Assembly (NCBI GenBank): GCA_019119495.1
Contig: DWWX01000020.1
Location: 121,738-185,737, forward strand
Length of the DNA: 64,000 nt
Direction of reading: 5' to 3'
DNA from: Candidatus Gemmiger stercorigallinarum
GTDB lineage: Bacteria; Bacillota; Clostridia; Oscillospirales; Ruminococcaceae
The notes beneath the pieces were generated by a model. It was given only the letters and a program-made list of their open reading frames with translations. It made no database searches and was not told where the DNA came from. Below, one piece after another: positions 1 to 64,000 of the stretch. Numbering within the stretch: position 1 is the first letter of the stretch; every line of letters starts with the position of its first letter. A program made the translations under genes and the position numbers.

Positions 1-662
1 TTGTCCGCCGGTTCCCCCACGCAGGCCTGCGCGAAGGCGGCGTCGTACTCGCCAAACTGGAGAACACCGCCGGAAAAGCACTGCCGGTAGCGGTAGCCTT
101 CGCCCTCAATGCTGTGGTTGAAGATATGGGCGGGGGTGTTCTCGTCCAAAAGCTCAAAGTATTCGGGATAGAACAGCTGCGCAGTTACGCGGCCGGACCC
201 GTCTAAAAATTCCGCGGTCACGTCGGCGCTGACGCAGCCCAGCAGCTTGCGCAGGCCGGTGGGGGCGTCCGGCTCGGCGCGCACCGCAAGACAGGCCAGC
301 GCGCGGCAGTTGGTGAACAGATCGCTGCCCAGCGCGTCGATGCCGGCCCCCAGTTCCACCCGGTGCAGGCTGCGGCAGTTGTAAAAAGCGGCGCTGTCCA
401 AAAGATGCACGCTGTCCGGCAGGGTAACGCTCTCCACAAAGTTGCCGCAGACCGCGTGCAGCTGTGCGGCGTCCATGCCTGCCGGCAGCGTCAGCGTGCC
501 GGCGGGGACGGGCTTTTCGGCAAAGCAGTAGGGGCCGATCTCCCGCAGCGGCAGCCCGCCGATCCTTTCCGGCAGGGCGGGGCAGGGGGTGTCGCCGTAT
601 ACTTTCAAAAGCCGTGCGCCGCCGGGACATTCCTGCCACAAAAAGCTGAGTTGTCTCTCCAT
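1..662 (-). CDS. Leucine-rich-repeat (BspA-like) protein, 3' end outside window
   Basis: The frame is open from an ATG at 660-662 to the window edge, giving at least 220 residues, so the C-terminus is missing. Around residues 80-120 the protein has the spaced LPDSV, AFYNCRSL, VELGAGI and LFTNCRAL pattern of BspA/LRR_5 leucine-rich repeats, which form a solenoid that binds proteins. No signal peptide is visible at the N-terminus (MERQLSFLWQEC), so it is probably cytoplasmic. A GAGGTG ribosome site lies just before the ATG and a good promoter lies upstream. The function cannot be named; the repeat assignment is by eye. Confidence 0.7.
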   Translation of the reverse strand, partial: MERQLSFLWQECPGGARLLKVYGDTPCPALPERIGGLPLREIGPYCFAEKPVPAGTLTLPAGMDAAQLHAVCGNFVESVTLPDSVHLLDSAAFYNCRSLHRVELGAGIDALGSDLFTNCRALACLAVRAEPDAPTGLRKLLGCVSADVTAEFLDGSGRVTAQLFYPEYFELLDENTPAHIFNHSIEGEGYRYRQCFSGGVLQFGEYDAAFAQACVGEPAD

Positions 663-689
663 CGTTTCACCTCTGATCGGTCACCAGTC

Positions 690-718
690 ATTATAGCCGC
701 AAATGGCTGCGGTGGCAA
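690..718 (-). promoter_or_regulatory. Sigma-A promoter of the LRR gene
   Basis: On the minus strand there is a -35 box TTGCCA (713-718), a 17-bp spacer and a perfect -10 box TATAAT (690-695). It lies 28 bp before the ATG of the leucine-rich-repeat gene. Confidence 0.75.
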
Positions 719-770
719 GGTTTTGCAGGGCTGCCGCGGCCAAACGGCGGCAAACTCTGCGAAAAGCCTG

Positions 771-810
771 CAAAAAGCCCCGGAAGCTCCTGTCGGGGAG
801 CCGCCGGGGC
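771..810 (-). terminator. Rho-independent terminator after glnS
   Basis: On the minus strand a GCCCCGG arm (804-810) pairs with CCGGGGC (777-783) and is followed by a T5 run (772-776). It sits 45 bp after the glnS stop and before the LRR promoter. Confidence 0.8.
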
Positions 811-854
811 GGTCTTTGCGGGCGGAAGGGCGCGGGCGTTTCCGCCGCACCGGT

Positions 855-2516
855 TTACAGCTTGAAGCTGTCTTTCAGCGTGACGATGCGGTTGTACACG
901 CCGGGGTGGCGGCTGTCCGGCGTAAAGTAGCCGGTGCGCACAAACTGGAAGCGGTCGCCGGGGTTGGCGTCCTTCAGGCTTTCCTCCAGCTTGGCATGGG
1001 GGACGGCGACGACGCTTTCCGGGTTCAGATAGTCCTTGAAATCGGCGTCGTCGGGGATGCCGCCCATGTTCTGCTCGGTGAACAGCTTGTCGTACAGGCG
1101 GACCTCGGCGTCGATGCAGTGCTCGCAGCTGACCCAGTGGATGGTGCCCCGCACCTTGCGGCCGTCGGCAGGGTTGCCGTTGCGGGTCTCCAGGTCGGCG
1201 GTGGCGTGGATGGCGGTGATGTTGCCCTCGGCGTCCTTGTCCACGCCGGTGCAGCGGACAAGGTAAGCGCCCATCAGACGGACCTCGCTGCCGATGGTCA
1301 GGCGCTTGAACTTGGGCGGCGGGACCTCAAAGAAATCGCTGCGGTCGATCCACACCTCGCGGGTGAAGGGAGCGGGGCGGGTGGAGGCGTCGCCGGCGTC
1401 CCGGTTGGGGTTATTGGGCAGCTCAAAGGTCTCGCACCGGCCTTCGGGGTAGTTGTCGATGACCAGCTTGACCGGGTCCAGCACGGCGATGCGGCGCTGG
1501 GCGGACAGCTCCAGTTCGGCGCGCAGGACGGCTTCCATCTGGCGCATATCCACCAGGCTGTCGGCCTTGGAGATGCCGGCCTGCTGCACAAAGGTAAAGA
1601 TGCTGGACGGGGTGTAGCCGCGGCGGCGCAGACCGGACAGGGTGGGCATGCGGGGGTCGTCCCAGCCGTCCACGATGTTCTTTTCCACCAGCTCGCGCAG
1701 ATACCGCTTGCTCATGACGGTGTTGGTCATGTTCAGGCGGGCAAATTCCCGCTGCTTGGGGAACTCGCCGCCCACCGTGTTGGCGATGACCCACTCGTAC
1801 AGCGGGCGGTGGTTCTCAAACTCCAGGCTGCACAGCGAGTGGGTGATGCCCTCGATGGCGTCCTGGATGGGATGGGCAAAGTCGTACAGCGGGTAGATGC
1901 ACCACTTGTCGCCCTGGCGGTGGTGGGACACATGCTTGATGCGGTAGATGGCCGGGTCGCGCATGTTCATGTTGGGGCTGGCCAGGTCGATCTTGGCGCG
2001 CAGCGTCTTTTCACCATCGGCAAACTCGCCGGCGCGCATGCGGCGGAACAGGTCCAGATTCTCCTCCGGGTTGCGGTCCCGGTAGGGGCTGGGACGGCTG
2101 GGCTTGCCGGCGTCGCTGCCGCGGTACTCCTGCATCTGCTCGCGGGTCAGGTCGTCCACATAGGCCTTGCCCTCCCGAATCAGCTTTTCGGCGTACTCGT
2201 AGCAGGTCTCGAAGTAGTCGCTGCCGTAGTAGATGCCGCCGTTGGGCTCGGCGCCCAGCCATTTCAGGTCGGCCAGGATGCTCTGCACATACTCGTCGTC
2301 CTCGCGGGCGGGGTTGGTATCGTCATAGCGCAGGTTGAACTTACCGCCGTAGGTCTTGGCCACCATGTAGTTGATGAAGATCGCCTTGGCGGAGCCGATA
2401 TGCAGGTAGCCGTTGGGCTCCGGCGGGAACCGGGTGTGGATCTCCTTCACCTTGCCCTCGGCCAGGTCGGCGTCAATGATCTCTGTCAAGAAATTGGAAA
2501 ACTTTTCGTCAGCCAT
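855..2516 (-). CDS. glnS: Glutamine--tRNA ligase (GlnRS)
   Basis: Class I aminoacyl-tRNA synthetase of 553 residues that charges tRNA-Gln directly with glutamine in the cytoplasm. The HIGH-type motif is HIGS at residues 39-42 inside PPEPNGYLHIGSAKA, and the KMSKS-type motif is VMSKR. The C-terminal half looks like the GlnRS anticodon-binding beta barrels. The start was placed at ATG 2516 because GGAG sits about ten bases upstream; an in-frame GTG at 2531 would add five residues and destroy that ribosome site. It has its own promoter and terminator. Many Firmicutes lack GlnRS and use GatCAB amidation instead, so its presence is a modest lineage clue. Confidence 0.95.
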   Translation of the reverse strand: MADEKFSNFLTEIIDADLAEGKVKEIHTRFPPEPNGYLHIGSAKAIFINYMVAKTYGGKFNLRYDDTNPAREDDEYVQSILADLKWLGAEPNGGIYYGSDYFETCYEYAEKLIREGKAYVDDLTREQMQEYRGSDAGKPSRPSPYRDRNPEENLDLFRRMRAGEFADGEKTLRAKIDLASPNMNMRDPAIYRIKHVSHHRQGDKWCIYPLYDFAHPIQDAIEGITHSLCSLEFENHRPLYEWVIANTVGGEFPKQREFARLNMTNTVMSKRYLRELVEKNIVDGWDDPRMPTLSGLRRRGYTPSSIFTFVQQAGISKADSLVDMRQMEAVLRAELELSAQRRIAVLDPVKLVIDNYPEGRCETFELPNNPNRDAGDASTRPAPFTREVWIDRSDFFEVPPPKFKRLTIGSEVRLMGAYLVRCTGVDKDAEGNITAIHATADLETRNGNPADGRKVRGTIHWVSCEHCIDAEVRLYDKLFTEQNMGGIPDDADFKDYLNPESVVAVPHAKLEESLKDANPGDRFQFVRTGYFTPDSRHPGVYNRIVTLKDSFKL

Positions 2517-2561
2517 AAATTCCCACTCCACAATAAAATTTGGTGAACAGAACGTGCCTTC

Positions 2562-2590
2562 ATTCTACACCAGGCGGCGGCCGCACGCAA
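2562..2590 (-). promoter_or_regulatory. Sigma-A promoter of glnS
   Basis: Minus-strand -35 box TTGCGT (2585-2590), 17-bp spacer, -10 box TAGAAT (2562-2567), about 45 bp before the glnS ATG. Confidence 0.65.
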
Positions 2591-2616
2591 GGGCCGCAGT
2601 TTGGCGTCTTTTTGCG

Positions 2617-3204
2617 TCAATCCTGCTGCCGGAAGGTCAGCGAATCGTCATCCATATGATCGACGATGGCCAGGCTTGCCACCTTGTAGCCGGCCCGGCG
2701 CAGCTCGTCGCCGCCGGGCTGGAAGCCTTTCTCGATGCAGATGCCGATGCCGGCCACCTGCGCGCCTGCCTGCCGGCAGACGTCCAGCAGGCCTTTCATC
2801 GCCTTGCCGTTGGCCAGGAAATCGTCCACGATCAGCACCCGGTCGGCAGGGGAGAGGAACTTTTTGGACAGCGTGATATCATAGTCCCGGCCGTAAGTAA
2901 AGGAATGGACCACCGAGGTGTAGACGTCGCCGTCGATGTTTTTGCTCTTGGCCTTTTTGGCAAAGACCACCGGCACCCCGAAATGGCGCGCCGTCATGCA
3001 GGCGATGGCGATGCCCGACGCCTCGATGGTGACGATCTTGTTGATGCCGTCGCCGCCGAAGATGCGGTGGAACTCGGCGCCGATGGCATCCAGCAGCTCC
3101 ACATCCAGCTGATGATTCAAAAAGCAGTCCACCTTCAGCACATTGCCGGGCCGGACCTGACCCTCGCGCAGGATGCGCTCCTCCAACAGTTTCATTGTGC
3201 TCAA
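2617..3204 (-). CDS. xpt: Xanthine phosphoribosyltransferase
   Basis: Purine salvage enzyme that converts xanthine and PRPP to XMP in the cytoplasm. It has 195 residues, close to the 194 of Bacillus Xpt. The family signatures [19 protein letters not shown], the PRPP-binding loop [13 protein letters not shown] and the C-terminal [16 protein letters not shown] are all present. Two starts are possible: TTG at 3204, five bases after an AAAGGGG ribosome site, or ATG at 3195, 14 bases after it. Spacing favours the TTG. It has its own strong promoter divergent from the liv operon. No guanine riboswitch motif is visible in the roughly 80-nt leader, unlike Bacillus xpt. Confidence 0.94.
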
Positions 3205-3289
3205 TACAGCCCCTTTCCAAACGATACCGAAACGCCGACGCCCGCCCTATGCCGGGCCGGACGTCAGCCGTGCAGACGATATTTTTACC

Positions 3290-3318
3290 ATTATGCCAAA
3301 ATGCGGCATGTTTTGCAA
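3290..3318 (-). promoter_or_regulatory. Sigma-A promoter of xpt
   Basis: Minus-strand -35 box TTGCAA (3313-3318), exactly 17 bp, -10 box CATAAT (3290-3295). It faces away from the liv promoter; about 120 bp of AT-rich DNA without a gene lies between the two. Confidence 0.75.
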
Positions 3319-3438
3319 TGCTTTTTTTCAAAATCACTTGGGGAATGCCGTCAATTTGATAATATTTTGTAACCGATATTTATATAAAATGCCCACAAAA
3401 ATGAATAATTTGAAAACAAACTATGTGAATTTAGTGCC

Positions 3439-3467
3439 TTGAACTATGAAAGCGCCGGGCGTATAAT
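3439..3467 (+). promoter_or_regulatory. Sigma-A promoter of the liv operon
   Basis: Plus-strand -35 box TTGAAC (3439-3444), 17-bp spacer, perfect -10 box TATAAT (3462-3467). Transcription would start near 3474, at the foot of the leader hairpin. Confidence 0.8.
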
Positions 3468-3477
3468 ACTCATTATA

Positions 3478-3534
3478 TTACAGCGTATATGTGCAATTTC
3501 TTTTCGGCAATGTCCGAAAAGGGGTACGCTGTAA
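3478..3534 (+). promoter_or_regulatory. Structured 5' leader of the liv operon (two-helix hairpin)
   Basis: A perfect 10-bp outer helix (TTACAGCGTA 3478-3487 with TACGCTGTAA 3525-3534) encloses a perfect 8-bp inner helix (CTTTTCGG 3500-3507 with CCGAAAAG 3514-3521, loop CAATGT). The two are separated by an asymmetric internal loop, 12 nt on one side and 3 on the other. It starts within a few bases of the predicted transcript start and ends before the ribosome site AGGAGGG. There is no U-tract, so it is not a terminator. It may be an RNA stabiliser, protein target or ligand sensor; the class was not recognised. Confidence 0.6.
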
Positions 3535-3555
3535 AGATCTTAGGAGGGATACACC

Positions 3556-4773
3556 ATGAAAAAGTTTGTCAGTGGTATGCTGGCTGCGGCCATGGCTTTG
3601 AGCCTGGCTGCCTGCAGCAGCTCTGGATCGTCGTCCGCAGCGGATGACAGTAGCTCTGCCGCCACCACGGAGGAAAGCTCCACCGCCGAGAGCACCGGGA
3701 TCCCCATCCATCTGGGCGGCATCGGCCCCCTGACCGGCGACAACGCCGCTTACGGCATCGCCGTCAGCAACGGCGCTGAGCTGGCCGTCAACGAGATCAA
3801 CGCCGCGGCCGGCACTGAGGTCTTCACCCTGGATTTCCAGGACGACGAGAGCGACTCTGAAAAAGCCGTCAACGCCTTCAACACCCTGCTGGACGGCGGC
3901 ATGCAGATCCTGGTCGGCCCCGTCACCAGCAACCCCAGCATCAGCGTGGCCGCCGAGTGTGTCAGCGAGAACATCTTTATGCTGACCCCTTCCGCTTCTT
4001 CTGTGGATGTGGTTACGGCAGGCGAGGGCAACGCTTTCCAGATGTGCTTTACCGACCCCAACCAGGGCCTTACCGCAGCCGATTACATTGCTGACAATTC
4101 TCTGGGCACTGCCATTGGCATCATCTACGATTCTTCCGACGCTTATTCCACCGGCATTTACACCGCTTTTGCTGAGGAAGCTTCGGCTCGCGGCCTGAAT
4201 GTTGTTGCAACTTCCACCTTTACTTCCGACAATAACACCGACCTGTCCACTCAGGTGCAGCAGTGCCAGCAGGCCGGCGCCGATCTGGTCTTCCTGCCCA
4301 TCTACTATCAGCAGGCCAGCCAGGTCCTGATCGCCGCCAACAACATCGGCTATGCGCCCACCTTCTTTGGCTGCGACGGCATGGACGGCATCCTGGGCAT
4401 TGACGGTTTTGACACCTCTCTGGCCAACGACCTGATGCTGCTGTGCCCCTTCTCCGCCTACGGCGAGGACGAGACCACCACCACCTTTGTCTCGGCATAC
4501 GAGGCCGCTTACGGCGAGACTCCGAACCAGTTCGCTGCCGATGCCTATGACTGCGTCTACGCGATCTATCAGTGCGTGGAGGACGGCACCATCACTGCGG
4601 ATATGTCCGCCTCGGATATGTGCGATGCGCTGAAGAGTGCGTTCACCTCCATGAGCTTCAGCGGCACCACCGGCGAGAACCAGACCTGGGCCGCCGACGG
4701 CACCATCTCCAAGGAGCCCAAGGTTTACCAGGTTCAGGATGGCGCCTACGTCCTGGTTGGCAGCGAGGAGTGA
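3556..4773 (+). CDS. livK: Branched-chain amino acid ABC transporter, substrate-binding lipoprotein (LivK-like)
   Basis: Extracellular ligand-binding component of an HAAT-type importer. The 405-residue product has a lipoprotein signal peptide with lipobox LAAC (Cys20), then a Ser/Ala/Thr-rich tether to about residue 46. A type I periplasmic-binding fold of the Leu/Ile/Val family follows (IHLGGIGPLTGDNAAYG, VGPVTSNPSI, YDSSDAYSTG). The strong ribosome site AGGAGGG precedes the ATG. It is the first gene of livKHMGF. The exact ligand is not deducible; leucine, isoleucine, valine, other amino acids or amides are all possible for this family. Confidence 0.9.
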   Translation: MKKFVSGMLAAAMALSLAACSSSGSSSAADDSSSAATTEESSTAESTGIPIHLGGIGPLTGDNAAYGIAVSNGAELAVNEINAAAGTEVFTLDFQDDESDSEKAVNAFNTLLDGGMQILVGPVTSNPSISVAAECVSENIFMLTPSASSVDVVTAGEGNAFQMCFTDPNQGLTAADYIADNSLGTAIGIIYDSSDAYSTGIYTAFAEEASARGLNVVATSTFTSDNNTDLSTQVQQCQQAGADLVFLPIYYQQASQVLIAANNIGYAPTFFGCDGMDGILGIDGFDTSLANDLMLLCPFSAYGEDETTTTFVSAYEAAYGETPNQFAADAYDCVYAIYQCVEDGTITADMSASDMCDALKSAFTSMSFSGTTGENQTWAADGTISKEPKVYQVQDGAYVLVGSEE

Positions 4774-4822
4774 TCTTTCTGCCGGTCAAGCCGGAACAGC
4801 GATAGAATCAAAACATCTTGCC

Positions 4823-4861
4823 AAAGGGGGCTGTCCGAACACTGCTTCGGCAGTCCTCTTT
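4823..4861 (+). terminator. Intercistronic hairpin between livK and livH (possible attenuator)
   Basis: AAAGGGGGCTG (4823-4833) pairs along its whole length, with two G-U pairs, with CAGTCCTCTTT (4851-4861). CCGAA/TTCGG extends the stem. Only a broken T-rich stretch follows (TTGTCATTTTG), so termination would be partial. Such hairpins after binding-protein genes often stabilise the upstream mRNA segment and lower permease expression. Confidence 0.5.
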
Positions 4862-5028
4862 GTCATTTTGTGTCTGACTGCGACAAAATTCGGCTTTTTG
4901 TTTTGGCGGATCTTGCATCCGGCACGTTGTCTTTACCAATTTTGGCTGCCCGGTTTTGCCGCTCCGGCAGGCATTGCCCCTCAAAACAGGCGCCGGCGGA
5001 AAACGGGAATTGTGAGGTGTGTTTCAGC

Positions 5029-5919
5029 ATGCAGTTTTTGTCCTACCTGATCAGCGGTATCAGCCTGGGCAGCGTCTATGCGTTGATCGCCTTGGGTTAC
5101 ACCATGGTGTATGGCATCGCCAAGATGCTGAACTTTGCACACGGCGATATCATCATGATCGGCAGTTATGTTATCTTTTTTGCCTTTGGCAGCTTTGGCC
5201 TGAACCCCATCCTGTCGGTGGTCCTGTCCATGGTCGTCTGCACCATTCTGGGCGTTACCATTGAACGTGTGGCTTACCGGCCCCTGCGCGAGGCGCCGTC
5301 GCTGGCGGTGCTGATCACCGCCATCGGCGTCAGCTACCTGTTGCAGCAGGTGGCGCAGCTGCTGTGGTCCGCCAACCCCAAGAGCTTCCAGTCCATTGTG
5401 GCGGGCGTCGGCCTGCAGCCGCTGGTGCTGTTTGACGGGCAGCTGACCATCTCGGCCGAGGCGATCGTCACCATTCTGGCCTGCATCGTCATCATGGTGG
5501 CGCTGACGGCATTTGTGAACCACACGGTGCCTGGCCATGCCATGCTGGCCGTCAGCGAGGACCGCGGCGCGGCCCAGCTGATGGGCGTCAACGTCAACGG
5601 CACCATTGCCCTTACCTTTGCCATTGGCTCGGCGCTGGCCGCCGTCGCAGGCGCGCTGCTGTGCTCCTCGTACCCGACGCTGTCGCCCACGACCGGCGCC
5701 ATGCCCGGCATCAAGGCGTTTGTTGCCGCGGTTTTCGGCGGCATCGGGTCCATCCCCGGCGCCTTCCTGGGCGGCGTATTGCTGGGCGTGATCGAAAACC
5801 TCAGCAAGGCGTATATCTCCACCCAGCTGTCGGATGCCATTGTGTTCCTGGTCCTGATCGTCGTGCTGGTGGTCAAGCCCACCGGCCTGCTGGGCAAAAA
5901 AGTCAATGTGAAAGTGTGA
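5029..5919 (+). CDS. livH: Branched-chain amino acid ABC transporter permease LivH
   Basis: Inner-membrane permease of 296 residues of the BPD_transp_2 family, with about eight hydrophobic segments. Typical LivH stretches are visible: SLGSVYALIALGYTMVYGI at the N-terminus, LNFAHGDIIMIG, and the cytoplasmic FGGIGSIPGAFLGG loop near the C-terminus. The ATG at 5029 begins the conserved N-terminus (MQFLSYLISGISLGS). An in-frame extension back to 4870 encodes no family sequence and was discarded. A GTGAGGTG ribosome site lies upstream. It should pair with LivM to form the pore. Confidence 0.92.
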   Translation: MQFLSYLISGISLGSVYALIALGYTMVYGIAKMLNFAHGDIIMIGSYVIFFAFGSFGLNPILSVVLSMVVCTILGVTIERVAYRPLREAPSLAVLITAIGVSYLLQQVAQLLWSANPKSFQSIVAGVGLQPLVLFDGQLTISAEAIVTILACIVIMVALTAFVNHTVPGHAMLAVSEDRGAAQLMGVNVNGTIALTFAIGSALAAVAGALLCSSYPTLSPTTGAMPGIKAFVAAVFGGIGSIPGAFLGGVLLGVIENLSKAYISTQLSDAIVFLVLIVVLVVKPTGLLGKKVNVKV

Positions 5920-5929
5920 GGTGAGTTTC

Positions 5930-7003
5930 GTGCCGTTGTCCCGGTTAAAACATATGAAAAAGACGACCAGAAGCAACCTGATCACTTTCGCCATTGTGAT
6001 CGGCTTTTACCTGGTCGTGCAGATCCTTTCCGGCGCGGGGCTGACCTCCCGCTCTTTCGAGGGTCAGCTGGTGCCGATCTGTGCTTACGTTATGCTGGCA
6101 ATCTCGCTGAACCTGACGGTCGGTTTTTTGGGCGAGCTGAGCCTGGGCCACGCCGGTTTTATGAGCGTGGGCGCCTTTTCCGGCGTGCTGCTGTGGACGA
6201 TGCTGGGCGACAGCCTGCCGGCCTACGTGGCGCTGCCGCTGGCCTTCCTTGCCGGCGGCCTGGTCGCCGGTATTTTCGGCGTGATCGTCGGTGTTCCGGT
6301 GCTGCGCTTGTCCGGCGACTATCTGGCCATCGTCACGCTGGCTTTTGGCGAGATCATCAAAAACATCATCAATGCGCTGTACCTGGGCGTGGATGAAAAC
6401 GGCCTGCATTTCTCGATGACGGACGCCACCTCTCTTGGTATGGAGCCGGACGGCACAATGCTGATCAACGGTGCCATGGGCATCACCGGCATCCAGAAGG
6501 CTTCCAATTTTACCATCGGTATCGTGCTGATCATCCTCACCTTGTTTGTGATCCTCAACATGATCAACTCTCGTACCGGCCGTGCGGTCATGGCCATCCG
6601 CGACAACGAGATCGCGGCCCAAAGCGTGGGCATCAACCTGACCCGCTACAAGCTGACGGCGTTTGTGGTTTCGGCTGTATTTGCCGGTTTTGCCGGCGTG
6701 CTGTACGGCCTGAACTATTCCTCGCTGGTGGCAAGCCGGTTTGACTACAACACGTCCATCCAGATCCTGGTCTTTGTGGTGCTGGGCGGCATCGGCAGCA
6801 TCCGCGGTTCCATCATTGCGGCGGCGCTGCTGACTGTCCTGCCTGAGATGCTGCGCGGCCTGCAGGATTATCGTATGCTGATCTACGCCATCGTGCTGAT
6901 CGTGGTGATGATCTTCAACCAGAGTCCGCAGATCGTAGCCTGGCGCAAGCGCGTTGTGGAACGCTTCAAATCCCGCGGGAAAAAGCAGAAGGAGGTGGCC
7001 TGA
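5930..7003 (+). CDS. livM: Branched-chain amino acid ABC transporter permease LivM
   Basis: Second permease, 357 residues, BPD_transp_2 family. LivM hallmarks are ISLNLTVGFLGELSLGHAGF, LRLSGDYLAIVTLAFGEI and the coupling loop VLGGIGSIRGSIIAA. The start chosen is GTG 5930, five bases after AGGTGA; alternatives are GTG 5921 and ATG 5954 (MKKTTRS). The gene follows livH by ten bases, so the two are co-translated. A basic C-terminal tail (KSRGKKQKEVA) lies in the cytoplasm. Confidence 0.91.
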   Translation: MPLSRLKHMKKTTRSNLITFAIVIGFYLVVQILSGAGLTSRSFEGQLVPICAYVMLAISLNLTVGFLGELSLGHAGFMSVGAFSGVLLWTMLGDSLPAYVALPLAFLAGGLVAGIFGVIVGVPVLRLSGDYLAIVTLAFGEIIKNIINALYLGVDENGLHFSMTDATSLGMEPDGTMLINGAMGITGIQKASNFTIGIVLIILTLFVILNMINSRTGRAVMAIRDNEIAAQSVGINLTRYKLTAFVVSAVFAGFAGVLYGLNYSSLVASRFDYNTSIQILVFVVLGGIGSIRGSIIAAALLTVLPEMLRGLQDYRMLIYAIVLIVVMIFNQSPQIVAWRKRVVERFKSRGKKQKEVA

Positions 7004-7004
7004 T

Positions 7005-7766
7005 ATGGCACTGCTGGAAGTCAGCAACCTGGGCATCGCCTTTGGCGGCCTGCAGGCGGTCTCGCAGCTGGATATGACCATTGAGAAGGGCCATCTCTAC
7101 GGACTGATCGGCCCCAACGGCGCCGGCAAGACCACGGTCTTTAATATGCTGACCGGCGTTTACCGCCCCACCGAGGGCAATATCGTCCTGGACGGGAAAG
7201 ACATCACCGGCAAAAGCCCGGAGGCGATCTCCAAGGCGGGCATCGCCCGTACCTTCCAGAATATCCGTCTCTTCAACGAGATGAGCGTGCTGGACAATGT
7301 CAAGGTGGGCATGCACAATCAGGTGACCTACGGTATGTGGACCGGCATCCTGCGTCTGCCCGCCTACCGCGAGAAGGAGCACGAGATGAACCGCCGGGCC
7401 CGCAACCTGCTGAAGATCTTTGACCTGGACGAGCAGGCGGACCTGAAGGCGTCGCAGCTGCCCTACGGCAAACAGCGCAAGCTGGAGATCGCCCGTGCGC
7501 TGGCCACCAACCCCAAGCTGCTTCTTCTGGACGAGCCGGCCGCCGGCATGAACCCCAACGAGACCGAGGAACTGATGCAGACGGTGCGCAGCGTGCGCGA
7601 TCAGTTCGGCATCGCCATCCTGCTGATCGAGCATGATATGAATTTTGTCATGGGCATCTGCGAGGAGATCACTGTGCTGGACTACGGCCGCATGATCGCC
7701 CGCGGCGACGGCAAAGCGATCCGCAATAACCCCAAGGTCATTGCGGCATATCTGGGAGGTGACTGA
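7005..7766 (+). CDS. livG: Branched-chain amino acid ABC transporter ATPase LivG
   Basis: Cytoplasmic ATPase of 253 residues. Walker A is GPNGAGKTT, the signature region is the LivG-type LPYGKQRKLEIARAL, Walker B is LLLLDEPAAGM, and the H-loop is LIEHDMNF. The ATG at 7005 is one base after the livM stop and is preceded by GGAGGTG. It should form a heterodimer with LivF under the LivH/LivM pore. Confidence 0.94.
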   Translation: MALLEVSNLGIAFGGLQAVSQLDMTIEKGHLYGLIGPNGAGKTTVFNMLTGVYRPTEGNIVLDGKDITGKSPEAISKAGIARTFQNIRLFNEMSVLDNVKVGMHNQVTYGMWTGILRLPAYREKEHEMNRRARNLLKIFDLDEQADLKASQLPYGKQRKLEIARALATNPKLLLLDEPAAGMNPNETEELMQTVRSVRDQFGIAILLIEHDMNFVMGICEEITVLDYGRMIARGDGKAIRNNPKVIAAYLGGD

Positions 7767-7768
7767 CG

Positions 7769-8485
<717 letters not shown>

Positions 8486-8493
8486 AATACAGT

Positions 8494-8537
8494 AAAATCC
8501 CGCACAGGGGCGGAGGCTCTCTGTGCGGGATTTTTTT
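8494..8537 (+). terminator. Rho-independent terminator of the liv operon
   Basis: AAATCCCGCACAG (8495-8507) pairs perfectly with CTGTGCGGGATTT (8521-8533), followed by T7. It lies ten bases after the livF stop. Confidence 0.95.
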
Positions 8538-8578
8538 GTCGGCAGCCAATAATGATTAGATAATTATAAAATAAGATG

Positions 8579-8608
8579 TTGACAATATAATTAGATAGAT
8601 ATTATAAT
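8579..8608 (+). promoter_or_regulatory. Consensus sigma-A promoter of the ArsR pair with repeated ATTAGATA
   Basis: Perfect TTGACA (8579-8584) and TATAAT (8603-8608) boxes stand 18 bp apart in a strikingly AT-rich patch. The octamer ATTAGATA occurs at 8555-8562, upstream of the -35, and again at 8590-8597 inside the spacer. Such direct repeats could be the operator for the ArsR-type regulator encoded downstream. Confidence 0.8.
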
Positions 8609-8666
8609 ATACCCAGGCGCCACACATTTACCAAAATTTGCTTGATACGAAAAGGAGTGACAGACA

Positions 8667-9038
8667 ATGCAAACGAACTGGCAGAAGTTCCATTGTGAGC
8701 TTGTTCAAAAACAGAGCGCAGCAGCAGCCCGTGCAAAGGGGTTGCGGGCGGAGCAGCGCGGCGACGAGGCAGCGTTCGAACAAATCCGCAGCAATGTATA
8801 CGGGATTTTTGCGTCCGTCTTGGAGGCGGCCGACAGAAAATGCGGCGAGGATACCGGCGAAATGCAGCGATTTTTTGCGGAAAAGCTGGAAAGTATCCCC
8901 GCGGAATGGAAAGCGGCTGCTGAAAAGGCAGCTGCCCACGGGGATGAACGTGCGGTGTTTGTGGAGAAACTGAAGCTGCGCACTGCGGATGAGATCCGCA
9001 CAGGCGTGGCGTCTGTGGGGAAAGAGGGGCAGCCATGA
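8667..9038 (+). CDS. Small helical protein of unknown function, partner of an ArsR regulator
   Basis: The product has 123 residues, is rich in Ala, Glu, Lys and Gln, has no signal peptide or membrane segment, and is probably all-helical. From memory, similar small proteins occur directly upstream of ArsR-DUF2087 regulators in Clostridia, which suggests a functional pair, but no activity is known to me. The ATG follows an AAAGGAGTG ribosome site. Its stop overlaps the next start (ATGA at 9035-9038), so the two are translationally coupled from one consensus promoter. Confidence 0.7.
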   Translation: MQTNWQKFHCELVQKQSAAAARAKGLRAEQRGDEAAFEQIRSNVYGIFASVLEAADRKCGEDTGEMQRFFAEKLESIPAEWKAAAEKAAAHGDERAVFVEKLKLRTADEIRTGVASVGKEGQP

Positions 9039-9589
9039 CCGATCAGGAGGCACTGCAGTTGTTCAAATGCCTGGCGGACCGGTCCCGGCTCCAGATCCTG
9101 AAATCCCTTGCCATTGAGGATATGGATGTGGAGCGGCTGGCCGACCGCCTGGACCTGACGGCTCCCACCGTTTCGTTTCACCTGAAAAAGCTGTCGGAGG
9201 CGAACGCCGTGACCGCGCGCAAAGAGCAGTACTACACAATCTATTCGCTGCGCAGGGAAGCGTTCGAGTTTCGAATCTTGGACCTGCTGGAACAGCACAC
9301 GCCGGAGACAGACCTGCAGCAGGAGCGGGACAACGCATACAGGGAACAGACGTTGAAGAACTTTTTTGCATATGGCAAGCTGAAATCGATCCCAGTGCGC
9401 CGTAAAAAGCTGCGGATCGTACTGGAAAAGCTGGCAGAAGCGTTTGAATTTGACCGCCTGTATACCGAAAAGGAAGTCAACCTGATCCTGGCAGAATATC
9501 ACGACGATTTCTGTACGCTGCGGCGTGCGCTTGTAGATGAGGGCTTGCTGGCGCGCGACCAGACCGGCTACTGGCGGGTGCGGCAGTAA
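9035..9589 (+). CDS. ArsR-type winged-helix regulator with C-terminal DUF2087
   Basis: The 184-residue protein starts with a winged helix-turn-helix of the ArsR class (residues about 1-80: LFKCLADRSRLQILKSL, then LTAPTVSFHLKKLSEANAV). It ends in a DUF2087-like domain (residues about 110-184: FEFDRLYTEKEVNLILAEYHDDFCTLRRALVDEGLL). No cysteine pair typical of metal-sensing ArsR sites is seen, so the signal is probably not a metal. It is likely autoregulatory on the AT-rich promoter with the ATTAGATA repeats. Target genes are unknown; the only linked gene is its helical partner. Confidence 0.85.
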   Translation: MTDQEALQLFKCLADRSRLQILKSLAIEDMDVERLADRLDLTAPTVSFHLKKLSEANAVTARKEQYYTIYSLRREAFEFRILDLLEQHTPETDLQQERDNAYREQTLKNFFAYGKLKSIPVRRKKLRIVLEKLAEAFEFDRLYTEKEVNLILAEYHDDFCTLRRALVDEGLLARDQTGYWRVRQ

Positions 9590-9610
9590 AAGACTTTCCG
9601 CCATATACGC

Positions 9611-9675
9611 AAAAAAGCCAGGCAGATTTGAACCCGTCCGGGGTTGGAACTGCCTGGCTTATGGCGTTTTTCTCT
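9611..9675. terminator. Bidirectional terminator between convergent genes
   Basis: AAGCCAGGCAG (9615-9625) pairs with CTGCCTGGCTT (9650-9660), with an inner AACCC/GGGTT helix. An A6 run on the left gives a U-tract for the minus-strand gene, and GTTTTTCTCTT on the right serves the plus-strand pair. Confidence 0.85.
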
Positions 9676-9699
9676 TATTTTATGTTTTCGCACTTTGCG

Positions 9700-10269
9700 T
9701 TACAGCACTGCCTCCGGCGGCCGGTTTTTCGGGGCCGGCTGGGTCAGCAGGTTGAGCAGATGAGAGTATACCTCGCTGCCCTGGGCGATAAAGCGGTTTT
9801 TGACCATCTCGGCCGTCATGCGGTCGGGCATCGACAGCTGAAGCTGGAAGCTGTCCCTGCCCATATCCTCAATGGTGCACACCACCCGCCACTGGTCGCC
9901 GTCCGGCTCCACGCGGGCCTTATTCTGGGCGGCTTTGTGCACCCAGCTCTGGATGCGGATCACTGCCCGGATGGCGCTTTCCCGCACGCTGCGGGGCAAA
10001 TCATCGGCCAGCGTCCGGGCAACGACAGCCCCCTTTTCGGTGATGATGTAGCCCTGGTCGGTGGGCTGGATCAGCTGCTGGTTCTCCAGCTCATCCAGCG
10101 CGCTGACGAACTCAAAGTAGTTGACCAGCTGCTCCTCCAGCAGCGCGCCCTGCATGGCGTCCCTGGTCAGCGGTGCGGCCGATTGGATCAGGTAGCACAG
10201 CAGGATGCGAATCTCGGTGTCGTTGGTAAGGCCGCCCGGCTTGACGCCGGCGGTAAAGGCTTCCGCCAT
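9700..10269 (-). CDS. DUF4364 family protein
   Basis: A 189-residue cytoplasmic protein resembling the DUF4364 family of Firmicutes. The N-terminal winged-helix-like part has TNDTEIRILLCYLIQSA and a stretch ending LIQPTDQGYIITEKG. The C-terminal part (IQSWVHKAAQNKARVEP to FIAQGSEVYSHLLNLLT) is predicted alpha/beta. The N-terminus suggests DNA binding, but no target is known. ATG 10269 was chosen over an upstream ATG because GGGAGGGAG sits just before it. A promoter lies about 50 bp upstream. Confidence 0.82.
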   Translation of the reverse strand: MAEAFTAGVKPGGLTNDTEIRILLCYLIQSAAPLTRDAMQGALLEEQLVNYFEFVSALDELENQQLIQPTDQGYIITEKGAVVARTLADDLPRSVRESAIRAVIRIQSWVHKAAQNKARVEPDGDQWRVVCTIEDMGRDSFQLQLSMPDRMTAEMVKNRFIAQGSEVYSHLLNLLTQPAPKNRPPEAVL

Positions 10270-10318
10270 GGATCTCCCTCCCCGCCAGGCGGGTTGCACC
10301 CCGCCCGATACTGTCTCT

Positions 10319-10347
10319 ATTATACAAAACCATGCGGGAAGTTACAA
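10319..10347 (-). promoter_or_regulatory. Sigma-A promoter of the DUF4364 gene
   Basis: Minus-strand TTGTAA (10342-10347), 17-bp spacer, perfect TATAAT (10319-10324). The neighbouring S1-domain gene ends at 10384, so this promoter separates the two genes. Confidence 0.75.
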
Positions 10348-10383
10348 GAGATTTTGTGCGCGCAGGGCGGAGGAAGGCCCGAT

Positions 10384-11289
10384 TCAAAACACCGTCTCGA
10401 TCTGCTTGCGGCTTTGGGGCGTGGAGTAGGTCCAGTGCTTCAGCCGGCCTTTGGTCACAAAGTAGTGCGGCTCAAAGCGCAGCGCCTGGCCCAGATTTTT
10501 GTTCACCACCACCAGCTTGATCTTCATCTTGTCCGGCAGGATGCTTTTGATGTATACGCTCACCGACTGGCCCGGCTTCAAGCCGGCGTCCGGCTCGGCC
10601 AGGCCGGCCAGGTTGGGCGCGATCTCGATAAAGACGCCGTACTCCTCCACGCTGCGCACAATGCCCACCACCGTTTCGCCGGCGGCAAAGCAGGCGGCGT
10701 TTTCGCTCCAGGTGCCCAGCAGTTCCCGCAGGGTCAGCACAATGCGCCCCTGGACGTCCCGCGTCTTGATGGCGCACAGCAGCTGCTGCCCCACCGAGAC
10801 CCGGTCCGCCGGCGACGAGATGCGCGATACCGACAGGCAGTCGATGGGCAAAAGAGCCGAGATTCCGCAGCCGACATCGCAGAAAGCGCCGAAATTTTCG
10901 ATGTGGGTGACGGTGCAGGGGATGACGCTGCCGGCTTCCAGTGTGTCCAGGTACTGGGTGCGGCAGGCGCGCTGGGCGGCGGCGCGGGACAGCAGATAGA
11001 CCGTCTCGCCCTCCTCCTGCATGGCGCCGGTGATGACAAAACAGGTGGGGCGGCCCACCCGTGTCAGCACCGCAATGTCCTTGATGGCCTCGCCGCGCGG
11101 GGTATCCAGGCATTCCTCAAAGGGCATGTAACCGCGGCAGCCGCACAGTTCAAACCGCAGACGGCGGTCGTTGTCAAAGGCAAGCGCGGTGCTTTGCAGC
11201 ACCTCTCCGGTGGCGATGCATCGTTCCAGTTCGTCACGGCGCAGATGATTGGCGTTGCGGCAGAGACCTTCAGCACGGTATTCCAGCAT
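10384..11289 (-). CDS. S1 RNA-binding domain protein
   Basis: The product has 301 residues. Two S1/OB folds are visible: residues about 130-200 (VIPCTVTHIENFGAFCDVG ... VGQQLLCAIKTRDVQGRIVL) and about 208-275 (GETVVGIVRSVEEYGVFIEI ... SVSVYIKSILPDKMKIKLVV). The N-terminal 120 residues are divergent and may be a third, decayed S1 repeat. Proteins of this build resemble ribosomal protein S1 or YugI/Tex-type RNA binders. ATG 11289 is preceded by AGAGGA; the open frame continues upstream without family sequence. It is transcribed divergently from the DUF951-prfA operon. The exact role is unknown. Confidence 0.8.
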   Translation of the reverse strand: MLEYRAEGLCRNANHLRRDELERCIATGEVLQSTALAFDNDRRLRFELCGCRGYMPFEECLDTPRGEAIKDIAVLTRVGRPTCFVITGAMQEEGETVYLLSRAAAQRACRTQYLDTLEAGSVIPCTVTHIENFGAFCDVGCGISALLPIDCLSVSRISSPADRVSVGQQLLCAIKTRDVQGRIVLTLRELLGTWSENAACFAAGETVVGIVRSVEEYGVFIEIAPNLAGLAEPDAGLKPGQSVSVYIKSILPDKMKIKLVVVNKNLGQALRFEPHYFVTKGRLKHWTYSTPQSRKQIETVF

Positions 11290-11451
11290 TTCACATTTCC
11301 TCTTTTCTTGTAAATTGAAGGGCAGGGAGGTTCCCCGCCCGCTGCTGGCTGGCGCCGGACTACGGCGGCCCGGCAGGGGGGGCGGAGCGTTTTCCGGGAC
11401 GGTGCGGCGGGCAGATACACCCAATGCCTATGCGTTTGCAGACAAAGATAT

Positions 11452-11479
11452 TTGCAAAAACAGGCAGGTGGTATATAAT
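11452..11479 (+). promoter_or_regulatory. Sigma-A promoter of the DUF951-prfA operon
   Basis: TTGCAA (11452-11457), 16-bp spacer, TATAAT (11474-11479), about 43 bp before the DUF951 start. Confidence 0.65.
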
Positions 11480-11521
11480 ATATCTGTATGCCGCATTGCG
11501 GCCGGAAAGGCGGGACGAGCA

Positions 11522-11719
11522 ATGGATGTACAGGTCGGGGACGTGATCCAGACCAAAAAGCAGCACCCCTGCGGCGCAAACCGCTTTGATGTGCTGCGCG
11601 TGGGCATGGATTTCAAGATCCGATGCCAGGGCTGCGGCCGCGAGATCATGCTGCCGCGGGTCAAGATCGAAAAGAACATCAAAAAGGTGCTGCGGGACGG
11701 CGCCGAGGTGCGCCCGTAA
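11522..11719 (+). CDS. DUF951 domain protein
   Basis: A 65-residue basic protein: [18 protein letters not shown], then a [15 protein letters not shown] core and a [10 protein letters not shown] helix. Cys17 and the CQGC pair could bind zinc. This matches the small DUF951 family of Firmicutes, whose function is unknown to me. ATG 11522 was chosen because the long in-frame extension upstream overlaps the promoter. prfA follows 41 bases later, so the two are probably co-transcribed. Confidence 0.88.
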
Positions 11720-11760
11720 CCCGCGCGCAGTTTTTTGACGCATGGCAAGAAAGGACCCCT

Positions 11761-12843
11761 ATGTTTGAAGAACTGCATGACGTCGAGCGCCGCCACGAGG
11801 AGCTGGCCCACCGCATGTCCGCCCCGGACGCGGCGCAGGACCCGGCTGCCTATGCCGCGCTGATGCGCGAGTACAAGCAGCTGGAGCCGCTGGTGGAAAC
11901 CTACCGCGAGTACGTCCGCGCCTGCGGGGAAATGGCCGAGCTGGAGGAGGCCGGCCGGCAAAGCGGCCTTGACGATGAGTTCAAGGCTATGTTACAGCAG
12001 GAGGCGTGCGAAAACGCACGAAATAGAACCGAGCTGGAAGCAAAGCTGAAACTGCTGCTTTTGCCCAGGGACGCCGACGATGACAAGAGCGTGATTTTGG
12101 AGATCCGCGCCGGTGCCGGCGGCGAGGAGGCTGCGCTGTTTGCGGCCAGCCTGTGGCGGATGTACACGATGTACGCCGCCAAGCAGGGCTGGCGCACCGA
12201 GGTCATCAGCCTGAGCGAGACCGAGCTGGGCGGCGTCAAGGAACTGATCTTGGATGTGGAAGGCGTAGGCGCCTTCAGCAAGCTGAAATTTGAAAGCGGC
12301 GTCCACCGGGTGCAGCGGGTGCCGGAGACTGAGACCCAGGGCCGCATCCATACCTCCACCGTCACGGTAGCCGTGATGCCGGAGGCCGAGGAGGTCGAGC
12401 TTACCATCGACCCCAAGGACCTGCGCATCGATACCTTCCGGGCCTCCGGCGCGGGCGGCCAGCACATCAACAAGACCTCCAGCGCCATCCGGGTGACGCA
12501 CCTGCCCACCGGTATGGTGGTGGAGTGCCAGGACCAGCGTAGCCAGCAGCAAAACCGCGAGCAGGCGCTGAAAGTGCTGCGCAGCCGCCTGCTGCAGCAG
12601 AAACAGGACGCCTACGATGCCGAGTACAACGCCCGCCGGCACAGCCAGGTGGGCACCGGAGACCGCAGCGAGCGCATCCGGACCTACAATTTCCCCCAGG
12701 GGCGGGTCACCGATCATCGCATCGGCCTGACATTGTACAAGATCGACGATGTCCTGAACGGAGACCTGGACCTGGTGGTGGAGCCGCTGACCCTGGCCGA
12801 CCAGGAGGAACGCCTGCACCAGCGCGAGACCGGCACGGCCTGA
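11761..12843 (+). CDS. prfA: Peptide chain release factor 1
   Basis: RF1, 360 residues, releases finished peptides at UAA and UAG codons. The catalytic GGQ is at residues 232-234. The codon-recognition tripeptide is P188-E189-T190, the RF1-type PxT (Escherichia coli has PAT at the same positions). The RF2 motif SPF is absent. [13 protein letters not shown] and [19 protein letters not shown] are RF1 hallmarks. The middle residue Glu in PxT is a conservative oddity. The ATG follows AAGAAAGGA. No prmC, the usual partner that methylates GGQ, is adjacent; tsaC follows instead. Confidence 0.96.
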
Positions 12844-12907
12844 CAAAATCAGGCGGGGCCGGCCTGCTATGATAGCTTTTGTACACAAGAAAAGGAAGCC
12901 ATATCGT

Positions 12908-13927
12908 ATGGAAACCAAAGTACTGCCCGTCAGCGACGAGAGCCTTGCCCTTGCCGCCGACCTGCTGCGGCGCGGCGAGCTGGTCGCGCTGCCCACCGAG
13001 ACGGTCTACGGCATTGCCGCCGACGCGCGCAACGGCGAGGCCGTCAAAAAAATCTTTGAAGCCAAGGGCCGTCCCCAGGACAACCCCCTGATCGTGCATA
13101 TCTGCGGCATGGAGATGCTGCGGGGCATTGTGGCCGAGGTGCCGGAGCGCGCCTGCAAGCTGGCCGCCGCCTTTTGGCCCGGCCCGCTGACGATGGTGCT
13201 GCCCAAAGGGCCGGAGGTATCCCCAGTGACCTGCGCCGGGCTGGACACGGTGGGGGTCCGCATGCCCTCCCATCCGGTGGTGCAGGCGGTCATCCGGCGG
13301 TCCGGCGTGGCCTTTGCCGCACCGTCGGCCAACCTTTCGGGCAGGCCAAGCCCCACCAACGCCGCCGACACCTTTGCCGATATGAATGGCCGCCTGCCGC
13401 TGATTTTGGACGGCGGAGAGTGTACCTACGGCGTGGAATCCACCGTGGTCTCTCTTGCCGGAAAAACGCCCATGCTGCTGCGCCCCGGCTACGTCACCAG
13501 GGAGGAGATGGAGCAGGTGCTGGGCGAGGAAGTGGCGGTTTCCCACGCCATCCTGGAAAAGCTGAACGAGGGCGAGGTGGCCCGTTCCCCCGGCATGAAG
13601 TACAAGCACTATGCCCCCAGGGCTGAAGTGACCATCCTGCACGGCAGCTTCAATGCTTACCGCAAGTATCTGGCCTCCCATGCGGCGGACGGCGTGTGGG
13701 GGCTCTGCTTTGACGGCGAGGCCGCCAGGCTGCCGGTCCCCTGTATCGAGTACGGTGCCGAGGACGACCCCGCCGCCCAGGCCCACCGGCTGTTTTCCGC
13801 CTTGCGGGAACTGGACCGGAACGGCGCGGCCGTTGTCTATGCCCGCTGCCCGGAAAAAGACGGCGTTTCCATGGCGGTGTACAACCGTCTGATCCGCGCG
13901 GCGGCCTTCCGGGTGGTGGAGCTATGA
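12908..13927 (+). CDS. tsaC: L-threonylcarbamoyladenylate synthase (Sua5 type)
   Basis: Makes threonylcarbamoyl-AMP from threonine, bicarbonate and ATP, the first step of t6A37 modification of tRNAs reading ANN codons. It has 339 residues: an N-terminal YrdC domain (LPTETVYGIAADA, KGRPQDNPLIVHI, AAPSANLSGRPSPT), the interdomain linker SPGMKYKHYAPRAEV, and a C-terminal Sua5 domain. It is therefore the long Sua5 form rather than the short TsaC form. The start at ATG 12908 follows AAGGAAG. Its stop overlaps the coaE start. A TsaD paralogue lies at 35980-36927, but no clear tsaB, tsaE or canonical tsaD is in the window. Confidence 0.94.
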   Translation: METKVLPVSDESLALAADLLRRGELVALPTETVYGIAADARNGEAVKKIFEAKGRPQDNPLIVHICGMEMLRGIVAEVPERACKLAAAFWPGPLTMVLPKGPEVSPVTCAGLDTVGVRMPSHPVVQAVIRRSGVAFAAPSANLSGRPSPTNAADTFADMNGRLPLILDGGECTYGVESTVVSLAGKTPMLLRPGYVTREEMEQVLGEEVAVSHAILEKLNEGEVARSPGMKYKHYAPRAEVTILHGSFNAYRKYLASHAADGVWGLCFDGEAARLPVPCIEYGAEDDPAAQAHRLFSALRELDRNGAAVVYARCPEKDGVSMAVYNRLIRAAAFRVVEL

Positions 13928-14556
13928 TGGTGGTCGGGCTGACCGGGCGTTCCGGCTGCGGCAAGTCCAGTGTTTCGGCCTGGCTGGCGGGGCAGGGGAT
14001 CCCCTGCATCGACGCCGACGGCATCTCCCGCGAGATCCTGCAGCCGGGTTCCGGATGCCTGCCGCTCTTGCAAAATGCCTTTGGTTCTGATATTGTAGAT
14101 AACAGCGGCGCTCTTAGGCGCCGCCTGCTGGCGGACCGCGCCTTTGCCACGCCGGAGGGTACCCGTGCCCTGACCGAGATCACCCATCCGGAGATTCTGG
14201 CCCGCATCCGCAGCCGTGTGGCGGAAGCCCGCGCTGCGGGGGCGGAGTTCTGTTTTGTGGACGGCGCAGTCATTGTGGGCACCCCCTTTGCCGGCGAATG
14301 CGACCGCCTGGCGGTGGTGACCGCGCCCTACGAGCAGAGCGTTGCCCGCATCTGCCGCCGGGACGGCATCTCGCCGGAGATGGCGCGCCGCCGCCTGGAT
14401 GCCCAGACCCCGGAGCGGACCCTGCTGGAAGCGGCAGATTATGTCATACACAACAACGGCACCCTGGCCGACCTGGAACAACAGTGCAGGACATTGCTGC
14501 AAGCCCTGCGGAAGGAGGCACATGAGATCCCATCCACCCCTTTGCCAGGAACCTAA
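13924..14556 (+). CDS. coaE: Dephospho-CoA kinase
   Basis: The last step of coenzyme A synthesis: phosphorylation of dephospho-CoA at the 3'-hydroxyl. It has 210 residues with P-loop GRSGCGKSS (about residues 8-16), IDADGISREIL (the CoaE DAD motif as DAD-G) and the lid region RICRRDGISPEMARRRLDAQ. The ATG overlaps the tsaC stop (ATGA); the next codon is also ATG. The last 35 bases overlap the lytic transglycosylase gene. Confidence 0.93.
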   Translation: MMVVGLTGRSGCGKSSVSAWLAGQGIPCIDADGISREILQPGSGCLPLLQNAFGSDIVDNSGALRRRLLADRAFATPEGTRALTEITHPEILARIRSRVAEARAAGAEFCFVDGAVIVGTPFAGECDRLAVVTAPYEQSVARICRRDGISPEMARRRLDAQTPERTLLEAADYVIHNNGTLADLEQQCRTLLQALRKEAHEIPSTPLPGT

Positions 14557-15151
14557 AAAGACAGGGAAGTCGCCGGAGCGCCTGCGCCGGTTCTGGCTGC
14601 GCATGGCGGCCGTTTTGCTGGTGCTGCTGGTACTGGGCAGCGCATTTGTTATCTCCTCCCACGAGGAGATCGAGCAGTGGGAATACCCGCGCAAATATTC
14701 CGACCTGGTCGAGTATTATGCGGGCAAATACAGCCTGGACGAAAAAATGCTGTACGCAGTTATCCGCACCGAGAGCAATTTTGATCCCAACGCCCAGTCC
14801 AGCGTGGATGCCCGCGGCCTGATGCAGATCACCGAGATCACCTTCGACTGGATCAAGTCGAACATTGCCCCCGGCGAGGAGCTGACCTTTGACGATCTCT
14901 ATGACCCGGAGACCAACATCCGCTTTGGCAGCTACTTTTTCAGCTACTGCCTGCAGCGGTACGGCAATGACCTGGCTACCGCCGCGGCGGCCTACCACAG
15001 CGGCTGGGGCACCGTGGACGAACTGCTGCAGGACAGCCAGTACACCGACGACGGCGTCACCCTGACCCAGTTCCCCTACAACCAGATGAACCGCTATGTC
15101 AGCAAGGTGACAAGCGCCTATCGGCGGTATTGCGAGATTTACGGCAGCTGA
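14522..15151 (+). CDS. Membrane-anchored lytic transglycosylase (SLT domain)
   Basis: Cleaves peptidoglycan glycan strands, leaving 1,6-anhydro-muramyl ends. It has 209 residues: a short basic N-terminus, one transmembrane helix at about residues 28-44 (MAAVLLVLLVLGSAFVI), then an extracytoplasmic SLT domain. The catalytic glutamate is in VIRTESNFDPNAQSSVDARG, and GLMQIT, AAAYHSGWGTV and YVSKV complete the Slt family motifs. ATG 14522 follows a strong AAGGAGG inside the end of coaE, so translation is coupled. The position next to coaE recurs in Clostridia. Confidence 0.92.
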   Translation: MRSHPPLCQEPKKTGKSPERLRRFWLRMAAVLLVLLVLGSAFVISSHEEIEQWEYPRKYSDLVEYYAGKYSLDEKMLYAVIRTESNFDPNAQSSVDARGLMQITEITFDWIKSNIAPGEELTFDDLYDPETNIRFGSYFFSYCLQRYGNDLATAAAAYHSGWGTVDELLQDSQYTDDGVTLTQFPYNQMNRYVSKVTSAYRRYCEIYGS

Positions 15152-15242
15152 CCCATCGGGCCGGCTGCCTGGATACCCTGTGCCGGTTTGCACCGGCCGG
15201 GAATAGAAAAAGGATTGCAGAGAAAGGACTGTAAACGATCAC

Positions 15243-17788
<2,546 letters not shown>

Positions 17789-17836
17789 TCGCTGTGCTGC
17801 CGCAGCGGAAAATATGTATTTTTGCTGCTGAAAGGC

Positions 17837-17865
17837 TTGCACAACGAGCTGGTTTTTTGTATAAT
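17837..17865 (+). promoter_or_regulatory. Sigma-A promoter of yajC
   Basis: TTGCAC (17837-17842), 17-bp spacer, perfect TATAAT (17860-17865), about 60 bp before the yajC start. It separates yajC from the upstream tgt transcript. Confidence 0.78.
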
Positions 17866-17926
17866 AACCTTATATTTGGAAAAAGCGGAGCGCCGGCCGG
17901 CTGCCCCGCAGTAAGGAGCAATCATT

Positions 17927-18271
17927 ATGGTTCAGTTTATGGAAACTTCCGCGGCGGGCGGCGGTATCGGCCTTATCCTTTCCATGGTCGTCCTCGTCGT
18001 GTTCATGTATCTGATCATCTACCTGCCGCAGAAGCGTCAGGACAAGAAAGATACTGCCATGCGCAATTCCATCGAGATCGGCGACGAGGTCACCACCATC
18101 GGCGGCGTGATCGGCCGTGTGACCGCAATCAAGGAGGATACCTTCGTCCTGGAGACCGGCAGCGACCGCGTCAAGATCCGCTTCCGCCGTTCGGCCATTG
18201 CTTCGGTGGAGAAGCTGGACATGGGCACCGGCAAGGACAGCAAGGACGCCAAGGACAGCGCCAAAAAGTAA
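17927..18271 (+). CDS. yajC: Sec translocon accessory subunit YajC
   Basis: Small single-pass membrane protein, 114 residues, that associates with SecDF in the Sec system. There is one transmembrane helix at about residues 13-34 (GIGLILSMVVLVVFMYLIIYLP), then the conserved PQKRQDKK and IEIGDEVTTIGGVIGRVTAI. The C-terminal tail is charged and rich in Lys, Asp and Ser. It has its own promoter and terminator. No secD or secF follows in the window. Confidence 0.95.
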   Translation: MVQFMETSAAGGGIGLILSMVVLVVFMYLIIYLPQKRQDKKDTAMRNSIEIGDEVTTIGGVIGRVTAIKEDTFVLETGSDRVKIRFRRSAIASVEKLDMGTGKDSKDAKDSAKK

Positions 18272-18285
18272 TTTCCGTCATACAC

Positions 18286-18329
18286 AAACGCCCCTTTGCA
18301 TAGGTTTTTACCATGCAAGGGGGCGTTTT
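18286..18329 (+). terminator. Terminator after yajC whose 3' arm carries the next Shine-Dalgarno site
   Basis: AAACGCCCCTTTGCAT (18286-18301) pairs with ATGCAAGGGGGCGTTT (18313-18328), with one bulge, followed by T4. The AAGGGGG in the 3' arm is the only Shine-Dalgarno sequence for the gene starting at 18332, eight bases away. Read-through transcripts would have this site sequestered. Confidence 0.8.
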
Positions 18330-18331
18330 CT

Positions 18332-18769
18332 ATGGAAAAATTCAAGCTGAAACGGTCTGCCGCGGGGCACGTGAGAAAAGCCGGCACCCCGCAGCAGAAA
18401 TTGCTGTTTGCCGTGCTGCGGGCGTTTTTATCCGGCATTGGTGCGGCGCTGCTTTTGCTGGCGGCCGGCGCGGCGGCCTTTGCCGCGCTGCCTCTGCCGG
18501 CGGCCGCAGTCCGCCCGGCCGCCTGTCTGATCGCGGGCATTGGCGCGGCGGTGTCTGGCGCAGTGCTGGCTGTGGGGATCGGCCGGCAGCGGCTGCTGTG
18601 CGGGCTTGGCTGTGGTGCGTTCTATGCGGCCTGCCTGGCTGCGGCCAGCGCCGTAAGCGGGGAACTGGCCCTGACGGACGCAAACATTGCGCTGCTGTGC
18701 GTGCTGGCGTTTTCCGGTATGTTCGGCGGCGTACTGACGGCGCTGCGCTCTGCGCCGCGTGCCGGCTGA
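18332..18769 (+). CDS. TIGR04086-like small membrane protein
   Basis: A 145-residue product with a basic N-terminus (MEKFKLKRSAAGHVRKAG) followed by four hydrophobic segments, about residues 25-50, 58-80, 84-104 and 113-134. Length, topology and position right after yajC fit the TIGR04086 membrane family of Clostridia, whose function is unknown. In many Clostridia the six-cysteine peptide genes scfA and scfB come next; here they are replaced by a SpoIIM-like gene. The start is coupled to the terminator hairpin described at 18286-18329. The stop overlaps the next start by one base (TGATG). Confidence 0.7.
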   Translation: MEKFKLKRSAAGHVRKAGTPQQKLLFAVLRAFLSGIGAALLLLAAGAAAFAALPLPAAAVRPAACLIAGIGAAVSGAVLAVGIGRQRLLCGLGCGAFYAACLAAASAVSGELALTDANIALLCVLAFSGMFGGVLTALRSAPRAG

Positions 18770-19449
18770 TGCGCGCCGCACGGACCGCGCAGGTGTGGCA
18801 GTGGCCGGCCAGGCATGCCGTGCCCGGTCAAAACGCCGGCACATCTGCGCATACGGCAGGCCCGCACGCCGGTGCATCTTTGGGACTGCGCCCGGTCCTG
18901 GGGCTGGCGGCGCTGTTTCTGGCAGGCTATGTGGGCGGTATCCTGTACTGCCGCGGCAGCGTGCCGGAACCGGCCGCCCTGCTGGCCGGCTTTTACATGG
19001 ACAAGCAGAACTTTGCGGATTTTGGCGCGGTGTTTGCGTCGCTGTTTTCGGCGGCCTTCCTGCAGATGACTGCCGCGGCCCTGTGCGGCAGCAGCGCCAT
19101 CGGACCGGCACCGCTGGCAGTGCTGTTTGCGGGCAGGGGCACGATGCTGGGGCTTTGCGCCGCCGCTGTGTATGCGTCATCCGGTGCGCGAGGGCTGGTC
19201 GTCTACTGGCTTTTGAGCTTTTTGCCGGAACTGTCCTTTTTGCTGCTTTTGCTGTGGCTGTCCCAGGCGGCCTGCCGCCTGAGCGGGGCGTTGTTCGGCG
19301 TACTGATGGGGCGGAACCCGGTGCGCGGCGCGCTGAAAATCAAGGCAAAAACAATGGTGTTTCGCTATCTTTTTGCCATTGCTGCCAGTGCAGCCTGTGC
19401 CGTGCTGGGGGCCGGGTCAGCGGTCCTGTTTGCCGGTGTCCTGCTGTGA
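18769..19449 (+). CDS. spoIIM: SpoIIM-like integral membrane protein
   Basis: The product has 226 residues with about five membrane segments. The central stretch from GRGTMLGLCAAAVYASSG through the following YWLLSFLPELSFLLLLLW segment matches the SpoIIM pattern of an RG-x3-G motif, then kG-x-l and a LP-E/N helix. SpoIIM belongs to the DMP complex (with SpoIID and SpoIIP) that remodels septal peptidoglycan during engulfment. Support comes from the adjacent xerD, the same pairing as in Bacillus, although here the genes converge. Start ATG 18769 shares a base with the upstream stop. The N-terminal 45 residues are poorly conserved. No spoIID or spoIIP is in the window. Confidence 0.7.
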   Translation: MRAARTAQVWQWPARHAVPGQNAGTSAHTAGPHAGASLGLRPVLGLAALFLAGYVGGILYCRGSVPEPAALLAGFYMDKQNFADFGAVFASLFSAAFLQMTAAALCGSSAIGPAPLAVLFAGRGTMLGLCAAAVYASSGARGLVVYWLLSFLPELSFLLLLLWLSQAACRLSGALFGVLMGRNPVRGALKIKAKTMVFRYLFAIAASAACAVLGAGSAVLFAGVLL

Positions 19450-20532
19450 ATCGGCAGCTCCCGTGCCGGCAGCGTCCGCCGGTTCCGCTTCGGCGGGCGC
19501 TGCCGGCGTGTCCGATGCGCTTTTTTCCTCCGGGTATGCCACGCAGGAAAGGGGAGAGGCCTCCACGGCCTGCCGCAGTTCGGTTTGGTTGATGTGGGTA
19601 TAGATCTGGGTGGTGGACACATTGGCGTGGCCCAGGATCTCCTTCAGCGTCAGCATATCGGCGCCGCCGTACTGGTACATCAGCGTCGCGGCGGTGTGGC
19701 GCAGCTTGTGCGGCGAAAACCCCATATCGTTCAGCCCGGCGCTTTGCAGGCACCGCGCCACGATCTGCTCCACACGGCGGGCGGTCAGACGTTTCCCGGT
19801 GCGTTTCGAGACAAACAGCGCCTGCCTGTCAGCCAGATTGGGCATTGCCGCGCGCTCTTTTTTGTAGCGTTCCAGCGCCTCCTGGCAGGCGGCGTTCAGA
19901 TAGACCAGCCGCTCCTTGTGGCCCTTGCCGATGATGCGGATGGTCTGGTCACGGAAATCGCTCAGATCGATGGCAACCAACTCGGCCAGGCGCATGCCGC
20001 AGTTCAAAAACAACGTCAGAATGCAGTAATCACGGCTGTAAAAATCGCTTTGTATATTATTTAACAAAGCAAGGCTTTCGTCCAGCGTCAGGTACTTGGG
20101 CAAAGCCTTTTTTGGTGCGCCCAGGCTGATGCCGGTGGTCGGGTCCTCCTCCAATTTGCCCATCTGAGTGTGCAGGTAGCCAAAAAAGCCGCGCAAAGCC
20201 GACAATTTTCTTGCCCTTGCCTTTGGACCGTTGGCGTTTTCCTGCGCATATTCCAAAAAATGGAAGATATCCCGCTTCGACACTGCGGCGATCTGCCGGG
20301 TGGTGATTTTGGTCAGGTCGATCTTGTCCGGCGGCGTATCAGCGGCAGCCAGACCCCATTGTACAGCCATAAAGCGAAAAAAGCCGCGCAGATCAATGTA
20401 ATAGCCATTGATGGTGCGGGGCGAACGCTGTTTGACAAAATCCAGATAATGCAGGTACTCGACCACATCATCGGGAATGTCCAGATACGGTGCATGGCGT
20501 TCCGGGTGAACGGTGCGGATGTAAGTGCTCAT
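19417..20532 (-). CDS. xerD: Tyrosine recombinase XerD-type
   Basis: Site-specific recombinase, probably resolving chromosome dimers at dif. It has 371 residues: an N-terminal SAM-like domain (about 15-130) and a catalytic domain with Arg in NCGMRLAEL, the beta-hairpin Lys in GKGHKERLV, HKLRH, GHANVSTT and the nucleophile Tyr in TQIYTH. All catalytic residues are present. It is longer than the usual 295-300 residues because of a 45-residue tail rich in Ala, Glu, Pro and Asp after the last helix. That tail's coding region overlaps the convergent spoIIM 3' end by 33 bp. ATG 20532 follows AGGAG. Confidence 0.88.
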   Translation of the reverse strand: MSTYIRTVHPERHAPYLDIPDDVVEYLHYLDFVKQRSPRTINGYYIDLRGFFRFMAVQWGLAAADTPPDKIDLTKITTRQIAAVSKRDIFHFLEYAQENANGPKARARKLSALRGFFGYLHTQMGKLEEDPTTGISLGAPKKALPKYLTLDESLALLNNIQSDFYSRDYCILTLFLNCGMRLAELVAIDLSDFRDQTIRIIGKGHKERLVYLNAACQEALERYKKERAAMPNLADRQALFVSKRTGKRLTARRVEQIVARCLQSAGLNDMGFSPHKLRHTAATLMYQYGGADMLTLKEILGHANVSTTQIYTHINQTELRQAVEASPLSCVAYPEEKSASDTPAAPAEAEPADAAGTGAADSQQDTGKQDR

Positions 20533-20993
20533 GGGAAAACTCCTGGTGAACGTCAGCGGCAGAATACCACTGAGATCATGTACAGAAAAACACAAATATC
20601 AGACAAATACATAAAAGAAAGACCTGGAGAAGCTGCACAGAAGAGCCGGACGTTCCGGGCCATTTGATATGCTTTGGAGTTGACTGACTGTCAGGCCGAA
20701 CCCTCAAAAGCAGCCGTGCGGCCGTCTGGATGGTGCCTGGATGGGCCGCTGCAGGCCTTTTGGAGGTAAACAGCTAATTTCGGCTCCCCTCAATTTCGCT
20801 AAATTTACATTTAGCGAAATAACATCTATCGGATTTCTGCTGCTAGCACCCCGCATCCACATTCTCATTCTATGGATACGGGCCGGGCACGTTCTATCTC
20901 GGCGGCTCCCCCGCTGCACGTTCCGTTTTGGAAAACAGTCAGGATTCAAACCTGCTTGGCCGGACGGCGTTTCGCAAGCTGTCTGCAAATGGT
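20533..20993. other. Gene-free 461-bp interval upstream of xerD
   Basis: No convincing coding region was seen on either strand; the short open frames show no family sequence and no good ribosome site in the right place. It contains a TGAC-TGACT-GTCA palindrome near 20680-20692 and the 28-bp palindrome at 20793-20820. The xerD promoter must lie here but only weak candidates are visible. The interval is unusually long for this tightly packed window and may hold a small repeat or a decayed element. Confidence 0.5.
20793..20820. repeat. 28-bp perfect palindrome (12-bp arms, 4-bp centre)
   Basis: ATTTCGCTAAAT (20793-20804), centre TTAC, ATTTAGCGAAAT (20809-20820). All 12 pairs match and the composition is far more AT-rich than the surroundings. 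It looks like a protein-binding operator or the terminal repeat core of a small mobile element. The partner protein is unknown. Confidence 0.8.
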
Positions 20994-21923
20994 TCAGCGA
21001 TTGATGGAAGTGGCCATCCTCCGGTAGGTATGCCGTTCGCCGCGGATGGCAATGGAATACGCAAGGATGTTCTGCGGCAGCGCCATGCCCGGCACGCCAG
21101 TGTCGCCAATGTGGTGGATATCCGCGCCGGCCATCTTGCACAGCAGCGCAATGCGGCGGACGGTCTCCACGTCGGCCCCTTCCTGAGAGGTCCCGATCGC
21201 CGTCATGGCCAGGCAGCCCCGCCGGTGTGCATGTTCGATCAGCGCATGGGCGGTTTCCAGTGTGATGCCGGGCACGGTGCCGGGGGCCGGCATCAAAATT
21301 ATATCGGCTCCGGCATCGGCAAAAGCATCGATGTCAGTTTCGGTCAGGATCTGGCTTCCGCCTTCTCCCGGCACGCCGGAGGCATGCATCTTGCCGGCGG
21401 CAAGGATCAGCCGCTCCCCCACTTCCCTTTTGATGTCTCGCAAGGAGGACAAAAGTGCGTCGTTGCAGACGCCGTTGCCGGGATTGCCGGTCAACAGGAC
21501 CATAGAAACCCCCATCTCCGCGGCAAGACGCGCGTTTTCGGCGGTCGCCATGCGGCCGGGCGTCATCTGCCACAGCGTGCCGCCGTTGGCAGCGTCCGCA
21601 ACATCCGGGTCCACCGGCTCCAGGTTGACGGCGATCACCCGCCCGGTCAGGCGTTTCAGCTCCCGCACGGTATCCTGCGGCGCCGTTTCAGGCAGTGCCT
21701 GCAGGACCGGCGCCTGCACGTCGAACATATTCAGCAGCAGGATATCGGCGCTCAGCGCGGCGGCATACTCGGCGTTTGTCACGTCGCCCAGCAGCGGCGG
21801 CGTGACGCCGATGGTCTCGCAGGCCAGCACGCGGCCCTCGCAGCCGGCGATCGATCCCAGCAGCTCCCGACTGGTAAAACGGGAAAGCTCGCTGGCGGTG
21901 CAGTCCAACAGGCGTTTTGTCAC
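20994..21923 (-). CDS. Conserved TIM-barrel-like protein (DUF7916-type)
   Basis: A 309-residue product without signal peptide. Segments such as RVLACETIGVTPPLLGDVTNAE, SADILLLNMFD, RVIAVNLEPVD, VSMVLLTGNPG, AGADIILMPAPGTVPG and AMTAIGTSQEGADVETVRRI alternate like a (beta/alpha)8 barrel and end in phosphate-binding-like glycines. Related Firmicutes proteins are often labelled haloacid dehalogenase-like, but no HAD motif (DxDxT) is present. The family label is from memory. The start is GTG 21923, nine bases after GGAGG. It follows sseB by four bases, so the two are co-translated. The substrate is unknown. Confidence 0.7.
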   Translation of the reverse strand: MTKRLLDCTASELSRFTSRELLGSIAGCEGRVLACETIGVTPPLLGDVTNAEYAAALSADILLLNMFDVQAPVLQALPETAPQDTVRELKRLTGRVIAVNLEPVDPDVADAANGGTLWQMTPGRMATAENARLAAEMGVSMVLLTGNPGNGVCNDALLSSLRDIKREVGERLILAAGKMHASGVPGEGGSQILTETDIDAFADAGADIILMPAPGTVPGITLETAHALIEHAHRRGCLAMTAIGTSQEGADVETVRRIALLCKMAGADIHHIGDTGVPGMALPQNILAYSIAIRGERHTYRRMATSINR

Positions 21924-21927
21924 GGGA

Positions 21928-22797
21928 TTAATCCTCCTCGTCGTCCTCCAGATAAACGCGGCCCCGCACACGGGAATAAAACGGCTCGCTGCCGCGCACT
22001 CCCTGCTGGCCCAGCGGGGTGGCCGCAATGGTCAGGCGCATATCCATCTTGTTTTGGGTCAGGTAGGGCTGGGCTGCCTGGATCACCGCCTTGAACAGCT
22101 CGGTATCCTTGGGGGCGTCCAGCACCATCAGGTAGCTTTTCTCGGTGTCGTTGACGATCATCATTTGCAGGTAGGCCTCGTTGACCTGGCTGTTGGCTTC
22201 CAACACATCGCAGACCGGGGCCAGCAGCTCTTCCGGATAGACCGAAAGCTCGACAATGACCACCTTGTCCCCCGGCTTGATCTGCTTGGCGGCGACCCGC
22301 TGCTGTGCCTGGGCCAGCGCGTCCTTGCGCTGTTTCAGTGCGGCCACATTGTCCCGCTCGAACCGGATATTCCCGCTGAAGGGATCGATGACAAAGCCTG
22401 CCACCTGCTCGTTTTTGGCAAGCAGTGTGGCGTAATCGTCAAAGCGCATCATCATTGTCTGCTGGGCGGGGTCCTTGCGCCATTTGTGCAGCTCGTCCCA
22501 GTCGGTAAATGCCATAAAATACTGCCGTTTATCGGTGGTGGACAGCAGCGCAAAGGAAATTTTGGTCTGCGGCAGCGGCATCCGCCCGTCCCGGCCGGGC
22601 TTGGGCGGCTTGCCGGCAATACCAACCTGAACCGGCACCAGGAAAGTTGCACGCAGCATCTCGTTGACCACGGCGCTGCGGGCCTGCGGGGTGTCCTGCT
22701 TGCGGGCATCCTCGATGGCCTTTTTCAGGGCCGGGTTCGTCAGCGGCTGCCGGGGGTCCTGTTTGGGGGCGTTTTTGGGCATTTTGGGTTCAGTCAT
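21928..22797 (-). CDS. SseB family protein
   Basis: The 289-residue product has an N-terminal SseB domain (about residues 40-165: MLRATFLVPVQV ... FMAFTDWDELHKW ... YATLLAKNEQVAGFVIDPFSGNI) and a C-terminal SseB_C-like domain (about 190-275: VVIVELSVYPEELLAPVCDVLEANSQVNEAYLQMMI). SseB was named for enhanced serine sensitivity in enteric bacteria; its molecular role is unclear. It lies between radA and the TIM-barrel-like gene, and all three appear to be one operon. Confidence 0.85.
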   Translation of the reverse strand: MTEPKMPKNAPKQDPRQPLTNPALKKAIEDARKQDTPQARSAVVNEMLRATFLVPVQVGIAGKPPKPGRDGRMPLPQTKISFALLSTTDKRQYFMAFTDWDELHKWRKDPAQQTMMMRFDDYATLLAKNEQVAGFVIDPFSGNIRFERDNVAALKQRKDALAQAQQRVAAKQIKPGDKVVIVELSVYPEELLAPVCDVLEANSQVNEAYLQMMIVNDTEKSYLMVLDAPKDTELFKAVIQAAQPYLTQNKMDMRLTIAATPLGQQGVRGSEPFYSRVRGRVYLEDDEED

Positions 22798-22834
22798 GTT
22801 CCATGCTCCTTCTATGTGTTTCCCGCATATGGGG

Positions 22835-24238
22835 TCAATCCTTCAATTTGATGCAGTTGACGGCCTCCCGCAGGTAGGACACGCCGATCAGCCGCATGCC
22901 GTCAAACTGGGTCTCGTCGATGGTTTTCAGGTTGTGTTTGGGCACGATGGCGGTGTCAAAGCCGATGCGCCGCGCCTCCCGCAGGCGGGTCTCCAGGTGG
23001 GTCACGCTGCGGATCTCGCCGCCCAGGCCCACCTCGCCGATGGCGACGGTCTTTTCGCCGACGGGCAGGTCCAGCAGGCTGGACGCCATGGCAAGGCAGA
23101 CCGGCAGGTCGCAGGCGGTCTCGTCCAGGCGCAGGCCGCCGATGATGTTGACATAGACGTCCTGATTGCCGAAAAAGTATCCGGCGCGCTTTTCCAGCAC
23201 GGCCAGCAGCAGGTACATGCGGTTGTAGTCAAAGCCGCTGGCGGTGCGGCGGGGCGCCGGGAAACTGGTTTTGGTCACCAGTGCCTGCACCTCGCTCAGG
23301 ATCGGGCGGGTGCCCTCCATGGCGCAGGCTACGCAGGTGCCGCTGATGCCCACCGGGCGGCCCTCCAGCATGACCTGGGACGGGTTTTCGATCTGGGCCA
23401 GTCCCCTGCCGGTCATGTCGAACATGCCGATCTCGTTGGTGGAGCCGTAACGGTTTTTGACGGCGCGCAGCACCCGGTAAGGCAAGGTCTTGTCACCCTC
23501 AAAATACAAGACGGTGTCCACGATGTGTTCCATCACCTTGGGGCCGGCAATGGCGCCGTCCTTGTTGACATGGCCGACCACAAACATCGGGATATCGTTG
23601 GATTTCGCAACATTCAAAAAACGGGCGGTGCTCTCTTTGACCTGGGACACCGTGCCGGCCGAAGAACTGACGTCGGCGCAGCGCATGGTCTGGATCGAGT
23701 CGATGACCACAAGCCCCGGCTTCAGCTGCTCGATCAGGCCGCAGATCTCGTCCACATCGCTCTCGGCTGCCAGCAGGATGTTATCCTGGGGCACGTCCAG
23801 ACGCACCGCGCGCAGCTTGATCTGCCGCACCGATTCCTCGCCGGTGACATACAGCACGCTGCGGCCCTGGGATACCTCGCCGCACAGCTGGAGCAGGATG
23901 GTCGATTTGCCGATGCCCGGCTCGCCGCCGATCAGCGTCATGCTGCCCAGCACGATGCCGCCGCCCAGCACCCGGTCCAGTTCGCCGATGCCGGTTACAA
24001 TGCGGCTTTTTTCCTCGGTGGTGCTGACGTTTTTCAGCTTCAATGCGGTCAGGCTGGTCTGGCCGGCCGCACGCGGCGCGGCGGCTGCCCGGCCGGCGGC
24101 CGATTTGGCCGGTTCGGCCACCACGTCCTCGGTCATGGTGTTCCAGGCGCCGCAGGACGGGCAGCGTCCCAGCCAGCGGGGGCTGGTCTCGCCGCAGTTG
24201 GTGCAGACGTAGATGGTTTTCAGCTTGTCTTTTGGCAT
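22835..24238 (-). CDS. radA: DNA repair protein RadA
   Basis: RecA-like ATPase and helicase that drives branch migration in recombinational repair. It has 467 residues: an N-terminal zinc finger (CTNCGETSPRWLGRCPSCG), Walker A GEPGIGKST at about residue 104, the RadA motif KNRYGSTNEIG, and a C-terminal Lon-protease-like domain. The RadA motif reads KNRYG rather than the usual KNRFG, a conservative change. The start at ATG 24238 is preceded by GGAGGGG. It is the first gene of a radA-sseB-TIM-barrel operon. Confidence 0.95.
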   Translation of the reverse strand: MPKDKLKTIYVCTNCGETSPRWLGRCPSCGAWNTMTEDVVAEPAKSAAGRAAAAPRAAGQTSLTALKLKNVSTTEEKSRIVTGIGELDRVLGGGIVLGSMTLIGGEPGIGKSTILLQLCGEVSQGRSVLYVTGEESVRQIKLRAVRLDVPQDNILLAAESDVDEICGLIEQLKPGLVVIDSIQTMRCADVSSSAGTVSQVKESTARFLNVAKSNDIPMFVVGHVNKDGAIAGPKVMEHIVDTVLYFEGDKTLPYRVLRAVKNRYGSTNEIGMFDMTGRGLAQIENPSQVMLEGRPVGISGTCVACAMEGTRPILSEVQALVTKTSFPAPRRTASGFDYNRMYLLLAVLEKRAGYFFGNQDVYVNIIGGLRLDETACDLPVCLAMASSLLDLPVGEKTVAIGEVGLGGEIRSVTHLETRLREARRIGFDTAIVPKHNLKTIDETQFDGMRLIGVSYLREAVNCIKLKD

Positions 24239-24301
24239 GGGCCCCTCCGGTCGAGGCAATTTTCTGCCTGTGTGGTTTTGCTTTGGTCTGATAACTTCTC
24301 T

Positions 24302-24344
24302 ATTATACACCCCGCCGCCGGTCCCATACAAGACCGGCGGCGGG
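24302..24344 (-). promoter_or_regulatory. radA promoter fused to a 13-bp GC-rich hairpin
   Basis: CCCGCCGCCGGTC (24311-24323) and GACCGGCGGCGGG (24332-24344) are perfect inverted arms. The -10 TATAAT (minus strand, 24302-24307) lies just after the hairpin and the best -35 candidate, TTGTAT, falls in its loop with a 19-bp spacer. The hairpin probably ends the upstream methyltransferase transcript, although the U-tract is missing. Confidence 0.55.
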
Positions 24345-24355
24345 AAGATTTGGCT

Positions 24356-25021
24356 TTACCAGAGACGCGGGATCAATCTCCAACGGACTTTCCGGCAGTA
24401 TTCGTCATAGCCATCCAGCCCTGCGCGCAGCATGGATTCCTCATTTCGGATGCGCAGCACAAAAATCGGTACAAACAGCAGCGAGAGAGCAAAGGCGGTG
24501 CCGGAGCCCAGAATCAGCGGCATGGCGCAGAACAGGAGTAAGGTGGCCGTATACATGGGGTGGCGCACCACACCGTACAGCCCGGTATCCACCAGCTTTT
24601 GCCCCTGCTGGACCTCGACCGAGCGGGAAAGCCAGGCGTTCTCCCGCATGGTCTCGGCATACAGGAGATACCCCAGCAGGAACGGAACAAGTGCAGCAAC
24701 CGAGAGCCAGGCGGGCAGCCGGGTGAACCGCAGGCGAAAGTCCAGCCCCGCAGCCACAAACCCCCCGATGAATACTGCGCCGGACAGGGCTACTGCCAGC
24801 TTTTGGGCAGCCTGCTGCTCCCTGCCGTTCAGCCGCTTTTTCAGCAGCTGCGGGGCCTTTTTCCAAAGGAGCAGCCCCACAGCGATCATAGGGGCAAACA
24901 GCGCGCCGCACAAAAGCCAGGCGTTCCAGAAATACCAGGTCCCGGCCGGCCAAAACAGCAGAACCGCCAGCAGCATAAAACCGGCGATCAGTTTGGCGGC
25001 GGCGTGAAGCAGCAGTTTCAT
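24356..25021 (-). CDS. Isoprenylcysteine carboxyl methyltransferase-like membrane protein
   Basis: The 221-residue product has about five transmembrane helices. The C-terminal signature VDTGLYGVVRHPMYTATLLLF, then RNEESMLRAGLDGYDEYCRKVRW, is typical of the ICMT/PEMT family (S-adenosylmethionine-dependent methylation of membrane-bound substrates such as prenylcysteine or lipids). The substrate in bacteria is usually unknown. It is upstream of radA but separated by a hairpin and a promoter. Confidence 0.85.
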   Translation of the reverse strand: MKLLLHAAAKLIAGFMLLAVLLFWPAGTWYFWNAWLLCGALFAPMIAVGLLLWKKAPQLLKKRLNGREQQAAQKLAVALSGAVFIGGFVAAGLDFRLRFTRLPAWLSVAALVPFLLGYLLYAETMRENAWLSRSVEVQQGQKLVDTGLYGVVRHPMYTATLLLFCAMPLILGSGTAFALSLLFVPIFVLRIRNEESMLRAGLDGYDEYCRKVRWRLIPRLW

Positions 25022-25045
25022 GGCATGTTTCCCTTCAGCGCAGCA

Positions 25046-25525
25046 TTACCCCTGTTCGATCATATCCCGGTACAGGCCCAAGCTATCGTCCGGGATGGGC
25101 AGGGCGCCCACGGCATTCCGGTAAAAGGCGACGGCATCCCTGGCTGGCCAGCCGATAACGGCGTAGGCATAGCCAAGCTCTTTCAGTGCCAGCAGGCTGG
25201 CCAGCAGCAGCGCCCGGCCGATGCCGCGCCGCCGGTGGCCTGCCAGCACGGCCGTGGGGCCAAAAAAGTCCGGCGCGGTGACCTCGTAGCAGGCAAAGCC
25301 CACTAGGGTTTTGCCCTCTGTGGCAATATAGCAGTGCACAGGCAGGTGGGAGAAAGCGCAGGCAGTCTCGGCAGCAAATTCCGGGAAGTTTTCCCGGACG
25401 AAAGCGATCACCCGGTCCCGGTCGGGCGGCAGCGCGCGCCGGATGCGGACGCCCTCCGCCTGCAGCCGCTGCGCAAGCGCCGGGTCCGGCTGTAAAGCGA
25501 ACAGTTTGACCAGCATATCGGCCAT
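25046..25525 (-). CDS. GNAT family N-acetyltransferase
   Basis: The 159-residue product has the GNAT fold. Motif A is VLAGHRRRGIGRALLLASL, binding acetyl-CoA pyrophosphate. It is preceded by YIATEGKTLVGFACYEV and followed by YAYAVIGWPARDAVAFYRNAVGA (motif B). ATG 25525 sits eight bases after GGGGAG; the longer open frame runs back into tyrS. The acceptor substrate is unknown. It lies just downstream of tyrS and may be read from the same T-box controlled transcript. Confidence 0.85.
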   Translation of the reverse strand: MADMLVKLFALQPDPALAQRLQAEGVRIRRALPPDRDRVIAFVRENFPEFAAETACAFSHLPVHCYIATEGKTLVGFACYEVTAPDFFGPTAVLAGHRRRGIGRALLLASLLALKELGYAYAVIGWPARDAVAFYRNAVGALPIPDDSLGLYRDMIEQG

Positions 25526-25572
25526 GATGCGCACTCCCCTTTCCCCTGCCTGTACCGTGCAGGGCGGATATT

Positions 25573-26793
25573 TTACAGTGTGACTTTGTGGTAGACCTTC
25601 TTGCCCTTTTTGATGACGACGCCCTTTTGCAGCTGCTCCACGGTCAGAGCAAAGGTGGGATCGGAGACTTTCTCGCCGTCCACCAGCACGCCGCCCTGCT
25701 GGATCAGCTGGCGGGCTTCGCGGTTGGAGCCGCACAGTTTGGCGGCCACCATGGCGGACAGCAAGCCCACCTTGCCGTCCTTTACCAGGCCGGTGTCCAG
25801 CGCGGTGGCGGGCATGTTCGCCTCGTCGGCAGCACCGCTGAACAGGCCGCGGGCGGTGGCCTGGGCCTTGGCGGCCTCCTCCTCGCCATGGACCATCTTG
25901 GTCAGCTCAAACGCCAAAATCTCCTTGGCCTGGTTCAGCTGCTCGCCCTGCCAGTGGTCCATCTCGTCGATCTGCTCCAGCGGCAGGAAGGTCAGCATGC
26001 GGATGCACTTGAGCACGTCGGCGTCATCCACGTTGCGCCAGTACTGGTAGAACTCGAAGGGGCTGGTTTTGTTGGGGTCCAGCCAGACGGCGTTGCCGGC
26101 GGTCTTGCCCATCTTTTTGCCCTGAGAATCGGTCAGCAGCGTGATGGTCATGGCGTAGGCGTCCTTACCCAGCTTGCGGCGGATCAGCTCGGTGCCGCCC
26201 AGCATGTTGGACCACTGGTCATCGCCGCCGAACTGCATGTTGCAGCCGTAATGCTGGAACATGTAGTAGAAGTCGTAGCTCTGCATGATCATGTAGTTGA
26301 ATTCCAAAAAGGACAGGCCCTTTTCCATGCGCTGCTTGTAGCATTCGGCGCGCAGCATGTTGTTGACGCTGAAGCAGGCGCCCACCTCGCGCAGCAGCTC
26401 CACATAGTTCAGGTCCAGCAGCCAGTCGGCGTTGTTCAGCATCATGGCCTTGCCCTCGCCAAACTCGATGAACCGCTCCATCTGGCGCTTGAAACATTCG
26501 GCGTTGTGGGCGATGTCCTCTTTGGTCAGCATTTTGCGCATGTCGGTGCGGCCGGAGGGGTCGCCGATCATGGTGGTGCCGCCGCCGATCAGGGCGATGG
26601 GCTTGTTGCCGGCCATCTGCAGCCGCTTCATCAGCGTCAGGGCCATAAAGTGGCCGGCGGTCAGGCTGTCGGCGGTGCAGTCAAACCCGATGTAGAAGGT
26701 GGCCTTGCCGTTGTTGATGACCTCGCGGATCTCCTCCTCGTCGGTCACCTGGGCGATCAGGCCGCGGGCTTTCAGTTCTTCGTAGATTTGCAT
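25573..26793 (-). CDS. tyrS: Tyrosine--tRNA ligase
   Basis: Class I synthetase of 406 residues that charges tRNA-Tyr. The HIGH-type region reads FDCTADSLTAGHF (residues about 37-49), the KMSKS-type motif is KKMGKTAG, and an S4 RNA-binding domain ends the protein (SNREARQLIQQGGVLVDGEKV). ATG 26793 follows GGGAGGAAAC. It is governed by the T-box leader at 26826-27133, so expression rises when tRNA-Tyr is uncharged. Confidence 0.96.
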   Translation of the reverse strand: MQIYEELKARGLIAQVTDEEEIREVINNGKATFYIGFDCTADSLTAGHFMALTLMKRLQMAGNKPIALIGGGTTMIGDPSGRTDMRKMLTKEDIAHNAECFKRQMERFIEFGEGKAMMLNNADWLLDLNYVELLREVGACFSVNNMLRAECYKQRMEKGLSFLEFNYMIMQSYDFYYMFQHYGCNMQFGGDDQWSNMLGGTELIRRKLGKDAYAMTITLLTDSQGKKMGKTAGNAVWLDPNKTSPFEFYQYWRNVDDADVLKCIRMLTFLPLEQIDEMDHWQGEQLNQAKEILAFELTKMVHGEEEAAKAQATARGLFSGAADEANMPATALDTGLVKDGKVGLLSAMVAAKLCGSNREARQLIQQGGVLVDGEKVSDPTFALTVEQLQKGVVIKKGKKVYHKVTL

Positions 26794-26825
26794 GGTGTTT
26801 CCTCCCTGGGATTTTTGCGGCAAGG

Positions 26826-27133
26826 GGCAAAAACAAAACGCCCCCTGCCAAATGGAAATTTGGCAGAGGGCGAGAAATACGCGGTACCACCTCTGTTCGC
26901 CCGTCCCTCACGGCGGCGGGCCTTCGCGGGTACAGGCGGCAGATGTGACCGGTCCGATACCCAGACGCTGTAACGTGCGCACACGGCACAGCCTACTGAC
27001 CTGCGCGGGCAGGCGTTAGGATGTGCTGCTCAAGGGTGTATTCGCCGCCGGCCCTGCCAGCCCCTTGCACCAACCGGGGCCTCTCTCTCGCAGCGCACTG
27101 GCGGGTACTGGTCCCCGTCAACGCATTTGAACA
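26826..27133 (-). ncRNA. T-box leader of tyrS (Tyr specifier UAC)
   Basis: Reading the minus strand, the canonical T-box sequence AGAGGTGGTACCGCG occurs at about 26880-26894. It is followed by a terminator whose arms CGCCCTCTGCCAAAT (26858-26872) and ATTTGGCAGGGGGCG (26839-26853) precede TTTTGTTTTTG. Stem I features appear early in the transcript: GAGAGAGAGG, a GGTGCAAG turn, and a specifier loop GAATACACC with UAC at 27038-27040, a tyrosine codon. Uncharged tRNA-Tyr pairing at the UAC and at the T-box would favour the antiterminator. Confidence 0.93.
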
Positions 27134-27139
27134 ATGTCT

Positions 27140-27168
27140 ACCCTAACACAGCAAAGCAAAAATGTCAA
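27140..27168 (-). promoter_or_regulatory. Promoter of the tyrS T-box transcript
   Basis: Minus-strand perfect -35 TTGACA (27163-27168), 17-bp spacer and a weaker -10 TAGGGT (27140-27145), just before the T-box leader. The 118 bp further upstream, up to the recN stop at 27287, contain nothing I can name. Confidence 0.65.
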
Positions 27169-27286
27169 GTGTCAGCTGCCATACATCCGCCGCACAAAGC
27201 ATAACGCCGCCATTCAGCAGGCAATGAGATAGAAATTGCGGCATTTTCATCGAGACGGGGCACGGCCTTCGCGCCCTGTCCGCGGT

Positions 27287-28954
27287 TCACTTCGATTTTT
27301 CGATCATCTCGCGGGCGTTGGCCAGGCTCAGGTCGGTGACATTGTCGCCGGAGATCATGGCCGCCAGCGCGCGCACGCGGCCGTCCATGTCCAGCGTGTG
27401 GATCTGGGTGTAGGTGCGGCCGTCGCGGACGGTTTTCTGGATCAGCAGCTGGTTGTCGGCAAAGGCGGCTACCTGGGGCGTGTGGGTGATGCAAAGCACC
27501 TGATGCCCGGCGGCGGTGTCGTGCAGCAGCTTGCCGATGCGCCCGGCAGCCAGGCCGGAAACGCCGGTGTCGATCTCGTCATAGATGACAGTGGGGATGG
27601 CGTCCTTGTCTGCCAAGGCGCTCTTGAAGGCCAGCATGATGCGGGACAGTTCGCCGCCGGATGCGATCTTGGCCAGCGGCTTGGGCTCCTCGCCGGGGTT
27701 GGTGGAGATCAAAAACTCCACCGTATCCTGCCCGGCGGAGGCCAGCGGCCCGCGCTTGTGGCGCAGCGTGAAGCGGATGCCCGGCATGTTCAAAAACGCC
27801 AAAGCCGACAGCATCTCTTTGTTCATATCGTCAAAGGCTTTCAGGCGGGACTGGGTCAGCCGTTCCGCAGCCTGCCGCGCCTGACGGAACAGCTCCTGCT
27901 TGCGCCGGTTCAGTTCCTCGATGCGCTGGGCGGAGCTTTGGTAATTTTCCAGCTCGGCGGCCGCAGCGTCGCGCCGGGCCAGCAGGTCGGCAACCTCGCC
28001 GCCGTATTTGCGCTTTAACCGGTAGATCAGGTCCAGCCGCGCTTCGATCTGGTCCAGCTCGCCGCCGTCAAAGCTGTAGCTGTCCAGCCGGTCGGCCAGC
28101 TCGGTGGTCAGGTCGCGGGCGGAATAGTACAGCTCGTCCAGGCGCTCGGAAAGGGGGGCAAGGCTTTCGTCCAGGCGGGCGGACTCGCCCAGGCTGGTGG
28201 AGGCCCCGCCCAGCAGATCGGCCGCGCCGGCTGTGTCGCCCTCCTCGTCGCCGGACAGCGCGGCGTAGGCGGCGGTGATCCCCTCCAAAATGCTCTGCGC
28301 ATGGACGATGACCTTTTTGCGTTCGCCCAGGGCTTCCTCCTCGCCGGCGGTCAGGCCGGCGGCGTCCAGCTCCTCCACTTCCTCAGTCAGAAGGGCGATG
28401 CGGCGCTGTTTGTCGGCCTCGCTGGCCGTCAGGGCATCGGCTTCCCGCTTGATTTGGACCACCTGGCGGTACAGGTCGTGGTAGGCTTTGCGCAAATCGC
28501 CGTTCTGGGCATACTGGTCCAGCAGCGAGAGGTGCATGGCCGGGTTGGTCAGGCTCTGGCTGTCGTGCTGGCCGTGGATGGCCAGCAGCCCGGAGCAGAT
28601 GTCCCGCACCACCGTGGCGGTGGCGGGCATGCCGTTGATGCGGCAGCTGCCCTTGCCCTCGGCGTTGATCTCACGGTAAAGCAGCAGGTCGTCCAGGGCC
28701 TCGTAGCCGCTGCGCTCCAGTTTGGCGCGGACTGTTTCGGGGATATTCTCGAAGGTGGCCCGGATACAGGCTTTCTGCGCGCCGCTGCGCACCAGCTCGC
28801 GGGAGGTGCGGTTGCCCAGGATCGCGTTGATGGAGTCGATCAGGATGGACTTGCCCGCGCCGGTCTCGCCGGTCAGCACATTAAAGCCGGGGGCAAATTT
28901 GACCTCGGCTTTTTCGATCACGGCAACATTTTCGATTTTGAGGTCCGTCAGCAT
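27287..28954 (-). CDS. recN: DNA repair protein RecN
   Basis: SMC-like ATPase of 555 residues acting early in double-strand break repair. Walker A is GETGAGKS (about residues 29-36). A coiled-coil pair occupies the middle. The C-terminal signature SGGELSRIMLAFK and Walker B TVIYDEIDTGVSG complete the ABC head. It follows argR by 31 bases. In Bacillus recN is followed by spoIVB and spo0A; here the next gene is tyrS. Confidence 0.96.
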   Translation of the reverse strand: MLTDLKIENVAVIEKAEVKFAPGFNVLTGETGAGKSILIDSINAILGNRTSRELVRSGAQKACIRATFENIPETVRAKLERSGYEALDDLLLYREINAEGKGSCRINGMPATATVVRDICSGLLAIHGQHDSQSLTNPAMHLSLLDQYAQNGDLRKAYHDLYRQVVQIKREADALTASEADKQRRIALLTEEVEELDAAGLTAGEEEALGERKKVIVHAQSILEGITAAYAALSGDEEGDTAGAADLLGGASTSLGESARLDESLAPLSERLDELYYSARDLTTELADRLDSYSFDGGELDQIEARLDLIYRLKRKYGGEVADLLARRDAAAAELENYQSSAQRIEELNRRKQELFRQARQAAERLTQSRLKAFDDMNKEMLSALAFLNMPGIRFTLRHKRGPLASAGQDTVEFLISTNPGEEPKPLAKIASGGELSRIMLAFKSALADKDAIPTVIYDEIDTGVSGLAAGRIGKLLHDTAAGHQVLCITHTPQVAAFADNQLLIQKTVRDGRTYTQIHTLDMDGRVRALAAMISGDNVTDLSLANAREMIEKSK

Positions 28955-28985
28955 GCGGTGTCCCCTCCCCTTTTTCGGGAATGTG

Positions 28986-29447
28986 TCAGCGGCGCGGCGT
29001 GTAGCTGCGCAGTTCTTCGCAGATGGCGTGGGCGGCTTCCTCGGTGCGCATCAGGATAAAGAAGGTATCGTCGCCGGAAAGCGTGCCCACCACGTTGTCC
29101 CAGGCGCGGGCGTCGAACACCTCGCAGGCGGCGTTGGCCATGCCGGAAAAGCACTTGACCAGCACCAGGTGCCCGGCATAGTCCACCTTGAGCACCGATT
29201 CACGGAAGATGGTCTCGAACCGGCTGGGCGAATGGCTGACTTTGCCCGATTCCGACGCCGCGACATAGCGGTAGCCGCCGCTGCCGGTGGCGGCCTTGAC
29301 CAGGCGCAGCTCGCGGATATCGCGGGAGACGGTGGCCTGCGTCACGTCAAACCCCTCCGCCCGCAGGTAGGAAAGCAGTTCCTCCTGCCGGTCAATGGGA
29401 TGCTTTTCGATCAGATCCAGGATGGCCTGGTGTCTTGCACGTTTCAT
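28986..29447 (-). CDS. argR: Arginine repressor ArgR/AhrC
   Basis: The 153-residue product has an N-terminal winged helix (RQEELLSYLRAEGFDVTQATVSRDIRELRLVK) and a C-terminal arginine-binding and oligomerisation domain (VLVKCFSGMANAACEVFDARAWDNVVGTLSGDDTFF). It represses arginine synthesis and activates catabolism in response to arginine. Its placement between nadK and recN is the classic Firmicutes order. Target arginine genes are not in the window. Confidence 0.95.
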   Translation of the reverse strand: MKRARHQAILDLIEKHPIDRQEELLSYLRAEGFDVTQATVSRDIRELRLVKAATGSGGYRYVAASESGKVSHSPSRFETIFRESVLKVDYAGHLVLVKCFSGMANAACEVFDARAWDNVVGTLSGDDTFFILMRTEEAAHAICEELRSYTPRR

Positions 29448-29456
29448 GCCTGTATG

Positions 29457-30296
29457 TCATCTCCTTGTCAGTTTGGTCTCCACCGCGCGGAACTGTTCGG
29501 CTTCGTCAAACACCACGTAAGAAAGGGCCTGTTCCGCGGTAAATATCTCGATCGAATCCCCCGGCGCCAGCGTACAGCTGATGCGGCTGTCGGCACTGGC
29601 CAGTACGGTATCGCGGTTGGCGGCCGACGAAACGATGGTCATGCGCCGTTTGTCTGAAAATACCAGCGGCGCAGCCTGCCCGCCGTGGGGGCAGATGGCA
29701 GTCAAAACGAACACCGATGCCGTCACATCCAAAATCGGCCCGCCGGCGGACAGCGAGTAGGCCGTGGACCCGGTGGGCGTGGCCAGAATGACGCCGTCGC
29801 TGCGAAATTTTCCCACGCAGATGCCGTCGCAGTAGACGGCATAATCCATTGGATGCAGACGGGAACGGCTGTACAGCACCACATCGTTCAAAGCAAAAGC
29901 CTGCCAGCCGCCGCTGCTCTCCGCGCGCAGCAGCGCACGCTTTTGCAGGTGATAGTCGCCGTCCACCAAACGGCGGAAATTGGCGGGCATCTGCGCCACC
30001 TCGCAGGTGGCAAGAAAGCCGGTGCGCCCCAGGTTGATGCCCAGCACCGGCTTGCCGGCGTCCAGGCACTCGGCGGCCGCGCGCAAAAGCGTGCCGTCGC
30101 CGCCCACCGTTACGACCAGATCGGCCGCGGCAATGCCCTCCGCCTGGGGGCAGCAGACGGCATCCTGCCCCATCGCCGCCGAAAATTCCTGCGCCATCAA
30201 CACCTCCGCGCCGTAACCGCGCAGCAGTGCTGCGGCGCTGCGTGTAACGGACAGGTCAGCGTCTTTCATGGGATTGGGATAGAGAAAAACCGTCAT
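29457..30296 (-). CDS. nadK: NAD kinase
   Basis: Phosphorylates NAD to NADP. It has 279 residues with VVTVGGDGTLLRAA (GGDGT motif), LGINLGRTGFLA, FALNDVVLYSR (NDxV motif) and the glycine-rich ATPTGSTAYSLSAGGPI. ATG 30296 follows AGGAG. It lies between tlyA and argR in the conserved block. Confidence 0.95.
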   Translation of the reverse strand: MTVFLYPNPMKDADLSVTRSAAALLRGYGAEVLMAQEFSAAMGQDAVCCPQAEGIAAADLVVTVGGDGTLLRAAAECLDAGKPVLGINLGRTGFLATCEVAQMPANFRRLVDGDYHLQKRALLRAESSGGWQAFALNDVVLYSRSRLHPMDYAVYCDGICVGKFRSDGVILATPTGSTAYSLSAGGPILDVTASVFVLTAICPHGGQAAPLVFSDKRRMTIVSSAANRDTVLASADSRISCTLAPGDSIEIFTAEQALSYVVFDEAEQFRAVETKLTRR

Positions 30297-30353
30297 GTTC
30301 TGGCTCCTGGCACATGGGGAACGCGGACAAAACTCCGCGGTTCAAACAAAAAA

Positions 30354-31172
30354 TCAGTGGCCGGACGGGGCTTTGTCCAGCGCGGCATGGGCGGCCTCCA
30401 CCACCCGGTCCACCGCATCCTCTGGCAGGCGGGGGCTAAAATCGCCGTGGCGGACAAACAGCAGAAACTCGATGTTGCCTTCCGGCCCCTTGATGGGCGA
30501 AAAATCCAGCCCCAGCGCCGAGAAGTGGCTGGCCTCGGCGTAGCCGATGGCGGCGCGCAGAACCTCCCGATGGGTGGCAGGCTCGCGCACCACGCCCTTT
30601 TTGCCAACTTTCTCCCGCCCGGCCTCAAACTGGGGTTTGACCAGGCAGACGCCGCAGGCGCCCGGCGTGCAGACCGCGTCCGCCACCGGGAAAATATGCT
30701 TGAGCGAGATAAAGGACACATCCACGCTGAAAAACTCGATAGGCTCGGCCAGCATGTCCGGCGTCACATTGCGGATATTGGTGCGCTCCATGTTGACGAC
30801 GCGGCTGTCGGTGCGCAGGCTCCAGGCCAGCTGGCCGTAGCCCACGTCCACCGCATACACCTTGACGGCGCCGTTTTGCAGCATGCAGTCGGTAAATCCG
30901 CCGGTGGACGCGCCGATGTCCATGCAGACCTTGCCGTCCGGATGCATCGGGAACACCTGCATGGCTTTTTCCAGCTTGAGGCCGCCGCGGCTGACATAGC
31001 CGATATCGTGGCCGCGCACCTCAACGACGGCGCCTTCCGGCACCGGCTCGCCGGCCTTGTCAGCCTTCTGCCCATTGATAAAGACGATGCCCGACATGAT
31101 CAGCGCCTTGGCGCGCTCCCGACTCTGCACCAGGCCGTTCTGGCAGAGATATTGGTCCAAACGCAGCTTCAT
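30354..31172 (-). CDS. tlyA: TlyA family rRNA methyltransferase / S4-domain protein
   Basis: The 272-residue product has an N-terminal S4 RNA-binding domain (MKLRLDQYLCQNGLVQSRER) and an FtsJ-like S-adenosylmethionine methyltransferase domain. The latter has DIGASTGGFTDCML, VDVSFISLKHIFP and LVKPQFEAGREKVGK. In mycobacteria TlyA 2'-O-methylates 16S and 23S rRNA; the Firmicutes homologue (YqxC) is less well defined. The ATG overlaps the dxs stop (ATGA), so translation is coupled. Confidence 0.92.
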   Translation of the reverse strand: MKLRLDQYLCQNGLVQSRERAKALIMSGIVFINGQKADKAGEPVPEGAVVEVRGHDIGYVSRGGLKLEKAMQVFPMHPDGKVCMDIGASTGGFTDCMLQNGAVKVYAVDVGYGQLAWSLRTDSRVVNMERTNIRNVTPDMLAEPIEFFSVDVSFISLKHIFPVADAVCTPGACGVCLVKPQFEAGREKVGKKGVVREPATHREVLRAAIGYAEASHFSALGLDFSPIKGPEGNIEFLLFVRHGDFSPRLPEDAVDRVVEAAHAALDKAPSGH

Positions 31173-33046
31173 TCCATGCTCCTTGAGGTAAGGATGTTCA
31201 ACACGCTGTCGGCCAGCGCGGCGGCGTCCAACGCCTGGTCTTTGCGCAGCTGGGGGACGTTGGCGTGCAGCAGGTGGCGGTTGTCCACCGCGTGCAGCAG
31301 GAAAGTCCCCCGCCAGCCGCTTTGCTGCAAAGCAAAACAGAGCTGCTGGCCGATACCGCCGTCCCGCACGCACTCCTCGGCAAACAGGATGGTTTTGTAC
31401 CCGGCCAGGGCTTTGCAAATGCCCTCCGGCAGCGGCACGATGCGCACCAGCTTGCAGCAGTCGGCCCGGACGCTCTTTTGCAGCAGCAGGTCGCAGGCGG
31501 CCAGAGCCTCCTCGGCCTCGGCGCCGTAGCTGACCAGCACCGTATCGGCGCCCTCCTGCCGGTCGATAAAGTCAAACTGCTCGCCGCTGCAGCCCAGCGC
31601 CGCCAGCGAGGGCTTTTCCTCCCCGCGGGGGTAGCGGATGGCCCGCGGGCCGTTGGGGTGCCGGACCAGCCGGGTCAGCCAGTATTCCAGCTCGGCATAG
31701 TTGGCGGGCGAGTAAGTCTCCACCCGCATCTCGCTGAAAAAGGCCGGGTCGTAGATACCCTGGTGGGTCTCGCCGTCGTTGGGCACCAGCCCGGCCCGGT
31801 CCACGGCAAACAATACGTTCAGGCGCATCAGGCAGACGTCGTGGATCATCTGGTCATAGGCGCGCTGGAAGAAGGTGGAGTAGATGGCCACCGTGGGCAG
31901 CAGCCCCTGGCTGGCCAGGCCCGCCGCAAAGGTGACGGCGTGCTGCTCGGCCATGCCCACATCGAAAAACCGGTCGGGGTGGTCGTGCTTGAAGTACTGC
32001 AGGCCGGTGCCGTATTTCATGGCGGCGGTGATGGCGCACAGCTCTCGGCAGTCCTTCCCCAGCTCGGACAGCTTGGAACCGAAACAGGTGGAAAAGCTGT
32101 CTTTGGGCGAGACTTCCGGGTTGGTGATGTGGTTCATATCAAACGCCGAAACGCCATGAAATTCGCCGGGGTTTTCCTCGGCCGGCTTGAAGCCCTTGCC
32201 CTTTTTGGTGACCACGTGGATGAACAGCGGCGCCGCCTGCTCCTGGAGGTTTGTGAACATCTGGCTGAGCTGGAGAACGTCGTGCCCGTCCACCGGGCCC
32301 ACATACTGGAAGCCCATCTCCTCGAACATGGTGGAGTGATAGATGCCGCGGCGGATGATCTGCTTGCCGCCCTGCAGCACCCGCACCATACCTGCGCCCA
32401 CCACCGGGATGCTTTCCAGCGCGGTCTCCATCTGGGCCTTGGCATGGAAATACTTGGGGTCGGTGCGCAGGCGGGTCAGGTAGTTGGCGATCTCGCCCAC
32501 ATTTTTCGAGATGGACATTTTGTTGTCGTTGAGGATGACGATCAGGTTATTGAGCATCCCGATGTTGTTCATGCCCTCGTAGACCATGCCGCCGGTGAAC
32601 GCGCCGTCGCCGATGATGGCCACCACCTTGCCCGGCTCCCCCTTGATCTTTTTGGCGCGGGCAATGCCGATGGCAACCGACAGCGCGGTGCTGCCGTGGC
32701 CGGCAATAAACGCATCGCAGTCGCTTTCGGCCGGGTTGGGAAAGCCGGAGATGCCGTCTTTCTGGCGCAGCTGGGCAAACCCGGCGCGGCGGCCGGTCAG
32801 CAACTTGTGGGTATAGCACTGGTGGCCCACGTCAAAGACGATTTTATCCTGCGGCAGGCGCAGCGCCCGGTGCAGCGCGACCGTCAGCTCCACCACGCCC
32901 AGGTTGGAGGAAAGATGTCCGCCCGTGGCGGAAACGCTCTCGATCAGGAAGCTGCGGATCTCGTCGCACAAGACGGGCAGTTCCTCCGGAAGCAGCTTTT
33001 TGACATCACCTGGCCGCCGGATGCGGCTCAGCAATGGATACCTCAT
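31169..33046 (-). CDS. dxs: 1-deoxy-D-xylulose-5-phosphate synthase
   Basis: First enzyme of the MEP isoprenoid pathway: thiamine-diphosphate-dependent condensation of pyruvate and glyceraldehyde-3-phosphate. It has 625 residues. GHLSSNLGVVELTVALH, the ThDP/Mg motif GDGAFTGGMVYEGMNN, and the pyrimidine-domain DVGMAEQHAVTFAAGLA are all present. ATG 33046 follows AGAGGTG. It is next to ispA, which uses the pathway's products. Confidence 0.96.
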   Translation of the reverse strand: MRYPLLSRIRRPGDVKKLLPEELPVLCDEIRSFLIESVSATGGHLSSNLGVVELTVALHRALRLPQDKIVFDVGHQCYTHKLLTGRRAGFAQLRQKDGISGFPNPAESDCDAFIAGHGSTALSVAIGIARAKKIKGEPGKVVAIIGDGAFTGGMVYEGMNNIGMLNNLIVILNDNKMSISKNVGEIANYLTRLRTDPKYFHAKAQMETALESIPVVGAGMVRVLQGGKQIIRRGIYHSTMFEEMGFQYVGPVDGHDVLQLSQMFTNLQEQAAPLFIHVVTKKGKGFKPAEENPGEFHGVSAFDMNHITNPEVSPKDSFSTCFGSKLSELGKDCRELCAITAAMKYGTGLQYFKHDHPDRFFDVGMAEQHAVTFAAGLASQGLLPTVAIYSTFFQRAYDQMIHDVCLMRLNVLFAVDRAGLVPNDGETHQGIYDPAFFSEMRVETYSPANYAELEYWLTRLVRHPNGPRAIRYPRGEEKPSLAALGCSGEQFDFIDRQEGADTVLVSYGAEAEEALAACDLLLQKSVRADCCKLVRIVPLPEGICKALAGYKTILFAEECVRDGGIGQQLCFALQQSGWRGTFLLHAVDNRHLLHANVPQLRKDQALDAAALADSVLNILTSRSME

Positions 33047-33113
33047 TGCGGTACACCTCTTGTTTTTCTCTCCTGCGGCGCGCCATGGCACCGGCAATAC
33101 AGCAGTTTCCCCG

Positions 33114-33584
33114 TCAGCCCGGGATCGGCATGACAAATCCGATCAATACGCCCAGGGCGGCGCCGGCCAGCACCTGAATGGGCGTGTGGCCGACCATTTC
33201 CTTCAGGCGCTTGTCCGCCAGCCAGGGCATGCTCTGGGCGCTTTCGTCCATCCACTCGTTGAGCATTTGATTCAGGACCTTGGCCTGCTCACCGGTCTCG
33301 CGGCGGACGCCCATGGCGTCGTACATCACAATGACCGACAACACCACCGCGATGGCAAACAGCGTTGAATCGACGCCGCAGTAGCGCCCGGTGGCCACCA
33401 CCATGGCACAGACCGTGGCCGAGTGGGAGCTGGGCATGCCGCCTGCGCCCCAGATCCGCTCCGGGATAAATTTCCCGATAATGATCAGATTCAGGATCAC
33501 CTTGACCAGCTGCGCCGCCAGCGAGGCGACCAGCGAGGTGACCAGAACAAAATTCCACTGTAATGGCATCAAAAGCCACTGCAT
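33114..33584 (-). CDS. Divergent PAP2 family membrane protein (DUF212)
   Basis: The 156-residue product has four hydrophobic segments. The PAP2-like motif GGMPSSHSATVCAM and the later VGHTPIQVLAGAALGVLIG mark the divergent PAP2/DUF212 family, putative lipid-phosphate phosphatases. Its place between ispA and dxs suggests, without proof, a role with prenyl phosphates such as undecaprenyl pyrophosphate. ATG 33584 follows GGGGTATGA, a weak ribosome site; the upstream frame overlaps ispA. Confidence 0.87.
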   Translation of the reverse strand: MQWLLMPLQWNFVLVTSLVASLAAQLVKVILNLIIIGKFIPERIWGAGGMPSSHSATVCAMVVATGRYCGVDSTLFAIAVVLSVIVMYDAMGVRRETGEQAKVLNQMLNEWMDESAQSMPWLADKRLKEMVGHTPIQVLAGAALGVLIGFVMPIPG

Positions 33585-33679
33585 CGTTTCATACCCCAAT
33601 TCACACAGTTTTGCACTCAGCCGCACAAAAGGCGCGGCGCTTCTGTACAGAACCTTTCTATTCTTGTGTCGCTTGCACT

Positions 33680-34567
33680 TTATTTGCGGCGTTCCAGCAG
33701 TCCGCAAGCCAGCTGCCGCAGAAAATCAGCCGCCTCCCCCAGCGGCGCCAGGGCAGCCAGGGCGGCATCGTTGTGCTGTGCCGCCAGCCGGCGTGCCCCA
33801 TCCAGCCCGTACAGGCTGACAAAGGTGGTTTTGCCGTTTTCAGCGTCGCTGCCAATGGGCTTGCCCAGGGTCGCGGCGTCCGAGGTCACATCCAGCACAT
33901 CGTCCACGATCTGGAACACCAGGCCGATCTCGGAGGCATACTGCTCCAGCGGCGTGCGCACCGCGCCGGCGTCCGCCGCCGCGGCGCAGCCCATCTGCAC
34001 GGCGGCCAAAATCAGCGCGCCGGTCTTGTGCCGGTGCAGCTCCAGCAGCTGGGCCTCGCCGGCGGATTCCCGCTCAAACCGCTTGTCCAGCTCCTGGCCG
34101 TACAGCATCCCCCGCGCGCCGGCTGCTTTGGCCAGAACAGCCGCAGCCTCCGCCCGGCTTTCGGCAGGCAGCGGCGCGTTGGCCACCGCCTCGAACGCCG
34201 CCGTCACCAGCGCGTCAGCGGCCAGCAGCGCGGTGGCCTCGTCAAACTGCCGGTGGCAGCTGGGCCGGCCGCGGCGCATATCGTCGTTGTCCATGCAGGG
34301 CAGGTCGTCGTGGATCAGCGAATAACAGTGCAGCATTTCCAGCGCGGCGGCGTAATCGGCCGCGGCCTCCGCACTGCCGCCGGCAAGCCGGCAGGCAGCC
34401 AGCACCAGCACGGCGCGCACCCGTTTGCCTCCGCCCAGCAGGCTGTAGCGGGCGGCCTGGCTGATGCGGGCGGCGGCCGGCAGGTAACGGTCGCACAGCG
34501 TTTGCAGGCGGTCCTCTGTCAGTTGGACAAATGCGCCATATTGCGCTTTGTATTCCTCATTCGTCAT
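33680..34567 (-). CDS. ispA: Polyprenyl (farnesyl) diphosphate synthase
   Basis: Condenses IPP with allylic diphosphates to make farnesyl diphosphate, upstream of undecaprenyl carrier synthesis. It has 295 residues. The first Asp-rich motif is IHDDLPCMDNDDMRRGRP, the second is FQIVDDVLDVTSD, and GGGKRVRAVL and the C-terminal ENGKTTF are also present. ATG 34567 follows GGAGG and overlaps the xseB 3' end by 11 bases, so it is coupled to xseB. Product chain length is inferred from family and context. Confidence 0.94.
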   Translation of the reverse strand: MTNEEYKAQYGAFVQLTEDRLQTLCDRYLPAAARISQAARYSLLGGGKRVRAVLVLAACRLAGGSAEAAADYAAALEMLHCYSLIHDDLPCMDNDDMRRGRPSCHRQFDEATALLAADALVTAAFEAVANAPLPAESRAEAAAVLAKAAGARGMLYGQELDKRFERESAGEAQLLELHRHKTGALILAAVQMGCAAAADAGAVRTPLEQYASEIGLVFQIVDDVLDVTSDAATLGKPIGSDAENGKTTFVSLYGLDGARRLAAQHNDAALAALAPLGEAADFLRQLACGLLERRK

Positions 34568-34790
34568 TGTCGTCCTCCGTCGCCTGGGGCGAAGCCTGCA
34601 GCTTGGCGTCGATCTCCTCGATCTGCAGCTGCGCGGTCTCAAGGGCGGTATTGCAGTACTGGATCAGGTCGGCCGCTTCGGCGTAGAGCTTGACGCTCTC
34701 AGCCAGCGGTGTCTCCTGGGCCTGCATCTGCGCCAAAATGGCCTGAAGGCGGGCCAGGCCGTCCTCAAAGGTCTTGGGTGCTTTTTTCAT
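34557..34790 (-). CDS. xseB: Exodeoxyribonuclease VII small subunit
   Basis: A 77-residue helical protein with the family pattern FEDGLARLQAILAQMQAQETPLAESVKLYAEA, ending in an acidic tail. It binds XseA to form exonuclease VII, which degrades single-stranded DNA. Its ATG overlaps the xseA stop by four bases. Confidence 0.93.
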   Translation of the reverse strand: MKKAPKTFEDGLARLQAILAQMQAQETPLAESVKLYAEAADLIQYCNTALETAQLQIEEIDAKLQASPQATEDDNDE

Positions 34791-36001
34791 GGGGTTTCCT
34801 CCGCCTGGTTCACTTGGTTTACGGTGCAGTCTGCGGCAGCGCCGCTGCCGCGCAAAGTAATGCGGTCCCCCGCTTTCAGCTGCGGGACGGTCAGGCAGCG
34901 GCCCCCGGCATCCTCCACCATGGCATAACCGCGGCTGAGCACCGCATAGGGGTTCAGCGACGATGCCAGCCCGGCCGCCGCGCCCAGGTCCGCCGCTTTG
35001 CGGCGGGCAAGGTCGTGCCCGGCACGCATCAGCTGGCCGGCACAGCCGGAAAGCTGGCTGCGCCGGTCCGCCAGGCGGACGTTCATCCGGCGCAGGGCCT
35101 GCTCCGGGCGGGCGGTACTGAGGGTATTATAGCACACTTGCAGCGAATGCTGTATATTTTTTTGAATATTTTCGCGCAGACTGCATATTTCTTCCTGCAT
35201 GCGCCGGCGGTCGGGCACGCACAGTTCCGCGGCGGCCGAAGGCGTGGGCGCCCGCAGGTCTGCCACGTAATCCAAAATGGTATAGTCGATCTCGTGCCCC
35301 ACGGCCGAGACCACCGGCTTGCGGCAGGCGTAAGCGGCGCGGGCGATGCGCTCGCTGTTAAAGACCCACAGGTCCTCCCGGCTGCCGCCGCCGCGGGTGA
35401 CCAGGATCAGCTCCGGGCGCGGGTCGGCGTCCAGCGCCCGGATGCCCGCCACAATGCTGTCCTCCGCCTCGGCGCCCTGCACGCTGACCGGGGCCAGCAG
35501 CAGTTTGGCCAGCGGCCAGCGGCGGCCGATCACATTGCGCACATCCTGCAGCGCCGCTCCGGTCTTGGAGGTGACCACGCCGATGCACGTTGGCACGGCG
35601 GGCAGCGGGCGCTTGTGTTCGGGGGCAAACAGGCCCTCGGCTTCCAGCTTCTTTTTCAGCGCGTCAAAGGCCATCTGGGCCGCGCCGGCGCCGAAGGGAC
35701 GCAGATAGTCGGCATAAAACTGGAACGCACCGTCCCGCTCGTAGATGGTCACGCGGCCGTAAGCCAGCACCAGCATGCCGTCCTGCGGCGCAAAGCGCAG
35801 CAGCCGGGCCTTGTCCCGGAACATGACCGCCTTGATGGAAGCGGCGTCGTCCTTCAGCGTAAAGTAGAGATGGCCGCTTTTATAGTGGCGGGTAAAGTTG
35901 GAGATCTCGCCGCAGACCACCAGGCTGTTCAGCGGTTCACATTCGGCCAGCACATCCTTTGCCAGCCGGTTCAGCGCCGTTACGCTGATGTAGTCGGCCA
36001 T
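34787..36001 (-). CDS. xseA: Exodeoxyribonuclease VII large subunit
   Basis: The 404-residue catalytic subunit has an N-terminal OB fold (ISNFTRHYKSGHLYFTLKDD), a catalytic core (GVVTSKTGAALQDVRNVI, LVTRGGGSREDLWVFN, VSAVGHEIDYTILDYVADLRAPTPSAAAEL), a coiled-coil region, and a C-terminal beta hairpin (NPYAVLSRGYAMV). ATG 36001 follows GGGAGGTG and lies inside the end of the TsaD-like gene (22-bp overlap). Confidence 0.95.
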   Translation of the reverse strand: MADYISVTALNRLAKDVLAECEPLNSLVVCGEISNFTRHYKSGHLYFTLKDDAASIKAVMFRDKARLLRFAPQDGMLVLAYGRVTIYERDGAFQFYADYLRPFGAGAAQMAFDALKKKLEAEGLFAPEHKRPLPAVPTCIGVVTSKTGAALQDVRNVIGRRWPLAKLLLAPVSVQGAEAEDSIVAGIRALDADPRPELILVTRGGGSREDLWVFNSERIARAAYACRKPVVSAVGHEIDYTILDYVADLRAPTPSAAAELCVPDRRRMQEEICSLRENIQKNIQHSLQVCYNTLSTARPEQALRRMNVRLADRRSQLSGCAGQLMRAGHDLARRKAADLGAAAGLASSLNPYAVLSRGYAMVEDAGGRCLTVPQLKAGDRITLRGSGAAADCTVNQVNQAEETP

Positions 36002-36927
36002 GCGCCCACCTCCCTTGCCGCCAGGATGGACACGCCGATGGCGTTGTCGCTGGCAAATCTGCCCGGCACAAACCGGGCGTCCGGCATCCGCGCGGTGATA
36101 TAGCCCCGGACCAGGCCGCTGCTCATCACGCCGCCGGCAAAGACCACCGGCAGGCCGGGACGCTCCGCCAGCGCGGCGCGGGCCATGCGGTAAAGCGTCT
36201 CGGCCACGCAGAGCAGACAATACTTGCAGACGTAGGCGGGGCTTTTGCCCTGCTCCAGCAGGCGGACGCACTGGTTTTCCAGCCCGGACAGGCTGCAGTT
36301 TGTCCCCTGCACGCTGGCTTTGGGGCGGATGGCCTCGCCGCACTCGGCGGCCAGGCGGCTGACCTCGGCCCCGGCGGGGAACTCAAAGCCCAGCCGCACC
36401 CCCAGCCGGTCCACCGCCTGCCCGGCATACAGGTCACTGCTGGTGCCCAGGCAGGCAAGCGGGACGGCGCCGCGGCAGTGCAGCAGGTCGGTGGTGCCGC
36501 CCGAAACATGAAAAACCAGTGTCTCGCGGTCAAACAGGTCCGCGCCTGCCGCGGCAAACAGCGCGGCGGCAATGTGCCCCTGCTGGTGGGTGGTGCGCAC
36601 CAGCGGAACGCCCCGCGCCAGTGCAAAAGCCGTGGCGGCGCTGACACCGGTGAGGAAACAGGGCATGTAGGACCCTTCCACCGGGCGGGGCTTTTCCGAG
36701 ACGCCCACCGCACCGATCTGCGTCAGGTCTGCCTGCCGGCCAAGCTGTTCCAGCAAAGCGGGCAGCGCGGCGGTGTGGTGAAACACCGCGTCGCTTTGCC
36801 GCAGGCCCAGCTGGCCGCGGCGCACCGGCAAAAACTGCTTGGCATCGCAAACAACCTCTCCGGCGTCTGTGTCAAACACAGCCAGAGAGGTTGCGTAATT
36901 GCTTGTGTCCAGCCCAAGGGTCAGCAT
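35980..36927 (-). CDS. TsaD/Kae1-like protein (M22 paralogue)
   Basis: The 315-residue product has the ASKHA fold of TsaD: LGLDTSNYATSLAV, the metal-binding-like HQQGHIAAA (TsaD has HxxxH), VSGGTTDLL, GGVMSSGLVRG and RFASDNAIGVSILAA. It diverges from the canonical TsaD motifs VSGGHT and YCTDN. From memory such divergent copies sit by nusB-xseA in Clostridia beside a separate true tsaD. It may be a tRNA-modification partner or a structural homologue. It overlaps both nusB (7 bp) and xseA (22 bp). Confidence 0.75.
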   Translation of the reverse strand: MLTLGLDTSNYATSLAVFDTDAGEVVCDAKQFLPVRRGQLGLRQSDAVFHHTAALPALLEQLGRQADLTQIGAVGVSEKPRPVEGSYMPCFLTGVSAATAFALARGVPLVRTTHQQGHIAAALFAAAGADLFDRETLVFHVSGGTTDLLHCRGAVPLACLGTSSDLYAGQAVDRLGVRLGFEFPAGAEVSRLAAECGEAIRPKASVQGTNCSLSGLENQCVRLLEQGKSPAYVCKYCLLCVAETLYRMARAALAERPGLPVVFAGGVMSSGLVRGYITARMPDARFVPGRFASDNAIGVSILAAREVGAWPTTSA

Positions 36928-37364
36928 GGCGCCGGCTCCGTGTCGGCATCGGCCAGGCCGCGCTCACGGGCGACGGTGCCCAGCAGGCCGTTGACAAACT
37001 GGTGATCGCTTTCAGCACCGTACTTTTTCACCAGCTCCACCGCCTCGTTGATGGCGACGGCGGGCTTTTTCTCGTCACCGTACAGCATCTCGGCCAAAGC
37101 GACGCGCATGGCCGTCAGGCTGACGCGGGGCAGGCGCCCCAGCGACCAGCCCTTCAGGTGGGCGGTGATCTCGCCGTCGATGTCATCGATGTGGGCGGTC
37201 AGGTCCCGCAAAAGGCGGGCGGTAAAGGCGTCCTGTTCCAGCTCCGGCAGCTCGCCGCAGTCGCGCAGGGCCTGCTGCGGCTCGTCAGGATGGAACGTGA
37301 GCGAGAACGCTGCCAGGAAGGCGCTCTCGCGCGCCTGGCGGCGGGTCAGGTTGTTTTCTTCCAT
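36921..37364 (-). CDS. nusB: Transcription antitermination factor NusB
   Basis: An all-helical 147-residue protein that with NusE binds boxA RNA for rRNA antitermination. The pattern TRRQARESAFLAAFSLTF, LPRVSLTAMRVALAEMLY, VAINEAVELVKKYGAESDHQFVNGLLGTV is typical. ATG 37364 follows AGAGGA; an ATG at 37394 would abut the asp23 stop. It is co-transcribed with asp23, as in Bacillus (yqhY-nusB). Confidence 0.93.
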   Translation of the reverse strand: MEENNLTRRQARESAFLAAFSLTFHPDEPQQALRDCGELPELEQDAFTARLLRDLTAHIDDIDGEITAHLKGWSLGRLPRVSLTAMRVALAEMLYGDEKKPAVAINEAVELVKKYGAESDHQFVNGLLGTVARERGLADADTEPAPC

Positions 37365-37393
37365 ACTTCCTCTTTCCCCAAACGGGCGTTGCA

Positions 37394-37759
37394 TTATTCG
37401 GCGTCGGCCGCCTTGGGCTCAGCCAGGCCGGCGGCCACCACATTGACGCGGGACACCGTGATGCCCGTCATGATCTGGATGGTCTGTTTGACGTTTTCCT
37501 GCACTTTTTTGCAGACGTCCATCACCTTGCTGCCATAGTACGGGATAATGTGGACCGTTACCGCGGCCACGCCGTCCTTCATGTCCACAGCCACGTCCTT
37601 CTGCAGGCTGGTTTTGCTCAGCAGGCCGCGCATGGTCTGAGTGCTGCCGCTGGAAACATTGGCCACGCCGTCCACCTCCAGCGCCGCAAGCCGCGCGATC
37701 TTGGCGATGACGTCCAGGGAGATCTGCAGGCTGCCGCCTGCGGTATTGCGTACATCCAT
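37394..37759 (-). CDS. Asp23/Gls24 family protein
   Basis: A 121-residue small protein with the family core GSLQISLDVIAKIARLAALEVDGVANVSSG and VDMKDGVAAVTVHIIPYYGSKVMDVCKKVQENVKQTIQIMTG in pieces. It is equivalent to Bacillus YqhY, which sits between accC and nusB and influences acetyl-CoA carboxylase activity. Here accB and accC are absent from this position. ATG 37759 follows AGGAGG. Its own promoter carries an inverted repeat. Confidence 0.88.
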   Translation of the reverse strand: MDVRNTAGGSLQISLDVIAKIARLAALEVDGVANVSSGSTQTMRGLLSKTSLQKDVAVDMKDGVAAVTVHIIPYYGSKVMDVCKKVQENVKQTIQIMTGITVSRVNVVAAGLAEPKAADAE

Positions 37760-37831
37760 TGTGAGCTGCCTCCTAGCTGGCGGGCGGAGCGACCGGCGTT
37801 CCCCCGTTTTGTGGTATCAAAGTTATTGTTT

Positions 37832-37860
37832 AGTTTACCACAAATCCGCCGCCATTGCAA
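37832..37860 (-). promoter_or_regulatory. Sigma-A promoter of asp23-nusB with overlapping inverted repeat
   Basis: Minus-strand TTGCAA (37855-37860), 17-bp spacer, TAAACT (37832-37837). TTTGTGGTA (37808-37816) and TACCACAAA (37836-37844) form a perfect 9-bp inverted repeat spanning the -10 box and the start site, as an operator would. Confidence 0.65.
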
Positions 37861-37897
37861 CCGATGCGCGGGCCAAACAGGCGGGAATTTTACCGCG

Positions 37898-38581
37898 TCA
37901 GCGCACCTCCACCACCGTGATGCCCTGGGCCTTGACGTCCGGGCATTTTGACAGGATCACATCCCGGATCTGGGTGACCTCGGCGGCGGTCAGCGCGTCG
38001 TTCTCGGTCATCACCGTCACGTCGGCCGTGTCGGCGCCCAGCATTACAACGCAGTCCACAAAGCCTTTTGCCTTGATCAGCGTCTCCAGCTCGGCTTCCA
38101 GCTCAATGTTGGTGATCTGGGCCTGCAGGGTCTCGGTGGCGGTCTGTTTTTCCTCGTCAGAGAGGGAGGCGCTTTTCAGTGTTTTCTCGATGGTGTCCAG
38201 CGCCTCGTCCCGGCTTTTTTCCCGGTTCAGCCGGGCGGACTCGAAAAACTCGGTGCCGGTATCCTCGCTGACGCTGACCAGCTGGGCTTCGCCGTAGTTT
38301 TTGTCGGCGGTGTCCCCTTCGGCGGCGGTCTCCTCCCCGGTGGTCAGCGGGTCATACACCGGGGCGGCTTCCCCGCTGTCCTCTGCCGGGGCCTGCACGG
38401 CCTGGGCCTCCTCATCGCCCGCCTCCGCCGAGACGGCGGCGGTGTCCTCGGTCTGTACGTCGATGGTCTGGGGCGTGTCCTGGGCGAAGGACCAGTTCAG
38501 ATAAACCGCCGCGCCCAGTGCCGCGGCAAGAGCCAGAAGTGTGACGCCGCGCCCTGCCTGTTTTGCCTTTGTACCTTTCAT
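37898..38581 (-). CDS. spoIIIAH: Stage III sporulation protein AH (SpoIIIAH)
   Basis: The 227-residue product has an N-terminal membrane anchor (VTLLALAAALGAAVYLNWSFA, about 13-33) and an acidic, low-complexity linker to about residue 90. A C-terminal YscJ/FliF-like ring-building domain follows (FFESARLNREKSRDEALDTI ... DCVVMLGADTADVTVM ... TQIRDVILSKC). In sporulating species SpoIIIAH in the mother-cell membrane pairs with forespore SpoIIQ to form the feeding channel. ATG 38581 follows GGGAGGAG. It is the last gene of the operon. Confidence 0.92.
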   Translation of the reverse strand: MKGTKAKQAGRGVTLLALAAALGAAVYLNWSFAQDTPQTIDVQTEDTAAVSAEAGDEEAQAVQAPAEDSGEAAPVYDPLTTGEETAAEGDTADKNYGEAQLVSVSEDTGTEFFESARLNREKSRDEALDTIEKTLKSASLSDEEKQTATETLQAQITNIELEAELETLIKAKGFVDCVVMLGADTADVTVMTENDALTAAEVTQIRDVILSKCPDVKAQGITVVEVR

Positions 38582-38625
38582 GGTATGCTCCTCCCTGATT
38601 CGAAAAGATGTGTTGCGGTGCAGCA

Positions 38626-39177
38626 TTATCCCTGCTGCGTCAGGCGTTCCACTGTGATGCTGCTGGCGCCGGCGCCGGTCAGGACCTTGACGATCTCGGT
38701 CACTTTGGCCTGGACCGTCACGTCGCCGCCGCCCTCGCACAGTACGGCGACGCCCTGCACCTGGGGCGACAGCGTGGACTCCACCAGCGCGGGCGGGTCG
38801 GCACCGTCGGCCAGCAGAAGATGCTCGCTGCGGCTGGAGCCGGCGGCGTCGGTCTCGGTGTCGGTGGCATAGACCGTGCGGGGGGACTCGGCCAGGGTCA
38901 CCATCACCTGCGCCGCGCCTGCGCCGTCCACCTGGCAGATCAGCGCCTCCAGCCGGGCTTCCAGCTCCTGCTCGTACCGGGCGGCGGTATCCTGAAAGGC
39001 GGCGGGGCTTTCCTGCGGGATGTCGCTGCCGGCGGCCCCGCCGGAGGGCAGCCATTCCGACACTGCGATCAGCAGCATGCCGGCCAGCCCTGCCGCCACC
39101 GCCAGATTGACCAGGCGTTTGTCGCCCTTAAAAGCAGCCGCCAGTTTTTGCAGGGGCTTTGGCAGCGTCGGCGTCAC
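38626..39177 (-). CDS. spoIIIAG: Stage III sporulation protein AG (SpoIIIAG)
   Basis: The 183-residue product has one membrane segment at about residues 23-43 (LVNLAVAAGLAGMLLIAVSEW) and a C-terminal ring-building domain (LICQVDGAGAAQVMVTLAES ... GVAVLCEGGGDVTVQAKVTEIVKVLTG). Start GTG 39177 overlaps the spoIIIAF stop (GTGA) and follows GGAGGTGA. It forms the channel ring in the mother-cell membrane. Confidence 0.92.
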   Translation of the reverse strand: MTPTLPKPLQKLAAAFKGDKRLVNLAVAAGLAGMLLIAVSEWLPSGGAAGSDIPQESPAAFQDTAARYEQELEARLEALICQVDGAGAAQVMVTLAESPRTVYATDTETDAAGSSRSEHLLLADGADPPALVESTLSPQVQGVAVLCEGGGDVTVQAKVTEIVKVLTGAGASSITVERLTQQG

Positions 39178-39620
39178 GGCGCATCACCTCCTGTCTCGAT
39201 CTCGCAGGGCAGCGTGCCGCAGTTGGCATCCAGGATCGATCGGGCACGGGGTTCGTCCGCGGCGTCCGCCAGCAGGACCCGGCAGACGCCGCCCGACAGC
39301 GTGACCTCGGCCTCGATGCCGGCATCCGCCAGCAGGCTGCCCAGCGCGGCCGCCGAGCTTTCCTGCGCCAGCCGGTCGGCATAGGCCTGATAGTCGGCAA
39401 TGCCGGCCTCCGGCTGCAGCGCGTCCCACTGGATCTGCGGCAGGCGTCCGCCGGCCGAGCCGCGCATTTGCAGTACCGACGTTACAATATACAGCACCAG
39501 CACAGTATTTATGACTGGTTTGTAGCCGTTTTCCGGCCAGAAGATCTGGATCACGCCGCCGGCTGCGCACAATACGCAGACCCCCAGCGCGATGCTGCGA
39601 AGTGTATCCAATGCCGTCAC
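39174..39620 (-). CDS. spoIIIAF: Stage III sporulation protein AF (SpoIIIAF)
   Basis: The 148-residue product begins with two hydrophobic helices (LRSIALGVCVLCAAGGVIQIF; KPVINTVLVLYIVTSVLQM). A soluble C-terminal domain follows with YADRLAQESSAAALGSLLADAGIEAEVTL. Start GTG 39620 overlaps the spoIIIAE stop (GTGA); an in-frame TTG at 39611 with GGGGTGA before it is the alternative. Confidence 0.88.
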   Translation of the reverse strand: MTALDTLRSIALGVCVLCAAGGVIQIFWPENGYKPVINTVLVLYIVTSVLQMRGSAGGRLPQIQWDALQPEAGIADYQAYADRLAQESSAAALGSLLADAGIEAEVTLSGGVCRVLLADAADEPRARSILDANCGTLPCEIETGGDAP

Positions 39621-40642
39621 CCCCCGCTGCCTGTGATCAGCAGCAAAAGCGTTGAGAGAAACACCATAAAGAAATAAAGCGTCAACACCGAAGCGCACAG
39701 CCCGGCGCCGTCGGCAAACAGGCGGCAGATCTGCCCGCACTGGCGCTGCCCGGTGGCCGAGGCCAGCACGCCGGCCGCCGAGAAAGCCAGAAAATACAGC
39801 CCGCAGCGCAGCAGCACCGGCAGGAATGCCGCCCCCAGCACCAGCACGGCGGCCAGCGCCAGCGAGCCTTTCAGCAGCCGCACCGCCGCAACGCTGGACT
39901 CCAGCGCGGCGGCCGCCGCGTCCCCCACCACCGGCAGCGCGCCGGACAGCAGGCTTTTGCCCACCCGCAGCCCGGCGGAATCGCTGTTGCCGGCCAGAAG
40001 CCCCTGCAGCCCCAGCACAAAGCTGAACAGCGCCCCGCAGGCTTTGAGCAGCCAGCCCAAACAGCGGGAAAACAGCCCCGCCGCCTGCTCGATACCGGGG
40101 TTGCCCCACAGCGCCGCCGACACCGCAAAGCAGAAATAGATCTGCATTACCGGCAGAAGAAACTGCTCGATAGCCATGGAGAGAAAGGTGGACATGGCAT
40201 AAAACATGCCGCCGTACATGGCCGCGCCGGCGCTCTGCCCGCCCAGTGTCAGCACCGCCGAATATACCGGCACAAAGGAGATCAGATAGGTCTGGCTTTC
40301 CGCTGCGGTGGCCGAGACCTGGCCTGCCAGTTCCATCATAGCAGCAAGCCCCATGCCGCCAAGCCCCAGCACGGCCACGGCATCCAGGCAGCGTTTCCAG
40401 CTGCCGGCCGCCAGCAGCCCCACCCCACAGGCCACCGCCAGATACAGGATCAGCTCGGCGGCCAGGCGCAGCGGACGGGCAAACTCGTCCTGTACCAGGT
40501 CCAGCGCCCCCTGTACCAGGCTGCCGAAGTCCCAATCCAGGCCGGCCGCCTCGTCGGCGCCGCTCTGCTCCAGGATCTCCTGTACCTGCGGCGGAGGCTC
40601 CGCTGCCGCGGCTTTCGGCGCAAAGGCAAGCAGGAAAAACAC
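39617..40642 (-). CDS. spoIIIAE: Stage III sporulation protein AE (SpoIIIAE)
   Basis: The 341-residue product has a signal peptide (VFFLLAFAPKAAAA) and about eight transmembrane helices. TYLISFVPVYSAVLTLGGQ and ALPVVGDAAAAALESSVAAVRLLKGSLA are family stretches. The start is GTG 40642, sharing one base with the spoIIIAD stop (TAGTG). The ribosome site is weak, so expression is probably by coupling. It is slightly shorter at the N-terminus than the Bacillus protein (about 400 residues). Confidence 0.9.
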   Translation of the reverse strand: MFFLLAFAPKAAAAEPPPQVQEILEQSGADEAAGLDWDFGSLVQGALDLVQDEFARPLRLAAELILYLAVACGVGLLAAGSWKRCLDAVAVLGLGGMGLAAMMELAGQVSATAAESQTYLISFVPVYSAVLTLGGQSAGAAMYGGMFYAMSTFLSMAIEQFLLPVMQIYFCFAVSAALWGNPGIEQAAGLFSRCLGWLLKACGALFSFVLGLQGLLAGNSDSAGLRVGKSLLSGALPVVGDAAAAALESSVAAVRLLKGSLALAAVLVLGAAFLPVLLRCGLYFLAFSAAGVLASATGQRQCGQICRLFADGAGLCASVLTLYFFMVFLSTLLLLITGSGG

Positions 40643-41022
40643 TACTGCAAAAATCCAGAGAACGCGTCCAGCAGCGTTTGCAGCAGCGGCGCAGCCTGAG
40701 CCAGCGCCAGCAGCCGCCCGCACAGATCCACCGCCGACGCTGCGGCGCCAAGCCCAGCCTCCCGGCACAGGTCGGCGGCAAACTGCGCCACCAGCGCGAT
40801 CCCCAGCACCCGCAGCAGGGCGGCGGCATGGGCGGCAAGGCCGTAGCCGGCCAGCGCATTCAGCCATTGTACCAGCGGCAGCAGCTGCTCGGCGGCAAAA
40901 GTCAGCAACAGCACCGCGCCGCAGGCAGAAGCCAGAAAGGCAAAGGAAGGCTGATCCTTTTTCAGGGCGAGAGTAAGTACACATAACACCAGCGCCAGCG
41001 CGGCGGCTTTCAGTATCAGCAT
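40642..41022 (-). CDS. spoIIIAD: Stage III sporulation protein AD (SpoIIIAD)
   Basis: A 126-residue membrane protein with three or four helices: MLILKAAALALVLCVLTLAL, FAFLASACGAVLLLTFA, LLRVLGIALVAQFAADLCREAG and LAQAAPLLQTLLDAFSGFL. It resembles SpoIIIAC in its second half, as expected for the SpoIIIAC/AD family. Confidence 0.9.
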   Translation of the reverse strand: MLILKAAALALVLCVLTLALKKDQPSFAFLASACGAVLLLTFAAEQLLPLVQWLNALAGYGLAAHAAALLRVLGIALVAQFAADLCREAGLGAAASAVDLCGRLLALAQAAPLLQTLLDAFSGFLQ

Positions 41023-41058
41023 GACAATCCATCCATCGGCCGGCGGCCGCCGCACCGT

Positions 41059-41253
41059 TCACAGGTCAAACAGCGTCTGGATCAGGATGAACAGGTCGCT
41101 GATCTGCCCCACCAGCATGGTCAGCACCACGATCAGCCCGGCCAGCGTGGTCATCATGGCCTGGTCCTCCCGCCCGGAACGGATCAGCAGCTGGTTGAGC
41201 ACCGCCACGATGATGCCGGTGGCAGCGATCTTGAATACCAGGTCAATGTCCAT
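41059..41253 (-). CDS. spoIIIAC: Stage III sporulation protein AC (SpoIIIAC)
   Basis: A 64-residue protein with two transmembrane helices (LVFKIAATGIIVAVLNQLLI and MTTLAGLIVVLTMLVGQI) joined by the conserved RSGREDQA loop. ATG 41253 follows AAGGAGA. Confidence 0.93.
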   Translation of the reverse strand: MDIDLVFKIAATGIIVAVLNQLLIRSGREDQAMMTTLAGLIVVLTMLVGQISDLFILIQTLFDL

Positions 41254-41280
41254 ACCGGTTCTCCTTCCCGTTGGGCGGCG

Positions 41281-41754
41281 TCACAGCAGCAGGATGGCCG
41301 CCAGCGCCCCGGCGCACCCGCCCAGCCGCGGATACAGCCGGAGGGCGGCGTCCGCCTGCCGGCGCAGGCCGGTCTCGGCCTGACGGCAGAGGTCCGCCAT
41401 GCGGCAGAGCATCTCGCAGGCGGTGTCCCGCGGGGCGCTTTCCAGGGCTTCCAGATCGGCGCAGAGTTCCTGCCGCAGCGCCGGCTCAAAGGCGTCGGGC
41501 GGGACCAGCCGGCCCAGGCGGTGGCAGTGTTCCAGGCCAAGGCGGGCAAATTCGGGGTAGGCGGCGGCTTTTTGCAGCACTTCGCCGCCGGTCAGCGCAC
41601 GGTAGCGGATGGCCCCGTGCAGGTAGTCCAGCAGCCGGCCGAAGGCATGGGCGTCCTGCCAGCGGCGCCGGGCGCGCAGCGCAAGGCAGGTCCCGCAGCC
41701 GGCCCCCGCAGCAGCCAGCAGCACAGCACCGAACAGATACAGCGCCGCCGTCAC
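41281..41754 (-). CDS. spoIIIAB: Stage III sporulation protein AB (SpoIIIAB)
   Basis: The 157-residue product has terminal membrane helices (ALYLFGAVLLAAAGAGCGTCLA; YPRLGGCAGALAAILLL) around a helical domain. That middle has LLDYLHGAIRYRALTGGEVLQKAA and ADLCRQAETGLRRQADAALRLYP. Start GTG 41754 overlaps the spoIIIAA stop (GTGA). Its architecture parallels type II secretion GspF-like proteins. Confidence 0.9.
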   Translation of the reverse strand: MTAALYLFGAVLLAAAGAGCGTCLALRARRRWQDAHAFGRLLDYLHGAIRYRALTGGEVLQKAAAYPEFARLGLEHCHRLGRLVPPDAFEPALRQELCADLEALESAPRDTACEMLCRMADLCRQAETGLRRQADAALRLYPRLGGCAGALAAILLL

Positions 41755-42638
41755 AGCGCAACCACCCTGGCCGCCACGCCGGGATGGCTGCGGCCTTCCA
41801 GCAGCACCGCGGTGGCAAAAGCACCGGTGTGCAGCAGCCTGGCCAGCTGGGGGCGGCTTTCCAGATGCTCGATGCTGTCGCAGTGGACCGACGCAAGGAA
41901 CACCACGCCGGAAGCCAGCCCGGCTTCCAGCGCCGCAGCATCGGCCTCGGTGCCCAGCTCGTCGCAGACGATGGCCTGGGGGTTCATGCAGCGCAGCGCC
42001 ATGCAGATGGCTTCCGCCTTGAGGTGCTGGGTATAGACGTCGCAGGGGGCGGCATGCTCCCTGGGCAGCCCGTCGCTGCCGCCCCAAAGCAGCTCGCCCC
42101 GCTCGTCCACCACGCAGAACACATGGTCTCCCTGCCCCAGGTAACGGATCATGCTGCGCAGAAAGGTCGTTTTGCCGCTGCCTGGCACGCCGGCCACCAG
42201 GATGCCGCCGGACAGATCCGCCAGGGCCTGCACCACCGGCACAGGCAGCTCGCAGGTGATCCAGCGCGCCACCCGCAGGTTGAGCGAGGTGACGCAGGCA
42301 AAGCCGGCCGGGCCGCGCACCCCCGCCACCCCCACACGGCTGCCGCCCGGGATGGTGAAATAGCCCTGGCGGAGCTCGTCCTCGTATGCGTAGGCCGAAT
42401 GCCGGCACAGCGACAGAAAGCAGTCCTGCACGGCCTGCCGGGTCAGCCGCTGGCAGTGGGCGGCGCGCGGTAAGTACTTGACACAGGGGCTCAGCCGGCC
42501 CTTGACGGTAAACAGCGCCGGCTGGTCGGTGCGCAGGCGCAGCTCCTGCACATGGGGCGCGATCTGCGGGTTCAGGCCGGCCAGCTCGGTGCAGAAGGGC
42601 GGCGGCAGTTTCTGGATCAGGGAATAGTATTCGTCCAT
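41751..42638 (-). CDS. spoIIIAA: Stage III sporulation protein AA ATPase (SpoIIIAA)
   Basis: Secretion-type ATPase of 295 residues that powers the SpoIIIA-SpoIIQ channel. It has Walker A GVPGSGKTTFLR, Walker B VFCVVDERGEL, and NPQAIVCDELGTEADAAALEAG. ATG 42638 (MDEYYSLIQKLP) follows GGGAGGTG and is preferred over an ATG eight codons upstream. It heads the operon and has a sigma-E-like -10 element 30 bp upstream. Confidence 0.93.
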   Translation of the reverse strand: MDEYYSLIQKLPPPFCTELAGLNPQIAPHVQELRLRTDQPALFTVKGRLSPCVKYLPRAAHCQRLTRQAVQDCFLSLCRHSAYAYEDELRQGYFTIPGGSRVGVAGVRGPAGFACVTSLNLRVARWITCELPVPVVQALADLSGGILVAGVPGSGKTTFLRSMIRYLGQGDHVFCVVDERGELLWGGSDGLPREHAAPCDVYTQHLKAEAICMALRCMNPQAIVCDELGTEADAAALEAGLASGVVFLASVHCDSIEHLESRPQLARLLHTGAFATAVLLEGRSHPGVAARVVAL

Positions 42639-42668
42639 GGGGCACCTCCCGGATGGTTTCATACCCCC

Positions 42669-42676
42669 ACTGTATG
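42669..42676 (-). promoter_or_regulatory. Sigma-E-type -10 element of spoIIIA
   Basis: The minus strand reads CATACAGT, matching the sigma-E -10 consensus CATACAnT, 30 bp before the spoIIIAA ATG. The expected -35 region 14-15 bp upstream (TTCTAAC) is a poor match to the consensus. In Bacillus this operon is sigma-E dependent. Confidence 0.55.
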
Positions 42677-42724
42677 ACCGGACAGGCCGTGTTAGAACTG
42701 CCTGTCCGGCGGATGGCGCCGGGC

Positions 42725-42765
42725 AGAGAAAACCTCCCCACGGCAGCGCGCTGCCGTGGGGAGGT
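42725..42765 (-). terminator. Terminator after the MBOAT gene
   Basis: A perfect 16-bp stem, ACCTCCCCACGGCAGC and GCTGCCGTGGGGAGGT (42732-42747, 42750-42765) with a two-base centre, is followed on the minus strand by TTTTCTC. It isolates the surface-modification cassette from the spoIIIA operon. Confidence 0.88.
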
Positions 42766-42786
42766 CGTAGATATAATTACTTGCGC

Positions 42787-44205
42787 TTAATACCGGGCAT
42801 AAAGGAAAGCACCGCCGGAGAGAAAGCGGCCCATCAGCAGGAAGGCAAACAGGGCACACTCGTACACCAGCCAGCGGACGGGAAGCGGGCTGACGGCGAT
42901 GCGGTCCCGCAAATGGACGCCGCATTCGTGCAGGATATCGACTGCGACCAGCGCAGCGATCCCGGCAAGCAGCATCAGCAGGTCCAGCCTGCTGGTTAGG
43001 CCAAGTTCCCAATATTTGGAAAACACATCAAAGCCGGGCGTCGTCACAAGGCAGCGGAAATACTCGGCCGCCGCAGCGATGCTGTCGGCGCGGAAGATGG
43101 TAAAGGTCACAACAAACACCGTAAAAGTGCCGGCGATCCCAAAGATTCTGGTCGACAGCCTGGTGATCTTCTTGCGCCAGAGCAGATGGTTTTCGATTGC
43201 CTGGATCCCGCCGTGCAGGCCACCCCAAACCAGATAGGTCCAGTTGGCGCCATGCCAAAGGCCGCTTGCCAAAAAGGTAAGGATCAGGTTGGCATCGCGG
43301 CGGGCCGTGCCTTTCCGGTTGCCGCCCAGAGGAATGTAGACATAATCCCGGAACCACTGGGACAGGCTGATATGCCAGCGGCTCCACAGCTCGCGCACGG
43401 TGGCGGCCAAAAACGGCTGCCGGAAGTTTTCTGGCAGACGCAGGCCAAGGATCTCCCCCGCCCCAAGCACAATATCGGTGTAGCCGGAAAAGTCTGCGTA
43501 CAGCTGGAAGGAATAAAGCACGGTGCCAAAGACCAACTGGGAGGTATCGTATATTTCCGGGGTGGAGAAAGCTGCCGATACCACAACCGCCGCACGCTCG
43601 GCAATGGCGTATTTTTTGAAATATCCCCAGGCCATGCGCATGGCGCCGCGCCAAAGGCGGTGGGAGTCAAAACGTGTCGGGGCAGCCAGCTGCGGCATCA
43701 GTGTGCCATAGCGGTTGAACGGCCCCTGGGTGATGGAAAAGAAAAAGGATGCATAGCACAGCACGCGGGCATACAGCGGTTCCGGGGCAAGGTCGCCGCG
43801 GCTGACGTCGATCAAGTAACTGGCCAGCTGCAGGCTGAAATAAGCAAGGCCCAGCGGCTGCAAAAGGCCGCTGCCATCCCACAGCGGTATGCCAAGCAGT
43901 GTGCCGGCGGCATCGGCAAACATGCCGGAATATTTCAGCAGCAAAAGCGGGGCCAGCGCCGCAGACAACCCCAGCGCGATCCAACGTCTCCGACGCGGCA
44001 TTCCCGGCCGGACGTTTTTGGCCGAAAGCCAGACCAATGCCGCTGACGCCAGCAAAACAAACAGGCCCGGAACATCGATGGAAAGGTAAAACAGCAGGTT
44101 GGCGGCAAGCATCCACTGCCATCGCCGGTCCGGACGCGCGGTAAACCAGAGCGGAACAAACACCGCCAGGAGCACCAAAAAGCCCAGCGAATTGACCGAA
44201 AACAT
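42787..44205 (-). CDS. MBOAT family O-acyltransferase (AlgI/DltB-like)
   Basis: A 472-residue integral membrane protein with ten or more helices. MBOAT signatures are FFFSITQGPFNRY, FQLYADFSGYTDIVLGAGEILGL, LWSRWHISLSQWFRDYVYIPLGGNR and the catalytic histidine in ASGLWHGANWTYLVWG. Relatives AlgI and DltB transfer acyl or D-alanyl groups across the membrane to exported polymers. ATG 44205 follows GGAGGG. It is the last gene of an FkbH-SGNH-MBOAT set and is followed by a strong terminator. Confidence 0.93.
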   Translation of the reverse strand: MFSVNSLGFLVLLAVFVPLWFTARPDRRWQWMLAANLLFYLSIDVPGLFVLLASAALVWLSAKNVRPGMPRRRRWIALGLSAALAPLLLLKYSGMFADAAGTLLGIPLWDGSGLLQPLGLAYFSLQLASYLIDVSRGDLAPEPLYARVLCYASFFFSITQGPFNRYGTLMPQLAAPTRFDSHRLWRGAMRMAWGYFKKYAIAERAAVVVSAAFSTPEIYDTSQLVFGTVLYSFQLYADFSGYTDIVLGAGEILGLRLPENFRQPFLAATVRELWSRWHISLSQWFRDYVYIPLGGNRKGTARRDANLILTFLASGLWHGANWTYLVWGGLHGGIQAIENHLLWRKKITRLSTRIFGIAGTFTVFVVTFTIFRADSIAAAAEYFRCLVTTPGFDVFSKYWELGLTSRLDLLMLLAGIAALVAVDILHECGVHLRDRIAVSPLPVRWLVYECALFAFLLMGRFLSGGAFLYARY

Positions 44206-44248
44206 AAACCGTACCCTCCGGATTTATTTTGCCATACCGTTTCCGGCG

Positions 44249-45349
44249 TCAGTCCAAACCATAAGTGCCGTCCGGCGCCAGCTGCAGTTTTTCCTCCAGC
44301 GTGTCATAAAAATACTCTCCGGGGTCCTGGCCGCTTTCTGCCGCCTGGACAACGGTGCAGAAAGCCGCCGTGAATTTCTCGGCCCCCTGGCCGTTCAGAT
44401 GATGTGCGTCGGAAAAGTCGTCGAACCCCAGCGGCAGCAGCCTGGTGTCACGGAACAGCGTAAAATCCCAGTACTGGAGACCGTTTTCTGCCGCGTACTG
44501 CGTCATAGCGTCCACATAGGTCTGATAATTGGCGGTGTGGTCGGCAAAGGCGCTGGGCAGCGGCGCCGTGACCAGAACCAGCCTGACGCCGGCTTCCCGG
44601 CACAGCGCAGTGATTCGTTCCAGGTTTTTCCATCCAAATTCGGACAAAGGCGCGTCGGCGTCGACATCCATGACACTGCCAAATCCATACGGCGGCGTCC
44701 CGCTGGTGTACACAAAACCATTGCCCCGGTATTCCTCGCCGTCCTCCGGGTAAGTAACATAGCTGTAGTTGGTAATGTCGTATCCATCCGTCAATTTGGC
44801 GGTCCACAGATCGGGCAGATCCTCCGGGCTGGCAATGCTGTGCCGCGCGGGGAATATCAAATCCAGAAAGGCTGCAGCCCCCCCCATCTCCCACAGATAC
44901 GCATAGCGGTCTATCGACAGCGGATCCATGTAATCGGTCAGCAGATAGCAGGCCAGGGGGACGTTGCTGGATTTTTCCTGATTGTACCCGGTGAAGAAGG
45001 TCTCCAGATAGACGGTATCCAGGTCATTGCGGGCAAGCGCCTGCCGCAGAAGGTAAAAAGAGCCGTCCGGCAGTTGCTGGGACGAACCCGCATTGAAGCT
45101 GCGGGTACCCAAGCGCTCGTCCACGATCTGCGGGTCAAAGCTGCGGTAACAATGGGATGAACCCAAAAACAGCGTGTTGATCTGGCCGCTTTGGGTATAC
45201 AGCTCCCCCAGCATCACGCGGGTATAGGAGTGGATGTCATCCACCAGCAGAAAATTAAGGCCCAGGCACAAAACCACCGTCAGCGCCGCAAACGCCAACG
45301 CGGCGGCCAGACGGCGCAGCCAGCGGTGTTGCGGGACGTTTGGTTTCAT
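44249..45349 (-). CDS. Membrane-anchored SGNH/GDSL-like protein (AlgX/DltD-like partner)
   Basis: The 366-residue product has a basic N-terminus, a membrane anchor at about residues 13-36 (LAAALAFAALTVVLCLGLNFLL) and an extracytoplasmic SGNH fold. The nucleophile block is TLFLGSSHCYRSFDP, the second block is SFNAGSSQQLPDG, and the catalytic Asp-His block is DFSDAHHLNGQG. Proteins of this build partner MBOAT acyltransferases and pass or attach acyl groups to cell-surface glycans. ATG 45349 follows GAGGT. It lies between the FkbH-like gene and the MBOAT gene. Confidence 0.82.
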   Translation of the reverse strand: MKPNVPQHRWLRRLAAALAFAALTVVLCLGLNFLLVDDIHSYTRVMLGELYTQSGQINTLFLGSSHCYRSFDPQIVDERLGTRSFNAGSSQQLPDGSFYLLRQALARNDLDTVYLETFFTGYNQEKSSNVPLACYLLTDYMDPLSIDRYAYLWEMGGAAAFLDLIFPARHSIASPEDLPDLWTAKLTDGYDITNYSYVTYPEDGEEYRGNGFVYTSGTPPYGFGSVMDVDADAPLSEFGWKNLERITALCREAGVRLVLVTAPLPSAFADHTANYQTYVDAMTQYAAENGLQYWDFTLFRDTRLLPLGFDDFSDAHHLNGQGAEKFTAAFCTVVQAAESGQDPGEYFYDTLEEKLQLAPDGTYGLD

Positions 45350-45380
45350 GCCGGGACCTCTTTCCTGTAACTGTTTGAAA

Positions 45381-47168
45381 TCAGCGTTCGATCGTCATAG
45401 GCGGCTGCTTGGGTTGATAAGCGGCGGCGTCCAGCGTCCAGGTGGTGCTGCCGTCGGCGTCGGCGGCAACCTGCGCAAAGCCCATGCCGGCATAGAAATC
45501 CCGGACCATGCCGTTTTTGGCGGTGGGATAGTAGTAGCCAATGATCTGCCTGACGCCGCGGGCCAAAGCGTCCCGGACCAGGCAGTCCATCATGGCGTCC
45601 TCCATGCCGCGCTTGAGCACGCGGCAGCTCATCAGCCACAGGCGCAGGTGCAGGGTCTCCCCCAGCTGTTCGCCGGCCACCACGGTGACCACACCGTTGT
45701 CGCCGAACTTGTCTGCCAGCTTGCCGTACAGGCACAGCCAGTCCGGGTTTTCGGCCATGGCGCGGATCTCATCCTCCGAGCAGCGCAGCGTGGTCAGGTT
45801 GAACTGGTTGGACTTGTTGGTCAGCTGGGCGATGCGCTGGATGTAGATGCCCTCAAACCCGCGGATGGTCGCGGTCATCTCCAGGCTGCGCAGGTAGTCG
45901 TTGTAATCGGCAAACGACGCCTGGGCCTGGCGGCGCTGGGCGTTGGCGTGGTAAAGCTCGGTCTTTTTCAGGTCCTCGCCCGAAAGAGCCGTGACCTCAA
46001 AGTAGCCGCCGTGGTCCAGCGTCTTGATGTAGTTTTCGGCGCCGTCCAGCGGGGGCACCGCTACGCCGGGCAGCTGTGCCGCCACAATGGCCCGCTCGGC
46101 GGGGTTGTCGTCGGCAAAGACGAAGCTGTCCACGCCCAGCGAAAGCTCGTCGGCAATGGCGGCAAGGTTGCGGTCCTTGTTTTCCCAGTTGGCCTTGATG
46201 GACACAAAATCGTCGGGGCGCAGCACGCCGTCCGGGTGGTTGAGGCCCGCCAGCGCGTTCTCCTCGTCGTTTTTGGAATCGACCGCCAGGATCACGCCGA
46301 TGGATCTCAGCGCCTTGCAGTAGCTTTGGAACTCGGCGTAGACCTGCCCTTCCGGCACTTCGGGGCCGACGGCGATGCCGTCCACGCCGTCGTCGCCCAC
46401 GACGCCGCCCCACAGCGTGTTGTCCAGGTCCAGCACCAGCGCCTTCTTGTTTTTGCCGTAGATTGCCTTGATGATGTTGGCAACGCTGTTTGCCAGCGAG
46501 GGGATGGCGTCCAGGCACATGGCATACTTGTACATATGCCAGTAGAAGGCGTCGCCCCAGGCGGTCAGGCCGTAATCTGCCGACAGATAGTCAATGTCGT
46601 TGAGATAGAAATCCTCGTGCGAGGCGGCATACTGATAAAACCGCTGGTTCAGCCGGCTGATAAAGTTGCTGCGGCCGCGGGGGTCGTAGATGTCCCGGTT
46701 GCCCATCAGGCGGTAGTTGGGCCGGTCAAAGTTGTTCTGGATGACCGGACAGCGGAACTTGTCCGCCAGCGCCTGCCACATCACCGAGAAATGCTCGTAC
46801 TCGGCGTCCAGCATGGCGTCCACCTCCTCTGTGGTGGACGACGTGGTGGGAAACTGAGTGATGTTGCGCCAGGTGGTGTGGATGTAGATGATATCCGGAT
46901 GGAACGCGTCCAGTTCCGGCGTGCCGAACATGGCGTCCTGCCAGTACTGGGCATACTCCGACTGGTAAAACTCCGCCTCGATGCCGTACTGCAAGAGAAA
47001 AAGACCCAGCTGGTCGGCCACCTCGTTGGTGGTGGAGCCGCCCAAAATCGCCACCCGCTTTTTCAGCGGATGGGGGTTCTGGGCCAGAAGCTCGCGGCGG
47101 ATGCGGCGCTTTTTGCGCAAAAGCTGCTCGGTATCCAGCGGGTACTGAAAACAATCCATCACAGACAT
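45381..47168 (-). CDS. FkbH-like HAD-IIIC phosphatase with C-terminal GNAT-like domain
   Basis: The 595-residue product has an N-terminal SGNH-like part (KKRVAILGGSTTNEVADQLG ... DIIYIHTTWRNI), a HAD-IIIC core (ALVLDLDNTLWGGVVGDDG, AVDSKNDEENA, FVFADDNPAERAIV) and a GNAT-like C-terminus (TNKSNQFNLTT ... DNGVVTVVAGEQLGETLHLRLWLMSCRVLKRGME). FkbH proteins load a glyceryl group from 1,3-bisphosphoglycerate onto an acyl carrier protein. With the downstream SGNH and MBOAT genes this suggests export of a glyceryl or related decoration. No acyl carrier protein gene is seen nearby. ATG 47168 follows AGGAGGG. Confidence 0.85.
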   Translation of the reverse strand: MSVMDCFQYPLDTEQLLRKKRRIRRELLAQNPHPLKKRVAILGGSTTNEVADQLGLFLLQYGIEAEFYQSEYAQYWQDAMFGTPELDAFHPDIIYIHTTWRNITQFPTTSSTTEEVDAMLDAEYEHFSVMWQALADKFRCPVIQNNFDRPNYRLMGNRDIYDPRGRSNFISRLNQRFYQYAASHEDFYLNDIDYLSADYGLTAWGDAFYWHMYKYAMCLDAIPSLANSVANIIKAIYGKNKKALVLDLDNTLWGGVVGDDGVDGIAVGPEVPEGQVYAEFQSYCKALRSIGVILAVDSKNDEENALAGLNHPDGVLRPDDFVSIKANWENKDRNLAAIADELSLGVDSFVFADDNPAERAIVAAQLPGVAVPPLDGAENYIKTLDHGGYFEVTALSGEDLKKTELYHANAQRRQAQASFADYNDYLRSLEMTATIRGFEGIYIQRIAQLTNKSNQFNLTTLRCSEDEIRAMAENPDWLCLYGKLADKFGDNGVVTVVAGEQLGETLHLRLWLMSCRVLKRGMEDAMMDCLVRDALARGVRQIIGYYYPTAKNGMVRDFYAGMGFAQVAADADGSTTWTLDAAAYQPKQPPMTIER

Positions 47169-47202
47169 GGCTGCCCTCCTGGTAAAAAACTTTACAAGCC
47201 GC

Positions 47203-47457
47203 TTACAGCCGCTCCAGCGCCTCCTGCAGCGCCTTGGAGATCTGATCCGGGCAGGAAGTGGGCTTGCTGCCGCAGGTGGTGCCGGCCATGCGGGCGATGG
47301 CATCCTCGGCCTTCATGCCGGCCAGTAGCTGGCAGATGCCCTTCAGATTGCCGTTGCAGCCGCCCAGCACTTCCACTTTCCGGATGGTGTGGTCGGGATC
47401 CAGTTCCACGCGGGTCTGCACCGAGCAGGTGCCCTGGTTTCTGCGAATGTATTCCAT
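47203..47457 (-). CDS. TSCPD domain protein (TIGR03905-like)
   Basis: An 84-residue protein whose name-giving motif TSCPD is in CGSKPTSCPDQISKAL. CSVQTRVELDPDHTIRKVEVLGGCNGNLKGI precedes it in pieces. Four cysteines are spaced as in the C-terminal domain of B12-dependent ribonucleotide reductases, to which this family is related. The role is unknown. ATG 47457 follows AAGGAGA; it leads into the FkbH-like gene 34 bases later. Confidence 0.9.
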   Translation of the reverse strand: MEYIRRNQGTCSVQTRVELDPDHTIRKVEVLGGCNGNLKGICQLLAGMKAEDAIARMAGTTCGSKPTSCPDQISKALQEALERL

Positions 47458-47550
47458 CTTTCATTTCTCCTTCTTGCAGTTCCCGGTCAGCTTCCCTGCG
47501 GCGGCCGGGACCAATCTCCCCCGCCCCTGCCGTGCAGGAAGCAGCGGGCA

Positions 47551-48399
47551 TTATTTTTTGCGCTGCTTTGCCAGCGCCTCAATGCGGCGGATCTGGTCGT
47601 CGGCGGTGGTGCAGGCCCCCACCGGGCGCGGGGTATTGGTGTTCATGCCGTGGTAATCGCTGCCGCCGGTGACGATCAGGTCATATTTGCGGGCAAGTTC
47701 CCGCAGCTCTGCCTTATCCTCCTCGGTGTTGCGGGGATGCTCGATCTCCACGCCGTCCAGGCGGCCGGCGGCGATCAGCTCCCGCGCCAGTTCCATGCTG
47801 TGGTAGACGCTGGGGTGTGCCAGCACCACCACGGCGCGGCAGGCGCGGATCACCTCCAGCACGGTATCCACCGGTTCATAGCGGGGCGTGTGCAGGATGC
47901 GGCCCCGCACCGGGCGCAGTGCAAACAGAGAGCGGTAGACGTTGTTGTACATGCCGTCCGCCAGCCCGTACTGCCACAGCACCCGCATCACGTGGGCTTT
48001 GTACAGCGTGCCGCTGTCTTTGGCAAAAGCCAGCGCCTCCTCGGTCTTGAACTGGGGGCAGAACTCCTCCAGCTCCCGGCAGCTTTGCAGCACGGCCTCC
48101 CTGCGGCGGCGGGCCATCAGCGCGGAAAACTCTTCCAGCGCCGCGCAGTCGTCCGGCCAGTAGCAGAGCAGATGCACCCGGTGGGCGCGCTGGTAATCGT
48201 AAGCGGTCAGCTCGGCGGCGGGGATCAGATGCACCCCCTGCTGCACCGGGTTGGCGTAGGCAAAGCGGACGCCCTGGATGGAGTCATGGTCGGACACCGC
48301 CAGATGGGTCAGACCCTCGCAGCCCGCCAGAAAGGGCAGTTTGCCCGCCGGCGTCGAGCCGTCCGAGAATGTGGAATGGGTATGCAGGTCACCCGCCAA
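47551..48399 (-). CDS. PHP-domain phosphoesterase
   Basis: The 282-residue product has PHP metal-binding motifs: GDLHTHSTFSDGS at the N-terminus, HLAVSDHDSIQG, KAHVMRVL, VVLAHPSVYHS and VTGGSDYHG. Relatives include 3',5'-nucleoside bisphosphate phosphatases (YciV/TrpH type) acting on pAp or short RNAs. The start is TTG 48399, nine bases after AAAGGAG; the longer frame begins upstream of the mapped promoter and is unlikely. Substrate assignment is tentative. Confidence 0.87.
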   Translation of the reverse strand: MAGDLHTHSTFSDGSTPAGKLPFLAGCEGLTHLAVSDHDSIQGVRFAYANPVQQGVHLIPAAELTAYDYQRAHRVHLLCYWPDDCAALEEFSALMARRRREAVLQSCRELEEFCPQFKTEEALAFAKDSGTLYKAHVMRVLWQYGLADGMYNNVYRSLFALRPVRGRILHTPRYEPVDTVLEVIRACRAVVVLAHPSVYHSMELARELIAAGRLDGVEIEHPRNTEEDKAELRELARKYDLIVTGGSDYHGMNTNTPRPVGACTTADDQIRRIEALAKQRKK

Positions 48400-48459
48400 A
48401 GCCCAACGCTCCTTTCCGCCGTTTTGAACCCGGCCCCTGTACAAAATATTTGCCAGCCT

Positions 48460-48488
48460 ATTATACACCTTTGTTCCGGGTTTGAAAA
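48460..48488 (-). promoter_or_regulatory. Sigma-A promoter of the PHP gene
   Basis: Minus-strand TTTTCA (48483-48488), 17-bp spacer, perfect TATAAT (48460-48465). Transcription would start near 48453, which supports the downstream TTG start of the PHP gene. Confidence 0.7.
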
Positions 48489-48505
48489 GCCCTGCGCTGC
48501 GGGCG

Positions 48506-49390
48506 TCAGGGCAGCTGCGCCGCATAGGTGCGCACCCTGCGCCAGAACTGGCGCGCCGCAGGCGACAGACCGTTTTTATCCAAGCAGGCGATGCCGATGG
48601 ACCGGCTGGCCGATGGTTCCAGCCGGAGCACCTGGAACTCTCCGGCGCTGCTTTGATACCGCTGCAGGATCAGCTGGGGCAAAATTGCCACCCCCTGCCC
48701 GCAGGCGACCATGGCAATGACCGACTCGTCATCGTTGACATAGCAGCGGGTGTCGATGCGCAGGTCGTTTTTCTTCAGGTAGCTCTGGATGTCGGCGTCG
48801 GTATCGGGACGCTGGCTGACAAAAGGACGGCCGCGCAGTTCCTCGGCCGTGACGACGCCCGGACACCGGGTGGCAAAGTCCGCAGGCGCGATGCAGACCA
48901 GCGGATCGGCGTACATCGGCTCGAAATCCATGTCCTGGGCGCTGGAGTTGGACATGACCCCCAATTCCGCAGTGCCGCTTTTCAGCCAGCCGGCGATATC
49001 GTCGTAGCTGCCCTGGTACAGCAGCACCTTGATGCCGGGATACTGCCGCTCAAAGTCAGGCAGCAGCTGGGGGACCCAGGTGACGCAGGCGCTGTTGAAC
49101 ACCGCCAGCCGCAGCACCCCTTTCTCCATGCCGTTGATCCGCGCGATGGACTGGTCCAGCGACTCGCTGGAGGAGAGCAGGCGCTGGATGTCCGGCAGCA
49201 GATGCTCGGCTGCGGCAGTCATGGTGACGCCCGCCTTGGTACGGGTGAACAGAGGAAAACCACATTCGGCCTCCATTGTGGCCACCGAATGGCTGATGGC
49301 CGAGGGGGTCAGGTGCAGCTGCTCCGCTGCACGGGCAAAGCTGCCCTCGTGAGCGATGGTGGAAAAGATCTGGCAGGCCAGCAGCGTCAT
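48506..49390 (-). CDS. LysR family transcriptional regulator
   Basis: The 294-residue product has an N-terminal winged helix (FSTIAHEGSFARAAEQLHLTPSAISHSVATMEAECGFPLFTRT in pieces) and a type II periplasmic-binding effector domain from about residue 88. ATG 49390 follows GGAGGC. A TTTCAT/ATGAAA inverted repeat lies 50 bp upstream and could be an autoregulatory site. The regulated genes are not obvious: the divergent side holds only a possible small RNA, and the next genes downstream have their own promoter. Confidence 0.92.
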   Translation of the reverse strand: MTLLACQIFSTIAHEGSFARAAEQLHLTPSAISHSVATMEAECGFPLFTRTKAGVTMTAAAEHLLPDIQRLLSSSESLDQSIARINGMEKGVLRLAVFNSACVTWVPQLLPDFERQYPGIKVLLYQGSYDDIAGWLKSGTAELGVMSNSSAQDMDFEPMYADPLVCIAPADFATRCPGVVTAEELRGRPFVSQRPDTDADIQSYLKKNDLRIDTRCYVNDDESVIAMVACGQGVAILPQLILQRYQSSAGEFQVLRLEPSASRSIGIACLDKNGLSPAARQFWRRVRTYAAQLP

Positions 49391-49439
49391 AAAGAGCCTC
49401 CGAAAAAGCGCGCCCGCGTCCGCAGCGCACATGAACATC

Positions 49440-49458
49440 TTTCATCTTATTAATGAAA
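49440..49458. promoter_or_regulatory. Inverted repeat upstream of the LysR gene
   Basis: TTTCAT (49440-49445), seven AT-rich bases, ATGAAA (49453-49458). Size and spacing fit a LysR-type recognition site (T-N11-A class). Confidence 0.5.
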
Positions 49459-49547
49459 AGATTGAATTTTACTTACTGCTCATACTGTACTAGAATAAGC
49501 TATAGAAGTCAAGGCGGAAACGCCTGATATTCGATCTCTTCCCTCTG

Positions 49548-49582
49548 AAATGCCCTGCGGTCCGCACAGCCGCAGGGCATTT
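49548..49582. terminator. Hairpin between the LysR promoter and a small unknown gene
   Basis: AAATGCCCTGCGG (49548-49560) and CCGCAGGGCATTT (49570-49582) are perfect arms. On the plus strand TTTTCCGTTTT follows, on the minus strand only TTTCAG. It can end the minus-strand gene at 49624 and would also end any plus-strand transcript from the LysR region. Confidence 0.7.
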
Positions 49583-49623
49583 TCCGTTTTGCGCGGCAGG
49601 TGTTCCGCACGGCCGCGGGGCAT

Positions 49624-49956
49624 TCAGCAGTCCGGCTCACAGTCCAAGATCGAGGGGATATCCGCCCATCGCTCGGCCTGGCTGGTATACATCTCGTTCA
49701 GCCAGATCTGAATCTCGTCCAGCCCCTGCTGGCTGCCGGCAAATTCCCGGATGGTCTTTTTCTCGTCGGCGGTATGCTCCAGGCTCCAGGGCTCCGGCCA
49801 CACGGTGACCGTCAGATAGGCCAGCTTTTTTTTGCCGGAAGGATCGTCGGGATCGGGGCGTTTGCCCGGCTCGATCAGGTAGCGCATGCCGCCCTCGGCG
49901 CCGGAGTAGGCGTTGCCGTTGTCAAAATAGTGATAGATGGGGATCCCGGACAGCAT
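49624..49956 (-). CDS. Small conserved-looking protein of unknown function
   Basis: A 110-residue acidic cytoplasmic protein without signal peptide, membrane segment or recognised motif. Notable stretches are IPIYHYFDNGNAYSGAEGGMRYLIEP, LAYLTVTVWPEPWSLEHT and the helix QGLDEIQIWLNEMYTSQAERW. The ATG has a good AAGGAG ribosome site and a terminator-like hairpin follows the stop, so it is probably a real gene. I do not recognise the family. Confidence 0.7.
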   Translation of the reverse strand: MLSGIPIYHYFDNGNAYSGAEGGMRYLIEPGKRPDPDDPSGKKKLAYLTVTVWPEPWSLEHTADEKKTIREFAGSQQGLDEIQIWLNEMYTSQAERWADIPSILDCEPDC

Positions 49957-50070
49957 ATGCCTTCTCCTTTCCGCTACTTGCGGGGGTTGCTGTTTTGTGC
50001 GCCGCAGCCAGGGACGCGGAACCGTCCGCGCAGCGGCGGCCGCACAAAAAAACGAATTGAAACAACGAAG

Positions 50071-50111
50071 TCAAAGAAAAAAGCACCGTGCAGGTCTGCT
50101 GCACGGTGCTT
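50071..50111 (-). terminator. Terminator of tRNA-Gly
   Basis: On the minus strand AAGCACCGTGCAG and CTGCACGGTGCTT (arms at 50099-50111 and 50081-50093) form a 13-bp stem followed by T4C. Confidence 0.93.
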
Positions 50112-50114
50112 GGA

Positions 50115-50190
50115 TGGAGCGGGTTACGAGTCTCGAACTCGCCACCTACTGCTTGGGAAGCAGTCACTCTACCGGATGAGCTAAACCCGC
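50115..50190 (-). tRNA. tRNA-Gly (anticodon CCC)
   Basis: The 76-nt sequence folds as a cloverleaf: acceptor GCGGGTT with AACCCGC, anticodon arm ACTGC-TTCCCAA-GCAGT with CCC at the anticodon positions, T arm with GTTCGAG, and an encoded TCCA 3' end. It reads GGG codons, useful in this GC-rich genome. It has its own consensus promoter and terminator. Confidence 0.95.
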
Positions 50191-50203
50191 ATCGATGTGT
50201 GTA

Positions 50204-50232
50204 ATTATAACGCACCAAATCCGGGTTGTCAA
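50204..50232 (-). promoter_or_regulatory. Consensus promoter of tRNA-Gly
   Basis: Minus-strand perfect TTGACA (50227-50232) and TATAAT (50204-50209) separated by 17 bp. Confidence 0.9.
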
Positions 50233-50275
50233 TCCATCCGGCGGAAAAAGCCATCCTTCGGCGCAACGCCGGCAT

Positions 50276-51196
50276 TTATTCGGCGTCGTCGCCGCCCTGG
50301 ATGCTGGGGTCTGCCGCACGGCTGCTGGAGACGGTCTCCAGCTGGTTGCGGTCGCCCAAAAGCGCGGTCCAGTATTCCCCGCCGTTGTAGCGGAAAATGA
50401 CCCAGTCGTACCCCGCGTACCTGCTGCGGCTGATCTTGGTGACCTGGTAGGTGCCCAGGGGCAGGTAACCCACGATATCGTTGACGTTGGCGGTGTAGAA
50501 GTATTCGGTCTGGCTGCCGAACACGTTGAGCAGGTATCCGCTGACACTGACCATATCCGGGCCGGAAGGTCCATAATTGTTGAAGCCGCCCTCCCGGATG
50601 GCGGGCAGGAAATCGGTGTAGCTGTAATCCAGGTCCACCGCGCCGGTGACGCCGTCGCAGGTGCCGGAACCGCTGTACTGCCACATGGTATAGCTGCCCT
50701 GGTATCCCAGCCGGGAACGGTAATCCGCCACCCACAAAGGGTAGTTGGACAGGGCGCCGGCGTTGAGATAGGTGTTGATGAAATTGGTGTACGAGTACCA
50801 GCCCGCATACCACTTGCGCTGATACAGGATGTCCATGGCATACTGCACCAGCCCGGTCAGCTGGGTGCGGGAGAGCGAGGTCAGGCTGTTGGCCTCCACG
50901 TCCACGAACACCGGGTATTCCAGCTGGATGCCTTCCAAAGCATCCATAAAGATGCCCAGCTCCTCCGCCACCTCGGCCTGGGTCTTGGCATAGGTATGGT
51001 AGTAAGCGCCCACCCGCAGGCCGGCCGTGTGCGCGCCGTTGACATTCTGCAAAAAATACGGGTCGACGTACAGGCCGTTTGAGTTGGACGACCCCAGCCG
51101 CACGATGGCGAACTGCTTGCCGGCAGCAGCCACGCGCGACCAGTTGACGCTGCCCTGATAACGGGATACGTCGATCCCGGCTTGAAATACCGCCAT
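50276..51196 (-). CDS. GH25 family lysozyme without signal peptide
   Basis: The 306-residue product's GH25 domain occupies about residues 1-195: QAGIDVSRYQGSVNW (catalytic Asp region), FVDVEANSL (catalytic Glu), KWYAGWYSYTNFIN, YPLWVADY and the YSGSGTCDGVTGAVDLDYSY end. It would cleave the MurNAc-GlcNAc bond of peptidoglycan. The remaining 110 residues form a beta-rich extension of unknown type. No signal peptide is seen, as in phage endolysins, yet no phage genes are nearby. ATG 51196 follows AAGGGGGA, which lies inside a large hairpin. Confidence 0.88.
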   Translation of the reverse strand: MAVFQAGIDVSRYQGSVNWSRVAAAGKQFAIVRLGSSNSNGLYVDPYFLQNVNGAHTAGLRVGAYYHTYAKTQAEVAEELGIFMDALEGIQLEYPVFVDVEANSLTSLSRTQLTGLVQYAMDILYQRKWYAGWYSYTNFINTYLNAGALSNYPLWVADYRSRLGYQGSYTMWQYSGSGTCDGVTGAVDLDYSYTDFLPAIREGGFNNYGPSGPDMVSVSGYLLNVFGSQTEYFYTANVNDIVGYLPLGTYQVTKISRSRYAGYDWVIFRYNGGEYWTALLGDRNQLETVSSSRAADPSIQGGDDAE

Positions 51197-51200
51197 AACA

Positions 51201-51246
51201 AAATCCCCCTTCCCTGTCTGCATTCTATGCAGGGGAACGGGGATTT
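51201..51246 (-). promoter_or_regulatory. Long hairpin enclosing the GH25 Shine-Dalgarno site
   Basis: On the minus strand AAATCCCC, TTCCC and CTGCAT pair in turn with ATGCAG, GGGAA and GGGGATTT across 46 bases, with short bulges. The 3' arm ends ATTTTG and carries AAGGGGGA, the ribosome site of the GH25 gene. It may terminate the upstream SDR transcript and, when transcribed through, hide the GH25 ribosome site. A TAGAAT near the hairpin tip could be a -10 box. Confidence 0.6.
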
Positions 51247-51286
51247 GCCATTTTTGCCCGGCCGGACGGCGCGAAGCCCTGCCGGG

Positions 51287-52027
51287 TCAGATCACCAGGC
51301 CGCCGTTCTGGCCGATGACCTGGCCGGTGATATACCCTGCATCCGGCGAGGCGAGAAACACCAGCGTGCGGGCGATCTCGCCGGCGCTTCCCAGCCGGCC
51401 CACCGGGGTCTCGTCCGCCAGGGCGGCGCGGTCCTCCGCCGAAAAAGCGGCCATCATGTCGGTGTCGATCACGCCGGGGGCCACACAGTTGACGGTGATG
51501 CCGGAAGGGGCTTCCTCCTTGGCCAGCGCCTTGGCCAGCCCGATGACGCCGGCCTTGGCGGCGGAATAGTGGACCTCGCAGCTGGCGCCGGTCTGCCCCC
51601 ACATACTGGATACCAGCAGGATGCGCCCGTACTTGCGGCGGATCATGCCGGGCAGCACGGCGCGGCAGCTGTAAAAGGCTCCATCCAGATCCACTGACAT
51701 CACCCGGCGCCAGTCCTCGTCGGTCAGGTCGGTAAACAGTTTCTGCTGGGCGATGCCCGCGTTGCAGACCAGAACATCCAGGTGGCCCAGAGCCTCCTCG
51801 GCATCGCGGACCGCCGCCGTGACCGCCGCCGAATCGGACACATCGGCCCGCAGGGCCAGGAACCGCCCCTCCGGCGCCAGACGGGCCGCCGTCCGCAGCA
51901 CCTCCTCGGCTGCCTGCCGGCTGGAATGCCACACAAAAGCGACGTTGTCCCCTTTTTGGGCAAAGGCCAGCACGGCAGCCGCGCCGATGCCGCGGCTGCC
52001 GCCGGTGATGAATACGTTCTGTGCCAT
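51287..52027 (-). CDS. SDR family oxidoreductase (FabG-like)
   Basis: The 246-residue product has the Rossmann NAD(P) motif TGGSRGIG, VCNAGIAQ, catalytic Ser in LVSSMWGQTG and YSAAK (Tyr-x-x-x-Lys), and a C-terminal IGQNGGL. It is close to 3-oxoacyl-ACP reductases, but the lack of fab neighbours leaves the substrate open. It starts right after the tadA stop. Confidence 0.88.
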   Translation of the reverse strand: MAQNVFITGGSRGIGAAAVLAFAQKGDNVAFVWHSSRQAAEEVLRTAARLAPEGRFLALRADVSDSAAVTAAVRDAEEALGHLDVLVCNAGIAQQKLFTDLTDEDWRRVMSVDLDGAFYSCRAVLPGMIRRKYGRILLVSSMWGQTGASCEVHYSAAKAGVIGLAKALAKEEAPSGITVNCVAPGVIDTDMMAAFSAEDRAALADETPVGRLGSAGEIARTLVFLASPDAGYITGQVIGQNGGLVI

Positions 52028-52028
52028 A

Positions 52029-52538
52029 TCAGCTCTCCCCTTCTGTCCCGGCCGTTTCGGTCCCCTGCCGGGCCGCCTTTTGGGCCAGGCGTTTTGCCCG
52101 CAGCCGGGCAAAAAACTGCCGGAGCAGCGCGGCGGATTCTTCCTCCAAAAGCCCCTGCTCGACCACAGGATGGTGGTTGAAGGGCAGCGCGAACAGATCG
52201 GTCAGCGAGCCGCAGCAGCCGGCCTTGGGGTCCTTTGCGCCGTAGACGACCCGGCGCAGCCGGCTGTTGATGATGGCGCCGCTGCACATGGGGCAGGGTT
52301 CCAGCGTGACAAACAGTTCGCACTGCCACAGCCGCCAGCCGCCCAGCGCCCGGCAGGCCGCATCGATGGCCAGCAGTTCCGCGTGGTAGGTGGCGTTTTT
52401 GCCGCTTTCCCGCAGGTTGTGGGCCCGCGCCACGATCTCGCCGTTTCTGGCGACGACGGCCCCCACCGGGACCTCGCCCAGGGCGGCCGCCAGCTCTGCC
52501 TCGCGCAGGGCCTCGCGCATCAGTTCGGTGTCGGTCAT
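52029..52538 (-). CDS. tadA: tRNA adenosine(34) deaminase
   Basis: Converts A34 to inosine in tRNA-Arg(ACG). It has 169 residues with zinc ligands in YHAELLAID (HAE) and LEPCPMCSGAI (PCxxC), plus NLRESGKNATYH and VVYGAKDPKAGCCGS. ATG 52538 is seven bases after AGGAG; an ATG two codons earlier is too close to it. Confidence 0.94.
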   Translation of the reverse strand: MTDTELMREALREAELAAALGEVPVGAVVARNGEIVARAHNLRESGKNATYHAELLAIDAACRALGGWRLWQCELFVTLEPCPMCSGAIINSRLRRVVYGAKDPKAGCCGSLTDLFALPFNHHPVVEQGLLEEESAALLRQFFARLRAKRLAQKAARQGTETAGTEGES

Positions 52539-52551
52539 AGCCATTCTCCTG

Positions 52552-53484
52552 TCAATTCGGCCGGAAAGACTGCCACAGCGTCAGCACGGCGAGAGCCGCT
52601 GCGGCCAGCGTGTAGGCCGGGCTGGAAAACACCGCCGGGATCTCCGCACCGGGGCGAAGGCCGGCCTCGAACGAGAACCCCTGCCGGGTGACCGCCCGCC
52701 AGACCAGCCAGCCAGCCAGCAGCGGAAAGCCCAGCAGGATGGCCAGCTCCACCGCTGTGGCCAGCGTGCCGGGTGCATAGAGCTGCAGATAGATATCGGC
52801 AAAAGCAATGGTGTTGTTGATGAGATGCAACAGCATACAGGGCAAAATGCTGCCGGTGCGCTCGGCCAGCCAGCCCAGAAACAGCCCCCCCAGAAAAGCG
52901 GTGATCCCCTGCGCCAGATCCAGATGCAGAAGTGCAAACAGCAGGGCCGGCGCAAAGATGGCCACCGCGCTGCCGCAAGGCCGCATCAGCCCCTGCAGCG
53001 CGCCGCGGAAGAAAAGTTCCTCGCCTATGGCAGGCAGCAGGCACAGCGTCAGATAGGCCAGCGCCAGCTCTGTCCCGCCAGCAGGCAGAGCGGTAGCCTC
53101 GCCGCCGCTGCCGGTCAGGCGGGTGATCAGGCCGCCCACGATATTGCCCAGGTTGGTCAGCCCCAAAAAGGCAATGATGCAAAACAGCGGCGACCATTGG
53201 GGAGGGCGTGCGATGCGCAGGTCTGCAATGCCCAGCCGGGTAACGCCCAAAAGCCAGGCCGCCGGCACCACCAGCGAGAGGATGCCGATCCCCAGCACGA
53301 TGGCGTTGACCGCTGTTTGGGAATATCCCACCGGATCTGCCAGGCTGGCCCCCTCCACCCGCAGGCCCATCAAATAAGAAGCCAGCGCCTGCAGCAGGTA
53401 TTGGCACAATAAATACAGGATCGCTGCGAAGGCGCACCAGGACGCAGCCCCCTTGATCCCTCTGGTTTTTCCGATCCGTTGCAA
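52552..53484 (-). CDS. CPBP family intramembrane metalloprotease
   Basis: The 310-residue product has about eight transmembrane helices. CPBP/Abi motifs are IGEELFFRGALQG, LLFALLHLDLAQGITAFLGGLFLGW and LLHLINNTIAF, providing the Glu-Glu, His and Asn active-site set. Relatives act as prenyl-protease-like or bacteriocin-immunity proteins; the substrate here is unknown. The start is TTG 53484 after GAGGG; no better start is present. It is upstream of tadA in the same direction. Confidence 0.88.
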   Translation of the reverse strand: MQRIGKTRGIKGAASWCAFAAILYLLCQYLLQALASYLMGLRVEGASLADPVGYSQTAVNAIVLGIGILSLVVPAAWLLGVTRLGIADLRIARPPQWSPLFCIIAFLGLTNLGNIVGGLITRLTGSGGEATALPAGGTELALAYLTLCLLPAIGEELFFRGALQGLMRPCGSAVAIFAPALLFALLHLDLAQGITAFLGGLFLGWLAERTGSILPCMLLHLINNTIAFADIYLQLYAPGTLATAVELAILLGFPLLAGWLVWRAVTRQGFSFEAGLRPGAEIPAVFSSPAYTLAAAALAVLTLWQSFRPN

Positions 53485-53602
53485 ATTACCGTCCCTCGAT
53501 TTCCATCAAAGCCAACCGGCGCAGCCGGTTCCTGTTGCAGTCTATTAAATATAGTGTAGCACACTGCGCCGCAAAAGCAAAGTCCCGGCCGGGCAGGCAA
53601 AT

Positions 53603-53634
53603 GCAAAAACCGGGCGGTATAAACCGCCCGGTTT
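53603..53634 (-). terminator. Terminator of tRNA-Arg
   Basis: Minus-strand AAACCGGGCGGT and ACCGCCCGGTTT arms form a 12-bp stem with a four-base loop, followed by a short T-rich stretch. Confidence 0.9.
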
Positions 53635-53710
53635 GGTGTCCCCGAGAGGAGTCGAACCTCCGGCCTACCGCTTAGGAGGCGGTCGCTCTATCCAACTGAG
53701 CTACGGAGAC
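53634..53710 (-). tRNA. tRNA-Arg (anticodon CCT)
   Basis: The 77-nt cloverleaf has acceptor GTCTCCG with CGGGGAC (one G-T pair), anticodon arm ACCGC-CTCCTAA-GCGGT giving anticodon CCT, T loop TTCGACT and encoded ACCA end. It reads AGG codons. Confidence 0.95.
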
Positions 53711-53751
53711 AGGTCGTTTGCACGGCGGCCCGCAGGCCCGCCGCACAAATG

Positions 53752-53780
53752 ATTATACCTGCTTGCCAGGAGAAAATCAA
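53752..53780 (-). promoter_or_regulatory. Promoter of tRNA-Arg
   Basis: Minus-strand TTGATT (53775-53780), 17-bp spacer, perfect TATAAT (53752-53757), just after the queA stop. Confidence 0.8.
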
Positions 53781-53792
53781 GACATGCCGCCT

Positions 53793-54821
53793 TTACAAAA
53801 TCAGCATGGCGTCGCCGAAGCTGAAAAAGCGGTACTTTTCCTCCACGGCGACCTTGTAGGCCGCCATGGTTTTGTCGTAGCCGTAAAAGGCTGCGATCAG
53901 CATGATAAGGGTGCTTTCCGGCAGGTGGAAGTTGGTCACCAGGCCGTCGATGGCGTGCAGCTCCACGCCGGGATACAAAAAGATGCTGGTGTTGCCGCTG
54001 CAGGGGCGGATCTCGCCGTGGGCAGCCCAGACGGCCTCCAGCGTGCGGCAGCTGGTGGTGCCCACTGCGATCACCCGGCGGCCTGCGGCGCGGGCGGCGT
54101 TGATGGCAGCGGCCGCCTTGTCATCGATGCAGTACCACTCACTGTGCATGGCGTGGTCCTCGATGTTGTCCTCACTGACGGGACGGAAGGTGCCCAGACC
54201 CACATGCAGCGTGATCTCGGCAACGGCAACGCCTTTGGCGCGGATCTTGTCCAGCAGCTCCGGCGTAAAATGCAGGCCGGCGGTGGGGGCGGCGGCGCTT
54301 CCCAGCTCCTTGGCATAGACGGTCTGGTACTGGCTCTGGTCCTCCAGCTGTTTGGTGATGTAGGGCGGCAGCGGCATCTTGCCGAACTCGTCCAGTTTCT
54401 CGTACAGCGTTTCGGTGTCGTAGGTAAAGGTGACATGCTTGTTGCCGTCGGGCAGGGTCTCGTCCACCACGGCGGTCAGGCTGCCGTCGCCGAAGCTCAG
54501 CCGGGTGCCGGCCTGCATCCGCTTGCCGGGGCGGGCCAGGCATTCCCAGGTATCGCCCTTCACCTGGCGCAGCAGCAGCAGCTCGCACACTGCGCCGGTG
54601 GGGACCTTGACGCCCATCAGCCGGGCGGGCAGCACCTTGGAATTGTTGATGACCAGCACGTCGCCGGGCTCCAGGTAATCGGGCAGATCACGAAAGACGC
54701 GATGCTCGATGGAATCGCTGCTGCGGCGCAGCACCATCATCCGTGCCGAATCCCGCGGGTCGGCGGGTTCCTGCGCGATAAGTTCCTTGGGCAGGTCGTA
54801 CCAGAAATCTTTTTTCAGCAT
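53793..54821 (-). CDS. queA: S-adenosylmethionine:tRNA ribosyltransferase-isomerase
   Basis: Adds the epoxycyclopentane precursor from S-adenosylmethionine to preQ1-tRNA, giving epoxyqueuosine. It has 342 residues with LIAQEPADPRDSARMMVL, VLVINNSKVLPARLMG, PTAGLHFTPELLDKI, HVGLGTFRPV and the C-terminal VTNFHLPESTLIMLIAAFYG. It pairs functionally with tgt at 16655-17788. It is divergent from the lysine operon. Confidence 0.96.
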   Translation of the reverse strand: MLKKDFWYDLPKELIAQEPADPRDSARMMVLRRSSDSIEHRVFRDLPDYLEPGDVLVINNSKVLPARLMGVKVPTGAVCELLLLRQVKGDTWECLARPGKRMQAGTRLSFGDGSLTAVVDETLPDGNKHVTFTYDTETLYEKLDEFGKMPLPPYITKQLEDQSQYQTVYAKELGSAAAPTAGLHFTPELLDKIRAKGVAVAEITLHVGLGTFRPVSEDNIEDHAMHSEWYCIDDKAAAAINAARAAGRRVIAVGTTSCRTLEAVWAAHGEIRPCSGNTSIFLYPGVELHAIDGLVTNFHLPESTLIMLIAAFYGYDKTMAAYKVAVEEKYRFFSFGDAMLIL

Positions 54822-54842
54822 TGGTTTCTTCCCCTTTTTTCG

Positions 54843-54871
54843 TTGACAATCTCCCCGTGCAATGCTATGAT
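54843..54871 (+). promoter_or_regulatory. Promoter of the lysine/DAP operon
   Basis: TTGACA (54843-54848), 17-bp spacer, TATGAT (54866-54871). Transcription would begin near 54878, at the first base pairs of the lysine riboswitch. Confidence 0.85.
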
Positions 54872-54879
54872 GTACCCAA

Positions 54880-55049
54880 GCACAGAGGCGCGGTTTTCAT
54901 GAGTATCCGTTGGGATGATACGTCTGCCAGGGCGGTTGCCTGCGGAGAAAGGGCAAGCCGCCGAAGGCGATGCACGGCACGCATCGTACCTGGGCCCGTG
55001 GCCGAAAAGGCGCGGGACTGTCATGCCGATACGGCATGTTGCGCTGTGC
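54880..55049 (+). ncRNA. Lysine riboswitch (L box)
   Basis: The closing helix P1 is GCACAG (54880-54885) with CTGTGC (55044-55049). Inside are the conserved lysine-aptamer elements in order: AGAGGCGCG, a GAGTA loop-E-like turn, GGAGAAAGGGCAAGCC, GCCGAAGGCG, CCTGGGCCC, and GACTGTCATG near the 3' end. A terminator follows at 55083-55107. Lysine binding should favour termination and shut off asd-dapA-dapB and the genes behind them. Confidence 0.93.
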
Positions 55050-55082
55050 GGATATGCAGTATTCTATTATATTGCATTGTGT

Positions 55083-55107
55083 GCCGGTTTTCAAGCCGGT
55101 TTTTTTG
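55083..55107 (+). terminator. Riboswitch expression-platform terminator
   Basis: GCCGG and CCGGT flank TTTTCAAG and are followed by T7. It lies 34 bases after the aptamer and about 150 bases before the asd ATG, so it is regulatory rather than a gene end. The stem is short (5-6 bp). Confidence 0.75.
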
Positions 55108-55254
55108 TTGTCCGGGGCTTTTTTGCGCCGCCTGCAAATAAACCGAACCGTGTCTGCGGCCCGTTTTTCCTGTCACGGAAACAGCGGATGCCGCATACAA
55201 CATGATGTATACAGGTCTGCCGGGCAGCCCGGCGCAGAAAGGACGGTATCCAAA

Positions 55255-56331
55255 ATGAAAAAATACAAAGTCGGCGTTGTGGGCGCCACCGGCATGGTGG
55301 GGCAGCGTTTCATCACCCTGCTGGCGGAACATCCCTGGTTTGAGCTGACTGCCCTGGCGGCCTCGGCACGGTCTGCCGGCAAACCGTACCAGGAGGCGGT
55401 GGGCGGCCGCTGGCAGATGCCCACCCCCATGCCGGAAAATGTAAAAGACATGGTGGTGCTGGACGCCAGCCATGTGGAGGAAGTTGCCGGCCGGGTGGAT
55501 TTTGTTTTCTGCGCCGTGAACATGAAAAAGGATGAGATCAAGGCGCTGGAGGAAGCCTACGCTAAGGCCGAGTGTCCGGTGGTCTCCAACAACAGCGCCC
55601 ACCGGTTTACCCCCGATGTCCCGATGGTGGTGCCGGAGATCAACGCCGACCACATCGAGATCATCCCCGCCCAGCGCCGCCGCCTGGGCACCAAGCGAGG
55701 TTTTATCGCCGTCAAATCCAACTGCAGCCTGCAGAGCTATGTGCCCGCGCTGCACCCGCTGCGCAAGTACGGCATCACCAAGTGCCTGGTCTGCACCTAT
55801 CAGGCCATCTCCGGCGCCGGCAAGACCTTTGAGACCTTCCCCGACATTGTGGACAACGTGATCCCCTACATCGGCGGCGAGGAGGAAAAGAGCGAGCAGG
55901 AGCCGCTGAAGCTGTGGGGCCACATCGAAGGCGACCGCATCGTGCCGGCCGATGGCCCCAGCTTTACCGCCCAGTGCCTGCGGGTGCCGGTCTCGGACGG
56001 CCACATGGGCGCGGTGTTTGTCAGCTTTGAGAACACGCCTTCCAAGGAGCAGATCCTGAAGGACTGGGCCGAGTTCCACGGCCCCGCCCAGGACCTGGCG
56101 CTGCCCAGCGCGCCCAAACAGTTTTTGCACTATTTTACCGAGGACGACCGTCCCCAGCCCAAGCTGGACCGTATGCTGGAAAACGGCATGGCGGTCAGCA
56201 TCGGCCGTCTGCGCCCGGACACCCAGTACGACTACAAGTTTGTCTGCCTGTCCCACAACACGCTGCGCGGCGCCGCCGGCGGCGGCGTGCTGCTGGCCGA
56301 GCTGCTGGCCCAAAAAGGCTATTTTGACTGA
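55255..56331 (+). CDS. asd: Aspartate-semialdehyde dehydrogenase (archaeal/fungal type)
   Basis: Reduces aspartyl phosphate to aspartate semialdehyde with NADPH, feeding lysine/DAP, threonine and methionine. It has 358 residues with VGVVGATGMVGQRF (dinucleotide motif), the catalytic Cys in VKSNCSLQSY, and the His in LRVPVSDGHMGA. Length and the SNCSLQ context fit the archaeal/fungal ASADH branch rather than the common bacterial one. ATG 55255 follows AAAGGACGG; the upstream in-frame extension runs through the riboswitch and was rejected. Confidence 0.95.
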   Translation: MKKYKVGVVGATGMVGQRFITLLAEHPWFELTALAASARSAGKPYQEAVGGRWQMPTPMPENVKDMVVLDASHVEEVAGRVDFVFCAVNMKKDEIKALEEAYAKAECPVVSNNSAHRFTPDVPMVVPEINADHIEIIPAQRRRLGTKRGFIAVKSNCSLQSYVPALHPLRKYGITKCLVCTYQAISGAGKTFETFPDIVDNVIPYIGGEEEKSEQEPLKLWGHIEGDRIVPADGPSFTAQCLRVPVSDGHMGAVFVSFENTPSKEQILKDWAEFHGPAQDLALPSAPKQFLHYFTEDDRPQPKLDRMLENGMAVSIGRLRPDTQYDYKFVCLSHNTLRGAAGGGVLLAELLAQKGYFD

Positions 56332-56451
56332 GCATGCGCCGGGGCCGTCCCCTGCCCTGCTGCCGCTTTTTGTACATCCCGCTGCTTGAACTTATCCAAA
56401 CTTTCTTGCTCCAGTGGTATCTGGAACAAGCCCGAAGGAGGCATGTCCGCC

Positions 56452-57339
56452 ATGAAAAAACCTGTCTTTACCGGTGCAGGCGTTGCGATCATCACCCCCA
56501 TGCTGCCCGACGGCTCGGTCAACTATGACGAGCTGGGCCGCATCCTGGACGACCAGATCGCCAACCATACCGACGCCATCATCATCTGCGGCACCACCGG
56601 CGAGTCCGCGACCCTGTCGCACGACGAGCACACCGAGTGCATCCGCTACACCGTGCGCCGCGTGGCCGGCCGCGTGCCTGTTGTGGCCGGCACCGGCTCC
56701 AACGACACCGCCTATGCCATCAAGCTGTCGCAGCAGGCGGAGGCCGACGGCGCCGACGCCCTGCTGCTGGTGACCCCCTACTACAACAAAACCACTCAGG
56801 CCGGGCTGATCGCCCACTACACCGCCATTGCCAATGCGGTCAGCCTGCCCTGCATCATCTACAACGTGCCTTCCCGCACCGGCGTGAACGTCAAGCCGGA
56901 AACGCTGGCCGAGCTGTGCAAGCTGCCCAACATCAACGGCGTCAAGGAAGCCAGCAGCGACATCGTGCAGATCGCCGAGGTCGCGGAGCTGTGCGGCGAC
57001 GAGCTGAACATCTACTCCGGCAACGACAATCAGATCGTGCCGGTGCTGTCTTTGGGCGGCAAGGGCGTGATCAGCGTGCTGTCCAACGTGGCTCCCCAAA
57101 TGACCCACGACATCTGCCAGCTGTGGTTTGACGGCAACCATGCCGAAAGCCTGCGCCTGCAGCTGCAGGCCATGGGCCTGGTGCGGGCGCTGTTTAAGGA
57201 GTCCAACCCCATCCCCGTCAAGTGGGCGATGAACCGCCTGGGCTGGAAAGCCGGCGGCGTCCGCCTGCCGCTGGTGGATGCCAGCCCTGCCGTGCAGCAA
57301 ATGCTGGAAACCGAACTGAAGAAAAACGGCTTGCTGTAA
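56452..57339 (+). CDS. dapA: 4-hydroxy-tetrahydrodipicolinate synthase
   Basis: Condenses pyruvate and aspartate semialdehyde. It has a 295-residue TIM barrel with CGTTGESATL, LLLVTPYYNKTTQAGLIAHY (catalytic Tyr), YNVPSRTGVNV and the Schiff-base Lys in INGVKEASSD. ATG 56452 is ten bases after GAAGGAGG; the ATG at 56443 is too close to it. It belongs to the lysine-riboswitch operon. Confidence 0.96.
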   Translation: MKKPVFTGAGVAIITPMLPDGSVNYDELGRILDDQIANHTDAIIICGTTGESATLSHDEHTECIRYTVRRVAGRVPVVAGTGSNDTAYAIKLSQQAEADGADALLLVTPYYNKTTQAGLIAHYTAIANAVSLPCIIYNVPSRTGVNVKPETLAELCKLPNINGVKEASSDIVQIAEVAELCGDELNIYSGNDNQIVPVLSLGGKGVISVLSNVAPQMTHDICQLWFDGNHAESLRLQLQAMGLVRALFKESNPIPVKWAMNRLGWKAGGVRLPLVDASPAVQQMLETELKKNGLL

Positions 57340-57346
57340 GCCGACC

Positions 57347-57432
57347 GCTTGCACCCCCACAGGCCCGCAGCGTTCCCGTCCTGCGGGCGCCGCGGGCCTG
57401 CCTTGATTTTTTGGCGTCTGCGGGGTGCAAGC
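57347..57432 (+). promoter_or_regulatory. Structured dapA-dapB intergenic RNA element
   Basis: A perfect 11-bp outer helix, GCTTGCACCCC (57347-57357) with GGGGTGCAAGC (57422-57432), encloses AGGCCCGC (57361-57368) with GCGGGCCT (57392-57399). A TTGATTTTTTGG stretch lies in between. CCCGCAG/CTGCGGG offers an alternative inner pairing. It fills the whole gap between the dapA stop and the dapB ribosome site. It could be a processing or stability element, or an internal attenuator. Confidence 0.6.
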
Positions 57433-57464
57433 TGCAAAGATAAACAAAAGAAAGGACTTTGACC

Positions 57465-58232
57465 ATGACCGATATCATTTTGCAGGGCATCTGCGGCCGC
57501 ATGGGCCATGCCCTGATCGAAAAAATCTCCCAGCGCGAGGACTGCCGCGTGGTGGCGGGCATCGACCAGCAGGCCGGCAAGGTCGGGGACATCCCGGTCT
57601 ACGCCAGCCTGGACGACCTGCCGGTGCGGGGCGTGGTGATTGACTTTTCCTCCCCCGCCGGTTCGGTCAGCGCGGCGAAATACTGCGCCGAACACGGCAT
57701 GCCCTGCGTCATCTGCTCCACCGGCCTTTCCAAAGAGGACGAGGCAGTGCTGGAGGAGGCCTCGGCCCGCGTGCCGGTGTTCCGCAGCGCCAACATGTCG
57801 GTGGGCATCAATGTGCTGATCGAGCTGGCCCGCCGCGCCACCCGCCTGTTTGACGGTGAGTTCGACATCGAGATCATCGAGAAGCACCACCACAACAAGC
57901 TGGACGCCCCCAGCGGCACCGCGCTGATGATCGCGGACGCCATCAACGCCGAGGCTGACGGCGCCTACGAGTACGTCTACGACCGCCACGACGTCCGCCA
58001 GAAGCGCGGCAGGCAGGAGCTGGGCATCAGCGCCGTGCGGGGCGGCGGCATCGTGGGCGAGCACGAGGTGCTGTTCTGCGGGCCGGAGGAGGTCGTGACC
58101 ATCTCCCATTCGGCCCAGAGCCGCGGCGTTTTTGCCGACGGCGCCGTGCAGGCCGCCCTGTTTGTGGACGGCGCCCAGCCCGGCTTTTACACCATGACCG
58201 ATATGCTTAGAGGCAAAATGCAATGTCTTTGA
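57465..58232 (+). CDS. dapB: 4-hydroxy-tetrahydrodipicolinate reductase
   Basis: NAD(P)H-dependent step after DapA. It has 255 residues with an N-terminal CGRMGHAL motif (family GxxGRMG), FSSPAGSVSAAKYC, STGLSKEDEA and the substrate motif EKHHHNKLDAPSGTAL. ATG 57465 follows AAAGGA; an in-frame TTG two codons earlier is possible. The last ten bases overlap the CapA gene, so the two are coupled. Confidence 0.95.
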   Translation: MTDIILQGICGRMGHALIEKISQREDCRVVAGIDQQAGKVGDIPVYASLDDLPVRGVVIDFSSPAGSVSAAKYCAEHGMPCVICSTGLSKEDEAVLEEASARVPVFRSANMSVGINVLIELARRATRLFDGEFDIEIIEKHHHNKLDAPSGTALMIADAINAEADGAYEYVYDRHDVRQKRGRQELGISAVRGGGIVGEHEVLFCGPEEVVTISHSAQSRGVFADGAVQAALFVDGAQPGFYTMTDMLRGKMQCL

Positions 58233-59443
58233 AAAAGAACGAGATTGCCGCCTGCGTGGTGATCGCCGCGGGCATTGCCCTGGCGCTAGCTGTGGGGGCC
58301 GGGGTGTTCCCCACCGCCGCGGTGGCGGCAATGCTCTCCCCCACCCCGACGCCGAGCCCTTCCCCCTCGCCCACGCCTGCGCCCACCCCAACGCCGGAAC
58401 CGACGCCGGTGGTGGAAACGGTGCGGTTTTCCGCCAGCGGCGACAACCTGATCCACGAGGGACTGTACAACCAGGCCCGCGCCCGTGCCGCCGACGGCGG
58501 CTACGACTTTACCTACGCCTACGAGAACCTGCAGGACTTTTACGCCGGCTTTGACGTGAACTGGCTGAACCAGGAGACGCTGGTCAACGACGATTACGAG
58601 CCATCCGGCTACCCGATGTTCTCGACGCCGGGGGATATCACAAACGCGCTGTACGACGTGGGGTTCCGGGTGTTCAGCACCTCCAACAACCACAGCTACG
58701 ACAAGGGCGCCGGCGGCATCGCTTCCTCGATGGCCCACTGGGCCGCCATGCCGGAGGATGTGGTGACAGTCGGTTTTTATGACCTGGCGACCTACGACAA
58801 CTATTCCTACCAGACAGTCAACGGCATCACCATCGGGTATCTTTCCTACACCGAGAGCACCAACGGCCTGCCCACGCCGGAGGGCAGCGAGTACGGCATC
58901 GTCTACCTGAGCCAGACCGACGTGATCGAAAAGCAGATCGCCGACATACGCCCCAACTGCGACGTGCTGGTGGTCAGCTGCCACTGGGGCGTGGAGGGCA
59001 GCCACACCGTCACCGACGGGCAGCGCCAGACCGCCCAGTGGCTGGCAGACCAGGGGGTGGACCTGATCATCGGCACCCACCCCCATGTGACCCAGACCGC
59101 CCAGTGGCTTTCGGCCGCCGACGGCACCGACGCTTTTGTGGCTTACTCGCTGGGCAACTTTATCAGCGCCCAGTCGGAGCCGGACAATATGATCGGCCTG
59201 ATTTTGGACATCACCATGCAGAAAACCACCGCCCCCGACGGCACCGTAACGGTGGAGCTGCTGGACCCGAAGCTCCACCCCACCGTTACCCAGTACGAGA
59301 GCGGCTATGCCAACATCCGGGTCTATCTGTTTGAGGATTACACCGACGAGATGGGCGCCGCCCACGGTAATTTCAGCCTGAGCCGCGAGTACATCCAGAA
59401 TGTATTGAACGAATCGGTGGACGCACAATTTCTGACCGGCTGA
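58223..59443 (+). CDS. CapA family protein (metallophosphatase-like), membrane anchored
   Basis: The 406-residue product has an uncleaved signal or anchor at about residues 8-38 (CVVIAAGIALALAVGAGVFP) and a Thr-Pro/Ser-Pro linker (about 39-62). The extracytoplasmic CapA/PGA_cap domain follows: FSASGDNLIHEGLY, NWLNQETL, FRVFSTSNNHSYDKG, VVSCHWGVEGSH, IIGTHPHVTQTAQW and AYSLGNFISAQ. CapA proteins take part in poly-gamma-glutamate or other surface polymer work, often with uncertain activity. It overlaps dapB by ten bases, so it is under the lysine riboswitch. Confidence 0.9.
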   Translation: MSLKKNEIAACVVIAAGIALALAVGAGVFPTAAVAAMLSPTPTPSPSPSPTPAPTPTPEPTPVVETVRFSASGDNLIHEGLYNQARARAADGGYDFTYAYENLQDFYAGFDVNWLNQETLVNDDYEPSGYPMFSTPGDITNALYDVGFRVFSTSNNHSYDKGAGGIASSMAHWAAMPEDVVTVGFYDLATYDNYSYQTVNGITIGYLSYTESTNGLPTPEGSEYGIVYLSQTDVIEKQIADIRPNCDVLVVSCHWGVEGSHTVTDGQRQTAQWLADQGVDLIIGTHPHVTQTAQWLSAADGTDAFVAYSLGNFISAQSEPDNMIGLILDITMQKTTAPDGTVTVELLDPKLHPTVTQYESGYANIRVYLFEDYTDEMGAAHGNFSLSREYIQNVLNESVDAQFLTG

Positions 59444-59486
59444 CGGCTGCCGGCCAGCCCCTATCCCAAAAACAAAGGAGGAAACC

Positions 59487-59942
59487 ATGTACGGAGTCAG
59501 CAAGATCACCAGCGAGCAGAACATCATGCTCACCACCTTCCCCGGCGCGCAGTACAGCGCCAAAAGCCTGGCCGAGCACCTGGACGTGTTTGCCCGCGCC
59601 GGCATCGTGGTGGATATGATCTGCCAGAGCGCCCCCCGCGGGGAGGCGGTGGATTTCAGCTTTACCACCAGCTACGCAAACTTTGCCGCCGTGATGAAGG
59701 CGCTGCCTGAGGCAGCCAAGGTCCATCCGCCGCTGATCTCCGGCGGGTATTCCAAGATCAACCTGTTCGGGGAGGAGATGGTCACCAGCTGCGGCGTGGC
59801 GTCCCGCGCCCTGAGCGCCCTGGCCGGGGAGAACATCGAGATCGCGCTGATCACCACCAGCGACCTGGACATCTCGCTGCTGATCCGCCAGCAGGACGAG
59901 GACGCGGCGCTTGCCGCATTGACAAAAGCGTTCGGCCTGTAA
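59487..59942 (+). CDS. Stand-alone ACT-domain protein, aspartate-kinase-like regulatory module
   Basis: The 151-residue product looks like the tandem ACT regulatory domains of aspartate kinase without the kinase. ISSGYSKINLF-type stretches read LISGGYSKINLFGEEMVTSCGVASRALSALAGENIEIALITTSDLDISLLI in pieces, as in lysine-binding ACT pairs. The N-terminal half (SAKSLAEHLDVFARAGIVVDMICQ) is the first ACT fold. An excellent AAAGGAGG ribosome site precedes the ATG. As last gene of the lysine operon it may sense lysine or partner a kinase subunit encoded elsewhere. Confidence 0.85.
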   Translation: MYGVSKITSEQNIMLTTFPGAQYSAKSLAEHLDVFARAGIVVDMICQSAPRGEAVDFSFTTSYANFAAVMKALPEAAKVHPPLISGGYSKINLFGEEMVTSCGVASRALSALAGENIEIALITTSDLDISLLIRQQDEDAALAALTKAFGL

Positions 59943-60013
59943 TTTTCGGCGGGGATCCCCTGCACTTCAGGCACGCCCTGCCCGAAGGCGCCGCGCGCCC
60001 CATGCAGGCCAGC

Positions 60014-60091
60014 CTGCAATGCCGGGTCAAAGTGCGGGAAGGCTGACGCGATGACGAACGGAAGCCGGACAATTTGGGCTTTGCCAAAGCC
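60014..60091 (+). pseudogene. Degraded inverted copy of the 3' end of era
   Basis: Over 78 bases this stretch aligns without gaps to the minus-strand end of era (63639-63716) with about ten mismatches. It would read LQCRVKVREG-stop-RDDERKPDNLGFAKA against LQCWVKVREGWRDNERQLDNLGFAKP in era; a TGA replaces the TGG tryptophan codon. Similarity stops at both ends. It has no start and cannot be functional protein. It is a remnant of a duplication or recombination. Confidence 0.8.
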
Positions 60092-60136
60092 GGTCGCTGC
60101 CCAACCGCAGCCGCAGACCAAAAGCCAAACAGGAAA

Positions 60137-60182
60137 AGACGGCATACGTCCCTTTTGGGGGCGGTATGCCGTCTTTTTTTTG
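60137..60182. terminator. Bidirectional terminator between the lysine operon and mutS2
   Basis: GACGGCATAC (60139-60148) pairs with GTATGCCGTC (60165-60174) followed by T7 on the plus strand. A4 on the left gives a shorter U-tract for mutS2. It lies about 195 bases after the ACT gene, beyond the era fragment. Confidence 0.92.
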
Positions 60183-60192
60183 ATACAGCGCG

Positions 60193-62571
60193 TTATTTCA
60201 GCTCCACCACAGTCACGCCGGCCTCGCCTTCGCCGTAGCGGCCCAGGCGGAAGCTCTTGACGTTTTTGTGGGTGCGCAGGTGTTTTTGGATGGCGGCGCG
60301 CAGCGCGCCGGTGCCCTTGCCGTGGATGATGGAAACGGTATTTTGGCCCCGCAGCACCGCATTGTCGATGAACTTGTCGGTCTCGGCCAGGGCCTCCTCC
60401 ACGGTATAGCCCAGCAGGTTCAGCTCCATGCTGGCCCTGCGGTCGTGGTCCAGCTGCACGGTGGTGCGGGACCTTGCCGGCTGGCGCTGGGGCCGGGGCT
60501 TTTCCATCTTGTCCGGCGCGCGCAGACCGGAAAGCGGCACCTTGGTTTTCAGGATGCCGGCGCGCACCTCCACCATGCCGTCGCGCCCGGGGCGGGAAAG
60601 CACGGTGGCCAGCTGGTTCAGGTCGGCAATGACCACCTCCTGCCCCGGCTGGGCGTCCTTCAGCGGCACATACTCCTTTTTGGGCTGCGCGCCGCTCTCG
60701 GTGCGGGAAAGCAGCTTTTCGGTGTCTTTGCGGGCGATCTCGCGGGCGCGGATGGCGCGCTGGGCGGCGCTGGCCTTCTCGTCCTTCTGGATACGGCGCA
60801 GCTCGTCGGTCAGGGCGTAGGCATCGTTCTGCACCTGCTGCACCAGGTCATGGGCCTGCTTGCGGGCGGCGTCCAGTTCGGCCTGGCCCTTGCGGATCAG
60901 CTCGTCGCGCTGGGCCTCGGCGCTGGCCAGGGCGTTTTCAGCCTGGGCGCGGGCCTGCTCGGCGTCGTCCTGGGCGGCTTTCAGCTGCAGTTTCAGATCA
61001 TCCAGCTGGGCCAGCACGCTGTCCAGCCGCTTGTCGTCGCTGGACATGTGGGCGCGGGCGGCGTCGATGATCTCCTCCGGGATGCCCAGCTTGGCGCTGA
61101 TGAGGAAAGCGTTGGACTTGCCCGGCACGCCCACGCTGAGCTTGTAGGTGGGGGCCAGGCTCTCCACGTCAAACTCGCAGCTGGCATTGACGACGCCGGG
61201 GGTCTCCAGCGCGTAGACCTTCAGCTCGGCATAGTGGGTGGTGGCCATCAGCAGCGCGCCCTGTTTGCGCAGCCGCTCCAGGATGCTGACCGCCAGCGCC
61301 GCGCCCTCGGCGGGGTCGGTGCCGGCGCCCAGCTCGTCCAGCAGCACCAGCGTGCCCCGGCGGGCCAGCTGCAAAATGCCGGTGATGCGTTTCATGTGGC
61401 CGGAGAAGGTGGACAGGCTCTGTTCGATGCTCTGCTCGTCGCCGATGTCCACCAGATACTCGGCAAAGCAGCAGACGGCGCTGCTCTCGTGGGCGGGGAT
61501 CAAAAAGCCGTGCTGCGCCATGGCGTTGAGCAGGCCGGCGGTTTTCAGCGATACCGTCTTGCCGCCGGTGTTGGGGCCGGTGATGACCAGGGTGTCGTAT
61601 TCGTCGCCCAGGGTGATGTCCACCGGCACCACCTTTTTCTTGTCGATCAGCGGGTGGCGCGCCTTGTTCAGCTGAAAGCGCACCCCGTCGTTGACGGCGG
61701 GCAGAAAAGCGTTCTGCTCCACCGCCAGGCGCGCCTTTGCCAGCAGCAGGTCGATCTGCAGCATGGCCTCGTAGCTGTGGGAGAACTGCGGTTCCAGCTG
61801 GGCCACCTGTGAGGAGAAGGCAGACAGGATGCGGGTGATCTCCTCCTGCTCCTGGGCGCGCAGCTGCATGATGCGGGCGTTGGCCTCCACCACCGCGGTG
61901 GGTTCCACAAAGATGGTGGCGCCGGTGGAGGAAACGTCATGGATGACGCCGCCCACCTCGCCGCGGTACTCGGCGCGGACAGGCACGACGTAGCGGCCGT
62001 TGCGCAGCGAGACCACCGCGTCCTGCAAAAACTTGTTGGTGGTGGAGTTCTTGATGATGTTGTCCAGCTTGGTGCGGATGGAATCCTCGGTCTGGCGGAT
62101 CTTGCGGCGCAGCTCCCGCAGCGTGGCGCTGGCAGTGTCGGCCATTTCCTCCGGCGAGAGGATGGACTCAGTGATCTGCCGCTCCAGCACAGGCTGGGGG
62201 CTGAGGGCGAAAAATAAATCGTCCACCGGCAGCACATCGTGGTCAGAGACCCCGTACCACTTGCTTAACCCGTCAAAGTTGCGCAGGGTGGCGGCGACCT
62301 CCAGCAGCTCGCCCATCGAGAGGATGCCGCCCTTGACCGCATGGGCGGCGATGCGGCGGGCGTCCGACACCGCGCCGAAGCGGGGACTGCCGTTTTTGAT
62401 CAGCAGCGAGTTGACCGCGTCGGTCTGGGCAAGGGCCCACCGCTCGTCCTCCGGGGTCTGGCAGGGCTGGATGGCCTGCATCATCTCTTTTGTCTCGCGG
62501 CAGGCGCACAGCTCGGTGGCGCGGGCAATGATCTTGTCCAGCTCCAATGTCGTTCGATATGAGATATCCAT
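60193..62571 (-). CDS. mutS2: Endonuclease MutS2 / ribosome rescue factor
   Basis: The 792-residue product has a MutS core and ATPase with Walker A GPNTGGKTVSLK and Walker B LVLLDELGAGTDPAEG. A long coiled coil lies at about residues 510-620, a KOW-like part follows (LKDAQPGQEVVIADLNQLATV), and a C-terminal Smr nuclease domain has LNLLGYTVEEAL and IHGKGTGALR. MutS2 limits recombination in some species and splits collided ribosomes in Bacillus. It precedes recO's 3' end by 53 bp; recO, the YqzL-like gene and era are upstream. Confidence 0.95.
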   Translation of the reverse strand: MDISYRTTLELDKIIARATELCACRETKEMMQAIQPCQTPEDERWALAQTDAVNSLLIKNGSPRFGAVSDARRIAAHAVKGGILSMGELLEVAATLRNFDGLSKWYGVSDHDVLPVDDLFFALSPQPVLERQITESILSPEEMADTASATLRELRRKIRQTEDSIRTKLDNIIKNSTTNKFLQDAVVSLRNGRYVVPVRAEYRGEVGGVIHDVSSTGATIFVEPTAVVEANARIMQLRAQEQEEITRILSAFSSQVAQLEPQFSHSYEAMLQIDLLLAKARLAVEQNAFLPAVNDGVRFQLNKARHPLIDKKKVVPVDITLGDEYDTLVITGPNTGGKTVSLKTAGLLNAMAQHGFLIPAHESSAVCCFAEYLVDIGDEQSIEQSLSTFSGHMKRITGILQLARRGTLVLLDELGAGTDPAEGAALAVSILERLRKQGALLMATTHYAELKVYALETPGVVNASCEFDVESLAPTYKLSVGVPGKSNAFLISAKLGIPEEIIDAARAHMSSDDKRLDSVLAQLDDLKLQLKAAQDDAEQARAQAENALASAEAQRDELIRKGQAELDAARKQAHDLVQQVQNDAYALTDELRRIQKDEKASAAQRAIRAREIARKDTEKLLSRTESGAQPKKEYVPLKDAQPGQEVVIADLNQLATVLSRPGRDGMVEVRAGILKTKVPLSGLRAPDKMEKPRPQRQPARSRTTVQLDHDRRASMELNLLGYTVEEALAETDKFIDNAVLRGQNTVSIIHGKGTGALRAAIQKHLRTHKNVKSFRLGRYGEGEAGVTVVELK

Positions 62572-62624
62572 AAATTTTGTTTACTCCATGGCAAAGGGCA
62601 GCCGCAGCGGCCGGGCCGGCGCGC

Positions 62625-63374
62625 TTACAGCTCCCCCAGTGTTTTTAAGAAATCCAGGCTTTTCAGCCCCTGGCCCAGGTGGGCCAGCAGATACCGCTCG
62701 CTGACGAAACCCAGCCGTTTCAGGCTTTGGGGCGTCAGCGTAAAGGCAAACAGTTTTTTGTCCTCCGCCAGGCAGATATGCCGCAGCGCGTACAGCGCCC
62801 CTGCGTCCAGATTGGGCGTCCGGTTGAGGCGCCGGGCACAGTCGGCACAGAGCAGCGTGCCCTCGGCGGGGTCCAGGTAAAAATCGCCGCCGTCGTATCT
62901 GCCGCAGGAGGCACAGGCCAGCAGCTGGGGCATATAGCCGGACAGCGTCATGGCCCGCAGCTCGTAGATAGCCTTGAGCTGGGGCAGCGGCCGCTTGCCC
63001 TCGCTGAGCATATACAGGCTGTTGAGCAGCAGGCGCAGATGCTCGGCCGACTCCGGCGGCGCGGGCGAAAGCGCCGCGGCCACCTCGGCCAGATACATGG
63101 CAAGCGCCATGCCCTCCACGCTTTGGGACAGGCCGTGGAAGCTGCGCTTGATCTGGGCCGAATCGATAAAATGGCTGGACCGCCCGGCGGTGATGACGAA
63201 CTCGGAGTAGCAGAACAGCCCGCAGGCGCTGAACAGCTTGTTTTTGGGCCGCAGGCTGCCGCGGGCCGAGGCCGACACCACGCCCAGGTCAGGGGTCAGC
63301 AGGGTCAGGATCTGGTCCGCCTCCCCCACTTTCACCTGGCGCAGCACAAGCCCCGTTGTCGCTGTCTGCTGCAT
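62625..63374 (-). CDS. recO: DNA repair protein RecO
   Basis: The 249-residue product has an N-terminal OB fold (ATTGLVLRQVKVGEADQILTLLT), a helical domain, and a zinc finger CASCGRYDGGDFYLDPAEGTLLCADC in pieces. It loads RecA on SSB-coated DNA with RecR. ATG 63374 follows AGAGGA inside the YqzL-like gene. The order era-yqzL-recO is as in Bacillus. Confidence 0.94.
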   Translation of the reverse strand: MQQTATTGLVLRQVKVGEADQILTLLTPDLGVVSASARGSLRPKNKLFSACGLFCYSEFVITAGRSSHFIDSAQIKRSFHGLSQSVEGMALAMYLAEVAAALSPAPPESAEHLRLLLNSLYMLSEGKRPLPQLKAIYELRAMTLSGYMPQLLACASCGRYDGGDFYLDPAEGTLLCADCARRLNRTPNLDAGALYALRHICLAEDKKLFAFTLTPQSLKRLGFVSERYLLAHLGQGLKSLDFLKTLGEL

Positions 63375-63498
63375 AGCTGTCCTCTCCCGGCAGCGCGTTG
63401 GCGGCGCGCTGCTGCATTTTATAGTCCAAATAGTACCAGATATCGCCGGTTTCGGCAAATCGTTTCCATTGTTCGTCCGGGCTGCCCGGTCCGTGCAT
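63289..63498 (-). CDS. YqzL-like small protein between era and recO
   Basis: A 69-residue reading frame with the YqzL pattern W-x-x-F-x-x-T-G-x-I-x-x-YL-x-Y (EQWKRFAETGDIWYYLDYKM). ATG 63498 is eight bases after AAGGGG. Position between era and recO is the same as Bacillus yqzL, a protein of about 47 residues and unknown role. The C-terminal 35 residues, rich in Gly, Asp and Pro, are encoded in an 86-bp overlap with recO and are probably not conserved. Confidence 0.65.
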   Translation of the reverse strand: MHGPGSPDEQWKRFAETGDIWYYLDYKMQQRAANALPGEDSYAADSDNGACAAPGESGGGGPDPDPADP

Positions 63499-63635
63499 CT
63501 CCGCCACCCCTTCCGCTTGTTGTGATACAACCCAGTGTAGCGCAGCCAGGCGGCAATGTTTGTCTGACTGGGGCGGCGGGAAAATTTTCCATCAACGCAC
63601 GGCGGAGGGCGGCATTGCGCCGGCAGAATAAGCGG

Positions 63636-64000
63636 TCAGGGTTTGGCAAATCCCAAATTGTCCAGCTGGCGCTCGTTGTCGCGCCAGCCTTCCCGCACTT
63701 TGACCCAGCATTGCAGGTTGACCTTTGTTCCCAGCAGCTCCTCGCAGTCCAGGCGGGCGGCGGTGGCGATCTTTTTCAGCATCTGGCCGCCTTTGCCGAT
63801 CACCATGCCCTTGTGGCTCTTTTTCTCGCAAGTGATGGCCACCGTGATGTCGATCAGGTCTTTGTCGGGGCGCTCCTTGAAAGAATCCACCGTCACGGCG
63901 ATGCCGTGGGGCACTTCCTCCCGCAGGAAAAGCAGCGCCTTTTCCCGCACCAGCTCGGCCACCAGTTCCTTCTCCGGCAGGTCGGTATAGGCGTCGTCGT
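63636..64000 (-). CDS. era: GTPase Era, C-terminal part (5' end outside window)
   Basis: About 120 residues are visible. The frame runs off the window edge, so the GTPase domain is not seen. The KH RNA-binding domain is clear: LREEVPHGIAVTVDSF, IGKGGQMLKKIA (GxxG loop) and the C-terminal LQCWVKVREGWRDNERQLDNLGF. Era binds the 3' end of 16S rRNA during 30S assembly. A degraded copy of its last 78 bases lies at 60014-60091 on the other strand. Confidence 0.93.
   Translation of the reverse strand, partial: DDAYTDLPEKELVAELVREKALLFLREEVPHGIAVTVDSFKERPDKDLIDITVAITCEKKSHKGMVIGKGGQMLKKIATAARLDCEELLGTKVNLQCWVKVREGWRDNERQLDNLGFAKP

Follow-up and report, generated by a model that had tools for sequence, protein, structure and literature searches.

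A decayed and inverted copy of the 3' end of era at a gene-order junction private to one Gemmiger genome

The ACT-mutS2 spacer and its era copy

We analysed a window of 64,000 nucleotides (the whole stretch of DNA considered here) from a Gemmiger MAG (G000; 2.06 Mb, 44 contigs, 86.62% complete). Toward its right end, a stand-alone ACT-domain gene, which closes a dapA-dapB-capA-like cluster (we presume the names dapA and dapB from the translations), is followed by mutS2, recO and the 3' part of an intact era gene, a 323-codon open frame with no stops (Table 1). The spacer between the ACT gene and mutS2 lies at a break in gene order, and it holds both an inverted copy of the end of era and a strong hairpin.

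Table 1. Features at and around the era copy, in window positions.
Feature	Position	Strand	Evidence or remark
Decayed inverted era copy (last 28 codons + 2 bp, era stop codon excluded)	60006..60091	+	74/86, E=5e-24
In-frame TGA inside era copy	60044-60046	+	sequence
3' part of intact era (KH domain), likely template; gene extends past window	63636..64000	-	Pfam KH_2 E=3.3e-19
Spacer between ACT gene and mutS2	59943..60192	.	250 bp; private to this genome
Strong hairpin with T-run on +	60134..60177	.	fold z=-7.95 for 60130-60185; terminator-like site 60157-60176, + only
Stand-alone ACT-domain protein gene, 151 aa; left of junction	59487..59942	+	Pfam ACT_9 E=1.5e-19
mutS2; right of junction	60193..62571	-	Pfam MutS_V, Smr, MSSS
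recO	62625..63374	-	Pfam RecO_N and RecO_C
Window part of ~96% identity tract to G006	60193..64000	.	continues to about 65090 in contig

Searching the 64-kb window by BLASTN, we found that the plus strand of 60006-60091 aligns significantly, with 0 gaps, to the complement of 63639-63724. A first-pass annotation had paired 60014-60091 with the complement of 63639-63716, and on that pair we obtained 68/78 identities, no gap and exactly ten differences; its alignment is therefore sound, but its length of 78 bp is too short, as BLASTN extends the copy to 86 bp. The annotation had also taken this stretch for a duplicate of the end of era that is inverted and decayed, and had read an era tryptophan codon as changed to a stop; the first description is upheld, and the second is correct (era TGG to TGA).

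The copy occurs once. When the window was compared with itself (E≤1e-6), the one other off-diagonal match was a palindrome at 42732-42765, a perfect 34-bp self-complementary stretch that is perhaps a terminator hairpin. A whole-genome search with the spacer returned itself and era, followed by a match of 25 bp (E=0.003), and no further copy of the spacer was found in the genome beyond the 25-bp and self-hairpin matches. BLASTN of the 250-bp gap against related genomes matched only era in the genus: era was found in 33/35 Gemmiger genomes, and a second era match in 1/35, that one being G000 (E≤0.001). Similarly, 72/79 named mutS2 loci (many of them from the same genomes as the Gemmiger set) had a match to era and 0/79 had two. 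As a base rate, the 52 of the 79 fetched mutS2 loci that were at least 14 kb long (747,766 bases) contained three self-repeats at E≤1e-8 with the low-complexity filter on, and none of the 52 had two matches to the era end. One distant clostridial MAG (L183) carries a direct repeat of ~115 bp, 84% identical (8392-8504 and 11378-11491), whose first copy lies shortly downstream of mutS2 and whose copies look palindromic by eye, like a dispersed repeat.

In a family-wide control with the C-terminal 120 aa of Era, a match was found in 269/297 genomes, and two matches were found in at least three genomes (G000, G171 and G299) among the matches listed, in a search for which a 28-residue fragment is harder to detect in distant genomes. 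Literature searches, which did not name the locus, found no work on it.

Decay and folding of the copy

Compared with the era gene of G000, the copy has 12 differences, of which 4 are synonymous and 8 non-synonymous, one of the latter being the stop. Over the same stretch, the era genes of two other Gemmiger genomes differ from that of G000 by 3 synonymous and 0 non-synonymous changes (G006) and by 9 and 1 (G023), and among random single changes in these codons 198/252 (79%) would be non-synonymous. The second tryptophan codon of era has become CGG in the copy, and seven of the copy's bases are absent from all 30 Gemmiger era genes compared (30 fetched of 33 found), those of G000 and G006 included. 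The locus thus presents what is used to recognise a pseudogene fragment, namely a significant match to an intact parent together with a disabled frame and a neutral substitution pattern. Judged by these substitutions, the copy behaves as unconstrained DNA, and it looks like a dead fragment, ordinary rearrangement debris rather than a working part.

The first-pass annotation had suggested that the short sequence might have been reused as RNA, and we consider it extremely improbable that the copy acts in this way, for example as a decoy in the ACT 3' UTR or as an antisense to era. The copy does lie between the ACT stop codon and the strong T-run hairpin, which is likely a terminator for the ACT side given its terminator-like site, and it would thus fall in the ACT 3' UTR; a transcript from that side, however, would be era-sense and not antisense. 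An antisense transcript would need mutS2 read-through past the hairpin at 60134-60177, around which the scan found no minus-strand terminator-like site, so that such read-through is possible; the other end of this hairpin offers only four T on the minus strand, and mutS2 may use the hairpin although the scan gave no sign of this. The fold z of the whole spacer (-2.77) can be attributed to the hairpin, because 59990-60130 alone gives -0.27, and folding of the era copy itself is average (z=-0.05 on the plus strand and 0.41 on the minus strand). Neither conservation in relatives nor unusual folding, by which a small RNA would be recognised, was found for the copy; with no Rfam match at E≤1, average folding outside the hairpin and no counterpart in the genus, the RNA role was dropped.

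An exchange over mutS2-recO-era and the source of the copy

Our search for the origin of the copy also exposed an exchange of ~4.9 kb over mutS2-recO-era. By MutS2, the closest named record is Candidatus Gemmiger faecigallinarum (98%), which is G006. G000 and G006 are 94.3-97.5% identical in 11 of the 12 400-bp steps from 60263 to 65062, the remaining step (87%) covering the spacer behind era. To the left of this tract, identity is 77-92% in 14 400-bp steps (54263-59862), with the four genes there being 80-88% identical, and to the right it is 67-91% per 400-bp step. At 4-fold sites, G000 and G006 differ at 66/731 (9%) in mutS2, recO and era vs. 190/518 (37%) in dapA, dapB, capA and the ACT gene, while G000 and G023 differ at 288/660 (44%) and 187/504 (37%) in the same two sets. 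We read these values as the mark of a recent exchange between species, about 4.9 kb long and running from 60193 to about 65090. Virus-like particles with host DNA fragments of 8.4-8.9 kb, that is, GTA-like packaging, are reported for Gemmiger and Faecalibacterium in PMC12946183, which places a candidate GTA operon in Faecalibacterium and not in that study's Gemmiger references; such packaging is a possible vehicle of the mutS2-era exchange. The copy lies about 100 bp outside the left edge of the tract, a proximity that may reflect no more than the end of G000/G006 homology, which falls at the same edge.

We placed the copy among era genes with a tree of its 86 bases, in which the copy and the era genes of G000, G006 and G032 are split from the rest with an ultrafast bootstrap of 81, the order inside this group being unsettled. 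The era genes of G000 and G006 differ at three sites, and in all three the copy carries the base of G000. Given this base agreement and the grouping with G000-type era, the source of the copy is most likely this lineage's own era. Some homoplasy would accompany this origin: at copy positions 47 and 74, both synonymous sites, the base is as in G023 and not as in G000 or G006. At positions 35, 37, 68 and 69 the copy has tract-type era bases, against G023; these bases also occur in 13, 6, 5 and 3, respectively, of 28 other era genes.

These data bear on a rival origin, in which G000 acquired its present mutS2-recO-era block from the G006 lineage and kept the fragment as a leftover of its older, native era. 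The exchange tract is real and starts at the spacer, and the 14% divergence of the copy is near the background between these species. However, the copy groups with tract-type era and shares the four bases just listed with it against G023, only 4/12 of its differences are synonymous when orthologues differ mainly at synonymous sites, and the inversion of the remnant would still need explaining; we regard this origin as quite unlikely. The relative age of copy and exchange can be gauged roughly. The background is star-like (4-fold divergence of 0.37, 0.37 and 0.42 among G000, G006 and G023), and we estimate that a copy younger than the exchange would show at most about 5.6 differences (some 1.5 for the era side, added to half the corrected 9% over 86 bases), fewer than the 12 observed (Poisson P=0.012); the estimate assumes equal rates of change in a dead fragment and at 4-fold sites. 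This weakly suggests that the copy is older than the exchange and, therefore, faintly hints that the G000 lineage was the donor.

Gene order at the junction and a proposed origin

The join of the ACT gene and mutS2 is a gene-order break found in this genome alone among those compared (one genome per species), and it carries no long homology. In three relatives (G010, G021 and G005) the two genes are convergent neighbours 3.50-3.55 kb apart, and most relatives have other 3' neighbours for both the ACT gene and mutS2. Both genes have different neighbours in G006 and G023, as does the ACT gene in G016, and several kinds of gene, assigned by eye, lie 3' of mutS2 in relatives. The gene that the ACT gene faces in G023 and G016 has DUF4093 and, below the cutoff, a match to Toprim; it resembles ribonuclease M5. 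The protein next to mutS2 in G010 (L114:9466-10401) has 311 aa and no Pfam match at E≤0.001, and a 47% identical one occurs in G006 (L120). This neighbour gene was not found in G000, G023 or G016; given its absence from the latter two as well, its loss may have nothing to do with the junction. The join may have arisen by deletion of about 3.3 kb.

An assembly artefact, in the form of a chimeric join, was considered in view of the incompleteness of the MAG and the presence of the junction in a single assembly. A misassembly, however, would not account for 12 substitutions within 86 bp, and the spacer is well inside a 345-kb contig, making this very unlikely.

Apart from the era copy, the spacer has no relative in the 35 Gemmiger genomes (E≤0.001), which leaves 164 bp without a match. 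A mobile element was rejected, as the spacer has no match in plasmid and phage collections and no further copy in the genome beyond the short matches given above. We also looked for extension of the copy into its flanks, using shuffles that preserve single-base content only, and found none that was significant: the left flank showed no similarity above shuffles (1504/2000 reached its score against era upstream), and the sole weak exception, the 42-bp right flank against the 100 nt downstream of era (38/2000), was lost with a longer flank (905/2000). These comparisons weigh on the view that a large inverted duplication doubled mutS2-recO-era head to head, after which nearly all of the second copy except the era end was deleted. 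Its orientation would fit, as a mirror axis left of mutS2 would put era on the plus strand with its stop towards mutS2; against it, no residue of recO, mutS2 or the region behind era was seen in the copy flanks (57 to 85 of 200 shuffles reached the scores in six comparisons). We judge a truncated duplication unlikely. A failed duplication of the era-recO-mutS2 end, one of the options in the first-pass annotation, is possible, but the spacer shows no sign of a second recO or mutS2.

The first-pass annotation had also proposed that the copy marks an old inversion boundary and that the paired copies could recombine and flip the segment between them. A gene-order break does lie at the copy, but the bracketed block is not inverted: era and mutS2 share a strand, with era a short distance upstream, in 32/33 Gemmiger genomes with both genes, G000 included (counted by eye from match coordinates), the exception being G025. 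As 31/32 other genomes share the order and strand, we rejected an inversion of the 60.0-63.7 kb block. Inversions by staggered breaks leave inverted duplicates at both ends of the inverted segment, and an era fragment could be such a boundary duplicate, whether from staggered breaks or from recombination between the inverted copies; with the segment in its common orientation, only a double flip fits, which makes this highly improbable. Flipping by homologous recombination is itself unlikely because the longest perfect run shared by the copy and era is only 22 bp, short of the repeat length that homologous flipping needs, and the segment retains the common orientation; the two should be poor substrates for it.

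Ku was found in 0/35 Gemmiger genomes, several of which are incomplete, and in 0/19 with at least 90% completeness, with a control search positive in Bacillus subtilis. Classical end joining was thus dropped as unlikely, and template switching or illegitimate recombination, known in short-patch and template-switch versions, fits better because no Ku was found.

On the strength of a copy that occurs once among the genomes searched and has decayed as if neutral, of a junction private to G000, of the uninverted block and of the failure to find Ku, we propose that the copy is probably a rearrangement relic, in which the ACT gene and mutS2 were joined without long homology, an inverted patch of era was copied in, and drift followed. 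A break between the ACT gene and mutS2 would have been closed without long homology, perhaps by deletion of most of the 3.5 kb found between these convergent genes in three relatives. An 86-bp patch of the era 3' end, 3.5 kb away, would have been copied in inverted orientation into the join, by a template switch or by capture of a single strand, and would then have drifted without selection. Here we infer the deletion, the template-switch or capture step and the union of copy and junction in one event, the last of these from adjacency alone.

A narrower version, which we hold only tentatively, would make the patch the footprint of Ku-independent template-switching repair of a chromosome break that joined the ACT gene and mutS2 in one event, with the repair polymerase copying the end of a nearby gene from the opposite strand before the break was closed. 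If true, a copy with a datable parent would be a natural record of Ku-independent repair in Gemmiger. The copy alone matters little; it is of use as a scar by which a gene-order break in this genus can be roughly dated.

The relic resembles bacterial intergenic partial-gene duplicates in being a short end-copy with no start of its own, an in-frame stop, neutral-looking substitutions and an intact parent; it is unlike the usual ones in being inverted, 3.5 kb from its parent and at a junction private to this genome. It also recalls homology-facilitated illegitimate recombination (HFIR), in which insertion is coupled to deletion and which is reported for three competent species and, as a rare event, for conjugation in E. 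coli (PMC3240628). Both have a join without long homology and, if the presumed deletion here is real, an insertion coupled to a deletion; in HFIR, incoming DNA lies beside a homologous anchor, and insertion and deletion are similarly large, averaging about 1 kb (PMC3240628). The patch described here, in contrast, is a local, inverted one, much smaller than the presumed deletion.

In short-patch illegitimate recombination, or templated insertion, a junction receives tens of bases copied from another place in the genome. Clean ends and microhomology identify such insertions; here decay has removed both, and with the copy 14% diverged no microhomology can be read at the patch ends. The era copy is like them in consisting of tens of bases from another part of the genome placed in a junction.
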